Shown here: positions 1 through 54,331 of the stretch, one piece after another
Layout: every line of letters begins with the position of its first letter
Numbering within the stretch: position 1 is the first letter of the stretch
Assembly (NCBI GenBank): GCA_018396705.1
Contig: JAGTQZ010000007.1
Span: 1 to 54,331, forward strand
Reading direction: 5' to 3'
Length of the DNA stretch: 54,331 nucleotides
DNA from: Candidatus Bathyarchaeota archaeon
Lineage (GTDB): Archaea > Thermoproteota > Bathyarchaeia > Bathyarchaeales > Bathycorpusculaceae
Made by a program: the position numbers and the translations under genes
Notes under the pieces: model-generated
What the model was told of the DNA's origin: nothing
Seen by the model: only the letters and a program-made list of their open reading frames with translations
Databases searched by the model: none

Positions 1-88
1 GTTAAGCCAGCGCCAAGACAGCGCGTCCGACGACAAGGATGACATACAACAAAGTTGTGGATGGGAAGGCTTAGACTACGTCACTTAG
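1..88 (+). CDS. 3' end of an unidentified gene (partial)
   Basis: The frame beginning at base 2 is open from the window edge to a TAG at 86-88 and encodes a polar tail of 28 residues ending in WEGLDYVT. The stop lies directly on the Shine-Dalgarno sequence of the next gene (AGGAGG at 88-93), which is the usual spacing inside an archaeal operon. Only the tail is visible, so no function can be given. A second frame is open only to base 42 and is less convincing. Confidence 0.35.
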   Translation, partial: LSQRQDSASDDKDDIQQSCGWEGLDYVT

Positions 89-99
89 GAGGACGAAAC

Positions 100-621
100 A
101 TGAAACGGCTGGACGAAGCTTCCACATTCATAGTCATGCACGATCAAAAGCCTTCCTTCGAACAATTAAGAATTTGGCTTGACAAGATTTGCAACGACAT
201 AGCCATAAAGTATGGACTTCTAACGCCTTCTGGAAAGCCTAGAAAAGCCTTCGTGCTGGACACACTGCTAAAATATTCTTGCCGAGGCTGCATCAGAAAA
301 GCTTTACAACATCATGAAGCTGACGGCAGAGTGGACGCACTTTACATTCAGAACCATAGGCTGGCCATAGGGCTACTTATCGAGGGGTTACGATCGATCT
401 TTGAGTCGAGTGGCCTAAGCCTAAATGTTGGGCTGGAAGTGACCGGCGATTTCGGCAAGTCTGACGTGGTGGTCAAACCTACATGGACGGGAGTTTCAGT
501 TAGGTATGTGTCGGCTGGAGGGACTCTTAATTTTGTAAAGTTTTTGTACTTCGTAACCTCAAGCAGTTTAATTTTTTCTCGTGTAAATCTTTTGGGACTC
601 ATCTCATGTATTAAGATTTAA
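100..621 (+). CDS. Hypothetical protein, possibly a degraded nuclease-like gene
   Basis: The ATG at 100 follows a strong AGGAGG (88-93) with good spacing; an in-frame upstream start at 55 has none. The protein has 173 residues. The first two thirds look like a soluble, charged, helical protein, and a segment GDFGKSDVVVKPTWTG near residue 130 resembles the Asp-containing strand of PD-(D/E)XK nuclease folds. That is recollection of the fold, not a demonstrated match, and no catalytic E-x-K follows. After about residue 140 the composition turns hydrophobic and low in complexity (LNFVKFLYFVTSSS), as if the true 3' end had been lost by frameshift or deletion. It lies in the presumed integrated element beside the integrase, where decayed genes are common. 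Confidence 0.45.
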   Translation: MKRLDEASTFIVMHDQKPSFEQLRIWLDKICNDIAIKYGLLTPSGKPRKAFVLDTLLKYSCRGCIRKALQHHEADGRVDALYIQNHRLAIGLLIEGLRSIFESSGLSLNVGLEVTGDFGKSDVVVKPTWTGVSVRYVSAGGTLNFVKFLYFVTSSSLIFSRVNLLGLISCIKI

Positions 622-1140
622 GATTAATGCCACCCATATAAGTTTTCCTTTTCTATATTTCTTCAACCATTTCTTTGGAGGTTGTTCATTTCCTCAAAGG
701 CTATGAATTTTGTTTTTGCATCTATCTTTTTCTAGTAGCCAGACAATTCCCGTTATGTGGGCTGATGTTCTAGGAGTGATTCTTTTTCTCCGTGGCGATA
801 AATTCAGCTTCTCCAACAATAGAGGCGTCTGAGGACACTATGTCAAAGAGTTTTGGCCGCTCCGATCGCTTTTTAGGCGCTAATTTAACTCCGAAATGTC
901 CTGACCTGATTTATCTAGCGAATTCGCAAAATCTTGTCGTCCGTATATTTTGGCTCGTGTTCTGGGCTCTACGAGGGGGCTTAATTTCGTAAGTTATAGA
1001 CAAATTCTCAAAAATCATTAGTTAGAATTTTAAATTTTAGTGCTGTTTGATGGCGGTGAGATTGTGGACGGTGACGATTGCATTATTATGCGGAGGGTTG
1101 ACTTGGAAAAAGTGTAGGAGAATTTAAGGAACTTAAAAAC
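622..1140. other. Mostly non-coding stretch with gene remnants
   Basis: This 519-base gap contains no intact gene. It is AT-rich at its left end. It carries a frameshifted minus-strand remnant (770-968) and a short plus-strand open frame (1040-1117) beginning with GTG and ending at TAG. The short frame encodes 25 residues ending IIMRRVDLEKV and looks like the C-terminus of a lost protein. The composition fits a decaying integrated element. Confidence 0.5.
770..968 (-). pseudogene. Frameshifted remnant of a protein gene
   Basis: Read on the minus strand, one frame from 968 encodes a stretch containing KIYGRQDFANSLDKSG. Around 895-912 the protein-like signal moves to another frame, containing GHFGVKLAPKKRSERPKLFD and then IVSSDASIVGEAEFIATEKK, and ends at TAG (770-772). 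The two halves read as one continuous protein if a single frameshift is restored. The LFDIVSSD...IVGEA pattern recalls archaeal proteins with a restriction-endonuclease-like core, but I cannot name the family. No start codon or ribosome site is visible. The plus-strand open frame over the same bases is much less protein-like. Confidence 0.4.
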
Positions 1141-2352
1141 TCATTCTTGAGGAACGCTTCGGCTGTTGAGCATGGTGTGCACTAACCGCTCAAGGTTTTC
1201 TATTCGCCTGATTATAGCTTCTTCCATATGGCGATTTTCCTCCTCGATCTTTGCGGCCAGCTCTCTGTCTAACACGAAACCACAGAAACTGCATCTAACA
1301 AGGCTTGGGGCGTTTTTGCATCCACATCTTGGGCATGCGGCTAGTTGTAGTACGTCTATGCCATGCCTAGGCCTTGCTAGACCGTGAAGCTCCAGTATGG
1401 CGTTTTCTAGATCCCTTGCGCTGAGGTGCACGTAGCGGGCACTCATCTTTGAGCCATGAACCCAGCCAGCGAACTGCTCTAAGCGGGCTTCCGTAAAGAC
1501 TTTGGCGAGGGCCGTAAGGGTTGAGTGGCGGAACAGGTAGGGCCACACTTCCTTTCTAAGCCCAGCCTTCTTCGCTGTGTACTTTATTATGAGGCGGAAG
1601 TGCCTGTAGCTTAGCCTTTCGCCCTTGTGGTTTGGGGCCAGCGAGCACCACAGCGGCGCGTCGGGGTCCGTCCTCCTCGGGTGATCATCTAGCCACTCGA
1701 TGAGTGGCCTGTAGCTGACAACTAGCGGTACGACTTTTAGGCCAGTTTTGCCTCTGACCGAGATTACGCAGTAGCTGCACTTCCCGGACTCGTTTTCAAC
1801 CTCCTTGAACTTAACGCTTCCCACGCTCATGCTCAGAAGCTCGCCGGGCCTGAGGGCGCCCTCGAAGAGTACGTAGAGCATGGCCTTGTCGCGGCGGTTA
1901 TCGGCGGCCTTGACGAGCGCCTCGAAATCCTCCGGCGTCAGGAGTTTTTCAGGCGTGACGCGGCTCTCATCGTCCTTCACTTTAAGCCTTATCCAGCTAA
2001 CCTCTGGCGGGATTGGCGTGCTTCTGTCGCAGCTGCCGTATTTAGCGTACTGGACGAGCTTGCGTAGGATCAGCTTCTTGTCGTGCTTGGTCCAAGCGCT
2101 CCAACGCCTGTTGCTGTTTATGGCGGCTACAACGCGCTCGACGTCGCTTCGCGCGGCGTCCTTTAGATCGAAGTGGATGAGGCGGAGCAGTGCGGGAATG
2201 TGGCTGGCGATCTTGCTGACCCTCGCAACGCTTAGGTTCAGGCTGAAGAGGTGGTCGAGAAAGCGCAGTGCAACCTCGCCGTTGACGCCGAAGCTGGCTA
2301 TAACGCGTCTGTACCGCTGAAGCCTCTCCTCGTAGTCATATATTCCCTTCAA
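1141..2352 (-). CDS. Tyrosine recombinase/integrase with C-terminal zinc ribbon
   Basis: This 403-residue protein is a phage-type site-specific recombinase. The N-terminal half (about 1-130) is the helical core-binding region. The catalytic domain (about 135-325) shows ALRPGE with Arg168, a candidate Lys202 in VRGKTG, YLFRHST with Arg275 and His276, and the nucleophile Tyr307 in SARYVHLS. The first His of the usual H-x-x-R-H box is Tyr272. A CPRC...CSFC zinc ribbon follows (Cys340, 343, 354, 357), then a basic and acidic helical tail. The gene starts 67 bases from the 3' end of tRNA-Asp and is read away from it, the arrangement of an integrase carried by an element inserted into that tRNA gene. 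The element would extend left beyond the window. All key residues are present, so it may be active. Confidence 0.9.
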   Translation of the reverse strand: MKGIYDYEERLQRYRRVIASFGVNGEVALRFLDHLFSLNLSVARVSKIASHIPALLRLIHFDLKDAARSDVERVVAAINSNRRWSAWTKHDKKLILRKLVQYAKYGSCDRSTPIPPEVSWIRLKVKDDESRVTPEKLLTPEDFEALVKAADNRRDKAMLYVLFEGALRPGELLSMSVGSVKFKEVENESGKCSYCVISVRGKTGLKVVPLVVSYRPLIEWLDDHPRRTDPDAPLWCSLAPNHKGERLSYRHFRLIIKYTAKKAGLRKEVWPYLFRHSTLTALAKVFTEARLEQFAGWVHGSKMSARYVHLSARDLENAILELHGLARPRHGIDVLQLAACPRCGCKNAPSLVRCSFCGFVLDRELAAKIEEENRHMEEAIIRRIENLERLVHTMLNSRSVPQE

Positions 2353-2399
2353 TTCACGCCCTATGCCGTTTACTGTCTGCGAATTTAAATCAGGGAGAA

Positions 2400-2412
2400 G
2401 GGATTTGAACCC
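2400..2412. repeat. Short direct copy of the tRNA-Asp T-arm (candidate att remnant)
   Basis: The 13 bases GGGATTTGAACCC at 2400-2412 are repeated exactly at 2433-2445 inside the T-arm of tRNA-Asp. The first copy lies between integrase and tRNA and is flanked by GGGAGAA, as though it were a stray tRNA 3' end; its flanks do not pair like a full T-stem and acceptor. It may be a degenerate attachment-site fragment or the relic of another tRNA. Coincidence is possible because T-arm sequences are stereotyped. Confidence 0.4.
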
Positions 2413-2419
2413 AAAAGTG

Positions 2420-2497
2420 TGGCGCCCTGGCCGGGATTTGAACCCGGGTCGGGCGGGCGACAGCCGCCTATACTAGACCGGGCTATACTACCAGGGC
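2420..2497 (-). tRNA. tRNA-Asp (GTC), CCA encoded
   Basis: Read on the minus strand, the acceptor GCCCTGG pairs with CCAGGGC, followed by discriminator G and an encoded CCA (plus-strand 2420-2422). The anticodon arm is GGCGG-CTGTCGC-CCGCC, giving anticodon GTC, and the T-arm is CCGGG-TTCAAAT-CCCGG. There is no intron. The neighbouring integrase gene suggests its 3' end is or was an attachment site; the tRNA itself looks intact. Confidence 0.95.
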
Positions 2498-2513
2498 AAT
2501 CTATGTCAATTCT

Positions 2514-2523
2514 GTTTATATTT
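2514..2523 (-). promoter_or_regulatory. TATA-like box of tRNA-Asp
   Basis: On the minus strand this reads AAATATAAAC, about 17-26 bases upstream of the first base of tRNA-Asp, the expected place for an archaeal TATA box. Confidence 0.5.
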
Positions 2524-2661
2524 CCAGATTTAAGGATTTCTTGTTTTCTTAGCAGCGTGCCCCCAATGTTGTTGGCATTAGCCCTAACGATTGCAGGCTG
2601 GACAATTTAAAAATATATAAGAGGTCTTTATGAATTTAGTGGATAGTGTAGAGGGAAACTT

Positions 2662-3375
2662 TTGCCCTTCGACGATCCTCTAACGATCGCGCTTATGATT
2701 ACCACTGTAGGGGCGATAATCGCATGTTCCATAATCATTTATTCTATGAGGAAGAAATTAAGGAAGGGTGAAGCTGAGGCAGCGGCTGAAAAGGGGAGTA
2801 GCGAAGTAGGGGCGAAGGCTTTACCTTTCAAGATAGTTAAAACAGTTTCTCCGGAGGAGGCTGCAAAAGCTCGTGAAGAACTGCGGATATTGGATTTAGA
2901 AAGGGAGATTCTAAGCGACGCTATAAGGAAGCTTTATGAGGCGCACGCCGAAGGCAAAATAACCGAAGAAGAGAGGGATAAACTTGCCCAAACATATAAA
3001 GAGAGAATGATGATTGTTAAGGAAGCCATTTCAAAGGACGAGTCGCTTGTGGCCTTACACGAGCTTGAAGCCATGCAGGAGGATCTAATAAAACTTTTCA
3101 GCGAACGTTTTGATGAAATAACCGAGAAAATAGAGGAACTTCGCTCAAAAGTTGAAGCTAAACCTATAAAGGAAATAGCCATCTCTCCGGCTAGGCCAGT
3201 TAAAATGATGGAGGAGGAAAAACCAGAGGAGGAAACAAAGGAAAAAGAAAGGAAAAAGCGGAAACCACCAACTAAGACTCCTCCAAGAACAGAGGCTGAA
3301 AAACGTATAGAGGAAATCCGCGCTGAAGTGGAAAAAGTTTTGGAAAGATTGGGGCAGATGGAAATTGAAACCTAA
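2662..3375 (+). CDS. Membrane-anchored coiled-coil protein of unknown function
   Basis: The 237-residue protein starts at a TTG preceded by GAGGG (2651-2655). One N-terminal membrane segment (about residues 7-28, LTIALMITTVGAIIACSI) is followed by a basic stop-transfer patch. Two long charged helical stretches follow (about 65-165 and 205-237), joined by a Lys/Glu/Pro-rich linker. The segment KLYEAHAEGKITEEERDKL resembles the short helical SHOCT-like motif. The bulk of the protein is probably cytoplasmic and elongated. The stop codon lies 11 bases inside rpiA, so the two are probably co-translated. A TATA-like run (about 2606-2620) precedes it. I do not recognise a family with known function. 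Confidence 0.7.
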   Translation: MPFDDPLTIALMITTVGAIIACSIIIYSMRKKLRKGEAEAAAEKGSSEVGAKALPFKIVKTVSPEEAAKAREELRILDLEREILSDAIRKLYEAHAEGKITEEERDKLAQTYKERMMIVKEAISKDESLVALHELEAMQEDLIKLFSERFDEITEKIEELRSKVEAKPIKEIAISPARPVKMMEEEKPEEETKEKERKKRKPPTKTPPRTEAEKRIEEIRAEVEKVLERLGQMEIET

Positions 3376-4090
3376 AAGCGAGGAATTGGAAAAAGCCAAA
3401 AGAAACGCGGCTCTAGAAGCTGTAAAACATGTTAAAGACGGCTTTGTAATAGGACTTGGAAGCGGAAGCACGGTTGTCTACGCAGCAGAAGAAATTGGAA
3501 GAAGGATAAGGGTTGAAAACTTACACGTGAAAGTGGTTCCCACGTCGTATCAAGCCTTCATGCTTGCCGTCAAAAACGGCATCCCAACAACAACACTCGA
3601 AGAAAACCCTCTGCTAGACTTGACGATCGACGGTGCAGACCAAATAGACAAGAACCTAAACTTGATAAAAGGTATGGGTGGCGCCCTAACTCGCGAAAAA
3701 ATAGTGGCTGCAGCCTCTAAAGCCCTTATAATAATCGCGGATTGGAGGAAAAAAGCTGGAACCCTGGGAGAAAATGGCCAATTAGTTCCAATAGAAGTCT
3801 TGCCTTTCGCTGTCCCCCTCGTAATTCGCAGAATAAGCATGCTTGGAGGAAAATCCAAAGTGAGGGAAGGCTCCGGGAAAGTTGGGCCCATCGTTACGGA
3901 CAACGGCAACTTTTTAATAGACGTGGACTTTGGTTTGATAGAAAACCCAGCTGAACTCGAAGAGAAACTGAAGGCAATCCCTGGGATTGTTGAGACAGGA
4001 CTTTTTGTGGAAATGACTGACACGGTTTATTTAGGAAGACCTGACGCAGTTGAAGAGTTAAAAATAACGGCTGAAGCTAGACACCTTTAG
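3365..4090 (+). CDS. rpiA: Ribose-5-phosphate isomerase A
   Basis: Interconverts ribose 5-phosphate and ribulose 5-phosphate, supplying ribose for nucleotides and PRPP. The 241-residue length is typical. Family motifs are all present: GLGSGSTVVYAAEE near residue 30, the catalytic-loop DGADQID near 90, and KGMGGALTREKI near 103. The TTG start at 3365 overlaps the end of the preceding gene by 11 bases, implying translational coupling. A second gene in the window, prs, uses ribose 5-phosphate, but lies far away. Assignment is secure; only the start codon is uncertain. Confidence 0.95.
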   Translation: MKPKSEELEKAKRNAALEAVKHVKDGFVIGLGSGSTVVYAAEEIGRRIRVENLHVKVVPTSYQAFMLAVKNGIPTTTLEENPLLDLTIDGADQIDKNLNLIKGMGGALTREKIVAAASKALIIIADWRKKAGTLGENGQLVPIEVLPFAVPLVIRRISMLGGKSKVREGSGKVGPIVTDNGNFLIDVDFGLIENPAELEEKLKAIPGIVETGLFVEMTDTVYLGRPDAVEELKITAEARHL

Positions 4091-4356
4091 CTTCCTCTTT
4101 AAAAACGCCTTCACCCTTTCAATAAACCTCATCATTATTTTTCCAGACACTCCAACCACCTCCTAGCAATTTATATTATATATCAAAATTTAAATGTTTT
4201 TAAAATTGATATAATAACAATGATGACTTAGTAGTACTATTCCATTGTTTTAATGAATTTTAAGTGAAATGAATTTAAAGTTGGTAATGTTAGATATAAC
4301 ATGGGAAGCATCTCTATTGAATTCTAAAGAATGTTTCTTGTTGCGAGGCGGTTTCA
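4091..4356. other. AT-rich intergenic region with candidate promoter
   Basis: The 266 bases between rpiA and the metal transporter are very AT-rich. They include TATATTATATATC around 4171-4185 and a run of TTTAAATG around 4190, either of which could act as a TATA box. No open frame or structured RNA was recognised. Confidence 0.4.
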
Positions 4357-5472
4357 ATGGCTAAAGTCGAGACTATTAACTTTGCAAAAAAGGCATTACT
4401 GAATGAACTTGAAACTTCAGCTGTTTACAGCAGGCTTGCCAAGAGCTATCGTGCTGAATCCTTGTCGGAAAGATTAGGCGTTTTGTCCGAAACTGAGGCG
4501 GAACATGCGAGATTCTGGTCGAGATTTCTGGAGAAACGCGGTGTTGAAACGAAAGTTTTCAGAGCCAGCTCCCTCAAAGTTGTTGTTTACACTTTTGTTT
4601 TTAGACTATTAGGCGTGGGTTTAGGTTTGAAGTTCCTTGAAAGAGGTGAGCGTGCAGCCATCAACAATTATTGCACCATTCTATACGATCCAGAACTCTC
4701 AAATGAGGAACAATCGACAATTAGGGGAATTCTAATTGATGAGCTTCGACATGAAGAGCTGTTTGAAGAATACGCTGCAAGTTACAAGTTCTTCTTAAAA
4801 AATTTGGCTATTGTCTTAACGCAGATTAGTGGTGGGCTTGTAACCGTACTATCTGTATCCGCCGGCTTAGCTGGAGTTTATAGACAACCATTTGCGGCAG
4901 CCATAGCTGGATTATTGGTAGGTTTTACAGAGGCTATGAGCTCAGCCGTTAGCTTCTATTTTTATGGCAAAACAGAAAAACAAATAAAAATAGGTATAAT
5001 GCAAAGATTGAAAATCATTACGGAAAATCTTCCTGATGTTTTCTCAGAGAGAATGATTAAGTTTTTTGAGAAGAAGGGGTTGAGCAAAGGAACTGCGACG
5101 ATGGTCGGCGAAGAGTTGATGCAAGACACTAACCTGTTAAGGAGATTATTTGCTGAGGAAAGATATGGTATACACGAGGAAGCACTTGGCGATCCACGCA
5201 GGACCGGACTGTATGCTGGATTGTTTAGGCTTATTGGCACGATTTTCCCGCTGATACCATACTTCTTGAACTTGCCATTAGTATTGACGGTTCCAATCTC
5301 AGTACTGATTACACTTGCTGTACTGGTTTTTACAGGTTTTCTGGCAGCAATATCTACGGAAACAAGCATAAGTGGAAAAGTAACTGAACTAATAATAAGC
5401 GGCCTTGTTCTAACAGCCGTAGTATTCTTTGTTGGCTGGATAGCCTCATTTTTTATTCAATTGATGCAATAA
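4357..5472 (+). CDS. Ferritin-like domain fused to a VIT1/CCC1-family metal transporter
   Basis: The 371-residue protein has two parts. Residues 1-145 form a rubrerythrin-like four-helix domain with carboxylate and histidine ligands in NELETSAVY, SETEAEHARFW and IDELRHEELFEEY, suited to binding a di-iron centre. Residues 150-371 form the VIT1/CCC1 membrane domain: a first pair of helices with SGGLVTVLSVSAGLAG and GFTEAMSSAVSFY, a cytoplasmic helical insert (about 215-290), and three more helices at the C-terminus. By analogy with MbfA-type proteins it would sense or oxidise cytoplasmic iron or manganese and move it across the membrane. It stands alone, with a clear GAGGCGG ribosome site before the ATG. 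Substrate metal and direction are inferred. Confidence 0.85.
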   Translation: MAKVETINFAKKALLNELETSAVYSRLAKSYRAESLSERLGVLSETEAEHARFWSRFLEKRGVETKVFRASSLKVVVYTFVFRLLGVGLGLKFLERGERAAINNYCTILYDPELSNEEQSTIRGILIDELRHEELFEEYAASYKFFLKNLAIVLTQISGGLVTVLSVSAGLAGVYRQPFAAAIAGLLVGFTEAMSSAVSFYFYGKTEKQIKIGIMQRLKIITENLPDVFSERMIKFFEKKGLSKGTATMVGEELMQDTNLLRRLFAEERYGIHEEALGDPRRTGLYAGLFRLIGTIFPLIPYFLNLPLVLTVPISVLITLAVLVFTGFLAAISTETSISGKVTELIISGLVLTAVVFFVGWIASFFIQLMQ

Positions 5473-5727
5473 ACATGCGTTATTAAGCAGTTTGCACTCA
5501 TCATGAAATAGATATAGCTTGTTTTTCAAAAAGGACGACTTAATATTTTTAGGAAGCGCAAATAAAAATACAAAAATGTACCAGGTAGCCAATTTACGCT
5601 TTTAATGGAGATCCCCCTCATCCCTCTTTTTTCTTTTAAAGTGGAAGCGAAAATGTCGGTGTCTATTGAAGATTTTCCGTAAATCTTAAAAGTTGTTTGT
5701 ATGTGTATAGCGTGAAATGTTAAGTGA

Positions 5728-6573
5728 TTGGATATGATTATAAAAAATGTTTTGGCTTCTGGCATTTCAGCATTGATGCTTCTGTCAGTAGTGTTTGGCG
5801 TAGCTTTAAATGTTTCCAAGGTTCGTGGTGGCGGAATCATATATATTAGAGCTGACGGTTCAGTTGAGGGGACGGATAAGATTCAGCGGGTTGGGAACGT
5901 CTACACTTTCACTGATAACATCAACGATAGTATTGTCGTTGAAAAAGACAACATAATAATTGATGGGGCAGGCTACGCCCTTCAAGGAACATGGGGAATT
6001 GGACTAAATTTGGCTTACAGAAGCAATGTAACCATCAAAAGCATCGTAATCAAAAATTTTGATTATGGCATCTATTTCTTCTGTTCACAAAACAATATAA
6101 TCTCTGGAAACACTATAACAAACAACGGGATTGGCGTCTGGCTCTACGCATCCTCGAACAACAGCATTTCCGGAAACAACATAGCAAACAATGGGATTGG
6201 CCTCTATCTCGAGGATTCCTCAAGCAACAAGTTTCACCATAACAACTTTATTAATAACACGCATCAAGTCTACGATTATTCATGGGATCACAATCTATGT
6301 CCTCCATCGATAAATGTTTGGGACAAGGGTTATCCAAGCGGTGGAAACTATTGGAGCGACTACGCTGGTGTTGACCTTTACAGTGGCCCCTACCAGAATG
6401 AAACTGGAAGCGACGAAATAGGCGACACACCATACATAATTGACAACAATAACCGAGATCGTTATCCACTTATACCAGAATTCTCAATAAACATAATACC
6501 ACCTCTTGCATTAGCTATGCTTACATCAATCGCAATAATTACTAGGGAAAAGAAAACTAAAAATCGAATGTGA
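5728..6573 (+). CDS. Secreted right-handed beta-helix protein (NosD/PbH1 type), membrane anchored
   Basis: The 281-residue protein begins with a signal sequence (about 5-25, hydrophobic after KNVL). From about residue 85 it carries NosD-like parallel beta-helix repeats of the N-x-I-S-G-N-x-I-x-N-N type (for example NNIISGNTITNNGIGVWLYA). A conserved tail follows, with GGNYWSDY and GDTPYIIDNNNRDRYPL, as in many archaeal surface proteins. A final hydrophobic segment (about 253-272, IIPPLALAMLTSIAIITR) followed by basic residues should anchor it. It is probably extracellular with sugar- or metal-binding potential; substrate unknown. Start codon is either TTG 5728 or ATG 5734. It is single-gene, with a T-rich tract after the stop. 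Confidence 0.8.
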   Translation: MDMIIKNVLASGISALMLLSVVFGVALNVSKVRGGGIIYIRADGSVEGTDKIQRVGNVYTFTDNINDSIVVEKDNIIIDGAGYALQGTWGIGLNLAYRSNVTIKSIVIKNFDYGIYFFCSQNNIISGNTITNNGIGVWLYASSNNSISGNNIANNGIGLYLEDSSSNKFHHNNFINNTHQVYDYSWDHNLCPPSINVWDKGYPSGGNYWSDYAGVDLYSGPYQNETGSDEIGDTPYIIDNNNRDRYPLIPEFSINIIPPLALAMLTSIAIITREKKTKNRM

Positions 6574-6581
6574 CCATTCTC

Positions 6582-6587
6582 TTTTTT
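6582..6587 (+). terminator. T-rich candidate terminator
   Basis: A run of six T residues in a pyrimidine-rich stretch 9-14 bases after the beta-helix gene stop fits the oligo-T terminators used by archaeal RNA polymerase. No hairpin is needed or seen. Confidence 0.35.
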
Positions 6588-6829
6588 CTATTGCAAATCT
6601 CTACTGTTATTCGACTTTTGTTTGCGCGATAAAGCCGCAGACTTCCGTGTGCAAGCTTCGAGACCTGCTTTATATGTTAAATTTCGCATGAAAACAGTCT
6701 CAACACTTGATGAAATTAGAGCGTTATCATAGGTTGAGTTCAAATACGTTTGCGAAAGGGAACCGACTGCTGCTCTTCAGAAAACGTAAATAAGCAAGCG
6801 CTAAAATCATAATTAATCCGGAAAAATCT

Positions 6830-6934
6830 GCCGGGGTAGCCTAGCCTGGAATGGGCGCCAGACTCATAATCTGGAGTCGAACGGGGCTAAGCGCCTAACG
6901 CCAGATGTCGCGGGCTCAAATCCCGCCCCCGGCA
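6830..6934 (+). tRNA. Elongator tRNA-Met (CAT) with an intron near the variable loop
   Basis: The acceptor GCCGGGG (6830-6836) pairs with CCCCGGC, followed by discriminator A (6934); CCA is not encoded. The D-stem GCCT/GGGC and T-arm GCGGG-CTCAAAT-CCCGC are sound. The anticodon arm CCAGA-CTCATAA-TCTGG (6858-6874) gives CAT and is continuous, so the extra sequence is not at the usual 37/38 site. Between the anticodon stem and T-stem lie 35 bases where 4-5 are expected. GTCG at both 6876-6879 and 6907-6910 suggests an intron of about 31 nt in the variable loop. A second CCAGA (6901-6905) could pair with TCTGG in the precursor. The acceptor sequence points to elongator Met rather than initiator or Ile. 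Confidence 0.85.
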
Positions 6935-7130
6935 CTCTTTGCATGATCCTGGGGGGGAGCTGAAAACTAAAACTAACTGCTCTCCGTCTGGTTTTTATGT
7001 GGGATTTTTCGTACATATAATGCAGGTAAGATTTCTGAAAAACAAGATAAAGGTTTATTCCATGAAATTTCCAAGAACGTTAAAAGCATTTATGAAAGTT
7101 ATGGACTAAAAATATGCGAAGGAATGGCTG

Positions 7131-7700
7131 ATGCCTGGAACAATAAGGAGTTTCATAGCTTTCGACATCGAGAACACCAACGTCTTAGAGAACATTGCAA
7201 AAATGCAGAGGATTTTAGTTGGGGCGGGTGCAGATTTAAAGCTTGTTGAACCTAAAAAGGTTCACATAACCCTGCGTTTTTTAGGAAACATAACACCAGC
7301 TACTGTGGACAAGGTTTATGAGGCAATGTGTAAAATTCAATTTTCTCCTTTTACCATTAAGCTTCACGGGCTGGGTGCTTTTCCAAATCAGCGGAACCCC
7401 CGAGTTATTTGGGCCGGGATAAGGGAGGGCTCCACGCAACTTCGAGGAATCTTCGAACAGTTAGAGCCTTCTCTTCGTGATTTAGGTTTTGCCCCAGACC
7501 CAAAAGGCTTCAGTCCCCACTTAACAATTGCCCGTGTAAGGTCTGGACGGAACAAAGCACAGCTTACAAGATGTCTAATGGAAAATGCAAACTTTGACTT
7601 CGGCATTATTGAAGCCAGCTGTTTAAGGCTTAAAAGAAGCGACTTAACGCCCAAAGGACCTATTTATACAACACTCAGAGAATACTGTCCAAAATGCTGA
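7131..7700 (+). CDS. thpR: RNA 2',3'-cyclic phosphodiesterase / 2'-5' RNA ligase-like protein
   Basis: The 189-residue protein belongs to the 2H phosphoesterase family. Its two signature tetrapeptides are HITL in KVHITLRFLG (about residue 45) and HLTI in SPHLTIARV (about 128), spaced as in bacterial and archaeal ThpR. Members hydrolyse 2',3'-cyclic phosphate ends and can join tRNA half-molecules through 2'-5' bonds in vitro. It lies immediately upstream of the CCA-adding enzyme, with only ten bases between them, a pairing that suggests RNA end processing. Physiological substrate is unknown. Confidence 0.92.
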   Translation: MPGTIRSFIAFDIENTNVLENIAKMQRILVGAGADLKLVEPKKVHITLRFLGNITPATVDKVYEAMCKIQFSPFTIKLHGLGAFPNQRNPRVIWAGIREGSTQLRGIFEQLEPSLRDLGFAPDPKGFSPHLTIARVRSGRNKAQLTRCLMENANFDFGIIEASCLRLKRSDLTPKGPIYTTLREYCPKC

Positions 7701-7710
7701 TTTAAGGAGA

Positions 7711-9156
7711 ATGGTCGGGCTTAAAACTATGCAAAGTGCGTTAGAAAAAGTTTGCAAAATCGTTTTGGAGAAAATAACCCCAAACCTGGAGGAGTATGAA
7801 AAAACAGAGAGCTTGGCGCAAATGCTGGAAAAGCGGGTTAAGGAAGCGGCGGAATATTTTGGCGTAAAAGCAACAGTACGACTTGAAGGTTCTGTGGCCA
7901 AGGACACTTGGCTCAGCGGAGAGCCAGACATAGATATTTTCATGCGTTTGCCCCCGAGTATACCTCGTGCCAACCTCGGCGAAGTTGCCCTAAAAATAGC
8001 TAGAAAAGCTACGGAGGGAGCGAGACAAGTGGAAAGATTTGCGGAACACCCGTACCTTGAGGCGTTTGTAGACAATGTGCGAGTTAACATTGTGCCCTGC
8101 TATGAAGTTCAGCGCGGGGAATGGCTAAGCGCCACAGACCGCACACCCTACCACACGGATTACGTGAAAAAATGTTTAAAGCCGCATATGCATGGCGAAG
8201 TTCGCCTCTTGAAAAGATTCATGAAGGGTATAGGTGTCTACGGCGCAGAAATAAAAGTGGGAGGTTTCAGTGGCTATTTGTGTGAGCTCTTAGTTCTTCA
8301 CTATGGCTCTTTTGCAGAGGTTTTAAAGGCGTTTGCTCAATGGACAAAGCGGATAGTCATAGACATAGAAAAGCATTTTAAGGGCAGAGAGGACGAATTG
8401 CCACTGCTCTTTAACGAGCCTTTAGTGATCGTTGACCCAGTGGACATGGGACGAAACGTTGCTGCAGCCGTTCATCCTCAAAAGCTTTATACTTTTGTGG
8501 CTGCGGCCCGCGCATTTCTGGAAAAGCCGAGCCTAAAATTCTTTTATCCGCCTGAAACAAAGCCGTTAAATGTTGAAGAACTGAAGGCGACGCTGCAAAA
8601 ACGTGGTTCCACATTGCTCTTTATAGTTTTCGGTAAGGTTAACGCTGTTCCAGATGTTTTATGGGGGCAACTTTATAAGTCCCAACGTTCATTGGCAAAA
8701 CTTCTGGAAACAAACGATTTCGCAATATTACGGCATACTGCTTGGAGTGATGAGGAAAATCTAAACACTTTCATTTTTGAACTTGAAAGCCACAGTCTTC
8801 CACGAGTCAAAAAACATCTTGGGCCACCGCTGGAAAAAATCGCGGACTGTGAAAGATTTTTGGCTAAATATGTCGCCAACTCGGAGACGATTTCTGGGCC
8901 ATACATTGATGACGGAAGATGGGTTGTTGAAATCAAGCGAAAATGCACAGACGCGGTTACACTTTTGACTGAGAGCCTTAAAGACAGTGGTGGAAGAAGC
9001 GCCGGTGTAGCCAGAGAGATAGCCAAAATATTGAACGAGGGTTTCAGAATTTTTGTGAACGAGGAAATAACTGAGGTTTACGTCCAAAACGGCGAATTTG
9101 CAAAATTCTTGACAGACTTTCTTCAAGGCAAGCCTAAATGGCTAGAAAACGCCTAA
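7711..9156 (+). CDS. cca: CCA-adding tRNA nucleotidyltransferase, archaeal class I
   Basis: Adds or repairs the 3'-terminal CCA of tRNAs, which matters here because at least tRNA-Met in this window lacks an encoded CCA. The 481-residue protein has the class I nucleotidyltransferase head: EGSVAKDTW followed by the metal-binding pair Asp73 and Asp75 in EPDIDIFMRL. The substrate-binding and RNA-binding domains follow, and the total length is slightly above the usual 440-460. Start is uncertain: AAGGAG at 7703-7708 is very close to the ATG at 7711, and a second ATG lies at 7729. The last bases overlap the convergent uppP gene by 4 nt. Confidence 0.95.
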   Translation: MVGLKTMQSALEKVCKIVLEKITPNLEEYEKTESLAQMLEKRVKEAAEYFGVKATVRLEGSVAKDTWLSGEPDIDIFMRLPPSIPRANLGEVALKIARKATEGARQVERFAEHPYLEAFVDNVRVNIVPCYEVQRGEWLSATDRTPYHTDYVKKCLKPHMHGEVRLLKRFMKGIGVYGAEIKVGGFSGYLCELLVLHYGSFAEVLKAFAQWTKRIVIDIEKHFKGREDELPLLFNEPLVIVDPVDMGRNVAAAVHPQKLYTFVAAARAFLEKPSLKFFYPPETKPLNVEELKATLQKRGSTLLFIVFGKVNAVPDVLWGQLYKSQRSLAKLLETNDFAILRHTAWSDEENLNTFIFELESHSLPRVKKHLGPPLEKIADCERFLAKYVANSETISGPYIDDGRWVVEIKRKCTDAVTLLTESLKDSGGRSAGVAREIAKILNEGFRIFVNEEITEVYVQNGEFAKFLTDFLQGKPKWLENA

Positions 9157-9950
9157 AATGTGGTTGAAAGCAGAGCAATACCTAAAAGCCAACAGTAAAT
9201 GGCGAAAAAGTGGAATTTTCTTCTCGCTAAAACTTTCCAAAGCAGTTTTAAGACTAAATAACCGACGATCATGACTACAACTGCTCCAACAGAAAACTCA
9301 AATAAACCAAACGTTGATGTGAACAGCATATTATGCTCCCTATAAAGAGTCAAAGCCAATGCTCCAACAACTGCCGGAATCGACAATAAAAAGGAGAATT
9401 TAAACGCTTTTTCACACTTAACCCCAAGCAGAAGTGCAACGGCAATGGTTAACCCGCTTCTTGAAAGCCCGGGAACAACGGCCAAACCTTGTGCAATCCC
9501 TATCGAGAGAGCTTCTTTATAATGGATGTCAGTGAATCTTTCTCTTCCAATTTTTGTTAACCAGAGAAAAACACCGCAGACAACAAAAGCCGTGGCTGTA
9601 ACTGAAAGTTCATGAAAAACATGTTCCAAAAATTCATAGAAAAACCATCCTATAGCCGCTGTTGGCACAGTGCCAACAATTATGAGGGGGATTAGCCTTC
9701 CATGCTCGGTTTTGAAGTCTAAATTTGTAAGCGCCCTCAGAGTGGCTGCAATATCGTTTCTAAAGAAAGCCAGAACAACAATCAGTGTTCCAACGTGCAA
9801 AACAACATCAAAAAGCAGCGGAACTTTCAAGCCGAGAAGATTTTCGCAAATTTTCAAATGTCCAGTGCTTGATATGGGAAGCCATTCCGTAAAGCCTTGA
9901 ATCACACTCAATATTATAACCTTAAGCAAATCGTTCAAACACTTACACAC
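9153..9950 (-). CDS. uppP: Undecaprenyl-diphosphatase-like polyprenyl pyrophosphatase (UppP/BacA family)
   Basis: This 265-residue multi-pass membrane protein carries the family signatures: QGFTEWLPISSTGHL near residue 18, with the conserved Glu and Ser, and VPGLSRSGLTIAVAL near 160, with the catalytic Ser and Arg. In archaea the substrate is presumably a dolichyl or other long-chain polyprenyl diphosphate recycled for N-glycosylation and cell-surface sugar transfer; that is inference. About seven to eight hydrophobic segments are visible. The GTG start is preceded by GAGGG. Confidence 0.92.
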   Translation of the reverse strand: MCKCLNDLLKVIILSVIQGFTEWLPISSTGHLKICENLLGLKVPLLFDVVLHVGTLIVVLAFFRNDIAATLRALTNLDFKTEHGRLIPLIIVGTVPTAAIGWFFYEFLEHVFHELSVTATAFVVCGVFLWLTKIGRERFTDIHYKEALSIGIAQGLAVVPGLSRSGLTIAVALLLGVKCEKAFKFSFLLSIPAVVGALALTLYREHNMLFTSTFGLFEFSVGAVVVMIVGYLVLKLLWKVLARRKFHFFAIYCWLLGIALLSTTF

Positions 9951-10192
9951 GCCCTCTTTGCCTTCTAAAAGGTTAACCTTATTAAAAAGTTGCCATAAAT
10001 TACATTTTTTGCTGAGACCTTTTGCAGAAGAAAAATTCGCAATTCTCTAGCGGCACGGGCAATTAACGTCCTGCTTTCAACCTACATCTCTTAAACGTGT
10101 TTTGCTTATTCCATAATAATCTAGCATAAATATTTCTCGTATAAGGCAAAAATGGAGGAAATAGTGGCTTAAATGAAAGGACTAAACGTGAA

Positions 10193-10333
10193 CTAGTACC
10201 TTCTTCTCCGGTCTCTTCTTTTCATCCAGCATGCTCGGCAGTAGACTGGTCTGCTTGGGTCTGGAACGAAGGGAACCTCACATTCCATGCCACAGTCGGA
10301 GCAGACCGCCTTATGCATTTCTTTACTAGACAT
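10193..10333 (-). CDS. Small zinc-ribbon protein (46 residues)
   Basis: A short minus-strand gene reads MSSKEMHKAVCSDCG and continues to a Cys pair in PVYCRAC before a very basic tail (KRRDRRRRY). Cys11, Cys14, Cys32 and Cys35 form a C-x2-C...C-x2-C zinc ribbon. The pattern C-x-D-C-G...VPFxPDPxRPVYCRxC is a widely conserved small zinc-binding family in archaea and bacteria. The Arg-rich C-terminus suggests nucleic acid or ribosome binding (inference). The nearest Shine-Dalgarno-like sequence (AAGGAG) is about 15 bases before the ATG, rather far. The overlapping longer frame on the same strand has no comparable pattern. Confidence 0.75.
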   Translation of the reverse strand: MSSKEMHKAVCSDCGMECEVPFVPDPSRPVYCRACWMKRRDRRRRY

Positions 10334-10568
10334 TTTAGCCAGTTTAACTCCTTTACCTGTTTATTTTTGTGCAAAAACCGCCTATTTAGAAAGCAGTTTT
10401 GCACTTCGTTATGTAGAGTTGAATGCCGCTTATAAAAGTTTTCATGAAATTCAAATCAGCATTTAATGGTTAGTTAGCGTATGTTTAGCTTTGCTAAAGA
10501 TTCATTGTTCATAACTTTTAATGCCATTTGTTCTGAAAAAATAACCGAAAGTAGTTGGGACATATGCC

Positions 10569-10796
10569 ATGAAGGTTTTGATGGAAGAGGAAGCCCAAAG
10601 GATAGTTGTGGACTTTCTAAAGAAGAGGAAAAAGACTGAAAAAATTGATGTTGCTTCCGTCGAGCAGAGGGGTGACTGCTGGATTGTTAGGGGAACATGT
10701 CCTATAGACCTTGAAGGCCACCCATGGGCTGAACGCTTTGAGGTTGTCATAGACGCCAAGGGAAAGATAAAATCCACAGACTTTTCACTTTTATAG
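10569..10796 (+). CDS. Small conserved hypothetical protein (75 residues)
   Basis: The protein starts MKVLMEEEAQRIVVDFLKKR and continues with GDCWIVRGTCPIDLEGHPWA and a C-terminal strand (FEVVIDAKGKIKSTDFSLL). This helix-then-beta-strands layout resembles small PepSY-like or cystatin-like folds. I do not recognise a function. It stands alone, with the universal stress protein gene about 95 bases downstream on the same strand behind its own TATA-like run (10838-10855). An overlapping minus-strand frame (10502-11002) crosses two plus-strand genes and is a shadow. Confidence 0.7.
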   Translation: MKVLMEEEAQRIVVDFLKKRKKTEKIDVASVEQRGDCWIVRGTCPIDLEGHPWAERFEVVIDAKGKIKSTDFSLL

Positions 10797-10891
10797 CTAC
10801 TTTTAGCCTTCAATTCTGGGGTGTAAATGACAGTTTTCAAAAATATATATTTAAGGCCTTGCAACCAGTAATTATCGGAGGACCGTTTTCC

Positions 10892-11356
10892 TTGTTTAAA
10901 AAAATTCTTGTTCCTTTGGACGGTTCTGAACACTCTATGAGGGCTTTGGACATTGCCATACAAATAGCTAAAAAGTTCGAAAGTAAGATCACGTTGATCC
11001 ACATTTATTCCATTGGTGTCAGACCATTTTTTGTGCCGGAACCGACGACTTTTGTTCCAAGTATTCCGATGGTGACTCCAGCTGAATATTCTAGGGTTGC
11101 TGAAGCAGTCAGAGAAGCTGGTGCAAAAATTTTAGCCGAGGGCGCAAAAAGGGTGAGGGCTGAAGGCATGGAAGTTGAAACTGTGTTATTAGAAGGTCAC
11201 GTAGTCCACGAGATAGTTAAAGCGGCCAAAGAATGCAAATTCGACTTGATTGTCATAGGTGCAAGGGGTTTAAGCCGGATAAGGGAGATACTTTTGGGAA
11301 GCGTCAGCGACGGCGTTATTCGAAACGCTTCATGCCCTGTCCTAGTGACTAAATAG
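10892..11356 (+). CDS. Universal stress protein, UspA family
   Basis: The 154-residue protein has the single-domain Usp fold: FKKILVPLDGSEHSMRALD at the N-terminus and the nucleotide-binding motif G-x2-G-x9-G-S near the end (GARGLSRIREILLGSVS). The intact glycine motif puts it in the ATP-binding subgroup. I chose the TTG at 10892 because CGGAGGA (10876-10882) sits about nine bases ahead and it places the start exactly at the family's first strand; an in-frame TTG at 10859 would add eleven unaligned residues. The role is general stress adaptation; the specific signal is unknown. Confidence 0.92.
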   Translation: MFKKILVPLDGSEHSMRALDIAIQIAKKFESKITLIHIYSIGVRPFFVPEPTTFVPSIPMVTPAEYSRVAEAVREAGAKILAEGAKRVRAEGMEVETVLLEGHVVHEIVKAAKECKFDLIVIGARGLSRIREILLGSVSDGVIRNASCPVLVTK

Positions 11357-11529
11357 GTTCTCGCAGAGACTTGTCATACCGCATGAAACCGGTTCATTTT
11401 CTCACCAAAAGGTTTATTTTTATGCGCTATTCGGATTCTCTCACCTAACCCGGAGGCAAGCCGACTCAGAAATGTACGTGAATAAAATAGGCTATGATTC
11501 CGCGATGGCTTCAGCAGGAGGAGTTATGT

Positions 11530-12081
11530 ATGCTGAAGTCATCCCGCACACTCATGCTTGCCTTAGCTTTAAGTACTCTATACTCTTTAGGAGTCGGCTT
11601 GCTGGGGCCAATATACCCAATATTTGTTATTAATCGGTTTTCCGCTACAGTTATGGACGTAGGCTTGTTGTACGCGTTTTTCTGTGGTGTGGCAGCACTC
11701 TTCAAGACGGCTGCTGGAAGGCTTACAGACGTCTATGGTAAGGAGAGGGTCTTTTTTGCTGGAGTGATGATGGGTGCGCTGTGTTCTTTGGGCTACATTT
11801 ACGTGCCAAACATGACGGGCCTTTACATGATTGAATTCCTGTTTGGGGTTTCTTATGCGCTGCAACGTCCCTCAATCTTAGCGTTGATGGTGGATTTGGG
11901 CAAGAAAAAGAAAAGCGGTACAATCCTCGGAATGTTTGAATCCATATATGACATTACAGAAGCGGTTGCAGCGCTATTATCCACGGTAGTAGCCACAAAG
12001 ATAGGGTTTGAAACATTGTTCTTCATATGTTCCGGCTGCCAAGCCACAACGGGAATATTTGTACTTAAATGTAAACGTTAA
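11530..12081 (+). CDS. Half-length MFS transporter (six TM segments)
   Basis: The ATG at 11530 lies 8 bases after AGGAGG (11516-11521), giving 183 residues. The sequence matches the N-terminal half of a major facilitator protein: TM1 with GLLGPIYPIFV, the loop 2-3 signature GRLTDVYGKERV near residue 65, TM4 and TM5 with SYALQRPSILALMVD, and TM6 ending FFICSGCQATTGIFVLKCKR. It stops there, where a full transporter would continue into its central loop and six more helices. tRNA-Gln starts 44 bases later. It may be a truncated relic or a half-transporter acting as a dimer. No second half was found in the following sequence. Confidence 0.75.
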   Translation: MLKSSRTLMLALALSTLYSLGVGLLGPIYPIFVINRFSATVMDVGLLYAFFCGVAALFKTAAGRLTDVYGKERVFFAGVMMGALCSLGYIYVPNMTGLYMIEFLFGVSYALQRPSILALMVDLGKKKKSGTILGMFESIYDITEAVAALLSTVVATKIGFETLFFICSGCQATTGIFVLKCKR

Positions 12082-12103
12082 GGTTATTATGGAGAACTAA
12101 AGC

Positions 12104-12109
12104 TTAAAT
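12104..12109 (+). promoter_or_regulatory. TATA-like box of tRNA-Gln
   Basis: TTAAAT centred about 20 bases upstream of the tRNA-Gln 5' end, within AGCTTAAATGC, is in the expected TATA position. Confidence 0.45.
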
Positions 12110-12125
12110 GCTTGAAGACACGCGA

Positions 12126-12201
12126 AGCCCGGTGGTGTAGCGGTCAAGCATGGGGGCCTCTGGAGCCCTTGACGGGAGTTCGAATCTCCCCCGGGCTACC
12201 A
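12126..12201 (+). tRNA. tRNA-Gln (CTG), CCA encoded
   Basis: The acceptor AGCCCGG pairs with CCGGGCT, followed by discriminator A (12198) and encoded CCA (12199-12201). The anticodon arm GGGGC-CTCTGGA-GCCCT gives anticodon CTG; one stem pair is G-U. The T-arm is GGGAG-TTCGAAT-CTCCC. No intron is present. Confidence 0.93.
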
Positions 12202-12266
12202 AAACTCTCGGCAACTATTCTAGCTTTTGGGTAAAAGTAATATGCCTCATAATCGGTTCAGTACTT

Positions 12267-12620
12267 ATGGCCTTGGCTGATGTTGCTAGAAATTCTGATG
12301 CTTCCAAGATAAAGAAAAAGTTTATTGAGCGAATAATTATAAGTTTTTTGGACATCGTGATTATGGCGCATTTCAAGGATAGAGCTTTCAGCGGCTATGA
12401 CGTTTTAGTTTTTGTCCAAAAACAGTTTGGTTTACTTTTAAGCCCGGGAACAGTATATTCTAGGCTGTATTCCATGGAAAGGGAAGGCTTAATTAAACTT
12501 GTAGTTAAGAAAGGAAGGAAGAGAGTATACAGAGTTACTGAGCTGGGAAAAATGATGGTTGACGTTACTACGTCCATGGATGAGATGAAATTTTTTATCG
12601 CAAAAATTTTTGAAGGATAA
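12267..12620 (+). CDS. PadR-like winged-helix transcriptional regulator
   Basis: The 117-residue protein has a winged-helix core at about 38-105. It includes FSGYDVLVFVQKQFGLLLSP, GTVYSRLYSMEREGLIKLV (recognition helix) and a basic wing (VKKGRKRVYRVTELGKMM), the layout of PadR-family regulators. Upstream in-frame codons run back into tRNA-Gln, so the ATG at 12267 is the first sensible start. No obvious ribosome site is seen, which would fit a leaderless message. The target genes are unknown; the half-length MFS gene on the other side of the tRNA is one candidate, as PadR proteins often control transporters. Confidence 0.75.
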   Translation: MALADVARNSDASKIKKKFIERIIISFLDIVIMAHFKDRAFSGYDVLVFVQKQFGLLLSPGTVYSRLYSMEREGLIKLVVKKGRKRVYRVTELGKMMVDVTTSMDEMKFFIAKIFEG

Positions 12621-12662
12621 TCGCTTGCACGTTTTCGAATCGTGTTGTGACCTTTTACAAGC

Positions 12663-13118
12663 TTATACAATGTAGTATTTTACGACTTTGCTTAGGCTTT
12701 TAGGCATCTCATAGGTTTCCATAAGCCTTCTCAGGGTTTGTATTAGTGCTGGTTGAGCGCGGACAAGGTCCGTTAATGTTATTAAGCCTACAAGTTTATA
12801 GTCTTCGACAACTGGAAGCTTTTTGACTTTATGTTTGAACATGAGTTCTATAGCGGTTTCAAGGCTGGCTTCCGGGCTTATGGTTATTGGTGGTTTAGAC
12901 ATTACTTCTCCAACGCGTGTTTCTTCAGGTTTTCTGCCTTCGTCAACCACTCGTTTAAGCACGTCTCTTTCGGTTAAAATTCCGACAACGCGGCCGGCTT
13001 CAACCACTATTAGACAACCAATTTCAAAGTCGTTCATAACCCTTACAGCTTTTCTAACGTTAACGTTAGGTTCAATGGTTACAACGTCTGTCACCATAAC
13101 ATCTTTCACTAACAGCAA
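12663..13118 (-). CDS. CBS-domain pair protein
   Basis: This 151-residue protein consists of two CBS domains, about 1-62 (VKDVMVTDVVTIEPN... GRVVGILTERDVLKRVV) and 68-130 (VGEVMSKPPITISPE... YKLVGLITLTDLVRAQ), with a short helical tail. Such stand-alone pairs bind adenine nucleotides or S-adenosyl ligands and regulate partner proteins. The TTG start follows GAGGT by about six bases. Partner and ligand cannot be told from context; the next genes are transcribed in the same direction but are unrelated redox proteins. Confidence 0.9.
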   Translation of the reverse strand: MLLVKDVMVTDVVTIEPNVNVRKAVRVMNDFEIGCLIVVEAGRVVGILTERDVLKRVVDEGRKPEETRVGEVMSKPPITISPEASLETAIELMFKHKVKKLPVVEDYKLVGLITLTDLVRAQPALIQTLRRLMETYEMPKSLSKVVKYYIV

Positions 13119-13163
13119 ACTTGGAACCTCAAAAACTGTATAATTGCAGAGTTTAAAATGTTT

Positions 13164-13712
13164 TCACAGAAAGAGGCTGTTTTTCTTTATGCAATCTTCA
13201 ATGGTTTTTTCTAATGCTTCTAATGGTTCGCATCCTTCTTGGAATATGAAACTATAAAGCTTCGTATAGTGGAGTTTTACTTCAACGTAGTATTCTCTTA
13301 AACACTTCCATGGGGGCTCTATCTCAGTTCCAGCTTTTAAACCAGGACAGCATGTGTCCAAATAGATTGTTTCGCTATTACTTGGACTATAGGGCATGAA
13401 GGGATATAGCCTACACCTCATGGGACGGATGGGATAAATACTGCAGAAGGGCAATTCATCTTTATATTCGAGGAAGATACATGTGCCATCTGCTTTGCCG
13501 CGTAGCGTCGGAACCGCCAGCATATCAGCTATGACAGCCACCACATATTTGCCTTTAAGCTTCCACCAGTCCACGTTAAGAAAACAGGCTATGCGATGTA
13601 TGTCAAAGGCTGTAAGTCCCACGTTTGGGCCATTGCTACAGCACCGCCCGCATCTTAAACATTTAAAATGGGTCTTTTCTCCAAGCTTAAGCTTGGCATA
13701 ATGGGGGTTCAT
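13164..13712 (-). CDS. YkgJ-family cysteine-cluster protein
   Basis: The protein (182 residues from the ATG at 13712) has FKCLRCGRCCSNGPN near the N-terminus (C-x2-C-x2-CC) and further cysteines in CSIYPIRPMRCRLYPF and DTCCPGL. This is the zinc/iron-chelating YkgJ pattern, in which about eight cysteines bind a metal or Fe-S cluster. Biochemical role is unknown for most members; oxidoreductase or metal-handling functions are proposed. It precedes a radical SAM gene on the same strand by about 40 bases and may be co-transcribed with it. Confidence 0.85.
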   Translation of the reverse strand: MNPHYAKLKLGEKTHFKCLRCGRCCSNGPNVGLTAFDIHRIACFLNVDWWKLKGKYVVAVIADMLAVPTLRGKADGTCIFLEYKDELPFCSIYPIRPMRCRLYPFMPYSPSNSETIYLDTCCPGLKAGTEIEPPWKCLREYYVEVKLHYTKLYSFIFQEGCEPLEALEKTIEDCIKKNSLFL

Positions 13713-13753
13713 ACACACCAAGCCAAATTTTACGCTAAAATAACTTTTACTCT

Positions 13754-14497
13754 CTAAAATTCAAATTCATAAGATAGTCCTTCCCGTTCGAGGAGTTTTG
13801 TTAACTCCCTTTTCTTTTGCTGGAAATACTCGGGAGTCATGGCGTACTCAAGGCCATGCCGCCTATAAATCCAGTTTGCATATTGATAGTTCATCTTGTC
13901 CACCAGCACATAGTCTGCTTTACCAACAATTGCTTCGATCAAGCCTTCAGCTTTAGGCAGTAAGGGCGCAATCATGACACATGTTTTAATACCGGCTGAA
14001 TGTAGCTTCTCCAAAGCATCTAACCGTTCCTTAATGGATGGTGCTTTAGGTTCGAAAATTTGTTTAATCCCTTCGTCGGCTGTTGTTATAGTTAAGATGA
14101 CTTCAACGTTGCCATGACCTTTTAGGAGGGCCATGTCACGCAGTATAAGGGTTGATTTTGTCTGTATAGTGACTGGCCACCCCTTCTTCAACAAAATTTC
14201 AATGCATCTTCTCGTTATGTTGTACCGTCTTTCTAACGGCTGGTAAGGATCGCATAGCCCGCTAACCCAAACTCTTCCAACTTTCTTATGGCGTATTTCC
14301 CGTTGAAGTAGTGTGGGCGCGTTAATTTTCACGTCTACAAATTCGCCCCATGGCTCCATGTGGTTTGTGAACCTCTTAATATAGCGAGCATAGCAGTAGG
14401 TGCAACCGTGTTCACAACCGACGTAGGGGTTGATAACGTAATCTAGAACTTTTGATTTGGATAGAATGGTTTTTGCATAGATTTCTTTAATTATCAT
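13754..14497 (-). CDS. Radical SAM protein, SplB-like
   Basis: The 247-residue protein shows INPYVGCEHGCTYCYARY with the C-x3-C-x2-C [4Fe-4S] motif at about residues 28-35. It also has the SplB-like features SGLCDPYQPLERRYNITRRC, QTKSTLILRD and LTITTADE. It cleaves S-adenosylmethionine to a 5'-deoxyadenosyl radical. The lineage includes spore photoproduct lyase relatives, but archaeal members have no proven DNA-repair role. The gene starts six bases after the DUF1847 gene. A second, longer relative lies at 15927-16832; the two share the general layout but not a close match. Confidence 0.9.
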   Translation of the reverse strand: MIIKEIYAKTILSKSKVLDYVINPYVGCEHGCTYCYARYIKRFTNHMEPWGEFVDVKINAPTLLQREIRHKKVGRVWVSGLCDPYQPLERRYNITRRCIEILLKKGWPVTIQTKSTLILRDMALLKGHGNVEVILTITTADEGIKQIFEPKAPSIKERLDALEKLHSAGIKTCVMIAPLLPKAEGLIEAIVGKADYVLVDKMNYQYANWIYRRHGLEYAMTPEYFQQKKRELTKLLEREGLSYEFEF

Positions 14498-14503
14498 GGA
14501 TTT

Positions 14504-15187
14504 TCATAGGTGCTTCTGAAATTTTACTATGTCCCTATGATAGTTGCTGTAGAGAGCGGCCACTGGGTTGTGGCCTAAAAGCCTATCCTTCACAATTAAG
14601 GTTGTTACTGGAGCTTTTGAATGCATGGTGAAAAGCATGTCGTGACCCACACATAAGCCGACAATGATGTTTATGTCTGTTTTAGCCTCGTTTAAAAGCT
14701 GTGCTTGAACAATGGGGTTGCATGCAGCCTCAAATGCGGATGGGTTGCCGATTTTGTAGTCTTTATTTACGCCGAGTTCTGTTTTGTCTATGGCGCCGCA
14801 TTTGCAGCGAACAGACGCAACGGTAAACCCAGCTTCTTCGAGAATCGCCACCGTTCTAGCCGCTTCATCTTGAAGCCCAGCGCAGAAAGCCACCCCAAGT
14901 TTTTTGGCATTTATCAGTTTAGCGAATTCTATAAGTTCCCTTATTCTTGGGCGAACAGCCATCAAAACACCTCTAACAACTTGGTAGGCCTCTTTCTCAG
15001 TGATTGTGGCTGGAACGTAAATTCGCTTTACCTCGTCTTCCACGTATTTTTTAATTGCTGATTGAATTGTTTCTTTGCTGTTTTTCATAGGACAAAAGCT
15101 TGGGAGCAGTTTCTCGTCAACCTTTTCCAGCGGCATGCGACTGCAGTAAAAGCTTGAGCATTTACCACATTGAGGATAAACCATCAT
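14504..15187 (-). CDS. DUF1847 putative metal-binding protein
   Basis: The 227-residue protein has an N-terminal cysteine cluster (PQCGKCSSFYCSR... SFCPMKN), a central FCAGLQDEAART, VRCKCGAIDKTELG, and a C-terminal VGLCVGHDMLFTMHSKAPVT. This matches the DUF1847 family, common in anaerobes. The conserved cysteines and histidines suggest a metal or Fe-S centre. Function is unestablished. It is transcribed with the downstream radical SAM gene (gap of six bases), so a shared redox role is plausible. The start ATGATG is preceded by GAGGGTG. Confidence 0.85.
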   Translation of the reverse strand: MMVYPQCGKCSSFYCSRMPLEKVDEKLLPSFCPMKNSKETIQSAIKKYVEDEVKRIYVPATITEKEAYQVVRGVLMAVRPRIRELIEFAKLINAKKLGVAFCAGLQDEAARTVAILEEAGFTVASVRCKCGAIDKTELGVNKDYKIGNPSAFEAACNPIVQAQLLNEAKTDINIIVGLCVGHDMLFTMHSKAPVTTLIVKDRLLGHNPVAALYSNYHRDIVKFQKHL

Positions 15188-15268
15188 GCACCCTCATAGA
15201 GCCTCAATAGCGTGAATGTTTATGATACTTTTCCTCTGAAGAAAAATTAAGAGATGATGTTAAGCCCT

Positions 15269-15655
15269 TTATTCGACTCCCCACTTTTTGGTTACTTTTA
15301 CTATGATGAAGATTACGAACGCTACTAGAATGAATGTTATCAATGCGCCTATGAAATGACCTATGCGGAAAGGTCCAAGTGTGAAGGCTTCCCATTCTAC
15401 TCCCGGTAGCACCAACGTTATTATTGGCATGATTATATCGTTTACTAGAGCTTGAACTAAAGCGCCCAAATACAAGCCGAGAATGAAGGCTACAGCCATT
15501 CCCATGACCTTGTATTTAGAAATGAAGTCCATAAACTCCTTCCATAAGCCCTTTGGCGGTGGCGGTGGTGGTGGCGGTGGTTTAGGTTCTAACAAGGCTT
15601 TTATCTCCTTTAAAACTTGGAGTATTTCTTCATCTCTTGCTTTAGATTTGGACAA
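15269..15655 (-). CDS. mscL: Large-conductance mechanosensitive channel, MscL family
   Basis: A pressure-relief channel that opens under membrane tension. The 128-residue protein has TM1 at about 48-75 (KVMGMAVAFILGLYLGALVQ followed by ALVNDIIMP, the family's signature), a short external loop, TM2 at about 98-120, and a basic end. Unusually, the cytoplasmic N-terminal helix is replaced or extended by a 34-residue region with nine consecutive prolines (residues 26-34) encoded by a CCN repeat around 15550-15580. TTG start follows GGTGA by six bases. Confidence 0.88.
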   Translation of the reverse strand: MSKSKARDEEILQVLKEIKALLEPKPPPPPPPPPKGLWKEFMDFISKYKVMGMAVAFILGLYLGALVQALVNDIIMPIITLVLPGVEWEAFTLGPFRIGHFIGALITFILVAFVIFIIVKVTKKWGVE

Positions 15656-15795
15656 AGTTTCACCGTTTTATTATACTGTTGGTTGTCAATTTAACATTTG
15701 CCGTATTTCTTACATGTCGTGAGGCTTGTCTCCGTTTAGATGTAATCTAAATTTTGCCTTCGTAACTTAAATAATGGCCTAATAAATTAGACTGA

Positions 15796-15930
15796 GGAAC
15801 GTTTTGGAGCCACATAACCTCACGAGGCAGCCAAACAACCTACGCAAGTGAATGGATAAAACTGGCACGTGGACTGTACAACTTTACTTTCGCAACGGCC
15901 GGTTTTAGGTTCCATGGAAGTTTATGTTAA
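15796..15930 (+). pseudogene. Orphan protein fragment, possible relic of a secreted protein
   Basis: An open plus-strand frame of 44 codons without any usable start (a TGA lies just before it) reads SRGSQTTYASEWIKLARGLY and on to NFTFATAGFRFHGSL. The pattern resembles beta-strand segments of archaeal secreted proteins. It ends at a TAA overlapping the 3' end of the convergent radical SAM gene. Too short to be sure; may be chance. Confidence 0.25.
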
Positions 15931-16832
15931 ACTATGTCTAAGGACATTTTTGTAAACGTAGACGCCTTTATGGTATTTGTCTTAAGCAGCCATGAGCCAT
16001 CGCATGTGGCTGCTGTATTTAAGCTTTTCAAACCCTCGCGGCAAGTAGCAAACTTTAATCCATGTTTTTTAGCTAGCTTCGCCAAATTCTCTAAAAGCTT
16101 AAGCCTCAGAATTTTCGGCAGGTAAGTGTACCGTCCCAATTTTTCGCCTTTCTCAAAGTAGAGGGGTTTAAGCTTTTCAGAGAGTTTTGGCATAGCTAGG
16201 CTTAGCCGTTGCCAGTTGTCCGCCTTAACCTTATAAGTGGAGGCGGTTATGTGCTTGACACCTATTTCTGCTATGGCTTTAACCAAGGATTCTGGGTTTT
16301 CATTCACGTAGGGGATCACCGGGTCTATGCGTACCGCCACAGGTATATCCTCCGCCAAAAGCCTCTCGGCGGCTTTTAGACGTTCAGCAGGCGTCGGCGC
16401 ATAAGGCTCAAGAATTTTAGCTGTTTCAACATCATCCGTTGTTATTGTTAAAGCCACCATGGAAGGCACCCGCTTTAAAAGGTCTATATCCCTAACCACA
16501 ATGCTGGACTTGGTTATTATCTGGATAAGGCAGTTACACTCGGCCAAAATTTGGATGCAACGTCTCGTCAAACCGGTTTCAGCCTCAACGGTTGGATAAG
16601 GGTCTGATGAATTCGAAATGGAAACTAGCTCGCCTTTTAGTTTAACAGCCTCGCGTTTCAACCGCGGTAGCAAGTCTTTTTTGGGTCTACACTCATAAAA
16701 CCGCGGGATATAGCTGGATGCGTAACAGTAGACGCATCGATGGTCGCAACCAGTGTAAGGATTAAAAGTCAACTTAGGCGGGCATGTGCAAAAAGGCGAA
16801 CGCCAAGGATCAAACCATGTGAGTAAATTCAA
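15927..16832 (-). CDS. Radical SAM protein, SplB-like (second paralogue)
   Basis: The 301-residue protein has FNPYTGCDHRCVYCYASSYI with the three-cysteine Fe-S motif at about residues 29-36, preceded by a further CTCP. SplB-like elements follow: SISNSSDPYPTVEAETGLTR, IITKSSIVVRDIDLL, TITTDD and VRIDPVIPYVNE. The C-terminal third is extended relative to the paralogue at 13754-14497 and contains FATCREGL. The reaction is unknown. It is separated from mscL by about 270 bases and probably has its own promoter. TTG start. Confidence 0.9.
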   Translation of the reverse strand: MNLLTWFDPWRSPFCTCPPKLTFNPYTGCDHRCVYCYASSYIPRFYECRPKKDLLPRLKREAVKLKGELVSISNSSDPYPTVEAETGLTRRCIQILAECNCLIQIITKSSIVVRDIDLLKRVPSMVALTITTDDVETAKILEPYAPTPAERLKAAERLLAEDIPVAVRIDPVIPYVNENPESLVKAIAEIGVKHITASTYKVKADNWQRLSLAMPKLSEKLKPLYFEKGEKLGRYTYLPKILRLKLLENLAKLAKKHGLKFATCREGLKSLNTAATCDGSWLLKTNTIKASTFTKMSLDIV

Positions 16833-16964
16833 TTGCCCTGTTGGCCTCGCTGTTTACTTATCTGAGTTTTGTGTCAAATCTTCTTTGAAAAGCTTTTGTA
16901 AGGCAGGTTGCAAATTGACTTTCTTGAAAGCTTGCGCCGTCTAAACAAAACTCTTTTAAATGGT

Positions 16965-17462
16965 TTAAGATGGTGCTTTTTCCAGCTGTTTTATCAGACG
17001 TCCCTCTCGGTCTATTTCGCCTCTGCGTATTCTTGTTGTAGAGATTGGCGTATGGTTTTCCGATGGAACCATGTCTACAACTATTATGTGGAGGGGTTTA
17101 AGTCCTCGTTTGACTCTCTCTTCATTTATCTTTTTGGCCATAGGTTCAGTTTCTTGACTGACCACCAACGCTTCGAGGCAGCCTTTCCGTAACGTTATTC
17201 CGTAAGCATCGTTCAACGGCATTATCTTCGCTCTTTCCGTAAGACCATGCGCTTTTAGGAAGTTTTCCAGCTCCATCCGTCTCTCTTCGTATGGAGCCAC
17301 AATGTGAGGTTTATTCATTTTAGCTACGAATTCATCTGTGCACAAACCTATCCAAACTTGTTCGCTAACTTCGAACGCCCTTAAAAGCAGCGTTCTGTGT
17401 CCTTTGTGTAGTTCGTCGAAGGTTCCGCCAACTCCTACGATCCTAAACTTTTTGGCCGCCAA
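16965..17462 (-). CDS. coaD: Phosphopantetheine adenylyltransferase, archaeal type
   Basis: Transfers AMP to 4'-phosphopantetheine to make dephospho-CoA. The protein has the nucleotidyltransferase motif GVGGTFDELHKGHRTLL (T/HxGH type) near the N-terminus and STTRIRRGEID (ISSTxxR-like) near the C-terminus, as in the archaeal/eukaryotic PPAT family. The preferred TTG at 17462 lies five bases after GGGG and two bases after the pantoate kinase stop, giving 165 residues; an upstream in-frame ATG at 17489 would overlap the preceding gene. The order ECF component, pantoate kinase, PPAT makes a coenzyme A operon. Confidence 0.92.
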   Translation of the reverse strand: MAAKKFRIVGVGGTFDELHKGHRTLLLRAFEVSEQVWIGLCTDEFVAKMNKPHIVAPYEERRMELENFLKAHGLTERAKIMPLNDAYGITLRKGCLEALVVSQETEPMAKKINEERVKRGLKPLHIIVVDMVPSENHTPISTTRIRRGEIDREGRLIKQLEKAPS

Positions 17463-17464
17463 TC

Positions 17465-18397
17465 TTACCCCAGCAACCTCACTCCGCATAACTCCACGTT
17501 TGCCATGAGAACCTTGTTCTCTGGAAGAATCCGCTTAAAAGCTTGCGCCACTTTTTCAGCGTTTTCTAATGTTGTTAACGCATGGACAGCCTCACCAACC
17601 ATGTTTTGAGCCACACCAATGGCGCCAGCCTCTTCGGCGGCCCTAAAGAGTCTACGAACACGCTCAGTGGCGAAACTAGTTTTTTCGGCGAACTCGCGGC
17701 AACAAACCAAAAAATTCTCCAGCGAAGGCTCAGCCAAAATTTTTTTAAGGGTTTGCCTCCCCCATCTGTTTACGGCTAAACGTTTTTCAGGCGAGGCCAA
17801 AACCTCCTTAGTTGGTATCGCCCCAAAAACTCCAGCTACTATTACGTGATCTGCCGTTATTGGGATTCGATCAATTACGGCCGTTCCCGGTGCACCGGGC
17901 TCGATGGTGACGACGCAGCCTCCGCCAATAGTCAATGGTGCTACCGTACCTAAACCAGTTTTGCATCGTATTTCCGCCATGTGAGCTATTTTGCCAAGCT
18001 GATTCAAGGTTAGCTTTAAATTCAAGGCCTTGGAGAGGGCTAATGCAGTTGTTATGGCGCCTCCAGCGCTTGTGCCAAAACCAGCTCCTATTGGAACATC
18101 AATCCAATGCTTAACTTCAACACAATGGTTTTCACCAGCTTTTTCTAAAAGTGTCTCTACAACGGTTCGCGTGGTTTCAGCTTCAGGAGCAATTCGCCCA
18201 TTGATGTAGATGACTATGTTTGTTTTTTCAGCTTCTGAAACGTTAACTTCTGTAGTTATGCCTTTCTGTAGTCCGAAGCCCCCTCCCCTAGCTCCAATCT
18301 TTTCAAAGTCCGCAATGGGCGTTCCATTCGGTAATGTATCACATATCTCAAAAAAGCTTGAAATTGCTGCTGGACTAAAGGCTTTAGCTGTTTTCAA
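17465..18397 (-). CDS. pok: Pantoate kinase (GHMP superfamily)
   Basis: Phosphorylates pantoate to 4-phosphopantoate, the archaeal route to phosphopantothenate. The protein starts KTAKAFSPAAISSFFEI and carries GARGGGFGLQKG. Its ATP-binding GHMP loop PIGAGFGTSAGGAITTALAL lies near residue 105, and the C-terminal part contains NMVGEAVHAL. A TTG at 18397 gives 310 residues and sits three bases after the previous gene's stop. A longer open frame to 18661 only adds residues overlapping the ECF gene. Direct neighbours are an ECF subunit upstream and PPAT downstream, which strongly supports the pantoate rather than another GHMP kinase assignment. Confidence 0.9.
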   Translation of the reverse strand: MKTAKAFSPAAISSFFEICDTLPNGTPIADFEKIGARGGGFGLQKGITTEVNVSEAEKTNIVIYINGRIAPEAETTRTVVETLLEKAGENHCVEVKHWIDVPIGAGFGTSAGGAITTALALSKALNLKLTLNQLGKIAHMAEIRCKTGLGTVAPLTIGGGCVVTIEPGAPGTAVIDRIPITADHVIVAGVFGAIPTKEVLASPEKRLAVNRWGRQTLKKILAEPSLENFLVCCREFAEKTSFATERVRRLFRAAEEAGAIGVAQNMVGEAVHALTTLENAEKVAQAFKRILPENKVLMANVELCGVRLLG

Positions 18398-18399
18398 TT

Positions 18400-19158
18400 T
18401 TATTCGCTCTTTATGTTGCGGGTTAAAGATGGGAAAGCATTGCGGCAAGCCTTGATAATGGGCGGTCCAAGAAGGAGGACAAAGGGGATTTCCGTGGCGA
18501 AAGTCCAAACAAAGATTAGCGACATAAACTCTGGTGGGAGAGGTGCCTTGAAATAGCCTCCCGGGCTCCAAAAGACTTGGCTGTACCCCCAAACAACCAA
18601 AGCGATTATTAGACTGGCAACTCCCAACCCGATAATAGAGCCGACCGTATAGCTTCTCCATTCAGGCCAACGTTTTACGACAACTACCATTATGACTATA
18701 CTTGCAATAACAGCCGCTGTAAAGACGATGAGGCTTATGTAGGCGGGCCAACCTGTGAAGAGCTCAGACTCTGCTGGCAACAGAACAGTGGGCAAGAGTA
18801 AACCCGCCACTATTGTAACGCTGCCTACAAACATGCTTGTGCCAACTTTTTTCAAGGTTAGGTTTGTGCGGGCGAAATAGCCAATTAAAAAGCCGCCTGC
18901 AAAATTGGCAGTAACGCCTGCTGAAAGGCTTAACAAGGCATCTCCGTGGAAAAGCATGTCACGAATAAATATGCCTATAGCTGCGCCGGTTCCGCCAACC
19001 CATGGCCCAAAGAGAACTGAGAAAACCGCCGGTATAACGGCTGCTGGCCAGAAGGCGACCCCTCCAAAAGTTATGCCTAAATCTGTTAAACGACCTATTA
19101 GGGCGTATAAGCCTGCACAGATCCCGGCCATCGCCACGTCCAACACTCGAACCTTCAT
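18400..19158 (-). CDS. ECF-type transporter substrate-binding (S) component, possible CoA-precursor uptake
   Basis: The 252-residue hydrophobic protein has about six to seven membrane segments and an N-terminus (LDVAMAGICAGLYALIGRL) and GGVAFWPAAVIPAVFSVLFG typical of ECF S components. These bind vitamins and work with shared energising A/A'/T subunits, none of which are in the window. The position at the head of an operon with pantoate kinase and PPAT suggests the ligand is pantoate, pantothenate or a related CoA precursor (inference). I chose the ATG at 19158 because GAGG precedes it by nine bases. Confidence 0.78.
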   Translation of the reverse strand: MKVRVLDVAMAGICAGLYALIGRLTDLGITFGGVAFWPAAVIPAVFSVLFGPWVGGTGAAIGIFIRDMLFHGDALLSLSAGVTANFAGGFLIGYFARTNLTLKKVGTSMFVGSVTIVAGLLLPTVLLPAESELFTGWPAYISLIVFTAAVIASIVIMVVVVKRWPEWRSYTVGSIIGLGVASLIIALVVWGYSQVFWSPGGYFKAPLPPEFMSLIFVWTFATEIPFVLLLGPPIIKACRNAFPSLTRNIKSE

Positions 19159-19263
19159 TGTTCTATTCCTCAAGCGAATGCTAACAAAACTTTTCTAAAT
19201 AAAAATTTCCTATGAATTCTTTAAACATGTTTAAACTTTAGTTCGTGTTGAACTGTTGAACAG

Positions 19264-19300
19264 TTATGTGTAGCTCTGTTCTACGCACAAACCATCATAT
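19264..19300 (+). promoter_or_regulatory. Palindromic element upstream of the pilin gene (copy 1)
   Basis: TGTGTAG (19267-19273), a seven-base spacer, then CTACGCACA (19281-19289) form an inverted repeat. With flanking bases the element is repeated at 19981-20015. A TATA-like stretch (ATATTAAATT, about 19297-19306) follows directly, and the pilin ATG lies 53 bases beyond the inverted repeat. The position just upstream of a TATA box suits an activator or regulator site; an RNA hairpin is the alternative. Confidence 0.6.
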
Positions 19301-19341
19301 TAAATTAATGTTGATTTTTGAACCACGGAGCGAAAGTAAAA

Positions 19342-19911
19342 ATGAAACTCCTAAGGAATAAGAAAGCCCTCAGCACAGTAGTAACTACACTAATAATTCT
19401 AGTGGTTTCAGTGCTGTTGGCAACGGTTGTAACGTTCTACGCCATAAACGTCACAACAACCAGAGTACAAGAAGAAGCCCTATTCCTAACAAAGCCCCAC
19501 CTTTGGGTCAAAAACTCAAGCTACTACTTAGGCGCCATCATGATAATAAACACAGGCGGACGTGACGTCGTCCTCGACAAGATCGCAGTCAGAGGACAAA
19601 CAGTTTCATGGGATTACGTTTTCTACTGTGTGACCAAGGGAGGAATATCTGAGGACTTGCCATTCATAGACAACATAGCTGCTGAAAAAGACATTGGGAT
19701 TAAAGACCCACAAAACCCCAGTAAAAACTTAACGTTATCCGCTGGAAAAGCCAACATGGACTTAACACTGAAGTCTGGATACACCATCATAATTTACATG
19801 AAGAACCCGGACAGCCTCTCTATGAACGACATTGGCTTGACAGTCGGTATAACAGTGTTCACCTCAAACGCTCAATACTACAAGGAAGCCAACGTTGAAG
19901 CAGCCACGTAA
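19342..19911 (+). CDS. Archaeal type IV pilin-like protein
   Basis: The 189-residue protein has a class III signal sequence: a short basic leader (MKLLRNKKA), then LSTVVTTLIILVVSVLLATV, where a prepilin peptidase would cut near KKA|LS. The rest is a beta-rich extracellular head with little charge. It looks like the major filament subunit or a close relative of archaellin/pilin proteins. It has its own promoter and upstream palindrome and a T-rich tract after the stop, so it is probably transcribed apart from the biogenesis operon. The ATG at 19342 follows GGAG; an upstream TTG at 19318 is less likely. Confidence 0.85.
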   Translation: MKLLRNKKALSTVVTTLIILVVSVLLATVVTFYAINVTTTRVQEEALFLTKPHLWVKNSSYYLGAIMIINTGGRDVVLDKIAVRGQTVSWDYVFYCVTKGGISEDLPFIDNIAAEKDIGIKDPQNPSKNLTLSAGKANMDLTLKSGYTIIIYMKNPDSLSMNDIGLTVGITVFTSNAQYYKEANVEAAT

Positions 19912-19927
19912 AATAGCCAGCAACTCC

Positions 19928-19950
19928 CTTTTCTTTTCCTACTTTTTGTT
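19928..19950 (+). terminator. T-rich candidate terminator after the pilin gene
   Basis: A pyrimidine-rich stretch with TTTTCTTTTCC and ACTTTTTG begins 17 bases after the pilin stop, before the second palindrome. It fits an archaeal intrinsic terminator and would separate the abundant pilin message from the biogenesis genes. Confidence 0.35.
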
Positions 19951-19980
19951 TATCATCACTATGGATTTTGAGTCTTTAGC

Positions 19981-20015
19981 TTATGTGTAGTTTTGTTCTA
20001 CACACACCATCTTAT
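19981..20015 (+). promoter_or_regulatory. Palindromic element upstream of the pilus biogenesis operon (copy 2)
   Basis: TGTGTAG (19984-19990), spacer TTTTGTT, then CTACACACA (19998-20006) match copy 1 at 19264-19300 apart from a few substitutions and a two-base gap. The downstream CCATCWTAT is also shared. The next gene starts at 20077. The two copies suggest that pilin and biogenesis genes answer to one regulator. Confidence 0.6.
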
Positions 20016-20076
20016 CTTAACACGTCTGTCAAATGTTTATTATTGGCGGCGGTTTGCAAGAGAGGAGACTGTAAAA

Positions 20077-20916
20077 GTGTCCGTTAAAAGCCTAGGAAAG
20101 CTTGTACATTCAAGAAGGGGCTTGGCTATTCCAGTCACTTATCTACTATTATTTGCTTCGCTTATAGTCATAATATCGGCCACTTACGGGTTTGCCATAG
20201 CCCGCATAAGCGCGGAAGCCGCCCAGCTGAAGGTTTCAGTCGCCAAAAGAAATATGCAAGCTTTGGACGAGGCTATCCGTTTTGTGGCATGGTCTGCAGG
20301 CGTCTCCAAAACCGTTTACATGGAGGATTGTGGATGCTTTTTCCACTCGAGGCCTTTGGCTAAAAACCTAACAATAGCATTGACGGACAGCCAAGCCTTT
20401 TCGCATGTAGTGTTCAACGGTTCCGTTGGGAAAGTCTCGTATGCGCTTGAGGGCTTGGCCGAAAGCCAAGCAGGTCTATTCGTTAGGGGTGACAGCCGAA
20501 CCATAGTGGGACAGGGCGCCTACACTGTCACCCAACTATTCTTTGACTTTGACGAGGAAGGCGAAAAAGCCCAGCAGCTTGCCCTATGCTATAGACCGAT
20601 GGCAACAGTACTGGCGGTTGGCGCAAACGGTGAAGCAAAGCCGCTGAACATTATACGCGTTTACATCATAAGCTTGGGCTGTTCCAGAAACTTTTCGATT
20701 TATGGAAGCTTCCACCTGAAAGTTTCAGTGGTGAACGTTACTTCGGCCGTCATGCGTTTCGAGTTCAACAGTTCGGTTTCCTCTCTTGCCCTTGAAGCTT
20801 CTTCCTATAACGCCAAAACAACGGTTTGGCTGCCGGTGCAAAGTGGTGCGGAGGGCGCTGTTGTAAGCGTTGAAACCTACGTTTGCCACGTAAACGTGCA
20901 GGCGGTGAACCTATAG
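20077..20916 (+). CDS. Pilin-like membrane-anchored surface protein, first gene of the pilus operon
   Basis: The GTG at 20077 lies nine bases after GAGGAG, giving 279 residues. The leader VKSLGKLVHSRRG is followed by LAIPVTYLLLFASLIVIISA, a class III-like signal with a basic Arg-Arg-Gly before the hydrophobic stretch. The remaining 230 residues are a beta-rich extracellular domain with several cysteines (EDCGCFF, LGCSRNF) and N-x-S/T sites. It could be a minor pilin, tip or assembly subunit. It starts a tightly packed seven-gene run whose stops and starts abut or overlap. Confidence 0.75.
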   Translation: MSVKSLGKLVHSRRGLAIPVTYLLLFASLIVIISATYGFAIARISAEAAQLKVSVAKRNMQALDEAIRFVAWSAGVSKTVYMEDCGCFFHSRPLAKNLTIALTDSQAFSHVVFNGSVGKVSYALEGLAESQAGLFVRGDSRTIVGQGAYTVTQLFFDFDEEGEKAQQLALCYRPMATVLAVGANGEAKPLNIIRVYIISLGCSRNFSIYGSFHLKVSVVNVTSAVMRFEFNSSVSSLALEASSYNAKTTVWLPVQSGAEGAVVSVETYVCHVNVQAVNL

Positions 20917-20917
20917 G

Positions 20918-21379
20918 ATGCCAGCCATAACCCCGGGCTACCTCTACACCTTCTTCGCTTTGATCGCCGTGTCCAGCATTCTCTTAGCCTCGTTTATGGA
21001 TTATGCTAACGCCATACGTTTTTCGTCTGAAGTTTGGAAGCTTAGGGACTTGATGGATCATGTGGCGGCTGAAGCCACAGAACTCTTGACCATGGCCCTA
21101 ACCACAAACGTTTCGGCTGAAACATACATTCAAGCGCCAGCCGCTCTAGGCCGCCAACAGTACTGGCTTGCCCTCAGAAATGATTCAGTTAGGGCTTGGC
21201 TGGAAGGCGGCTTTGGAGACACTCCAACCGAAGGCGGTGTGCTTCGCGTCTTTTTGTCCTGCAAGGCGGAGGCTTCAGGCTGTTATGTCAGCGGTTATGG
21301 CGCCATCCATCTGACATGCTTTACAGGCGCCGCAGCTCCTAGAATCGTCATTTCAAGTTTAAGCCAAACTGGATGGTGA
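20918..21379 (+). CDS. Pilus-operon membrane-anchored protein
   Basis: The 153-residue protein has a single N-terminal hydrophobic segment (about 9-28, YLYTFFALIAVSSILLASFM) and an extracellular domain ending ISSLSQTGW. No charged leader precedes the hydrophobic segment, so it is not a canonical prepilin. It starts one base after the previous stop and its own stop overlaps the ATPase start (ATGGTGA). The context suggests a minor pseudopilin or assembly scaffold. No family recognised. Confidence 0.7.
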   Translation: MPAITPGYLYTFFALIAVSSILLASFMDYANAIRFSSEVWKLRDLMDHVAAEATELLTMALTTNVSAETYIQAPAALGRQQYWLALRNDSVRAWLEGGFGDTPTEGGVLRVFLSCKAEASGCYVSGYGAIHLTCFTGAAAPRIVISSLSQTGW

Positions 21380-22983
21380 AATGTTTGAAGTTTAACCTTA
21401 AACTTTGGAAAGGCGGCGAGAAACAAGAAGCCAAAGACACGTTTTGGGAACAAGCTGAGCTAGCGGGTGTGCTTGAAACTCAAAGGTGGAGCGTCCCGGA
21501 GGGCTACGTGGAAGTTGAGTATTATCCGCTTAAGCCGCCCTTCTCCTATGCGGCTATAGTCCAAAAGGAGGAAACCTTGGAATACATGTATGTTCTCGAC
21601 GAGCTTCCCTTGTCAAGGGAGGAACGTGAAGGCTACGCTCGGCTTAGAAATATTTTGGAGTTTGAGCTGCAAGCCCCGGAAGGCGAGGAAACACTTGCAG
21701 AATCTTTCAGGAGGCAGATACCCGCCATTCTCGTCAAACACAAGAAAGTGTTGATAGGTGTATCTCCAGTCGGAGTGCGCAAAATCCTCTATTATCTTGA
21801 AAGAGACATCACAGGCTACGGTAAAATAGACCCCTTAATGTATGACGATTATGTGGAGGATATCAGCTGCAGCGGTGTCGGCAAACCCGTTTACCTTTGG
21901 CATCGGAAATACGAGAACATTAAAACCAACATTGTTTTCCGGGACGAGCAGGAACTTGAAGACTTTGTCATGCGCATTGTCCACAAGTCCGGCAAGCATG
22001 TGAGCATAGCTTATCCAATAGTGGATGTTACGCTTCCGGAAAAACACCGTTTAGCCGTGTCCTTCGGCAGAGAAACCACACCCTACGGAACAGCCTTCAC
22101 AATTCGCAAGTTCCGCAAAGACCCCTTCACCATCATAGACTTAATTGAAAATGAAACCATAAACGAGAGCATAGCAGCCTATCTCTGGCTCTTGATGGAG
22201 AACAAGATGTCCGTGATGATTATTGGAGCTACCGGCGCCGGAAAAACAACAGCCTTAAACGCAATTGCATGCCTTACAAAGCCAAGCTACAAAATCATAT
22301 CCGTAGAAGAGGTTGCTGAAATCAACCTTCCTCATGAAAACTGGACATCCACAATTGCGCGGTCAGGCTTCGGGCCGGAGAGCGAGGGCGAAATAACTTT
22401 ATATGACCTCATCAAGTCAGCGATGCGCCACCGCCCAGACCTCATAATTGTCGGCGAGGTTAGAGGCGAAGAAGCCTATGTGCTGTTTCAAGCGTTGGCC
22501 ACTGGTCACGGTGGACTGTGTACTTTGCACGCTGAGGACGTAGATACAGCTATCAAACGGTTGACCCAGCCGCCTATGAATATTCCTACGTCTATAATTC
22601 CGCTGATGAATTGTGTCATAACAGTCAAACATGTTCGAACACCAGTTTTCCTGGAATCCGAAAGAAGACTTTCCAGCAGAAAGTTCGTTAGCATTACAGA
22701 AATCAAAGATTATAATAGCTATCAAGAAGTTTTCAGTTGGAACCCTTCCACAGACATGTTCTTGGAAAATCTGCAGGAAAGCCATCTTTTAAAGAAGATG
22801 GCTTCAAGTCTTGACATACCTGTGGAAAGACTTTTGGACGAATTGGAATATCGTAAGCGAGTTTTGGCTCACATGGTGGAACATGGCATCCGTGACTACC
22901 TAAGCGTTAACAAAGTCTTGAGCAAATACTACAATAATCCCGAGCTTTTCCAGAGGGAGTTCCTCGAAAAAGGCGGGTGGTGA
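21373..22983 (+). CDS. tadA: Type IV pilus assembly ATPase, TadA/VirB11-like
   Basis: The cytoplasmic secretion ATPase that powers filament assembly. The 536-residue protein has an N-terminal domain (1-260) and a RecA-like core. The core has Walker A GATGAGKTTALNA at about residue 285, an Asp box region (IISVEEVAEINLPHENW), Walker B-like DLIIVGEVRGEEAYVLFQAL at about 355, and the His box GHGGLCTLHAED at about 378. These features place it with archaeal TadA/FlaI-type ATPases. It is followed four bases later by the TadC-like platform gene. The single ATPase argues for an assembly-only or bifunctional motor; no PilT-like retraction ATPase is visible. Confidence 0.95.
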   Translation: MVKCLKFNLKLWKGGEKQEAKDTFWEQAELAGVLETQRWSVPEGYVEVEYYPLKPPFSYAAIVQKEETLEYMYVLDELPLSREEREGYARLRNILEFELQAPEGEETLAESFRRQIPAILVKHKKVLIGVSPVGVRKILYYLERDITGYGKIDPLMYDDYVEDISCSGVGKPVYLWHRKYENIKTNIVFRDEQELEDFVMRIVHKSGKHVSIAYPIVDVTLPEKHRLAVSFGRETTPYGTAFTIRKFRKDPFTIIDLIENETINESIAAYLWLLMENKMSVMIIGATGAGKTTALNAIACLTKPSYKIISVEEVAEINLPHENWTSTIARSGFGPESEGEITLYDLIKSAMRHRPDLIIVGEVRGEEAYVLFQALATGHGGLCTLHAEDVDTAIKRLTQPPMNIPTSIIPLMNCVITVKHVRTPVFLESERRLSSRKFVSITEIKDYNSYQEVFSWNPSTDMFLENLQESHLLKKMASSLDIPVERLLDELEYRKRVLAHMVEHGIRDYLSVNKVLSKYYNNPELFQREFLEKGGW

Positions 22984-22986
22984 AAA

Positions 22987-24495
22987 ATGCAAGCGTCATT
23001 CAAGGGACCGAAGATTTTCGGAGGTTTGTTAAATCGCTTAATGGAGGAGAATACAAGCGAAATAAATCGGGAGCTACCCTTCGCAGCGCTGCTATTCACC
23101 ATTTTGGCAGCAAGCGGAGTCACTCTCTATGAAAGTTGGAAGAAACTCCGCAGCATCGAGCATTTGCCAGTTTTTCAGAAAGAGGCGAAGGAGGTTGTCC
23201 GTCAAGTGGAGGTTTTGGGCTACGATCCGTTGACGGTTATGCAGAAAAGGGCGGAAAAAACCAAGTCAAAGGTTTACCGTGAATTCTTGCTGGGCTATGT
23301 TTCAGCAGTCAGAAGCGGAGGCAACGTCGTAAACTATCTTAGGAGCAAGCTTCGCTCCATTTTCGAGATCCAAAGCGCTGCCGCCCTTCGAAGCATCGAA
23401 AGGCTTGGAACTATTGTGGAGGCTTACGCCGTCATGCTTATTGTGACATTGTGCTCCTACATCCTCTTCATAGTCTTTTCATCTACATCTATATTTGACC
23501 CTATGAGGGCATCGGGTGCTCCAGGGATCTCCACGGAGGTTGTATGCCTCCTCATATTCCTATTAACGCCGTTGATCTCGGTGGTTTTCATGGTCTTTGC
23601 CCACATAGAGCGGAAAAGCAACCTTGTAGGTGTCAAAAAGCCATACCAAGTGGCGGTGGTAACTGCTATAGGCGCTGCAGTTTTCTTGGCGCTTGCTTTT
23701 ACAATGCCTCAACTTAAATATTTGACTGCACCGCAAGTCGCGCCTCTCTTGGTGACGTCTTGTTTACTGGCGATTTCCGTTCCAGCAGCCGGATTTTACA
23801 TAGATATTGCTAGAATAAACAATGCTGCTGAAAACGCTACACCCAGCTTTTTAAGAGACGTGACTGAAGCACGAAAAACTGGTCTTTCACCGGAGAAAAG
23901 CATAATACACGCCGCTGGACGCCCAGGCTACGGCAAATTTTCAGAAGTTTTGGCGCTCATCAAAAGCCAGATGGAGTGGGGTGTCCCATTAAGAAAAATT
24001 TTCGGAAATGTCAAGAGGAAGATTCAAACTTGGCCAGTTCTAGTAAACTTCCTAATTCTTGTTGAAACCATAAAGACTGGTGGAGGTTCCAGTCTAGCCC
24101 TTGAAATATTGACAGAGTATAGCGAAAAACAGAAAGATGTAGAAGTTAATAAGAAAGCTCTATTAAGGCCATATGTGATTTTAGCTTTCATCTGGAGCGT
24201 TTTAATCGCCCTAACAACCACTATGGTGGCTTTGACGGTTTACGCTTTGACTAGTCTTTCGCTTCCAGGGGCAACGCCCACACCATTCTTTGCTTTGCAG
24301 GAGCAGATGAACCTCTTTTCGCTTGGCATATTGCTACAGTGCTGGCTTTCAGGTTTTTTCGTGGGCAAAGTTAACGAGGGCACTTTTGCAGCTGGCTTTA
24401 AATATTCAGCTATGCTTGTCTTGACGGCTCATATTTCCCTCGCGCTTTCCCAAAGCTTGTTGGGAGGCATGCTTGGCTTAGCAATTCAACCATAG
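22987..24495 (+). CDS. tadC: Type IV pilus membrane platform protein, TadC/FlaJ-like
   Basis: The polytopic inner-membrane partner of the assembly ATPase. The 502-residue protein contains two T2SSF-type cytoplasmic helical domains, about 45-140 (EVLGYDPLTVMQKRAEK... GYVSAVRSGGNVVNYLRSKL) and 290-385 (VTEARKTGLSPEKSI... LVETIKTGGGSSLALEIL). These alternate with hydrophobic helices, about three between the domains and four to five after the second. This duplicated layout is the archaeal TadC/FlaJ form. Confidence 0.92.
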   Translation: MQASFKGPKIFGGLLNRLMEENTSEINRELPFAALLFTILAASGVTLYESWKKLRSIEHLPVFQKEAKEVVRQVEVLGYDPLTVMQKRAEKTKSKVYREFLLGYVSAVRSGGNVVNYLRSKLRSIFEIQSAAALRSIERLGTIVEAYAVMLIVTLCSYILFIVFSSTSIFDPMRASGAPGISTEVVCLLIFLLTPLISVVFMVFAHIERKSNLVGVKKPYQVAVVTAIGAAVFLALAFTMPQLKYLTAPQVAPLLVTSCLLAISVPAAGFYIDIARINNAAENATPSFLRDVTEARKTGLSPEKSIIHAAGRPGYGKFSEVLALIKSQMEWGVPLRKIFGNVKRKIQTWPVLVNFLILVETIKTGGGSSLALEILTEYSEKQKDVEVNKKALLRPYVILAFIWSVLIALTTTMVALTVYALTSLSLPGATPTPFFALQEQMNLFSLGILLQCWLSGFFVGKVNEGTFAAGFKYSAMLVLTAHISLALSQSLLGGMLGLAIQP

Positions 24496-24510
24496 ATGGT
24501 GTGAGAGGCT

Positions 24511-25566
24511 ATGCCAGCCGTGTCGATTGATACATTTTTTGCATGTGCGCTCATGGTTTTGTTAGTGCTTTCAGCTATGACGGCCACAGCCAAAATTCTT
24601 CAACCTCTTATAAACACACAAGCCAAAATTGAAACCTCTCAAAGGTTCGGCGAAGTTGCCAAGCGCATACTGCTCTATACTGGAAAGCCAGCCAACTGGG
24701 GACTGGATGGGCAAATAGTTCCAGAAGAGTTTGGCTTAGCTGAAGCTGGAGCAAGCAGTCCATATGCCCTCGACATAGATAAAGTTTCGAGGTTGAACAG
24801 TGAAAATCTCTACTGTTTAAGTTATTCCCAAATATTCACGAGCCTAAAATCACCAGACATCTCTTTTAGGATTGAGATTAAACCTATTTTCAATGTGAAG
24901 CTAAACCTAACGGCAGTTATTCAAGATTCAGATAAGATGATTTACACATTTGAAGCGGCGACGGAAAAAGATGATGGCTTAGCTGTCTTTACGAATTTGA
25001 AGGTCTTTGTTTTGGCGGAAAGCCTCCTGCAGACCTACACGTTTCAAAATGCTTGTGGAAGAGCAAGCTTCAACGTCACAGTTCCAATAAGCCTTGAAAG
25101 CCCAGCGTTGCTTGTTGTTTTTGCAAAATCCACGTACAACAACCGTGTAGTCTCATATGGCGTTTATTCTATAGCTGGTCGAGGCGAACCACCATCAAAA
25201 GGCACTTTTTTGAAGCTTTCCCCAATAAATAACACGCTAACTGTAACGCCGACCAGCAGCGAGGCGATTTTAACAAGCGCCTACGCTATAACATTCAACG
25301 ATGCATGGCGGTTGACACAAACCGGAAGCAACACCTTCAGCATTCCAGAATCCATCGATGAAAGCCCCACAGTGCTTATTGTTTTTGGCTTAAACGCTAC
25401 ACAAAATTTCGTAGAGTGGACTGCTTACCCGCAGATTCCAGTTCAGGTGGGTGTTGACTTCGTAAGCTTACTGAGCACCACAAACGTTTACGCCTTTGAG
25501 CACCTTGTTAGCATTGGCTATGGAATATACAAGTGCATAATCTTCATCGGGGGCCCAAAAACGTGA
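24511..25566 (+). CDS. Pilus-operon surface protein with N-terminal membrane anchor
   Basis: The 351-residue protein starts MPAVSIDTFFACALMVLLVL, a single membrane segment without a charged leader, similar in style to the 20918-21379 product (MPAITPGYLYTFFALIAVSS). The remainder is beta-rich, with repeated aromatic and Thr/Ser-rich strands, probably extracellular. Start follows GGTGTGAG. Its stop overlaps the next gene start as GTGA. No known family; it may be a large minor subunit or adhesin. Confidence 0.7.
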   Translation: MPAVSIDTFFACALMVLLVLSAMTATAKILQPLINTQAKIETSQRFGEVAKRILLYTGKPANWGLDGQIVPEEFGLAEAGASSPYALDIDKVSRLNSENLYCLSYSQIFTSLKSPDISFRIEIKPIFNVKLNLTAVIQDSDKMIYTFEAATEKDDGLAVFTNLKVFVLAESLLQTYTFQNACGRASFNVTVPISLESPALLVVFAKSTYNNRVVSYGVYSIAGRGEPPSKGTFLKLSPINNTLTVTPTSSEAILTSAYAITFNDAWRLTQTGSNTFSIPESIDESPTVLIVFGLNATQNFVEWTAYPQIPVQVGVDFVSLLSTTNVYAFEHLVSIGYGIYKCIIFIGGPKT

Positions 25567-25985
25567 AAGGACGAAATCATGGGCAAATCAGGGTTATTGA
25601 GGCTTTTCTAGCCTTATTCATAATCTTTTCAGCCTTAACTATTTCAGTGAACTTAACAACCAAAAGCGTAAACTCCACGAACAACGGTTTGGCCTCCATT
25701 GGCATGCAGACGCTTTTGCAATTGGACTCTGACGGAAGCTTGGCTGCCTACATAACCGCCGGCAACTGGTCCGGGCTTAGGGAAGCCTTAAATCTGCTGC
25801 TGCCAGCAGGTGTATCCTTCAACTTAACCGTCTATGACAGCCAAATGAGACGAGTTAACACTGAAACAGTCTCTAACGGAGGCTTAAACAGCCAAGAAGT
25901 AACCCTTGTAAAATATGTTTGCACAAGTCAAAGCCCGGAGTTCCGTTACTATGTGGTTTACCTCTACTTAGCGGTGGCGAAGTAA
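25563..25985 (+). CDS. Pilin-like minor subunit
   Basis: The GTG at 25563 overlaps the previous stop by four bases and gives 140 residues beginning MKGRNHGQIRVIEAFLALFI. The G-Q-I-R-V-I-E-A-F pattern, with Glu shortly into the hydrophobic helix, resembles mature type IV pilin N-termini. The basic leader KGRNHG would be removed by a prepilin peptidase. A beta-rich C-terminal part follows. Stop TAA overlaps the next ATG. Confidence 0.72.
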   Translation: MKGRNHGQIRVIEAFLALFIIFSALTISVNLTTKSVNSTNNGLASIGMQTLLQLDSDGSLAAYITAGNWSGLREALNLLLPAGVSFNLTVYDSQMRRVNTETVSNGGLNSQEVTLVKYVCTSQSPEFRYYVVYLYLAVAK

Positions 25986-26752
25986 TGAAAACTGGCAAAG
26001 CATTTATGGCTAACAGTTCCGGGCAGCTTTTAATAGTCGCGTCTTTAGTTATTGCTATCTTGATAACATCTACATTCATCTACGTATACGAGTTGACAAC
26101 AGAAATCCAAACAATGAAAAATTGTTCCACCCTCGAGTTGGCCTTGGCCTTAAATACTGGTTTAAGAAACGCCGTAGTGAGCGCCCTCGCTAATATAACG
26201 AACGGTGGACGAAAGAACGTTCTAGCGGAAAATCTTGCCTTGCTTGTAGACACCTATATGCAGTTGCATCCACAGCAACCATGCCAAATTGCCTACACGC
26301 TTCCAAGCGTTGCCGGATATGATGATGGTATAAAGCTTTCATGGGGTAGCTCTGGACTCGGTGTTTCAAGCGCATATGTTCTATACACGCTTAAAATTTT
26401 GGAACCAGCATCCAATCTGACCATACATAGCGCCTTAAACATAACAACCACCCTTGTGATTAACGGTTACTACACAATTGGCGAAAATGAAACAATTAAG
26501 ACTGTGAGTTTGACATGCAAAGTTTTCAATGAGGATAAACCAGCTAAAGTCAAACAAGTAAATGTCTATTGGGGACAAGCTCCTGAAGTTTGGCTGCCCA
26601 TTCGAAGCTTATCTATTGTGGATTGTGGCAATGGCACATATGTTATATCCTTCACCATAACAACAGCCTCAGAGGCTGTGTATGTTTCAGCTCAAATGGT
26701 TGATGCTCGCAACATTTTTGTTGCAGCGAATACCACGTGTAGCCAAGCTTAA
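25985..26752 (+). CDS. Pilin-like surface protein, last gene of the pilus operon
   Basis: The ATG at 25985 overlaps the previous stop (TAATG) and gives 255 residues. The N-terminus MKTGKAFMANSSGQLLIVAS leads into a long hydrophobic helix (LVIAILITSTFIYVYEL), and SSGQLLI resembles a class III cleavage region. The rest is extracellular, with many N-x-S/T sites and a few cysteines. It closes the operon; the next gene has its own promoter and is unrelated. Confidence 0.72.
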   Translation: MKTGKAFMANSSGQLLIVASLVIAILITSTFIYVYELTTEIQTMKNCSTLELALALNTGLRNAVVSALANITNGGRKNVLAENLALLVDTYMQLHPQQPCQIAYTLPSVAGYDDGIKLSWGSSGLGVSSAYVLYTLKILEPASNLTIHSALNITTTLVINGYYTIGENETIKTVSLTCKVFNEDKPAKVKQVNVYWGQAPEVWLPIRSLSIVDCGNGTYVISFTITTASEAVYVSAQMVDARNIFVAANTTCSQA

Positions 26753-26767
26753 CAAGATTTCGTGTTC

Positions 26768-26777
26768 TTTAAATATA
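26768..26777 (+). promoter_or_regulatory. TATA-like box of the riboflavin kinase/regulator gene
   Basis: TTTAAATATA ends 17 bases before the ATG at 26795, so transcription would begin at or next to the start codon, implying a leaderless message. If the encoded protein is RbkR, this is also the region where it could bind to control its own synthesis. Confidence 0.5.
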
Positions 26778-26794
26778 GAAGTATCCACCCTTAA

Positions 26795-27508
26795 ATGAGT
26801 AAGCGAAGGGCTAAAGAAATGAGTGAAAAGCAAGACTGGCGCCATCTCTACACACTTTTGAAGCTGGCGGAGCTAGGCGCCCACCGTAGAACTGCCAAAA
26901 TCTCCACGGAGTTTTTAGCTAGAAAACTGGGTGTTTCTCAGCAGTCAGCCTCCCGCCATCTAATTGAGCTTGAACTCAAAGGCTGGATAAAACGCACCAT
27001 AACACCGGAGGGCTGTCTAGTGCAAATTGCAGAACCAGGCGCCAGCCAGCTTAAAAGGCTTTATGCAAACCTGCGCTTTTTGATGGAAACCGCCTACCCG
27101 CCTTCGGTGACGCTTGAAGGTGTGGTTTTTACAGGACTTGGCGAAGGCGCCTACTATGTGACAAGAGACCATTACAGGCGACAGTTCATGGAAAAGCTTG
27201 GCTTCGATCCATATCCGGGAACATTGAACCTAAAATTATCGTCGGATTATGATGTCAAAACCCGCTTGGAGTTGGAAGCTTATCCAGCCATTGAGGTTGA
27301 AGGCTTCAAAAGTGAGGATCGCACTTTTGGGCCGGTGAAATGTTACCCAGTCATTATAGAGAACAAAGTTAAGGGTGCCCTTGTGGCAGCTATGAGAAGC
27401 CACTACGACACTTCGGTGATAGAGTTAATAGCCCCAGTATGCTTGAGAAAACATCTTAACCTGAAAGATGGTCATAAAGTAAAAGTTGAAGTTTTGACTC
27501 TTCCATAA
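26795..27508 (+). CDS. rbkR: RbkR: HTH regulator fused to CTP-dependent riboflavin kinase
   Basis: The 237-residue protein joins a winged helix-turn-helix domain (about 15-85, FLARKLGVSQQSASRHLIEL) to an archaeal riboflavin kinase domain (about 105-237). The kinase domain has GLGEGAYYVTRDHYRRQF, GFDPYPGTLNLKL and a C-terminal VIELIAPVCLRKHL. The kinase makes FMN from riboflavin using CTP. In characterised archaea the same protein represses riboflavin genes with FMN as effector. The next gene, on the opposite strand, converts FMN to FAD, so the pair completes flavin cofactor synthesis. Confidence 0.93.
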   Translation: MSKRRAKEMSEKQDWRHLYTLLKLAELGAHRRTAKISTEFLARKLGVSQQSASRHLIELELKGWIKRTITPEGCLVQIAEPGASQLKRLYANLRFLMETAYPPSVTLEGVVFTGLGEGAYYVTRDHYRRQFMEKLGFDPYPGTLNLKLSSDYDVKTRLELEAYPAIEVEGFKSEDRTFGPVKCYPVIIENKVKGALVAAMRSHYDTSVIELIAPVCLRKHLNLKDGHKVKVEVLTLP

Positions 27509-27535
27509 AAGTGAACATTCCAAGATTTTGAACAA

Positions 27536-27991
27536 CTATTTTACCCTTTTATAGTCTTCAATAATTTTTTGCTTTATTTTCGAAGAGCTGTCCAGTTCAC
27601 TTTCGCCGAATTTGCCGATACGCACAACTTTTATTCTTAGGCCTTTCTTTCGAATATAGTCCATTACGGCTTTCTCCATCCCGTCTTGATCATGGCCTAC
27701 GGCTATGATGTCGGGTTTAATTTTTTCAATAACCTTGCCAATGTCGAATTCTTCATAACCTAAAATGGCTTCATTCACGACTTTCAAGGATTCCACAAGT
27801 GCCCGCCTCTGGTTTTCAGGCATGACTGGCTTGTAGCCCTTCCGCTTCTCAACAGTGCTATCCCTTGCCACAATAACAATTAACTCGGCGTTCTCTCCGC
27901 CAGCCTTCTTGGCTTCCTCCAAATATCTGACATGTCCAAGATGCAGTAGGTCAAATACTCCGGAAGCCAGAACCACCGTTCGCTTTTTCAC
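27536..27991 (-). CDS. ribL: FAD synthase, RibL family
   Basis: Adenylates FMN to FAD. The protein has the cytidylyltransferase-like motif VVLASGVFDLLHLGHVRYLE (HxGH) at the N-terminus, ARDSTVEKRKG, and VGHDQDGMEK as in archaeal RibL. The GTG at 27991 overlaps the stop of the preceding gene (GTGA) and gives 151 residues; an ATG at 28018 lies further inside that gene and is less likely. It sits in a run with a DUF357 gene and diphthine synthase on the minus strand, convergent with rbkR. Confidence 0.92.
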   Translation of the reverse strand: MKKRTVVLASGVFDLLHLGHVRYLEEAKKAGGENAELIVIVARDSTVEKRKGYKPVMPENQRRALVESLKVVNEAILGYEEFDIGKVIEKIKPDIIAVGHDQDGMEKAVMDYIRKKGLRIKVVRIGKFGESELDSSSKIKQKIIEDYKRVK

Positions 27992-28275
27992 GTGTTCCCT
28001 TCTTTTCTCGTTGGCCATTCGAACCTCACCGCCCCCAATATCCTTAAAGCATCCAGCAGGCCTTCGCAGTAAGCCACCGAGGCTAGACCTACGTCAAAAC
28101 GCTTGCGGTTCCTATAATATTTGGCATCATGCAAATAGGCTTTTGCCAAATCAATAACCTCAAGAATAGCCTTTCTAGGCAAGCATAAAACATCATCTTT
28201 GACGGTTATTTGCAGCTCGCTTAAAACACGCTCGGCTGAAGCAATATACCTTGCAACAAGCTGTTCGAGACTCAC
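27988..28275 (-). CDS. DUF357 family protein
   Basis: A 95-residue all-helical protein with the DUF357 pattern: VARYIASAERVLSELQI, AKAYLHDAKYYRNRKRFD and SVAYCEGLLDALRILGAVRF. It is an archaea-wide small family of unknown function, found repeatedly beside ribL-type genes. GTG start overlaps the dphB stop and the stop overlaps the ribL start, so translation of the three is coupled. The helical hairpin form and HEPN-like look are impressions only. Confidence 0.85.
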   Translation of the reverse strand: MSLEQLVARYIASAERVLSELQITVKDDVLCLPRKAILEVIDLAKAYLHDAKYYRNRKRFDVGLASVAYCEGLLDALRILGAVRFEWPTRKEGNT

Positions 28276-29075
28276 TCCATAAGCCTCCTAACAGTTGCAG
28301 GCGCCTTGGCAAGCACTATGAGGGCTTCAGCCTCCATAAAGTGGAGTTTCCCGGGAAAAACGAGGCTGTAGGGTGGACCGCCAAAATCATAACCTAACAA
28401 CTCTCTGATGGCGCCAGCCTTAACCGTTGGGTCCGGGCTTCCAGCCCTTGCGACACCCACGACAAGAGTCTCCTCACCTATGATGCCTAACCGCTTCTCA
28501 GTCTCAATTTTTAAAAGAGTTTCAAGGGCCTCCTGAATTGTGAGAAATCGGTTTCTCTCAACGTCAATATCCAGCAAGCATAATGTGTGAAGCCCTAAAC
28601 CTATGTTTTGGGCTAAAACCATGTAAGGCGCTTCCGAAAAATTCTCCGGAAACGGTATAGTCACGCTCCTACCAAACTTATAGTTATGTAGGCCACATAA
28701 GCCCATGACAGCGGAAACGATGGAAGCGCCGTGAACAACCCGTGTTTTAATTCCACGTTTCTCGGCTTCGAGTCTGAGCGCTACATGCGTAGTTGCAACA
28801 AGCGGATCGCCGGGGACGAGCAAAACCGCTTTGCCCCTGCTGGCAGCATCCAAAACAACCCGCCCATCATCATCTTCAAGATGCCTCCGCGAAACAATCA
28901 CAACCCGCCTGCCCAAAAGCCTCTCAAAACCTTCCAAGGAAAAGCCCGGCATAAAGCTCGTGTAAGCTTCTAGAAAAACAGCCAAGGCTGTTCTGGCCTC
29001 CTCCAGGCCCTGTAGGCTAATGCCCTTTTCGTCATGCAAACCCAAACCAACAAACACAAGCTCGCCCAAAACCAT
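28272..29075 (-). CDS. dphB: Diphthine synthase
   Basis: Methylates the modified histidine precursor of elongation factor 2 during diphthamide synthesis, using S-adenosylmethionine. The protein of about 267 residues has the tetrapyrrole-methylase-like fold: LVFVGLGLHDEKGISLQGLE at the N-terminus, the GDPLVATTH motif near 95, HGASIVSAVMGLCGLHNYKF near 125, and VVGVARAGSPDPTVKAG near 213. Start is uncertain among ATG 29075, GTG 29087 and TTG 29069. First gene of the dphB-DUF357-ribL run. Confidence 0.93.
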   Translation of the reverse strand: MVLGELVFVGLGLHDEKGISLQGLEEARTALAVFLEAYTSFMPGFSLEGFERLLGRRVVIVSRRHLEDDDGRVVLDAASRGKAVLLVPGDPLVATTHVALRLEAEKRGIKTRVVHGASIVSAVMGLCGLHNYKFGRSVTIPFPENFSEAPYMVLAQNIGLGLHTLCLLDIDVERNRFLTIQEALETLLKIETEKRLGIIGEETLVVGVARAGSPDPTVKAGAIRELLGYDFGGPPYSLVFPGKLHFMEAEALIVLAKAPATVRRLME

Positions 29076-29149
29076 CCCTTCCCACACAAATCACCATAAA
29101 GCTTAAAACCCTTTCTAAAAGAAGCACACCGCACAACTTATTAATACCA

Positions 29150-29156
29150 TTTAAAT
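29150..29156 (+). promoter_or_regulatory. TATA-like box of tRNA-Lys
   Basis: TTTAAAT lies 17-23 bases upstream of the tRNA-Lys 5' end in the expected TATA position. Confidence 0.5.
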
Positions 29157-29172
29157 GCTCTAAATACGCAGA

Positions 29173-29250
29173 GGGCCCGTAGCTCAGTAAGGATAGAGCA
29201 CCGGGCTTTTAACCCGGGGGTCCCGGGTTCAATTCCCGGCGGGCCCGCCA
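29173..29250 (+). tRNA. tRNA-Lys (TTT), CCA encoded
   Basis: The acceptor GGGCCCG pairs with CGGGCCC, followed by discriminator G (29247) and encoded CCA (29248-29250). The anticodon arm CCGGG-CTTTTAA-CCCGG gives TTT, and the T-arm is CCGGG-TTCAATT-CCCGG. No intron. Confidence 0.95.
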
Positions 29251-29462
29251 AATCTAAAAGGGTTAATCTCTTTTCTGTCACGTGCGTTTTGTTTCTTTTC
29301 ATCCTCTATTGGATGTTACATTCCAGAGGGAAAAGTTTTTATTTATGAGGGGCTATCTTTGTGTTGGGCCGGTAGTGATGGCTCGCCAATCCAGCTAAAG
29401 TATGCTGCTCTTTTCTCGGTTTTCACAGTTTATCATATCAACGTTTTCGGTAGGTGTCTGCT

Positions 29463-31094
29463 ATGTTTCTAGTGGTTTTAGATTTCGAAGGAGTGCTTGT
29501 AAAGGGCGAATACCTTCTGGAACTTGCTAAAATGGTTGGCAAATGTGACATTATAGAAGAGCTTACCAAGAACGGTGTTGAAGGGCGTTCAGATTGGAGA
29601 GAAACTTTACACCGGAGGATTGCATTGCTTAGGGGAATTGAATACGAAAAATGCCTAGAAGCTGCTAGAACTTTAAAGCTTTACCCGGGTGCATGTGAGT
29701 TTATTGACGCTTTGCGGAAGTTCGGAAATGTCAAAGTTGGAGTTGTAACGGGATGCTTTGACATAGTTGTGAATCCCGTTAAAGAAAAGCTTGGGCTTGA
29801 TTTTGCCGTAACTAACAAACTGGTTTTCAATAACGGCAAACTCGCAGGGGTTGAATTAGTGGTGGACGCTAACAAGGACATACATGTGGAATGTCTGGCT
29901 AAGCGGTATGGTGTTAAACTGGAAAATGTAATCGCTATGGGGGATGGGGCTAATGACGCAAGTATGATAAGCAAGGCTGGGCTTGGGATAGCCTTTAATC
30001 CCGCACCAATTCTCACAAAATATGCCAAGGTGGTTTTAAACTCTGAGAGGCTTGACGAAGCTTTGCCCATAATTAAGGATTTCATTTCAAAAAGGCATGT
30101 AGAGGAAAACGTGAGTGAAAAAAGGCTAAAGCCGAGGGTTCTTATATGTGATCCAATCGATAAAGAGGGTGTAAAGCTATTCCAAATGTCCGGGTTTGAA
30201 GTTTTAAATAAGCCCGGGATCGCTTATGAAGAACTCAAAAAAGAGGTTGCCAATTGCGACGTGTTAATTGTTCGAAGCAGAACTAAGGTGACAAAAGAAA
30301 TCATAGATGCTGGCAAAAATCTTAAAGTAGTAGCTCGAGCTGGAGCTGGTGTGGACAATATAGACGTTGAATATGCTGAGAAAAAAGGGATAAAAGTCAT
30401 CTGTGCATCAGATGCTGTGGCTAACTCCGTGGCAGAGCTAACGATAGGTCTAATATTGTCCCTTGCTCGGCAAATACCCCGCGCAGACCGGGAAATGAAA
30501 AATGGAAAATGGATAAAAAATGAACTAGAAGGTTGGGAGCTACGCGGCAAAACCCTTGGCATAATAGGATTTGGACGTATAGGCCAGAGGGTTGCACAGC
30601 TTGCCAAAGCTTTTGGAATGAGAATTCTCGTATACGACTTGAACCAGCCATCTGAGAACAGCCTCAATGAGCTTGGCGCACAACTTGTGTCCTTAGAAAA
30701 ACTTCTAAGCGATAGCGACGTTATAACGCTACATGTTCCGCTTACAAACCAAACATATCACATGATAGGCAAAGATGAAATGGAAAGAATGAAGGATGGC
30801 GTTTACATCGTAAACACTTCTAGAGGATTAGTTGTTGATGAAGAAGCCCTTTTTGAAGCCTTAAAGACTGGAAAAATAGCAGGGGCAGCGTTAGATGTCT
30901 ATGAGAAGGAACCGCCTAACTCTTGTCTGGTTGTTAAACTGCAAAATGTGGTGTGCACACCGCATATAGGTGCCCAGACCGTGGAAGCTCAAAAAGATGC
31001 GTCAATCGACATTGCATCAAAAATAATTCAACTGTTCAAGCACACTCTTGAAGGTGTGTGTGAAAAACCATGTCAAGAATGCGTTAAACTCTGA
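29463..31094 (+). CDS. Fused phosphoserine phosphatase - phosphoglycerate dehydrogenase (SerB-SerA)
   Basis: A single 543-residue protein with two enzyme domains of serine synthesis. Residues 1-208 are a HAD phosphatase: DFEGVLVKGE (nucleophile Asp; the second acidic residue is Glu, as in ThrH-type enzymes), VGVVTGCFD, and MGDGANDASMISKAGLGIAF. Residues 222-543 are 3-phosphoglycerate dehydrogenase: VIVRSRTKVTKEIID, the NAD-binding GIIGFGRIGQRVAQL, NTSRGLVVDEEAL and the catalytic CTPHIGAQT region. There is no C-terminal ACT or other regulatory domain. The domains catalyse the last and first steps, so the middle aminotransferase must come from elsewhere; a candidate is the next gene. The ATG at 29463 is preferred over a GTG at 29454. 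Confidence 0.92.
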   Translation: MFLVVLDFEGVLVKGEYLLELAKMVGKCDIIEELTKNGVEGRSDWRETLHRRIALLRGIEYEKCLEAARTLKLYPGACEFIDALRKFGNVKVGVVTGCFDIVVNPVKEKLGLDFAVTNKLVFNNGKLAGVELVVDANKDIHVECLAKRYGVKLENVIAMGDGANDASMISKAGLGIAFNPAPILTKYAKVVLNSERLDEALPIIKDFISKRHVEENVSEKRLKPRVLICDPIDKEGVKLFQMSGFEVLNKPGIAYEELKKEVANCDVLIVRSRTKVTKEIIDAGKNLKVVARAGAGVDNIDVEYAEKKGIKVICASDAVANSVAELTIGLILSLARQIPRADREMKNGKWIKNELEGWELRGKTLGIIGFGRIGQRVAQLAKAFGMRILVYDLNQPSENSLNELGAQLVSLEKLLSDSDVITLHVPLTNQTYHMIGKDEMERMKDGVYIVNTSRGLVVDEEALFEALKTGKIAGAALDVYEKEPPNSCLVVKLQNVVCTPHIGAQTVEAQKDASIDIASKIIQLFKHTLEGVCEKPCQECVKL

Positions 31095-31142
31095 TTTCAA
31101 AAATGTAGCAGAGCATGTGCAGGTTCACCTTTAAATTTTTCA

Positions 31143-32288
31143 TTAATTAAATACTTTGGCTGCGGCTTCGAGTCCAGCTTTAATGTTTAAATCATATCCG
31201 ACATCTATTAGAGCGTTCCCAAGCGCACTTAACGTTGTAACCACTTCTGCCAGAGTTACTTTCCCCATATTTCCAATTCTGAAAATTTTACCCTTTAATT
31301 CGTCCATTCCGCTGCCGATAACCACTTTATATTTGTCTCGCATTATGCTACGTACCAATCTTTCGTCAACTTTCTCGGGGACGTTAACTGCTATAACAGT
31401 GTTTGAGCGAACTTCTCTGTCTTTTGGGAAAACGGACAGCCCATACGCTTCTATAGCGTTGTAAAATGCCTTTGCACATTTCCTATGCCTTTCAATGCTT
31501 CTCTCAAGCCCCTCCTCTCTCATCATTTTTAGCGCTTCATTTAAGGCGTAAAACAGTGGGATTGCGGGGGTAAACGGTGTTTCCTTTTTAGCAGCAAACT
31601 CCCTCATCAATGTTAAATCAAAGTAACTCGGTTTGTTCTTGGTTTTCTCTATTTTCTCCCAAGCCTTCTGACTTACGGAGATAATGGAAAGTCCTGGTGG
31701 ACAAGCTAAGCATTTCTGACTACCCGTCACACAAACATCTATCTTCCATTTATCCACCGGAAGTTCATCTCCACCAAGCGCTGACACTGCATCCACTACC
31801 ATGAGCACCTCATTTTCTTCCGCGATTTTTGCAATCTCGGGAAGTTCGCAGACCCTGACTCCTGTTGATGTTTCGTTGTATACTACAAAGATTGCCTTGG
31901 TATCCGACTCTTTTTCAATCAACTCTGTAATATGGCAAGCTTTTGGGGCAGCTCCCAACGGGAGGTTCAACTCTATAGGGATTCCACCTCTACACTTAAT
32001 TATTTCAGCCAATCGTTTGCTGAAAGCTCCGAAAATTGGAACTATAACTTTCTCTCCATGATTAACTAGGTTGCTTACTGCACACTCAACGCCTCCTGTT
32101 CCAGACGCCGTCAACACAAAAACGTCGTTTTTCGTCTGAAACGTATACTTTAGGTTAGCTTCAATTTCAGAGTAAATCTTATGAAACTCCTCTCCTCTGT
32201 GATTTATCATTGGCTGGATCATTGCATGTGCGATGCGTTCTGGAACGTTCGTTGGCCCTGGAAGCATTATTAACCTTCTATCGATCAT
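31143..32288 (-). CDS. Class V aminotransferase, probable phosphoserine/serine-glyoxylate type
   Basis: A PLP enzyme of about 381 residues. Signatures: MLPGPTNVPERI, NHRGEEF, LTASGTGGVECAVSNLV, the PLP Asp in MVVDAVSALGGDEL, and the Schiff-base Lys in VTGSQKCLACPPG. The family covers alanine-glyoxylate and serine-pyruvate aminotransferases and the archaeal broad-specificity enzyme that makes phosphoserine in methanogens (MJ0959 type). Placement against the SerB-SerA fusion gene, 49 bases away and convergent, favours phosphoserine aminotransferase as its role here. It is divergent from glyA across a shared AT-rich promoter region. Confidence 0.85.
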   Translation of the reverse strand: MIDRRLIMLPGPTNVPERIAHAMIQPMINHRGEEFHKIYSEIEANLKYTFQTKNDVFVLTASGTGGVECAVSNLVNHGEKVIVPIFGAFSKRLAEIIKCRGGIPIELNLPLGAAPKACHITELIEKESDTKAIFVVYNETSTGVRVCELPEIAKIAEENEVLMVVDAVSALGGDELPVDKWKIDVCVTGSQKCLACPPGLSIISVSQKAWEKIEKTKNKPSYFDLTLMREFAAKKETPFTPAIPLFYALNEALKMMREEGLERSIERHRKCAKAFYNAIEAYGLSVFPKDREVRSNTVIAVNVPEKVDERLVRSIMRDKYKVVIGSGMDELKGKIFRIGNMGKVTLAEVVTTLSALGNALIDVGYDLNIKAGLEAAAKVFN

Positions 32289-32322
32289 TTGTAATCCCAA
32301 GAGACCTTGTAAATAGGCTAAT

Positions 32323-32346
32323 AAATTCTAAATAATTTTATATAAG
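32323..32346. promoter_or_regulatory. AT-rich divergent promoter between aminotransferase and glyA
   Basis: A run including AAATTCTAAATAATTTTATA lies 35-60 bases upstream of the aminotransferase start and 125-150 bases upstream of glyA. It could provide TATA boxes in either direction; no operator was recognised. Confidence 0.35.
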
Positions 32347-32470
32347 CTTTCACTGCTGTAAAAGCTCAAATTATTTTAATATTCTCCGTCTAAGTAAATG
32401 TTTTTGCTCATTATATCGAAACAGTTATAGGGAAGTGTGCGTTTGCCATTTAAGCCTTGCAGACTTTGGG

Positions 32471-33817
32471 ATGGGCGGCATGGACGAGTTTACAAGAATT
32501 TTCGTTGAGCTTGTTGAAGCTAGTTACGCTCATGAAAAATACCGTGATTTAGAGTGTATAAACCTAATCGCAAGCGAAGGTATAAAATCTCCGGCTGTTA
32601 AGGAGATGCTTAGGCTTTGCATGGATCTTGAGTCCAGATATTCTGAAGGAGAAAATGACCTTCAAGGACATGTTAAAGAAAGACACTATCAAGGGCAAAA
32701 ATACATAACAATAATCGAAAATTGCACTACCGATTTAGTTAAGAACCTTTTTAACTGCAATTGGGCAGACATACGAGTGGTTTCTGGCACGCATGCAAAT
32801 CTGGCAACGTTTAAAGGGCTCTCAAACGTGACCAAAAACAGGAAGATGGTTGTGGCCCCTCTAAGTTGCGGCGCCCACATCTCCCATGATTATACCGGCT
32901 TAGCAGGGCAAGTCCTAGGGCTTGAAATTATAAACCTTGCCTATGATATGGAAGAGTTAAACATAGATGTAGATAAGTCAATTGAAATAATTAGAGCTGC
33001 GCGTCCAGGCTTGGTTACGCTGGGTGCAAGTCTTTTCCTGTTCCCACATCCAGTAAAAGAACTTAAAAGTGTAGTAGAAGAGGTTGGAGCTTACTTAGTG
33101 TACGATGGGGCTCATGTTTTGGGGCTCATAGCTGGTGGGGCCTTCCAAGACCCCTTAAGGGAAGGAGCTGACTTTATGACTGCCTCTACTCACAAAACTT
33201 TTCCCGGGCCTCAAGGGGGTTTGATACTAGCGAATCCGTCGGACAGCCGTATGGAAAAAGCCATAAAGGGGGTTCAACATGCAGTTTTCCCACTTAGCAC
33301 TTCTAATGTGCACTTGGCAAGATTGCCCGCCGTTGGTGTGGCAGCCCTAGAGTTAAAGCTATTTGGTGCGGAGTTGGCGAAGCAAACGGTTAAAAACGCG
33401 CAAATCGCAGGACAATACTTGTACGAGCATGGAATCAAGGTGCTTGGTGAGAAAAAGGGTTTCACTCAGTCACATCAGCTGGCTATAGACGTCCGTGAGT
33501 ATGGAGGCGGGAAGAAAGTTGCTGAGAAACTAGAGGAGGCCAACATAATAGTCAACAAAAACCTTCTGCCATATGACAACCAGAATAACCGTGAAAATCC
33601 TTCCGGTGTTCGACTAGGTTTCCAAGATGTGACTAGAAGAGGCTTCAGAGAAGGTGACATCAAATATCTCTGCGACGTAATGCTGAGAATAATAAAAGGG
33701 AAATGCAAACCCAGCGAAGCCCGTGAAGAAGTGATGGCTTTAAAGAAGCGGTTCAACAAAGTTGAATATGGCTTCAATAGCGTCGAAGAAGCAATAAACC
33801 ATCTGAGAAAGTTATAG
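32471..33817 (+). CDS. glyA: Serine hydroxymethyltransferase
   Basis: Interconverts serine and glycine, with transfer of a one-carbon unit to a pterin cofactor. Family motifs are present: ECINLIASEG, SRYSEGENDLQGHVKERHYQ, VVSGTHANLATF, VYDGAHVLGLIAGGAFQDPL, and the PLP lysine in MTASTHKTFPGPQGG near residue 240. Arg in NPSGVRLGFQDVTRRG fits the carboxylate-binding residue. Length is about 445. Start is ATG 32471 or 32480; upstream residues from a GTG at 32435 do not look like the family. Gene context is serine metabolism. Confidence 0.94.
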   Translation: MGGMDEFTRIFVELVEASYAHEKYRDLECINLIASEGIKSPAVKEMLRLCMDLESRYSEGENDLQGHVKERHYQGQKYITIIENCTTDLVKNLFNCNWADIRVVSGTHANLATFKGLSNVTKNRKMVVAPLSCGAHISHDYTGLAGQVLGLEIINLAYDMEELNIDVDKSIEIIRAARPGLVTLGASLFLFPHPVKELKSVVEEVGAYLVYDGAHVLGLIAGGAFQDPLREGADFMTASTHKTFPGPQGGLILANPSDSRMEKAIKGVQHAVFPLSTSNVHLARLPAVGVAALELKLFGAELAKQTVKNAQIAGQYLYEHGIKVLGEKKGFTQSHQLAIDVREYGGGKKVAEKLEEANIIVNKNLLPYDNQNNRENPSGVRLGFQDVTRRGFREGDIKYLCDVMLRIIKGKCKPSEAREEVMALKKRFNKVEYGFNSVEEAINHLRKL

Positions 33818-33921
33818 CTTTTAAACACGTGCATAACACTAATGTACTGAAAAACTGCGCAAGTCAGATTGCTAAACTCTTTTATGGAACGTTTTTCTTG
33901 TTTGTGTTGGTTTGAAGTTTA

Positions 33922-35076
33922 ATGGCAAGCCTTGACGAGCTTGTTGATGCAATAGTTTCGAGACATCCTGAAGTTTCGCGAGAAGCTATATTAAAAAGGC
34001 TTAGCGAAGAGCGTGAAAGGTCTGGCGGCCTTATTTCTGAAGATGTTTTGTTACGTATAGTTGCCGCCGAGTTTGGTGTTAAACTTTCTAGTGGTGTTGT
34101 TTCTGTCCCTTCTATACCTATAAGCGGTCTCGTTCCGGGCTTAAACGATGTTTCAATTGCCGGAAGAGTTATCGCCGTCTATCCATCTAAAACAGCTAAC
34201 TCCAAGTTTGCAAGTGTACTGGTCGCCGATAAAAGTGGCGTGATACGTGTCGTCTTATGGAACGACAAAGCGGATCTTGTGAATTTCGGAAAGGTAAAGA
34301 CTGAACAAGTTGTAAAGTTTTCCCATGGATACACCAGAGAGGGCCGTTTTGGACGCGTGGAGCTTCATGTAGGCCAGAAAAGCACAGTGGAGATTCATGA
34401 AAATTCGGAGGGGGAAAGCTATCCCACGATCCTGGAGCTTTCAACGAAAATTGGGGCAATCACCAGCATCCTTAGGAACAGGAGGATAAACCTCGTTGGA
34501 AGAGTTAGGAGGATCCTACACGATTCTGCTTTCCAGAGGGAGAATTCAACATCTGGGAGGGTTATGCGCTTTGTTTTGGCTGATGAAACCGGTGAAATAT
34601 CAGTGGTGGTTTGGAATGAGAAAGTCAAAGAGATCAAAGAGCTTCTGAAAGAGGGAGCTATGTTACAGGTTGTAAACGCCAAAGTTAAACAGGCTTTGGA
34701 TGGAAAAATGGAGGTTCACGCTGACCGCGAAACATACATTGACCTATTAACGTTTTCTTCTAGAAAAGAGTTTTGTAAAATTGCTGAACTGAAAGAAGGA
34801 ATGAAAAATGTTAACGTCCAAGGCGTGGTGTCGACAAAACCGCTAATAAGAGAGGTGAGAACAGCAAAAGGTGAAAACGTGAAACTGGCAGTTTTCGAAT
34901 TAAAGGATGAAACAGGAAGCGTATGGGTTTCAGTGTGGCGCAAAAATGTGGAAAAAACTATAAACCTAAAACCAGGCGAAAAGATAGTCATAAAAAAAGC
35001 TGATGTCAAGAAGGGATTTGCAGACCAACTTGAAATCGCAACGAGGAGCACGACAACAATAGAAACGCTTCCCTAA
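33922..35076 (+). CDS. rpa: Replication protein A-like single-strand DNA-binding protein (three OB folds)
   Basis: The 384-residue protein has an N-terminal helical region (1-60, LVDAIVSRHPEVSREAILKR) and then three OB-fold domains: about 68-165 (VSIAGRVIAVYPSKTANSKF... GVIRVVLWNDKADL), 183-280 (INLVGRVRRILHD... ISVVVWNEKVKEI) and 292-380 (VNVQGVVSTKPLIREVRT... VWVSVWRKNVEK). No zinc finger is seen. This matches archaeal RPA, which coats single-stranded DNA in replication and repair. It stands alone after glyA. Confidence 0.92.
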   Translation: MASLDELVDAIVSRHPEVSREAILKRLSEERERSGGLISEDVLLRIVAAEFGVKLSSGVVSVPSIPISGLVPGLNDVSIAGRVIAVYPSKTANSKFASVLVADKSGVIRVVLWNDKADLVNFGKVKTEQVVKFSHGYTREGRFGRVELHVGQKSTVEIHENSEGESYPTILELSTKIGAITSILRNRRINLVGRVRRILHDSAFQRENSTSGRVMRFVLADETGEISVVVWNEKVKEIKELLKEGAMLQVVNAKVKQALDGKMEVHADRETYIDLLTFSSRKEFCKIAELKEGMKNVNVQGVVSTKPLIREVRTAKGENVKLAVFELKDETGSVWVSVWRKNVEKTINLKPGEKIVIKKADVKKGFADQLEIATRSTTTIETLP

Positions 35077-35118
35077 GATGCCAAGCTTTTGTTGGACGCC
35101 GTTGGTGTTTTTAGCCTT

Positions 35119-35739
35119 TTAGTTTGCAAAGTTATGCTTTTTCCTTTCTTTGAAAGATCTTGCAATCCATGGTACGGTTAGAATAGCCCCAATAGGTGTG
35201 ATTATTTCGCTTACGGTTTGCAGTTTAGCCTTAGGAGCCACGTTTAGAAATTCAGAGCCTTCATAGTTCACTTGGACACGAACCACGTTTGGATTACATA
35301 AAATTAGGGTGACATTTGCTATTTTTGTCGGCATATACTCTAGCATAGTTTCTCTATTATTAACTACCTCCTTTTCTATAGCAATTGTTTGCGGGTTTGC
35401 CTCCAGAAACTCCGTTAAAAGTGTTTGATTAAAAATTTGGAGGGGGTCTGTTCCGGGAATTTGCGGGTGTATCTTGTTTATCCAATCATAAATTGTTTGA
35501 AAGCTTACTTCAAGCAGATAAGCCCTAATTGTGTTGTTTGCTTTGATTTTGATGTTTAAACTGTTTTGTGGTGTCAAAACACTTTGGTAATATGTTCTCC
35601 ATGTTTTTGCTTGAAGGTCTCCGCTGCCGCTAAAACTTCTTACAGTTGCTTGAGGAATTAACGATACCAGGAACAGGGCAAGCCCTATGGCTATTATGGT
35701 TGTTCCACATCTGCCGAGCAGAATCATCCATCTTTTCAT
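35119..35739 (-). CDS. Membrane protein of the ABC export operon
   Basis: The 206-residue protein has an N-terminal membrane segment (about 11-30, CGTTIIAIGLALFLVSLIPQ), a roughly 145-residue extracellular domain, and a second hydrophobic segment near the end (IITPIGAILTVPWIA) followed by a basic tail. Its ATG overlaps the permease stop as ATGA, so it is the third gene of the ABC operon. It could be an accessory or substrate-interacting subunit. No family recognised. Confidence 0.75.
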   Translation of the reverse strand: MKRWMILLGRCGTTIIAIGLALFLVSLIPQATVRSFSGSGDLQAKTWRTYYQSVLTPQNSLNIKIKANNTIRAYLLEVSFQTIYDWINKIHPQIPGTDPLQIFNQTLLTEFLEANPQTIAIEKEVVNNRETMLEYMPTKIANVTLILCNPNVVRVQVNYEGSEFLNVAPKAKLQTVSEIITPIGAILTVPWIARSFKERKKHNFAN

Positions 35740-36551
35740 GTACTAAACCTCCTACAGAAGTAGATGTATGCCATGGTGAACACGAAAGCGGTGATTGCGT
35801 AGCTGGCTCCAATGTAAAGGGCAACTTCCAAAAACGTCGGAGCCCAAACTTCCTCCATGCCGGGGAAAAACTGCATTTGGTAGAATCGGCTTAAAACGGT
35901 ACTTGGATAAAAGAGTGCTATTACTTTCAGAGATGTTGGAGACCTTGTTGCGAAAGCCATAAACATCGCCATGCTCGAAGCTATGGAAAGCGCAAAGTAT
36001 AGAATTATGCCGAAAACCAGCGACAAGCCACCCCTCCTAATGATTAAGGTTGCCAACAAGATTATGCCCGAAATTAAAAGCACCGGGCTGAGGTTTGCAG
36101 CGTAGGTGAGCAGAACTGTGTTGAGAAAGCCTGCAACAACGTCGGGAGCCAGCAAATACAAGGCTGGAATCTGAATACCAAACAATAATAGAAGCGCTAG
36201 ACCAACAGCCGAGAGAAGCTTAGCTGAAAGAATCTGATGTCTCTTTAAGGGATAAGAGAGGTATGTTTGGACTACTCCCTTTTCTATGTCGCTTCCAAAG
36301 CCATACGCAAGATTCTTGAAGACAAGAATTAAAAAGATGAATAGAGGCGTTCCCAGCACTGAGGAAGTTAGACTGTAAGCAACAGCTTCACTGGAGGCTC
36401 CTGTTGTTGATAAAGCTCCCGCGAAACTTGCGAGTGCAAAAGTGCCTAAGGCGTATAGGAAAACAAATATTTCAAGTATTGGAAACCTATAGTCTTCGCT
36501 TATGGCTGAGGCTAAAACTTCCAGAAAAGGTTTGCCTTTTCCCTTCTGCGT
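35736..36551 (-). CDS. ABC transporter permease (ABC-2 type), start codon unclear
   Basis: Multi-pass permease partner of the ATPase upstream. The open frame extends from 36569 to the stop at 35736. Residues upstream of the first standard start (GTG 36359) are clearly part of the protein: KGKGKPFLEVLASAISEDYR and then FPILEIFVFLYALGTFALAS, a normal ABC-2 N-terminus and first membrane helix. No ATG, GTG or TTG exists in that upstream part. A GGAGG at 36562-36566 points to a start near 36551, where the codon is ACG; CTG at 36524 is another option. A sequencing error, rare start codon or small frameshift could explain it. About six membrane segments in total. Confidence 0.8.
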   Translation of the reverse strand, partial: TQKGKGKPFLEVLASAISEDYRFPILEIFVFLYALGTFALASFAGALSTTGASSEAVAYSLTSSVLGTPLFIFLILVFKNLAYGFGSDIEKGVVQTYLSYPLKRHQILSAKLLSAVGLALLLLFGIQIPALYLLAPDVVAGFLNTVLLTYAANLSPVLLISGIILLATLIIRRGGLSLVFGIILYFALSIASSMAMFMAFATRSPTSLKVIALFYPSTVLSRFYQMQFFPGMEEVWAPTFLEVALYIGASYAITAFVFTMAYIYFCRRFST

Positions 36552-36553
36552 AG

Positions 36554-37483
36554 TTAGGCAACCTCCAATTTATTGGCACCTACAGCAAGTCGATAAAGTT
36601 CTTCCAAGGATGCGCTTCCAGTTTCGACGCCATGTATTTTTGCTTTAACTTTTCTAGCCAGCTTGGAAATGTCTCCATAAAATTCTTCATCTTTTCCTTT
36701 TGCAACCTTAACAGAGACTCCTCGAGCATCAAACTCCAGTCGTTCTACGTAGGATAGTTTTTTAATTTCTTCAGCCAACTCAGCAGGCTTGTCTGTTGAA
36801 ATTCGCACTCTTCCAGCCCCATATTTCTCATAGAGTTCGGTTAGTTTTCCAAAAGCCCAAACCTTTCCGCGGTTAATTATAGCTACTGAGTCACAGACTC
36901 TGCTTAACTCTGGAAGAATATGTGATGACAAAAGAAACGTAACCTTCTCGTCTTTGTTAAGTCGCAAAACTAAGTCTAAGAGGGAGCTTCTGGCTTGGGG
37001 GTCAAGGTTGGCGGTCATCTCGTCTGCAATAACTAAACGCGGATAATTGATTAGTGCGTGAGCAATAGCGAATTTTTGGAGCATGCCGGCTGAAAGCGCT
37101 TTAATAGTGCGGTCGCGAGCCTCCAGCAAATCTACCAGCTTTAAAACTTCCAATGCGCGAGACTCCGAGACTCCGAAAATTCTACAAGTCCTTCTCAGAT
37201 AATCTGCTGTTCTTTGATGGGATGGAAAATAGGCTTTTTCGTGAACAACCCCTATTAAAGTACGAATTTTAGGATTATCCCAGGGGTTCTCACCGAAAAC
37301 CTCAACCCTACCACTATCAGGCTTCAGCAAACCCAAAATCATTTTGATAGTCGTAGTTTTTCCAGCACCATTAGGGCCTATCAAACCGGTAACAGAACCT
37401 TCATCCAGTGTTAAGCTCAATCCTTCAACAGCCCTCACTTTACCGTAACTTTTGACCAGATTTTCAGCTACAACCAAAGGCAT
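36554..37483 (-). CDS. ABC transporter ATP-binding protein
   Basis: The 309-residue ATPase has Walker A GLIGPNGAGKTTTIKMIL near residue 38, Q-loop region, signature LSAGMLQKFAIAHAL near 132, Walker B LVIADEMTANLD near 155, and the switch His in LLSSHILPEL. The position after the Walker B Asp-Glu is Met where most relatives have Pro. A C-terminal extension of about 80 residues (215-309) is typical of drug/lipid exporter ATPases. First gene of a three-gene operon with permease and accessory membrane protein; substrate unknown. Confidence 0.93.
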   Translation of the reverse strand: MPLVVAENLVKSYGKVRAVEGLSLTLDEGSVTGLIGPNGAGKTTTIKMILGLLKPDSGRVEVFGENPWDNPKIRTLIGVVHEKAYFPSHQRTADYLRRTCRIFGVSESRALEVLKLVDLLEARDRTIKALSAGMLQKFAIAHALINYPRLVIADEMTANLDPQARSSLLDLVLRLNKDEKVTFLLSSHILPELSRVCDSVAIINRGKVWAFGKLTELYEKYGAGRVRISTDKPAELAEEIKKLSYVERLEFDARGVSVKVAKGKDEEFYGDISKLARKVKAKIHGVETGSASLEELYRLAVGANKLEVA

Positions 37484-37589
37484 AGTCGCACAATCACCCT
37501 ATCAAAGGATATTCAGATTTTATGTAATGCTTTAAAAATAAAGTTTACCAACGTCGAGATTAATACTCAAGCGACGCAATCTAGTCCAC

Positions 37590-37627
37590 ATGTACATTTA
37601 TGTTCATAAAAGTTTAAATATGTTCAT
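37590..37627 (+). promoter_or_regulatory. trp promoter with three phased ATGTWCAT boxes
   Basis: ATGTACAT (37590-37597), ATGTTCAT (37600-37607) and ATGTTCAT (37620-37627) are spaced 10 and 20 bases apart, hence on one face of the helix. They flank a TATA-like TTTAAATA (37613-37620). TGTACA is the TRP-box consensus known for the TrpY repressor of Methanothermobacter. The trpE start is 52 bases downstream of the last box. A tryptophan-sensing repressor bound here would block the TATA box; no trpY gene is in the window. Confidence 0.65.
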
Positions 37628-37659
37628 TCATCATCAAACAGTCACGGGATGGGCGAGCA

Positions 37660-37692
37660 ATGAGGAATCACGTTTGGTTTGCTAACAACTAA
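37660..37692 (+). CDS. Possible ten-residue leader peptide before trpE
   Basis: ATG at 37660 opens a frame encoding MRNHVWFANN and ends at TAA (37690-37692), overlapping the TTG start of trpE. It contains one Trp codon. Attenuation by such peptides is a bacterial mechanism and no alternative hairpins are evident, so this may be chance or a short coupling ORF. Confidence 0.2.
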   Translation: MRNHVWFANN

Positions 37693-39073
37693 AAAGCTGG
37701 GCGCTAATCTTGTCAAGCTTAACTGGAGGCTTTCAGCTCTTGAGATTTTCAGCAAATTAGCGGAACAATGTGAATATGCATACATTCTGGAATCCGTTGA
37801 AGGTCCGGAAAGGCTAGCTGAATACTCGTTTGTAGGGTTTGAACCGCGTCTCACGGTTAGCGTCAAAAATGGACTTGTTGAGGTTTACGACGGGGCGAAC
37901 GATTGCAAAACGAGATACGATGTAGCTGATCCGCTTCCATTAATCAAAAACCTTGTCGGAAAATGTAACAGTGCAAACACTAATGGGTTAAGGTTTATTG
38001 GAGGAGCTGTAGGCTACTTTTCCTACGACGCAATAAGATATTGGGAGCGTTTACCTAACAAGGCTGTCGATGACTTACATTTTCCAGATGTAGACTTAGC
38101 CATATACGACGACGGTTTCCTGTTTGACCATAAGCTAGGCGAAGTCTACTACTATCATTACGGTAACAGTAGGATACATGAAATCGAAGATTCTGTTAAA
38201 AAAGAGCCTTGCATTGAACAATTCAGCTATTCAAGTCCCAAAACAAATATTGAAAAGGAAAAATTCGAGGAGCTCTTAGCCATATCTAAGGAGTACATTG
38301 CATCAGGTGATATATTCCAAGTTGTGTTGTCCCGACGTTTCGAGTTCAATTTTCATGGAAGCCTTATTCCATTCTATACGGCGCTCAGAAGAATAAACCC
38401 GTCACCATACATGTATTTCCTCAAAATGGGCAGCCGCCAAATAGTTGGTTCAAGTCCTGAAATGCTTGTGCGAGTTGAAAATGGAAGCGTTGAAACGTTT
38501 CCCATCGCTGGAACAAGGCCCCGCAAACTGGAGGATCCAAACAAAGACGAGGCTCTTGCGAGAGAGCTTAAAAGCGATCCGAAAGAGTGCGCAGAACACG
38601 TTATGCTTGTAGATCTTGCCAGAAACGATATTGGAAAAGTATGCGAGTATGGGTCGGTGCATGTTCCTGAGTTTATGGAGATCTACAAGTATAGTCATGT
38701 CCAGCATATGGTTTCAAGGGTTGTAGGCAGACTCAGGAGAGGCTTGGACTGCTATGACGCTTTAAGAGCTGTTTTCCCAGCTGGAACCGTTACTGGAGCC
38801 CCTAAAGTCAGAGCCATGGAGATAATCGAGGAACTTGAGCCTGTAAGAAGGGGACCTTACGCCGGGGCTGTTGGCTACTTCTCACGTAATGGCAATGCGG
38901 ACTTCGCCATAACCATAAGAACGCTTGTTGCATGTGAAAACCGTGCCTACATACAAGTTGGTGCGGGAATAGTTGCCGACTCAATTCCTGAAAGAGAATG
39001 GTCTGAAACTGAACATAAAGCTCAAGCCCTTCTTAAAGCCCTTAAAATAGCCTCTATGGAAGTGAGGTTATAA
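37679..39073 (+). CDS. trpE: Anthranilate synthase component I
   Basis: Converts chorismate with ammonia or glutamine nitrogen to anthranilate, the first committed step to tryptophan. The 464-residue protein keeps the N-terminal allosteric motif as YILESVEG (LLES type), so feedback inhibition by tryptophan is expected. The chorismate-binding core includes PIAGTRPRKL, LVDLARNDIGKVCEYGSV, AGTVTGAPKVRAMEIIEELE, GAVGYFS and IQVGAGIVADS. TTG is the only start after the in-frame stop at 37661-37663. Stop and trpG start overlap. Confidence 0.95.
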   Translation: MLTTKKLGANLVKLNWRLSALEIFSKLAEQCEYAYILESVEGPERLAEYSFVGFEPRLTVSVKNGLVEVYDGANDCKTRYDVADPLPLIKNLVGKCNSANTNGLRFIGGAVGYFSYDAIRYWERLPNKAVDDLHFPDVDLAIYDDGFLFDHKLGEVYYYHYGNSRIHEIEDSVKKEPCIEQFSYSSPKTNIEKEKFEELLAISKEYIASGDIFQVVLSRRFEFNFHGSLIPFYTALRRINPSPYMYFLKMGSRQIVGSSPEMLVRVENGSVETFPIAGTRPRKLEDPNKDEALARELKSDPKECAEHVMLVDLARNDIGKVCEYGSVHVPEFMEIYKYSHVQHMVSRVVGRLRRGLDCYDALRAVFPAGTVTGAPKVRAMEIIEELEPVRRGPYAGAVGYFSRNGNADFAITIRTLVACENRAYIQVGAGIVADSIPEREWSETEHKAQALLKALKIASMEVRL

Positions 39074-39654
39074 TGAAGGTTCTAATCATAGATAATTATG
39101 ATTCTTTTGTTTACAATCTCGCCCAGTACATCGGTGAATTAGGAGCCAAACCAATAGTTTACAGAAACGATCAGATCACGCTTATAAGGGCGGTCAAGCT
39201 TAAACCTGACCGAGTTATGATTTCACCTGGCCCTGGAACGCCAGAGGAACCAAAGTTCTTCGGAATTTGCTCCCAGATAATAAAGCACATGGGTCCAAAG
39301 GTTCCAACATTAGGCGTTTGCCTCGGCCATCAGGGTATTGTCTATTCTTTTGGCGGTAAAATAGTAAGGGCTAGCAGAGTAATGCACGGCAAGACAAGCC
39401 CCATAAAGCACGATGGAAAAGGCATCTTTAAAGGCGTAAAAAACCCTATTCAAGCGACGCGTTACCATTCGCTTGTAGCTGATAAAGGCAACCTACCTGA
39501 ATGTTTGTCAGTTACTGCGGTTTCGCTAGACGACGGGGAGATTATGGGTGTCCGTCATGAGCATTACCCTATTGAAGGCGTACAATTCCATCCAGAGTCA
39601 ATAATAACCGAGCATGGTAAAGCAATGCTTAAAAACTTTCTCGACGGATGGTGA
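39073..39654 (+). CDS. trpG: Anthranilate synthase component II (glutamine amidotransferase)
   Basis: Supplies ammonia from glutamine to TrpE. The 193-residue class I amidotransferase shows the nucleophile Cys in LGVCLGHQGI and the His-Glu pair in GVQFHPESIITEHG; NYDSFVYNLAQYIGELGA opens the protein. It is separate from TrpE and TrpD, unlike several bacterial fusions. Its start overlaps the trpE stop. Confidence 0.96.
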   Translation: MKVLIIDNYDSFVYNLAQYIGELGAKPIVYRNDQITLIRAVKLKPDRVMISPGPGTPEEPKFFGICSQIIKHMGPKVPTLGVCLGHQGIVYSFGGKIVRASRVMHGKTSPIKHDGKGIFKGVKNPIQATRYHSLVADKGNLPECLSVTAVSLDDGEIMGVRHEHYPIEGVQFHPESIITEHGKAMLKNFLDGW

Positions 39655-39661
39655 ACCTCTC

Positions 39662-40723
39662 ATGTTACGTGAGGTTATTGAAAAACTAGTAAACGGCAAG
39701 AGCCTGTCTTACCAAGAGGCTTACATGTCCATGACGGAAATAATGTCAGGAAAAGCCACACAAGCGCAAGTTGCAGCCTTCTTAACAGCCTTAAGAATGA
39801 AGGGTGAAACGATAGAGGAGATGGTAGCCTTTGCCTCCGCTATGAGAAGCTTTTGCTACGGAATAAAGCCCAGCGTAAACGGCCGTCTAGTAGATACTTG
39901 CGGAACGGGAGGAGATAGAATAAAAACTTTTAACATAAGCACGGCAGCCGCTTTTGTGGTGGCCGGGGCGGATGTACCAGTGGCCAAGCATGGAAACAGG
40001 TCGGTTACAAGCCGGAGTGGAAGCGCAGACGTGCTGGAATTTTTAGGTCTAAATCTTAGCGTGCCGCCTGAAACCGTGGAGGCTTCTATAAAACATGTTG
40101 GGATAGGCTTCATGTTTGCTCCGGCTTTTCATCCAGCCATGAAGAATGTTGCCACTACAAGAAAAGAGATTGGCATAAGAACAATCTTCAACGTGCTTGG
40201 ACCCCTTGCCAACCCTGCAAACGCGAACGCACAATTGGTTGGCGTTTACGATATTTATCTTGTAGAGAAAGTCGCCAAAGTTCTAAAGGAGTTAGGCCTT
40301 GAAGAGGCTATGGTGGTTCATGGGCTTGACGGGTTAGATGAGATCTCTACCGTTGGAAAAACAGCTATAGCTTGGCTTAGAGACGGTGATGTTGAAACTC
40401 TAGAGGTTACGCCTGAAATGCTGGGCGTGAAAAAGGCCAACATTGAAAAGATAGCCAGTTCTAGTCCCTCACAAAGTGCTGAAACAATTTTCAGAGTTCT
40501 ATATAATTGTCTAGGCCCGGGAGACTCTGAATGGGACATTGTAGCGGTGAATGCTGCTGCTGGAATCATCGTAGGTGGAAAAGCTGACGAATTTGCGTAT
40601 GGGTTAGAGTTGGCTCGAGAAGCCATTGAAAGTGGAGCAGCCTACAAAAAACTCAGGGAACTCGTAAAGTTTTATGGGGGCAGCATGGAAAAGCTGGAGG
40701 AGCTTGAAGCTAAATATGGTTGA
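39662..40723 (+). CDS. trpD: Anthranilate phosphoribosyltransferase
   Basis: Transfers the phosphoribosyl group of PRPP to anthranilate. The 353-residue protein has the PRPP-binding DTCGTGGDRIKTFNISTAAA, KHGNRSVTSRSGSADVLE, and FMFAPAFHPAMKNVATTRKE with GIRTIFNVLGPLANP. The ATG at 39662 is eight bases after trpG; an upstream ATG at 39614 lies inside trpG and adds unrelated residues. Confidence 0.96.
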   Translation: MLREVIEKLVNGKSLSYQEAYMSMTEIMSGKATQAQVAAFLTALRMKGETIEEMVAFASAMRSFCYGIKPSVNGRLVDTCGTGGDRIKTFNISTAAAFVVAGADVPVAKHGNRSVTSRSGSADVLEFLGLNLSVPPETVEASIKHVGIGFMFAPAFHPAMKNVATTRKEIGIRTIFNVLGPLANPANANAQLVGVYDIYLVEKVAKVLKELGLEEAMVVHGLDGLDEISTVGKTAIAWLRDGDVETLEVTPEMLGVKKANIEKIASSSPSQSAETIFRVLYNCLGPGDSEWDIVAVNAAAGIIVGGKADEFAYGLELAREAIESGAAYKKLRELVKFYGGSMEKLEELEAKYG

Positions 40724-41504
40724 CTTCCTTAAAACTCTCATAAGAGATGCACTTGAAACTGTGCGTAGCGGATACTACAGACACGCCTTAAACGAGTCTT
40801 ACGCATCTAGCCCTAAGACAAGCCTAAAAAAAGCTATAATGGAATGCCATCATGCACCTGTAATTGCTGAGATCAAACCTGAATCTCCATCCCGTGGAAA
40901 GCTGAGGCAAGTAGTTAACTCTGCTGAGATGGCAAGGTTAATCGAAGCTGGAGGAGCTGTTGGAATCTCTGTTCTAACAGAGCCAAAACACTTCAATGGC
41001 TCTTTGAAACGATTAGCTGAAGTGAAGGAAAACACGCGGCTTCCTATTCTCATGAAGGATATTGTTGTCGATCCGGTTCAAGTTGAAGCTGCTTTGAGGC
41101 TTGGCGCCGACGCTATCTTGCTTATTTACGCAGTGTTTAAAGATAACATGATTAAGTACTCGCTTGAGGAAGTTATCGATCTAGCTCACTCCTTGAACTT
41201 GGAGGTTCTTCTTGAAACCCATACACGTGGGGAATTTCGATCGGCGCTCAAAACGGAAGCAGATCTCATAGGAATAAACAATAGGAACATTAGAACATTG
41301 AAGGTTGACCTAAACACAACGAAGAGGATTTTGGACAAAGTAGACCCTAATGGAAGGATAGTTGTAAGCGAAAGCGGCGTAGAGAAAGCCGAAGACATAC
41401 GTTTTCTGTGGAAATGCGGCGCAAGAGCTTTTCTAGTAGGCTCAGCAGTCATGCTTGCAGAGGATATTCAAGGAAAAATTAGGGAGCTTGTGAATGCTAT
41501 ATGA
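40716..41504 (+). CDS. trpC: Indole-3-glycerol-phosphate synthase
   Basis: Closes the indole ring from CdRP. The 262-residue TIM barrel shows VIAEIKPESPSRGKL (catalytic Glu-Lys region), LPILMKDIVVDPVQVEAAL, LLETHTRGEF, IGINNRNIRTLKVDL and VVSESGVEKAEDI. The ATG at 40716 overlaps the end of trpD by eight bases and is preceded by a GGAGG. Confidence 0.95.
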   Translation: MVDFLKTLIRDALETVRSGYYRHALNESYASSPKTSLKKAIMECHHAPVIAEIKPESPSRGKLRQVVNSAEMARLIEAGGAVGISVLTEPKHFNGSLKRLAEVKENTRLPILMKDIVVDPVQVEAALRLGADAILLIYAVFKDNMIKYSLEEVIDLAHSLNLEVLLETHTRGEFRSALKTEADLIGINNRNIRTLKVDLNTTKRILDKVDPNGRIVVSESGVEKAEDIRFLWKCGARAFLVGSAVMLAEDIQGKIRELVNAI

Positions 41505-42175
41505 GTACTGTAAAAGTGAAAATCTGTGGCATAACCCGTGAAGAGGACTTGGAAGCCGCTTGCCGCTTCGGCGCAGACATGGTTGGCTTCGTTGTTGAAG
41601 TTCCATCATCACCGAGAAATTTAAGCATCGAGAGAGCCGAATATCTGTTCCGACTTGTACCCCACAATGTTAAAAGCGTGCTGGTAACGGTGCCATCCAG
41701 CCTAGACCAGCTTTTAGAAACTTACAAGCGAGTGAAACCGGACATAATACAGCTTCATGGCGATGGTGTCAAAGACTATGATCTTCTACGCGAAAAGCTT
41801 CCCAAGGTTTTCCTTGTTAAGGCTTTAGCGATAGGATATGATGCAGTAACAAAAGCAGTGGATCTAATGCCATTTTTTGATGGTTTCCATGCTGACACTC
41901 ACAGTGCAGGGAAGCATGGTGGAACTGGAATTGTTCACGATTGGAATTTGAGTCGACGGTTAAAGGAGGTTGTTCATCCAAAGCCTGTTATATTGGCTGG
42001 GGGGCTTAATCCATGGAATGTAAGAGACGCCATCAGAACTGTCAAGCCATACGCTGTGGATGTCTCTTCGGGCGTTGAATCAAAGCCGGGAATTAAGGAT
42101 CATTTGCTTATGGAGGCATTTATAAGAAACGCCAAGAACGAGTCTTTCAAAACTGTTAGACGTAAAGCTGTTTAG
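41501..42175 (+). CDS. trpF: Phosphoribosylanthranilate isomerase
   Basis: Amadori rearrangement of PRA to CdRP. The 224-residue TIM barrel has the catalytic Cys in KICGITREEDLEAA, DMVGFVVEVPSSPRNL, IIQLHGDG, the Asp region in FDGFHADTHSAGKHGGTG, and ILAGGLNPWNV with VDVSSGVESKPGIKD. Start overlaps the trpC stop as ATGA. Confidence 0.95.
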   Translation: MSTVKVKICGITREEDLEAACRFGADMVGFVVEVPSSPRNLSIERAEYLFRLVPHNVKSVLVTVPSSLDQLLETYKRVKPDIIQLHGDGVKDYDLLREKLPKVFLVKALAIGYDAVTKAVDLMPFFDGFHADTHSAGKHGGTGIVHDWNLSRRLKEVVHPKPVILAGGLNPWNVRDAIRTVKPYAVDVSSGVESKPGIKDHLLMEAFIRNAKNESFKTVRRKAV

Positions 42176-42178
42176 TGA

Positions 42179-43363
42179 GTGATGCTCATGGCCAAAGGCA
42201 GGTTTGGCAGATACGGCGGAATGTATGTAAGCGAAGTTCTTATGCATGCATTGTTAGAGCTTGAAGAGGCCTTTGAGCGTATATATCCAACAGAAGAGTT
42301 TCAAAGGGATTTTCATGGATTACTAAGGGATTATGGGGGGCGCCCTACACCGCTTTACTACGCAAGAAACTTCAGCAAGCATGTTGGGTTTAAGGTTTAC
42401 CTTAAACGTGAAGACTTGCTGTGCGGGGGGTCCCATAAGCTTAACAACGCGCTTGGACAAGCGTTGCTAGCAAAAAGGATGGGGAAGAAACGCCTTATCA
42501 CGGAGACGGCGGCAGGACAGCATGGATTGGCTACTGCTATGGCTGGCAATATATGCGGCCTCAAGACTGAAATATTTATGGGCGCGAAAGACATTGAACG
42601 TCAAGCTTCAAACGTTAAGAAAATGAAGCTTCTAGGCGCAACGGTCAAGCCTGTAAAAACCGGGGCTGGAGTGCTTAAGGATGCTGTTTCGGAGACGCTG
42701 CGCGAGTGGGCTGCATGCTCAAGGACAACACATTATCTTATAGGCTCAACTGTTGGGCCGCATCCCTTTCCAACAATAGTTGCAACTTTCCAGAGCGTGA
42801 TAGGCCAAGAATTAAAAAAGCAGATACTCGAAAAGGAGGGTAGGCTTCCAGACGCCATCGTTGCTTGCGGAAGCGGTGGAAGCAACGCCCTCGGAGCCTT
42901 CAAGCCATTCATAGACCACACTGGCGTGAGGTTATACTTTGTTGAGGGAGGAGGCGAACGTTTGGGGGCTGAAAACAGCGCAGCAGCGCTCCAGCTTGGC
43001 ACTCCAGGTGTATTACATGGATGCCTCTCAATCATCATGCAGGATCGTTGGGGCCAAATAAGGCCCTCCAAAACAAGAGCTGCAGGGCTAAACTATCCGG
43101 GCAGAGGCCCAGAGATAGCCCACTTATGTGAAATAGGCCGAGTGAAACCTTGTTACGCCTTAGATCGTGAAGTGTTTGAAGCAGTACGCATAATGTGTCG
43201 AACAGAGGGGTTAATTCCTGCGCTTGAAACGGCACATGCTATAGCATATGTACTAAATCATCCTGAAGAATTTAACCGAGATGATGTTGTTGTTATAAAC
43301 TTTTCCGGAAGAGGCGACAAAGATATAGAAACTATTTTGAGGTTTTTCTATGGATCTTCTTGA
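42179..43363 (+). CDS. trpB: Tryptophan synthase beta subunit (TrpB1 type)
   Basis: Condenses indole with serine. The 394-residue PLP enzyme starts near GRFGRYGGMYVSEVLMHALL, with KREDLLCGGSHKLNNALGQA carrying the PLP lysine, ITETAAGQHGLATAMA carrying the catalytic glutamate, and VACGSGGSNALGAF for the phosphate cup. It is of the TrpB1 type that partners TrpA, not the stand-alone TrpB2 type. Start is GTG 42179, ATG 42182 or ATG 42188. Overlaps trpA by 14 bases. Confidence 0.95.
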   Translation: MMLMAKGRFGRYGGMYVSEVLMHALLELEEAFERIYPTEEFQRDFHGLLRDYGGRPTPLYYARNFSKHVGFKVYLKREDLLCGGSHKLNNALGQALLAKRMGKKRLITETAAGQHGLATAMAGNICGLKTEIFMGAKDIERQASNVKKMKLLGATVKPVKTGAGVLKDAVSETLREWAACSRTTHYLIGSTVGPHPFPTIVATFQSVIGQELKKQILEKEGRLPDAIVACGSGGSNALGAFKPFIDHTGVRLYFVEGGGERLGAENSAAALQLGTPGVLHGCLSIIMQDRWGQIRPSKTRAAGLNYPGRGPEIAHLCEIGRVKPCYALDREVFEAVRIMCRTEGLIPALETAHAIAYVLNHPEEFNRDDVVVINFSGRGDKDIETILRFFYGSS

Positions 43364-44168
43364 AGCGAAATTCCAAGAACTTAAGAAGCACGGCGAAGGC
43401 GTGCACATGGCGCATGTCTACTATGGAGATCCATGCGAAGAATTTTCAATAAGGCTGGTTGAGACGCTGGTTGAGAATGGCTCCGACATTATAGAGTTTG
43501 GCATACCCTTCTCTGACCCCATAGCTGACGGCCCGATTTTCCAAGCGGCATGTGAAAGAGCGTTAAACACTGGTGTGACGCCACTCAAATGCATAAAGGC
43601 CATAAAACGGCTTAGAAAGAGCGGCATAGACACTCCGATAATTGTAACTACATATTTCAACATCCCTTATGTCATGGGATTCAACAAATTCCTAGATAAA
43701 ATCAAAAATGCTGGAGCCCAAGGCTTGTTAATTCCGGATCTCCCAATCGAAGAAGCGAACCCATACCTAGAGCTGGCAGCTAAACAAGACTTACCCCTAA
43801 TTCTTCAAGTAGCACCCACAACATCGAAGGAAAGGCTTAAAAAGATAACAGAGGCCGCAAGAGGATTCATATACCTAATAAGCTTGGAAGGTGTCACGGG
43901 CTCAAGACTAAAAGATACAGCCATAACACGTAAACTCATCAGAAACGTGAAGACTCACGCCTATGTTCCAGTCATGGTTGGATTTGGCATTTCAAAACGA
44001 GAACACGTAGAGACAATGATCACTATGGGTGCAGATGGTGTTGTAGTGGGAAGCGCCTACGCAAAACTGTACGCCGAGAGGTTGCAAAATCCCTTTGAGG
44101 CGCTGCCAAAAATAGCTGAGCTTGCAAGGGAAATAAAACAGGGATGTACAACTTATAATAGAAAGTGA
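43350..44168 (+). CDS. trpA: Tryptophan synthase alpha subunit
   Basis: Cleaves indole-3-glycerol phosphate and channels indole to TrpB. The 272-residue TIM barrel has the catalytic Glu in IIEFGIPFSDPIADGPIFQ, the catalytic Asp in GLLIPDLPIEEA, and phosphate-binding VGFGISKREHVE and GVVVGSAYAKL. The ATG lies inside trpB (overlap). Last gene of the trpEGDCFBA operon. Confidence 0.96.
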   Translation: MDLLEAKFQELKKHGEGVHMAHVYYGDPCEEFSIRLVETLVENGSDIIEFGIPFSDPIADGPIFQAACERALNTGVTPLKCIKAIKRLRKSGIDTPIIVTTYFNIPYVMGFNKFLDKIKNAGAQGLLIPDLPIEEANPYLELAAKQDLPLILQVAPTTSKERLKKITEAARGFIYLISLEGVTGSRLKDTAITRKLIRNVKTHAYVPVMVGFGISKREHVETMITMGADGVVVGSAYAKLYAERLQNPFEALPKIAELAREIKQGCTTYNRK

Positions 44169-44201
44169 ACGTGCCGGTTTAACTTTACTCCTTTTTGTCG
44201 A

Positions 44202-44771
44202 TTAACTGCACACGGTGGAAATTAGATTTCTCGCAAAGTTATTTGGTTTGCGAAAATACTCATCACGTTTGTATAGGCTTCTGTAAATTGAAATGCTTAA
44301 CAGTGCGATGTAGTATATTGTTCCAAGCGCTCCCAGCCAAATGCAGAGGTTGTAAACTACTAGCGTTAGATCTGGATTATACAACGGGTTTGCTGTCATT
44401 GGATAAAAAGGCTTTATGTCACTGTAAAGGGGAGCGTCAAAAAATACGTGAAGCATCCACCCTAAAATACCCGCAGCAACAAATGATTTCAGACATATAG
44501 CGGTGTTTTCTAACAAGAGGACTTTGTAAAGTGGCTGTGGAAATTTTTCGAGAAAGTACATGGTGCCACCAAAGGCCATGCTCATTGGTAAAGCGAGTAT
44601 AAAAGTGTGCATGTGCCCATGTAGAGGATACCTCAATCTAAAGAAGAACGCTAGGAACGGTTCTAGATCAACGATAACGTTTGCCAGAATAAACGTTGGA
44701 GCGTGAATATATTTCCTCGAAGGCAAACCGAATCCTAGACTAGGGCCAAAGTGAAATGGGGTGAAAGGCAT
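44202..44771 (-). CDS. Conserved polytopic membrane protein (MPFTPFHFGP family)
   Basis: The 189-residue protein starts MPFTPFHFGPSLGFGLPSR and has HAPTFILANVIVDLEPFLAF, YPLHGHMHTFILAL and GWMLHVFFDAPLYSDIKPF. The conserved His and Asp residues in or near membrane helices (about four to five) recall YdjM-like membrane-bound metal-dependent hydrolases. Family members are common hypothetical proteins in archaea. It is convergent with trpA and single-gene. Confidence 0.75.
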   Translation of the reverse strand: MPFTPFHFGPSLGFGLPSRKYIHAPTFILANVIVDLEPFLAFFFRLRYPLHGHMHTFILALPMSMAFGGTMYFLEKFPQPLYKVLLLENTAICLKSFVAAGILGWMLHVFFDAPLYSDIKPFYPMTANPLYNPDLTLVVYNLCIWLGALGTIYYIALLSISIYRSLYKRDEYFRKPNNFARNLISTVCS

Positions 44772-45088
44772 CCCATTAACCTACAACAACTTTGTACCTT
44801 GAAGTTGAGAATTTTTACTTAAAAAATTATTTTAATTTTAAATTGCATATGCCGCGCGAGTAGGGGCTCGTTTAAAGAATCACAAGCCGCAGCAAGCTAG
44901 CACACATAATAATACGTTTTCTTCCTATCGATGCTCATATAGCCCCACGTCGTCATAAAGCATCCTGTATTGGCTTTCGACACAATCAGTCTGCTGGAAA
45001 GTCTACCCTTCACTCTGGGGACATTTTAGTAAAGGCTTTTTAACTGTTTGAGAGGCATTGCTATTAGAAGCTGCAAGAAGGGTTCTGG
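44772..45088. other. Intergenic region with promoters, no gene seen
   Basis: The left part (about 44818-44850) is a long A/T run that can supply a TATA box for the minus-strand membrane-protein gene. CTTTTTAACTG near 45036-45046 could serve the plus-strand kinase-like gene. The middle has mixed composition without an open frame or recognised RNA. Confidence 0.4.
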
Positions 45089-45655
45089 GTGAACCGTGGG
45101 AAACTTGTCGTTGGTTTAACTGGAATGCCAGGCGCTGGAAAATCCATTGTTGTTAATGTGGCTAAGACTAATGGCTACGGTGTTGTTGTTATGGGCGATG
45201 AGGTGCGGGAGGAAGCTAGAAGACGTGGATTGGAGCCAACTCCGGAAAACCTTGGTCGCATAATGTTGGAATTGAGGCGTTTGGAAGGCGACGCCGTAAT
45301 AGCTAAACGGTGTGTTCCAAAAATTGCCGGAATGACGGAAAACAAGGTCATCGTGGACGGCATAAGAAGTCTAGTTGAAGTCGAAGAGTTTAGGCGAAAC
45401 TTTTCAAAGTTTGTGGTTATAGCTGTACACGCTTCGCCGGAAACACGGTTCAAGCGGCTTTTCCATAGGCGGAGAAGCGACGACCCCAGTAATTGGGAAG
45501 TTTTCCATGAAAGGGATATGCGGGAGTTAAGCGTTGGACTAGGAAACGCTATAGCCTTAGCCGAGTACGTAATAATTAACGAGGGAAGCCTAGATGCCTT
45601 TGAGAGAAAGGCTGCCCAAGTCCTAAGGAGGATTGAGGCTAAATGGATGAAGTGA
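45089..45655 (+). CDS. UPF0200 family P-loop protein, nucleotide kinase-like
   Basis: The 188-residue P-loop protein has Walker A GLTGMPGAGKSIVVNVAK, VVVMGDEVREEARRRGL, and VIVDGIRSLVEVEEFR, the UPF0200 pattern related to dephospho-CoA and adenylate kinases. The RLFHRRRSDDPSNWEVF stretch looks like a lid. The actual substrate is not established. The GTG start follows AAGGGTT. Its last 13 bases overlap the UPF0201 gene, a pairing seen across archaea. Confidence 0.88.
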   Translation: MNRGKLVVGLTGMPGAGKSIVVNVAKTNGYGVVVMGDEVREEARRRGLEPTPENLGRIMLELRRLEGDAVIAKRCVPKIAGMTENKVIVDGIRSLVEVEEFRRNFSKFVVIAVHASPETRFKRLFHRRRSDDPSNWEVFHERDMRELSVGLGNAIALAEYVIINEGSLDAFERKAAQVLRRIEAKWMK

Positions 45656-46047
45656 AAGTTTACGTTGAAGTGGAAATAAACCCCACGGAATCTGAAGATA
45701 AAGTGAAAAGGGCTGTAGAAAACATATTTGGCAGTATCCCAATTCAAATAAAGCCTCTGGCGAAGGGAAACCTATTAACCGCAGAGGCAAGAGGCCTCGA
45801 AGCCTTGACAAAGCTTTACAATCTGCTGCGAAGAGAACGTATCCGCGATGCCGCACGTAGCGTTCTCTTCGAGGGTTTAAGCGAAAACAACATAACATTC
45901 TACCTAAACAAGCAAGTTGCCTATGCTGGTCACGTATCTTTTTCCAAAGCCGTAGCTGAGTCACCCTTAGGCCCAATAAAGGTGCAGATTGAATGCGGCA
46001 ATCCGCGGCAGTTAATTGATTGGCTTGCCCCTAAAACAACTCAATAG
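45643..46047 (+). CDS. UPF0201 family protein, possible RNA-binding exosome-linked protein
   Basis: The 134-residue protein starts MDEVKVYVEVEINPTESEDK with FGSIPIQIKP and RERIRDAARSVLFEGL, the UPF0201/COG1325 pattern described as a predicted exosome-associated RNA-binding protein. An L5-like or RRM-like alpha/beta fold is likely. Overlap with UPF0200 implies coupled synthesis. Function is inferred from the family label only. Confidence 0.85.
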   Translation: MDEVKVYVEVEINPTESEDKVKRAVENIFGSIPIQIKPLAKGNLLTAEARGLEALTKLYNLLRRERIRDAARSVLFEGLSENNITFYLNKQVAYAGHVSFSKAVAESPLGPIKVQIECGNPRQLIDWLAPKTTQ

Positions 46048-46129
46048 GACATGTACCCTATAGGAGTTCAGAAAGGTTAGCGGTGGAAAACGGTTAATTA
46101 TCCATTAAGCGGCGGCTGGTGATTCCAGT

Positions 46130-47131
46130 TTGTCTTCTAAAGTGGCAATAACGCACAAAGGCGCTGTGATTCTCGGCAAAAGTGTGGCATGTGATGCCTT
46201 CGACGAGTCTAGACCGCTGAGGGTTGTGACTCACGCACATGCGGATCACATGATTGGTTTGCAGCAAAGTTTGCGAGTATGCGAAAAAGTAGTCATGACA
46301 GAAGCTACAAAGGATTTGATTGATGTTATGCGGAGCCCTCTTTTTCTCATGAGTGGATGTGTAGAAACCTTGGGTTACGCCAAAACAATGCATTACGACG
46401 AGGAGAGTATAGCTCTTTTTCCGGCAGACCACATTTTGGGGGCAGCTCAAGTGCTTGTTGAGGATGCTGAAGGCACACGTATGGTTTATACTGGAGATTT
46501 TAGGCTTGAAGGAACGCCGGTGTTGGATGCAGACATACTCATCATAGAAGCCACCTACGGCAGCCCTTCATGTAGGCGTCCCTTCAATCAGGATGTCAAG
46601 GAACTACTTGTCTCCATGGTGGAAGAGGGTCTAAAACATGGTTCGGTTTATGTTTTTGGTTACCATGGCAAGCTTCAAGAAGTTATGCAAATTCTTCATG
46701 AAGCCGGTGTAAAAGCCCCTTTCGTGGCACCTGAAAGAGTTTTTCAAGTTTCTAAAATCTGTGAAAGACATGGCATGCATATTGGACGTGTGTATAGGCT
46801 TGAGGAGAAAGAGTTTAAGAGCATTCTCGAAAAGAACCAGCCTTGTGTAGCCTTCTATCACATGGGCTCACGGGGAAAAGTTGGGCGTGGATGTTATTGT
46901 GTCTATGTTAGCGGTTGGGAATTCGACGTGCCGTGCCGGGAAATCGCAGAAAAAGAGTATGTTATAGCCCTTAGCGACCATTCGGATTTTGACGGCTTAA
47001 TGGAGTATGTAAGGCGTTCCAAGCCTAGGCTTGTCATCACGGATAATTTCCGTGTGGGTTATGCCGAAACTCTGGCTAAGCATATTCAGCGAAGCTTTAA
47101 CGTTCCAGCGGTAGCGCTTCCTAAGCGTTGA
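46130..47131 (+). CDS. Metallo-beta-lactamase-fold hydrolase (exonuclease-like)
   Basis: The 333-residue protein has the metal motif VVTHAHADHMIGLQ (HxHxDH) near residue 35, PADHILGAAQVLVED with a further His, YTGDFRLEGTPVLDADILII with the bridging Asp, and ALSDHSDFDGLMEYV near the end. The layout resembles beta-CASP and DNA-ligase-associated exonuclease proteins (mRNA 3'-end processing exonuclease group). It probably acts on nucleic acid ends. TTG start follows GGTGA. Distinct from the RNase Z at 52877-53800. Confidence 0.85.
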   Translation: MSSKVAITHKGAVILGKSVACDAFDESRPLRVVTHAHADHMIGLQQSLRVCEKVVMTEATKDLIDVMRSPLFLMSGCVETLGYAKTMHYDEESIALFPADHILGAAQVLVEDAEGTRMVYTGDFRLEGTPVLDADILIIEATYGSPSCRRPFNQDVKELLVSMVEEGLKHGSVYVFGYHGKLQEVMQILHEAGVKAPFVAPERVFQVSKICERHGMHIGRVYRLEEKEFKSILEKNQPCVAFYHMGSRGKVGRGCYCVYVSGWEFDVPCREIAEKEYVIALSDHSDFDGLMEYVRRSKPRLVITDNFRVGYAETLAKHIQRSFNVPAVALPKR

Positions 47132-47252
47132 ATTTAATTTGTATTAAATATTACTACATAAGATTTATCTCTGTCCATCCCAACTTATACTATTGAGTTC
47201 GGATCCAGATTCCGAGCCTACAGAAACAGAGCGTCCGGATGCGTAAGAGACC

Positions 47253-47960
47253 ATGCCCTCCCCACTACAGCCAGAATTCTTTGCGTTGGTAGGCATAGAC
47301 CTATTCCTCGCCTTAAGCCTCTTAACGTGCCTCTTGGACCGCCATTTCCCATGGCAACTTCCCTACATCTACCAGCTGGCAGCCCTAGCCGGTTTTGGCC
47401 ATCTCCTCGTAAGCCGAGAGTTTATGGCGGCTTTCGGCGAGTACATGCGCTTCTGGTACAGCCTCCTATATTTGGCAGTAGCCCTAGCCAACATTGTAGC
47501 CCTAAACATTTACCTAGGTATGGTTAAGAGGCTCATGAACTACGCGAGAATCTTCATGGTCGTCGTCACAATCCCATCACTAACATTAGCTGTTTTCTTC
47601 CTGTCTAACTATGCGGAGGTGGCGGTTCACCCGCTTGTTATGGTTCCTCAAATGGGCTGGGAAGCCACCTTCGTGGGTATAGTTGCCTTCGACACCATTG
47701 TAGTGGGGCTGGGCACCTATGTATTCTTCAAACCGCGATGGTGGTACATAGCCCTAGGCGCAGGCACCATAATAGCCGCAGCAGCAGCCTACGCCATATA
47801 CAAACCCACGTGGGGAGAGGCAGCCTTCATTGCATCCGCCACAGCTCTAGCAATAGCCTGCGCCGTAGTCCTAGCCCTAAGCCTCTACATCCTCGTAAAA
47901 ATCTGGATAGAAACCCTAAAAGAAAGGAAAAAACGAAAAGGAGGTGAAAACACAAAATGA
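47253..47960 (+). CDS. Seven-TM membrane protein of unknown function
   Basis: The 235-residue protein has about seven hydrophobic segments: residues 10-27, 36-52, 63-88, 97-117, 140-160, 165-183 and 190-215. It ends in a basic tail (KERKKRKGGENTK). Conserved-looking His and Glu residues lie near the membrane (GHLLVSREF, HPLVMVP). Its stop overlaps the start of the secreted-protein gene as ATGA, so the two form a unit. I do not recognise the family. Confidence 0.7.
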   Translation: MPSPLQPEFFALVGIDLFLALSLLTCLLDRHFPWQLPYIYQLAALAGFGHLLVSREFMAAFGEYMRFWYSLLYLAVALANIVALNIYLGMVKRLMNYARIFMVVVTIPSLTLAVFFLSNYAEVAVHPLVMVPQMGWEATFVGIVAFDTIVVGLGTYVFFKPRWWYIALGAGTIIAAAAAYAIYKPTWGEAAFIASATALAIACAVVLALSLYILVKIWIETLKERKKRKGGENTK

Positions 47961-48517
47961 AAACAAACTACAGGAAGATTGCAAAATTTTTAACACTGTT
48001 GTTCACTTCATTGCTAATCAGCTATGCAAGCGCAGCATCGTACAGCGAACTATTCATACGTGGAACGGACATTACTATTGCTGAAGCTACAGTGAGATTT
48101 TTTCCGGGTGGCAATACGACCCAGTTGGGTGGTGATGACGCAATAAATCCGGCTGGAACAGAGGTCACATTCGATTCGATAACAATACAACCAGGCCAAG
48201 TTTTAACCTATGACGAGGCTGTTAATATAACAAATAGTGCTAGTTCCGCTAAAACTATTACATTAACCCTTGTTTCGCTGACAGGTGATTTTCAAGGCAA
48301 CTTTGACTATGTCAACATCACAGTGATTGCGCAAAATGGTACAGTTCTAGGCAGCATCAAAGTATTTCCCGCCGGAGAAGGAACGAACAGCACACAAATA
48401 GGACCTCTATTGATGCCTGCTAATGAAACTTGGGCTGTTCAATGGAGTTTGAAAGCTGACAAGGACGCAACATCTGGTAAAAAAATAACAATAGTGATTA
48501 AAATTAAAGTTGAATAA
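47957..48517 (+). CDS. Secreted beta-rich protein paired with the seven-TM protein
   Basis: The 186-residue protein has a signal peptide (1-26, basic KTNYRKIAKF then TLLFTSLLISYASA, likely cut near ASA|AS). The mature part is about 160 residues of alternating beta-strand pattern with many Thr/Asn and N-x-S/T sites, including GQVLTYDEAVNITNSASSA and LLMPANETWAVQWSLKAD. No membrane anchor is present. The Ig-like composition recalls filament or matrix proteins such as the TasA/camelysin and archaeal bundling-pilin groups, but this is only an impression. Confidence 0.7.
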   Translation: MKTNYRKIAKFLTLLFTSLLISYASAASYSELFIRGTDITIAEATVRFFPGGNTTQLGGDDAINPAGTEVTFDSITIQPGQVLTYDEAVNITNSASSAKTITLTLVSLTGDFQGNFDYVNITVIAQNGTVLGSIKVFPAGEGTNSTQIGPLLMPANETWAVQWSLKADKDATSGKKITIVIKIKVE

Positions 48518-48622
48518 ACTCCTCCTCTTTTATTTATGAGCAAGACTTGTTTTCTGCTAAAGTTTAAATGGTATTGTGGATATTGCTACATTTAGCTTCG
48601 AAATATCCGGGTGTTGATAGAA

Positions 48623-49903
48623 ATGAGTAAAAAATCTTCGTCATTTTCGGGTTTTTATAAGCTTAGTCCAAAGGAGCGTTTGGCTTTTGTTAAGGAGTTT
48701 GCTGGTCTGACTGATGAGGAATGCGCCCTGCTGCAGAATACTGGTGGTTTGCCGCTGGAACTGGCTGACCGCATGATTGAGAATGTTATTGGTGCTTTTC
48801 CAGTGCCATTGGGCATCGCTGTGAACTTTCTCATTAATGGGCGGGATTATTTGATTCCCATGGCGATTGAAGAGCCTTCTGTGGTGGCTGCGGCTAGCTA
48901 TGCGGCTAAAATGGTGCGGGAGGGCGGAGGCTTCCACACAAGCAGCACTCCACCAATAATGATTGGACAGGTGCAGGTGGTTCGCGTTAAAGATCCTTAT
49001 GCAGCTAGGCTTCGCGTTTTGGAGGCTAAGGAGGAAATCCTAAAGAAGGCGAATGAGCAGGATCCGGTGCTGGTTTCTGTTGGAGGCGGAGCTAAAGACT
49101 TGGACGCTAAAGTTATTCAAACGGTGCAGGGTCCAATGGTTATTGTGGAGTTGCATGTAGATGTTCGGGATGCTATGGGCGCTAATGCTGTGAACACCAT
49201 GTGTGAGGCTGTTGCCCCGTTGATTGAGCGGATCACCGGCGGCCGTGTTTACTTGCGGATTATCTCGAACTTGGCTGTTAAACGCTTAGCCAGAGCGTGG
49301 TGTGTTGTACCCAAAGAGGCGGTTGGCGGCGAAGAGGTTGTAGACGGCATTGTGAACGCTTGGGCTTTCGCGGCGGCCGACCCGTTTAGGGCGGCAACCC
49401 ACAACAAAGGGATTATGAATGGCATAATTGCCGTTGTAATCGCCACCTGTAACGATCACCGCGCCGTAGAGGCTGGCGCTCACGCGTATGCTGCCCGAAG
49501 CGGCCACTACACAACGCTTTCCACATGGGAGAAAAACGAGAACGGCGATCTGATGGGCTCCATAGAACTGCCTATGGCTGTCGGCCTGATAGGTGGAGCT
49601 GTGCGAACCCATCCAATAGCCAAAATTTGCCTAAAAATTTTGGGCGTAAAGACAGCCAACGAGTTCGCTGAAGTTTTGGCGGCTGTGGGATTAGCCCAAA
49701 ACCTAGGCGCGTTAAGAGCCTTGGCTCATGAAGGCATACAACGAGGACACATGTCCCTTCACGCGAGAAACATCGCTATTGCGGCGGGCGCTACTGGCGA
49801 ACTAATAGACTTGGTTGCCGAAAAGATGGTAGAGGAGCGCAAAATCCGCATGGATAGAGCTAAAGAACTTATCGAACAGTACAAGGCAACGGGAAAAATC
49901 TAA
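48623..49903 (+). CDS. hmgA: HMG-CoA reductase, class II
   Basis: Reduces HMG-CoA to mevalonate for archaeal isoprenoid lipids. The 426-residue sequence matches class II (Pseudomonas mevalonii-type) enzymes throughout: MIENVIGAFPVPLGIAVNF, the catalytic Glu in IEEPSVVAAASY, RDAMGANAVNTMCEAVAP, the catalytic Lys in RAATHNKGIMNGI, ATCNDHRAVEAGAHAYA, and the late His in QRGHMSLHARN. Most archaea have class I enzymes, so this copy probably came by transfer. The ATG at 48623 is preferred over the TTG-like start at 48611. Confidence 0.95.
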   Translation: MSKKSSSFSGFYKLSPKERLAFVKEFAGLTDEECALLQNTGGLPLELADRMIENVIGAFPVPLGIAVNFLINGRDYLIPMAIEEPSVVAAASYAAKMVREGGGFHTSSTPPIMIGQVQVVRVKDPYAARLRVLEAKEEILKKANEQDPVLVSVGGGAKDLDAKVIQTVQGPMVIVELHVDVRDAMGANAVNTMCEAVAPLIERITGGRVYLRIISNLAVKRLARAWCVVPKEAVGGEEVVDGIVNAWAFAAADPFRAATHNKGIMNGIIAVVIATCNDHRAVEAGAHAYAARSGHYTTLSTWEKNENGDLMGSIELPMAVGLIGGAVRTHPIAKICLKILGVKTANEFAEVLAAVGLAQNLGALRALAHEGIQRGHMSLHARNIAIAAGATGELIDLVAEKMVEERKIRMDRAKELIEQYKATGKI

Positions 49904-49934
49904 AAGACTGTGTCTTTCATTAAAGAGCGGCGAT

Positions 49935-50813
49935 ATGATGAAAATCCTACCCGGTCCAGCCTCCAAGGAGCTAGGTGGAAAAATAGCCAGCCTTCTAGGC
50001 TTGGAACCAACCCCGGTCTTTTTTAAGGTTTTTCCAGACGGCGAATCCTACGTGAGACTTGAAGGAACAGTTGAAGGCGAAACCGCTGTTATAGTACAAA
50101 CGACAAGTCCACCGCAGGATCAGCGACTAATCCAGCTGGCTCTGATGGTGGATGCCGCTAAGAGAAATAACGCTAAAACCATTATAGCGGTTGTGCCCTA
50201 TTTAGCGTATGCCCGCCAAGACAAGCTTTTCCTCAAAGGCGAAGCCATAAGCATAGAAGCCATCGCAAGAATGCTTAAAGCTGCAGGTGTAGACAGCTTA
50301 ATAACAGTAAATATTCATGAGAAAAACGTCCTAGCAAGGTTCCCATTTCCGGCAAAGAACCTCTCAGCTATCCCGATTCTGGCAGAATACTTCAAACGGA
50401 GGGGCTTCAAGGATGCTTTTGCACTTGCTCCGGACAAAGGCGCTATCCACATAGTTCAAGAAGCCGCAAAAGTTCTGGGTTGCGAATGCGGCTATCTGGA
50501 AAAACATCGAGACCGCTATACTGGACTGGTGAGCGTCGAGAAAAAAGAGTTCAATGTTGAAGGCAAAACCGTCGTGATTTTTGATGATATTATCAGCACT
50601 GGCGGCACCATTATGGCGGCTACAAAACTTTTATACGAGCTTGGAGCAGCAGAAGTTTACGCCGCATGTGTACATCCGCTTTTGGTAGGCGAAGCTGAAA
50701 AACGCTTACGGGAAACCGGCGTTAAAGAGATTGTGGGAACGGACAGCGTTCCAAGCCATGTCAGCAAGGTTTCGCTGGCACCGCTTATAGCCCAAGCATT
50801 GCGGGAGCTTTAA
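49935..50813 (+). CDS. prs: Ribose-phosphate pyrophosphokinase (PRPP synthase)
   Basis: Makes PRPP from ribose 5-phosphate and ATP, feeding nucleotide, histidine and tryptophan synthesis (TrpD uses it). The 292-residue protein shows FPDGESYVRLEG, ALMVDAAKRNNAKTIIAVVP, YARQDKLFLKGEAIS, VNIHEKNVLARF, and the PRPP loop VVIFDDIISTGGTIMAA. Length suits the short archaeal form. ATGATG start; trm-G10 follows one base after the stop. Confidence 0.95.
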   Translation: MMKILPGPASKELGGKIASLLGLEPTPVFFKVFPDGESYVRLEGTVEGETAVIVQTTSPPQDQRLIQLALMVDAAKRNNAKTIIAVVPYLAYARQDKLFLKGEAISIEAIARMLKAAGVDSLITVNIHEKNVLARFPFPAKNLSAIPILAEYFKRRGFKDAFALAPDKGAIHIVQEAAKVLGCECGYLEKHRDRYTGLVSVEKKEFNVEGKTVVIFDDIISTGGTIMAATKLLYELGAAEVYAACVHPLLVGEAEKRLRETGVKEIVGTDSVPSHVSKVSLAPLIAQALREL

Positions 50814-50814
50814 A

Positions 50815-51858
50815 GTGATTAGACTATTTTTTCTGTTGTCAGGGGAGCATGAAACACTGCCAGCTGCAGAATTAAAAGCAATCTTGGAAGCTGAAGGCTG
50901 CGCATACACGGTTTTGGAGGAACTCGACCAAGTTTTGAGGATTGAAGCTGACATCAAATGTGTGGAAATCGTTAAAAAGCGGGCGGCCATGACAAGGCTT
51001 TGCGCATTGGAGCTTTTCACGTGCGAGGCTGATGCAAGCGAGGCTGTCAAAACTCTACGCTCGATGAACATCACCAATCTACTAGAGGAAGGCGAAACTT
51101 TCGCAGTCCGTGTTAAACATGTGAAAAGCCACGCTAGGCACATTGATGGAATGAATTTAGAGCGGAAGCTTGGCGAAATAATCCTAAAAATGACTGAAAA
51201 TGTCAAAGTAAACCTTAAAGCGCCTCAAAAAACTTTCACGGGAATCCTAACAGATGACAAGCTTCTTTTCGGCTTGAAACTGGCAGAACTTCCACCGAAA
51301 CCCTTCATGGAAAGGCGCCCGAAAAATAGACCCTTCTTTCATCCATCAGCTATGCCGCCGAAACTTGCAAGGTGCATGATAAACCTAGCCAGACCTAAAG
51401 CTGGCGATTTAGTGTTCGACCCCTTCTGTGGAACGGGAAGCATGCTCATAGAGGCTGCGCTGATAGGCTGCCGTGTTTTGGGCGCCGACATCCAGTGGCG
51501 AATGGTGAAGGGCAGTCGAGCTAACCTTGCCCATTTCCGTATAACGCCAGAAGGCCTCATGGTGGCGGATGCAAAAAATCCGCCAGTGACAGCCGTGGAC
51601 TGCATCGTGGCAGACCCGCCATACGGAAAAAGCGCTACAACCCTCAAACGGACAACAAAACAGATAATTGAGGAATGCCTAAACGCTACTCGCGACCTAC
51701 TTAGTGAAGGCGGACACATATGCATGGCGGCGCCAAAAACAGTGGGCATAAGCCAAATAGGCAGAGCAGCTGGCTACAAGCATGTGGAATCTCACATGGT
51801 CTACATACACAGAAGCCTTACCCGCGAAATCGCAGTATTCAAAAACCTTAAACAATGA
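50815..51858 (+). CDS. tRNA (guanine10-N2)-dimethyltransferase, Trm-G10 type
   Basis: The 347-residue protein joins an N-terminal THUMP-containing RNA-binding region (1-165) to a Rossmann methyltransferase domain. The latter has VFDPFCGTGSMLIEAALIGC near residue 202 and the catalytic N-methyltransferase motif VADPPYGKSATT near 262. This is the archaeal enzyme that methylates G10 of tRNA. GTG start one base after the prs stop suggests co-transcription. Confidence 0.92.
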   Translation: MIRLFFLLSGEHETLPAAELKAILEAEGCAYTVLEELDQVLRIEADIKCVEIVKKRAAMTRLCALELFTCEADASEAVKTLRSMNITNLLEEGETFAVRVKHVKSHARHIDGMNLERKLGEIILKMTENVKVNLKAPQKTFTGILTDDKLLFGLKLAELPPKPFMERRPKNRPFFHPSAMPPKLARCMINLARPKAGDLVFDPFCGTGSMLIEAALIGCRVLGADIQWRMVKGSRANLAHFRITPEGLMVADAKNPPVTAVDCIVADPPYGKSATTLKRTTKQIIEECLNATRDLLSEGGHICMAAPKTVGISQIGRAAGYKHVESHMVYIHRSLTREIAVFKNLKQ

Positions 51859-51875
51859 AATTAAGTGTTTATCCT

Positions 51876-52259
51876 TCATGACATTAAGGGTTTGTGCTTT
51901 TCCGCGTATATTGTTAGGATGGATATTGCCGGTACGATTAGACCGATAGCGGCGGTTAATTGTATTGTTAATCCACATAGGTCTAAGGCTATTGTTGCGA
52001 AACTGGCCAGCATTACGATCCAGAAATCCCACTTTTGTCCTGTTAACAAGCCAAGGGCGGCGATAAGTCCTAAAGCGCCCAGAATCAGAAACATGGCAAA
52101 AAGTATGGCAGAAGTCGTTGGCGAGATAGGCGTATCCAGAAACTGGTCCATTCCCTCCGGTGTGCCGACCGCTGCAAAACAAAGTCTGCCTACAGACTGA
52201 ACAATCCATAAAAAGCTGACAAAAATCACTATCTTGTCTCTTGCCATTGAAGCCATCAT
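51876..52259 (-). CDS. Small four-TM membrane protein
   Basis: The 127-residue protein has four predicted membrane segments (about 9-28, 47-68, 75-92, 97-118). Its ATGATG start overlaps the flavodoxin stop, so it is the second gene of a two-gene unit. It is preferred over longer frames on either strand because of this overlap and its regular hydrophobic pattern. Function unknown. Confidence 0.65.
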   Translation of the reverse strand: MMASMARDKIVIFVSFLWIVQSVGRLCFAAVGTPEGMDQFLDTPISPTTSAILFAMFLILGALGLIAALGLLTGQKWDFWIVMLASFATIALDLCGLTIQLTAAIGLIVPAISILTIYAEKHKPLMS

Positions 52260-52729
52260 TTTTCACGCTCCTTCTTAAGCTGGATGGCTATACTCTTGCC
52301 GAATTCCCTGCATTTTGGCAACTCCTCTTCTAGAATGGGGCCCTTAATTCCCCTAACCTTTATTGACAAGCCAGCAGTTAAGCGCGTAAGGCCTGGAGCT
52401 TTTTCGCTTATTCGCTTCTCCATTTTCTTAACTGCCTTATCAAAGTCTCTGCCCATATAGGTGTCAAAAACAGCGTATTTCTTTCCCTCCAACTTTAGTT
52501 TGCCAAGCTTGTCGATGAAGCCTCTAATGCCTCTTGTTGGTCCACCTATATGATTTGGAGAGCCAATCAATACCGCGTCGTAAAATGGAATATCCTTCAA
52601 GTTCACCTCTTTAAATTCTTTAATGGAAACCTCCACTCCACTAACTTCTCTCATTTCTTCAGCGATGGATTCTGCCACGCGTTTGGTGTTGCCATAACGC
52701 GACTCAAAAACTATAAGCACCTTCACCAT
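52256..52729 (-). CDS. Flavodoxin-family protein
   Basis: The 157-residue protein begins VKVLIVFESRYGNTKRVAES, the FMN phosphate-binding loop (S/T-x-Y-G-N-T), with IGSPNHIGGPTRGIRGFIDK and AVFDTYMGRDFDK following. It probably carries FMN and transfers electrons; partner unknown. The ATG at 52729 is preferred to one at 52744 because it begins directly at the first strand. Coupled to the small membrane protein downstream. Confidence 0.9.
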   Translation of the reverse strand: MVKVLIVFESRYGNTKRVAESIAEEMREVSGVEVSIKEFKEVNLKDIPFYDAVLIGSPNHIGGPTRGIRGFIDKLGKLKLEGKKYAVFDTYMGRDFDKAVKKMEKRISEKAPGLTRLTAGLSIKVRGIKGPILEEELPKCREFGKSIAIQLKKEREK

Positions 52730-52876
52730 ATACAACAAATCCATTTATACGTTCTCGGCCGACCTATTAAGGCTTGTGGACTAAAACACTGGTTTTTGCC
52801 GCCATACTTGTGATTTCGGAAAGCATAAAGGCTAACAAGGATATGCTTTATACTCTAAGCGGTGTAGTGCGCCTTT

Positions 52877-53800
52877 ATGAACTTGAAAGTTGTCTTCTTG
52901 GGTACGGCTGGAAGCGTTCCCACCCCGAAAAGAAGTCTACCAGCTATCCTAGTGAAGCGTAAAAGCGAACAATTGCTTTTTGACTGCGGCGAGGGCATGC
53001 AAAGGCAGATGGTATTGGCAGGCGCCAGTTTCCACAAGATGACAAGAGTCTTCATAACGCACATGCATGGTGACCATGTTTTAGGCTTGCCGGGGCTCAT
53101 GCAAACCATGGCGCTGCATGGTAGAGAAAAGCCGCTCATCGTCTACGGGCCTCCGGGACTACGAAAGTTCATTGAATGTGTAAGAGAAACTGTGCAGTTT
53201 GGCTTAACTTTTCAGATAGAAATTCATGAAATCCGTGAGGCTGGCGTGGTATGTGAAACACCCGAGTATACTGTTCAAGCGGTTTGGGCGAACCATATGT
53301 TGCCCAGCTTAGCTTACGCCTTGGTGGAGAAACCTCGCCCCGGAAAGTTTTATCCAGAAAAGGCTAAAGCCTTAGAGGTTCCAGAAGGTCCTCTGTGGGG
53401 ACAATTGCAGCGAGGGAAAACCGTCCGACTTGCAGACGGCAGAACCATAAAACCTGAAGATGTTTTAGGCCCACCAAGGCCTGGAAGAAAAATTGTTTAT
53501 ACCGGCGATACTAGACCTTTTGAAGGTTTAGCGGAATTTGCAGCGGACGCGGACTTGCTTATTCATGACTCAACCTTCGGTGATGAGTTGGCTGAAAGGG
53601 CTGACGAGGACGGGCATTCAACTCCAAGCCACGCGGCAGAAAACGCCAAAAAGGCAGGGGTAAAAAAGCTTGTTTTAACTCATATTAGTGCAAGGTATAA
53701 AGATGTTTCTATGCTCCTAGAGCAAGCCCGCAGAATCTTTAAAAACACCATTGTGGCTGAAGACTTATTGTCCATCGACGTCCCGCTTTCAAGCAAGTAG
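52877..53800 (+). CDS. rnz: Ribonuclease Z (tRNA 3'-processing endonuclease)
   Basis: Removes 3' trailers from pre-tRNAs. The 307-residue MBL-fold enzyme has VVFLGTAGSVPTPKRSLPA, FDCGEGMQRQM, the metal motif FITHMHGDHVLGLPG near residue 60, WANHMLPSLAYAL, YTGDTRPF, IHDSTFGDELAERA, and VLTHISARY. The exosite insert is RPGKFYPEKAKAL. Needed for tRNAs without encoded CCA, such as tRNA-Met here. Confidence 0.95.
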   Translation: MNLKVVFLGTAGSVPTPKRSLPAILVKRKSEQLLFDCGEGMQRQMVLAGASFHKMTRVFITHMHGDHVLGLPGLMQTMALHGREKPLIVYGPPGLRKFIECVRETVQFGLTFQIEIHEIREAGVVCETPEYTVQAVWANHMLPSLAYALVEKPRPGKFYPEKAKALEVPEGPLWGQLQRGKTVRLADGRTIKPEDVLGPPRPGRKIVYTGDTRPFEGLAEFAADADLLIHDSTFGDELAERADEDGHSTPSHAAENAKKAGVKKLVLTHISARYKDVSMLLEQARRIFKNTIVAEDLLSIDVPLSSK

Positions 53801-53871
53801 ACTCCTTCAAGCTTTTTGACGCTTTCTATGTCCGTTCCAAGGTCAACATCGATGTTCATCTTGACCACTGC

Positions 53872-54331
53872 CTACTGCTTTTCAAGAAAGATGTATCCTA
53901 GATGGACGCTTTTCTGCAATTTTACGTCCATCTTCTGTACTTGGTATCCAGGATATTCAAAGCTTAGGTGATATTCTCCCGGGTTTAAACCATCAAACTC
54001 AAAGTCTCCAAACTCATTTGTAAGCGCTACTTGAATTGAATCGTCTTCTTTACTATGGAGGGTTACCTTCACTTTCTCAGCGCACTCATCGGTGTCTTTG
54101 AGCACTACACTTCCCGCAATGAATTCCTTAGTAAACCTGTACAGCCCAATATAATATACCCTTGGATTTGTGCCAAGCTCTGGTTTAAAACGCTCGGCTT
54201 TTCCAGATGTGACCACTTTGTATACGGTGCTTTTAGGGTCGTCTAGGTCTCCGAATATCAGTGCTCCAGTTGGACATGCCTGCACACATCTCGGCTCTTT
54301 CCAGCCTTTGTCAAGGAGGTGGGCGCAAAAA
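53872..54331 (-). CDS. Iron-sulfur subunit with C-terminal beta-sandwich, transhydroxylase/DMSO-reductase-type (partial)
   Basis: The gene runs off the right edge. From the edge, the frame reads [20 protein letters not shown] followed by [11 protein letters not shown], the end of a ferredoxin domain with the [4Fe-4S] pattern C...C-x3-CP. Next comes [19 protein letters not shown] and a C-terminal domain of about 80 residues with [20 protein letters not shown], a Cna-B/carboxypeptidase-regulatory-like beta-sandwich. This order matches the small electron-transfer subunit of pyrogallol-phloroglucinol transhydroxylase and related molybdopterin oxidoreductases (recalled, not searched). The catalytic subunit would lie outside the window. 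Standard starts inside the visible part are not the true start. Confidence 0.82.

Follow-up and report, generated by a model that had tools for sequence, protein, structure and literature searches.

Conserved TRP boxes and a proposed tryptophan-sensing +1 frameshift at the start of trpE in Bathyarchaeia and other archaea

The trp operon of a Candidatus Bathyarchaeota archaeon, found within the 54,331-nucleotide stretch of DNA analysed here (the window), raises the question of how expression of its first gene, trpE, is controlled, both at the promoter and at the point where ribosomes enter the coding sequence. In the reading that we favour, and to which we would give a probability of roughly 0.8, the operon is under dual control, by TrpY at the level of transcription and by a tryptophan-sensing +1 frameshift during translation.

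A preliminary description of the trp promoter had placed three ATGTWCAT octamers here, and these are present exactly as given: box 1, ATGTACAT, at 37590–37597, and boxes 2 and 3, both ATGTTCAT, at 37600–37607 and 37620–37627, all on the forward strand and spaced by 10 and 20 bp. They flank a TATA-like element, TTTAAATA; because this lies at 37613–37620 (+ strand), boxes 1 and 2 are upstream of it, with box 3 at its downstream edge. Boxes 1 and 2 together form a 16 bp dyad, TGTACA-TTTA-TGTTCA (37591–37606, + strand), which ends 6 bp 5′ of the TATA-like element and whose core, TGTACA, we take to be the TRP-box core of Methanothermobacter. The number of octamers was rejected as evidence, since the six matches in the window (2.7 expected) were equalled in 9 of 100 shuffles. 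Likewise, exact double boxes (TGTWCA-N4-TGTWCA, 10 bp) occur at only two sites in the 1.71-Mb genome, and those with one mismatch showed no excess over a reversed control, so genome-wide enrichment was also discarded as an argument. The significance of these predicted sites comes from conservation, not from counts. When the 108 trpE loci possessing the leader described below were compared, the dyad was found with at most two mismatches upstream of trpE in 51 (dinucleotide shuffles, 0.7 % per locus), 34 of which had no mismatch or one and eight of which were perfect. In most loci the dyad starts 22–25 nt 5′ of the TATA element (TTAAATA in relatives, at a fixed distance from the dyad), and the second half-site frequently reads TGTACT, TGTTCA or TGTACG. 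The objection that relatives might lack the boxes upstream of trpE thus does not hold for the dyad, the position and sequence of which are kept, whereas box 3 is not clearly conserved, being ATGTCCAT in the nearest relative (locus L009) and degenerate elsewhere when compared by eye.

Two further observations concern the promoter region. A gene on the minus strand (37483 to 36554), which we take from its translation to encode an ABC-transporter ATPase, begins some 107 bp away from box 1 and runs in the opposite direction, and a protein bound at the boxes could also affect this divergent gene. At four loci of family f19 (L213, L215, L218 and L219) another conserved promoter element, approximately GGTACCGTACYWTACYGTAA, replaces the TRP dyad; since f19 is missing among the TrpY matches listed, a different regulator may act there.

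The preliminary description had attributed the boxes to a TrpY-like repressor or to a convergent protein. The genome encodes one TrpY-family protein of 167 aa (G000:C3:223790-224290), with an HTH domain and a weak ACT match, which scores 196.6 bits against the NCBIfam model NF053754 (cut-off 180). The ACT search and the double-box search led to it independently, the latter by way of its promoter. The trpY gene and a trpB2-type gene (TIGR01415 and NF009057) are arranged divergently, with TGCACATTTTTGTACA between the two and TGCACAAAAAAGTACA immediately 3′ of the trpY TATA element. Most of 30 trpY orthologues retain the box immediately 3′ of TATA, and many also have a second one toward trpB2; retention of the former is as would be expected for an autoregulated TrpY. 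In view of the NF053754 score and the boxes at the trpY promoter, the first of the two proposals, a TrpY homologue, appears to hold and the second, convergence, does not.

Homology by itself is insufficient to settle regulation of trp genes, because TrpY of Thermococcus kodakarensis neither regulates trp nor binds its trp promoter (PMC6737238). The same observation lends some weight to the view that the boxes are bound by a regulator other than TrpY, as does genome G041, an incomplete MAG, which has the dyad and no TrpY. We nevertheless regard this as quite unlikely, since matching dyads are conserved at the trpE and trpY promoters and the TrpY-family gene is present in most relatives, as a single copy per genome in nearly all matches. 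Interpretation of the boxes as predicted binding sites for a TrpY-type regulator is thus supported by conservation of the dyad at trpE together with a single TrpY-family gene bearing the same dyad in its own promoter, and it is this shared dyad which appears to do most of the work in the assignment. As in Methanothermobacter thermautotrophicus, a TrpY-family protein is accompanied by TGTACA boxes at both the trpE and trpY promoters; here, however, trpY is located away from trpE and divergent from trpB2, and the organism belongs to another phylum, so that this part of our reading carries a known repressor system into a new phylum. In three genomes of the same genus (G001, G002 and G003) no trpE was found, trpY is kept at 90–95 % identity and the autoregulatory boxes are also kept (by eye). 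As trpY is retained there without trpE, it would have other targets, at least trpY itself and perhaps trpB2. A separate observation is that the TrpY protein of locus L153 starts Met-Trp (ATGTGG, L153:1291-1296), as by eye do several orthologues; a tryptophan codon at this position might slow repressor synthesis under starvation.

The preliminary description was right about the boxes and missed what lies 40 bp downstream of them, a mini-ORF of the form ATG-AGG-AAT-CAC-GTT-TGG-...-TAA (37660–37692, + strand, frame 0) encoding MRNHVWFANN*. The trpE reading frame (37676–39073, + strand; anthranilate synthase component I, TIGR01820, by HMM) is in the +1 frame relative to this leader, its upstream in-frame stop codon (TGA, 37661–37663) falls within the leader, and we propose that it is entered by frameshifting. 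The ORFs that follow (39073–44168, + strand) we take, from their translations, to be trpG, trpD, trpC, trpF, trpB and trpA, HMM testing having been applied to trpE alone. The only candidate start codon in the trpE frame of the window is TTG at 37679, and there is none in L009, the TrpE of which is 70 % identical. A four-codon ORF, ATGGGCGAGCAATGA (MGEQ*, 37649–37663), located near the expected transcription start, has a stop codon that overlaps the leader ATG (ATGA).

Comparison of promoters first revealed that the leader belongs to a common layout, ATG-RGG-NAT-NNN-NTT-TGG, preceding trpE. A leader with trpE in the +1 frame is present at 108 of 128 distinct archaeal trpE loci, and at least 19 GTDB families of the phylum, along with Asgard archaea, share the arrangement of a start codon with a Shine–Dalgarno sequence, an internal Shine–Dalgarno sequence at a fixed distance and NTT-TGG. 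Judged by TrpE, the nearest named relatives are Bathyarchaeota MAGs, and leader-bearing loci include Nitrosocaldus, Caldarchaeum, Jordarchaeum and one Freyarchaeota MAG; at L235, where TrpE is distant, the leader reads MGDLVW* and the trpE frame opens at TTT. The tryptophan codon is codon 6 in 94 loci and codon 4, 7 or 8 in the other 14. The P-site codons are CTT (47), GTT (37), ATT (15) and TTT (9), and the occurrence of TTTGG in all 108 leaders is by construction because the leader search required it. We therefore rely on an independent test of all trpE-register pentamers in the 150 nt before the conserved domain, in which TTTGG was found in the trpE register at 110 of 128 loci, as against 1 and 4 in the other registers and 54 for the next pentamer. 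When 843 kb of archaeal DNA was scanned for the cassette followed by a long +1 ORF, 54 matches were obtained, 53 of them at trpE; this DNA is not an unbiased genome sample, its loci having been retrieved either as surroundings of trpE or as box matches. Elsewhere in the window the cassette was not found. It was not seen at trpS where an ORF was readable, a weak negative given that about half of the loci gave no ORF with a simple motif, nor by eye in trpE of the more distant families of the phylum that were read (f32, f26, f34 and others), in which trpE often closely follows another gene, nor in the bacterial trpE loci fetched, within a survey of archaea other than Euryarchaeota and of a minority of bacteria.

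Conservation on this scale bears on whether the frame break is real. MAG assemblies are involved, and frame breaks are common artefacts, yet the same site recurs in at least 19 families, single-contig genomes included, with the trpE frame intact. Sequencing error and pseudogene formation are refuted by this recurrence, and transcriptional slippage was rejected because there is no long T run or other homopolymer, so that we consider the probability of any explanation of this kind to be negligible.

The three frames differ in their stop codons. Downstream of the tryptophan codon there are none in the trpE frame (0/3840 codons), compared with 300/3732 in the leader frame and 218/3624 in the third. 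Some of these codons belong to the conserved enzyme, which would be open in any case, and more can be learned from the variable sequence immediately following the shift site (offsets 0 to 14); it likewise contains no trpE-frame stop. Substitutions downstream favour third positions of the trpE frame (110/107/234). Upstream of the site, trpE-frame stops are common. A rival reading has trpE starting at a codon of its own, often a non-standard one (GTG, TTG or ATN), by internal initiation or by re-initiation after the leader, the latter then being an ordinary coupling or attenuating upstream ORF. Candidates do exist: TTG 37679 in the window and a GTG inside the ATGGGTGG leaders of family f19 could in principle start trpE, which counts against a frameshift, many Bathyarchaeia have an ATN two codons before TTT, and L079 and L223, which have no leader, apparently start from a third-frame TTG at the site. 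However, 33 loci have no ATG, GTG or TTG in the trpE frame from the upstream stop to residue 33, eight have a stop immediately 5′ of TTT, L009 has no candidate at all, and where candidates occur their positions are not conserved. Leader stops, moreover, lie anywhere from 0 to 45 codons past the tryptophan codon, some of them inside conserved trpE, and initiation at trpE itself would leave unexplained the invariant TTTGG, the fixed +1 frame and a GG element fixed to the shift site. We consider it distinctly improbable. Computation establishes the leader, its frame relation to trpE, the conserved cassette and the absence of trpE start codons.

The GG element forms part of the internal Shine–Dalgarno-like sequence, AGGAATC in the window (37663–37669, + strand), which occupies positions −12 to −6 from the tryptophan codon and contains an invariant G at −11. 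In all 14 leaders with the tryptophan codon at position 4, 7 or 8 the GG is still at −12/−11, so that its position follows the shift site rather than the start codon. Anti-Shine–Dalgarno pairing peaks just before the shift site, with a mean of −7.3 kcal/mol as against −5.2 kcal/mol at the initiation site. The leader start has its own signal, GGAG, GAGG or AGGA being present upstream in 73 of 108 loci (3–11 in shifted control windows).

Our working model is as follows. A TrpY-family HTH/ACT protein, to judge from its homology and the shared operator, would bind the TGTACA-N4-TGTACA dyad at the TATA element and repress transcription. Ribosomes on the mRNA would initiate at the leader ATG (37660) and, with the internal Shine–Dalgarno sequence pairing with 16S rRNA, would arrive at NTT_TGG (GTT_TGG, 37672–37677, + strand, in the window). 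When Trp-tRNA is ample, UGG would be decoded and termination would follow a few codons later; when it is scarce, the empty UGG A-site would allow the P-site tRNA to slip +1, from NUU to UUU (TTT 37673–37675), and trpE would be entered. Since re-pairing from NUU to UUU keeps the second and third base pairs, such a slip would explain why the third P-site base must be T, although re-pairing at the first position of UUU is poor for GUU and AUU, which is a point against it. The predicted trans-frame product in the window is MRNHV-GLLTTKKLG..., and its unusual N-terminus should not matter because the TrpE domain begins about 20 residues downstream.

The slip itself we infer from this arrangement, and its dependence on tryptophan from the identity of the UGG codon and the pathway concerned. 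A +1 frameshift that is obligatory but constitutive and does not sense tryptophan would fit the structural evidence equally well, as the internal Shine–Dalgarno sequence and the slippery NTT may suffice; in the JZ_bin_23 MAG, which has two trpE-like loci, one (L075, MGDPL*) has TAG in place of TGG at the shift site and the other (L077) has an in-frame ATG. We think a constitutive shift rather unlikely, given that the A-site codon is a tryptophan codon of a tryptophan-pathway gene throughout the set, that the cassette is missing from the rest of the window and that slow A-site decoding favours +1 shifts (PMC5009743). A point against the model is that the one ground for tryptophan dependence is UGG as the shift codon in trpE, in leaders found by a search that was itself conditioned on TTTGG. 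Tryptophan sensing remains our preferred reading, and we think it likely, though with less assurance than we attach to dual control of the operon, that it represents an ancient and widespread form of control in archaea, whereby an amino-acid pathway has its first enzyme made only via a +1 frameshift at a codon for the amino acid concerned, a natural and conserved hungry-codon frameshift serving as a metabolite sensor.

The closest known parallel is prfB, encoding bacterial release factor 2 (PMC5009743, PMC12421855), where there is likewise a short leader frame, an internal Shine–Dalgarno sequence and a slippery NTT (CTT or TTT) followed by T, where a +1 shift is required for the main protein, and where the slow A-site codon, UGA (PMC5009743), is relieved by the product itself; prfB frameshifting is also widely conserved and has been lost several times. 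At trpE the main frame is +1, is open from the shift site and lacks its own start (some loci having possible ones), NTT is followed by T, with TTTGG enrichment tested independently, and the internal Shine–Dalgarno sequence is at a fixed distance. The A-site codon, however, is the sense codon UGG and not the stop codon UGA, and for this reason we regard the trpE element as a like mechanism and not as a member of the prfB family. Further differences are that the trpE case is archaeal, that the state sensed would be charging of tRNA-Trp, that the shift occurs 4–8 codons from the start and that the P-site codon may also be GTT or ATT. By our own reckoning of register the internal Shine–Dalgarno sequence is 3–4 nt further upstream of the P-site codon than in prfB, so that it need not push the ribosome forward.

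TrpL attenuation in enteric bacteria resembles the trpE leader in that a leader peptide with a Trp codon senses Trp-tRNA ahead of trpE. Here, by contrast, there is a single tryptophan codon, and the leader consists of the 5′ end of the coding sequence of trpE, read in a different frame. Alternative hairpins with a terminator after the leader, as a TrpL-type attenuator would have, were not found, and that assignment was rejected; the 70 nt that follow the shift site are no more stably folded than shuffles (mean z −0.23), giving no sign of a 3′ RNA stimulator or attenuator hairpin, and a search of Rfam gave no match.

Hungry-codon frameshifting (Gallant and others; PMC5009743) shares with our model amino acid starvation, an empty A-site and a +1 slip of the P-site tRNA, but its known cases are laboratory or adventitious ones, and it has for decades been known as a laboratory effect. 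A 2016 review knew of no hungry-codon frameshift that makes a starvation-specific protein (PMC5009743), and a 2021 review of archaeal recoding counted a single −1 frameshift case and did not mention trp (PMC8211752). Recoding reviews list nothing similar, and an open-access literature search, with subscription papers and preprints outside its scope, found no such trpE frameshift. What is new is the gene and the signal sensed, within a class of mechanism already known. If the model is correct, there would be a large class of archaeal recoding sites, in Bathyarchaeia, Nitrosocaldus, other lineages of Nitrososphaeria and some Asgard archaea, and a feedback loop made of mRNA, ribosome and tRNA alone. 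The TrpE N-termini annotated in these lineages may then be incorrect, and trpE may be labelled there as frameshifted.

Eight changes of state between presence and absence of the leader were counted on the tree. One old origin followed by several losses fits this distribution, with long branches leaving the details unsure. At most of the leaderless loci trpE has a plausible start codon in frame (L039, L069, L077, L186, L188 and L189), and at L041 the leader is fused in frame.
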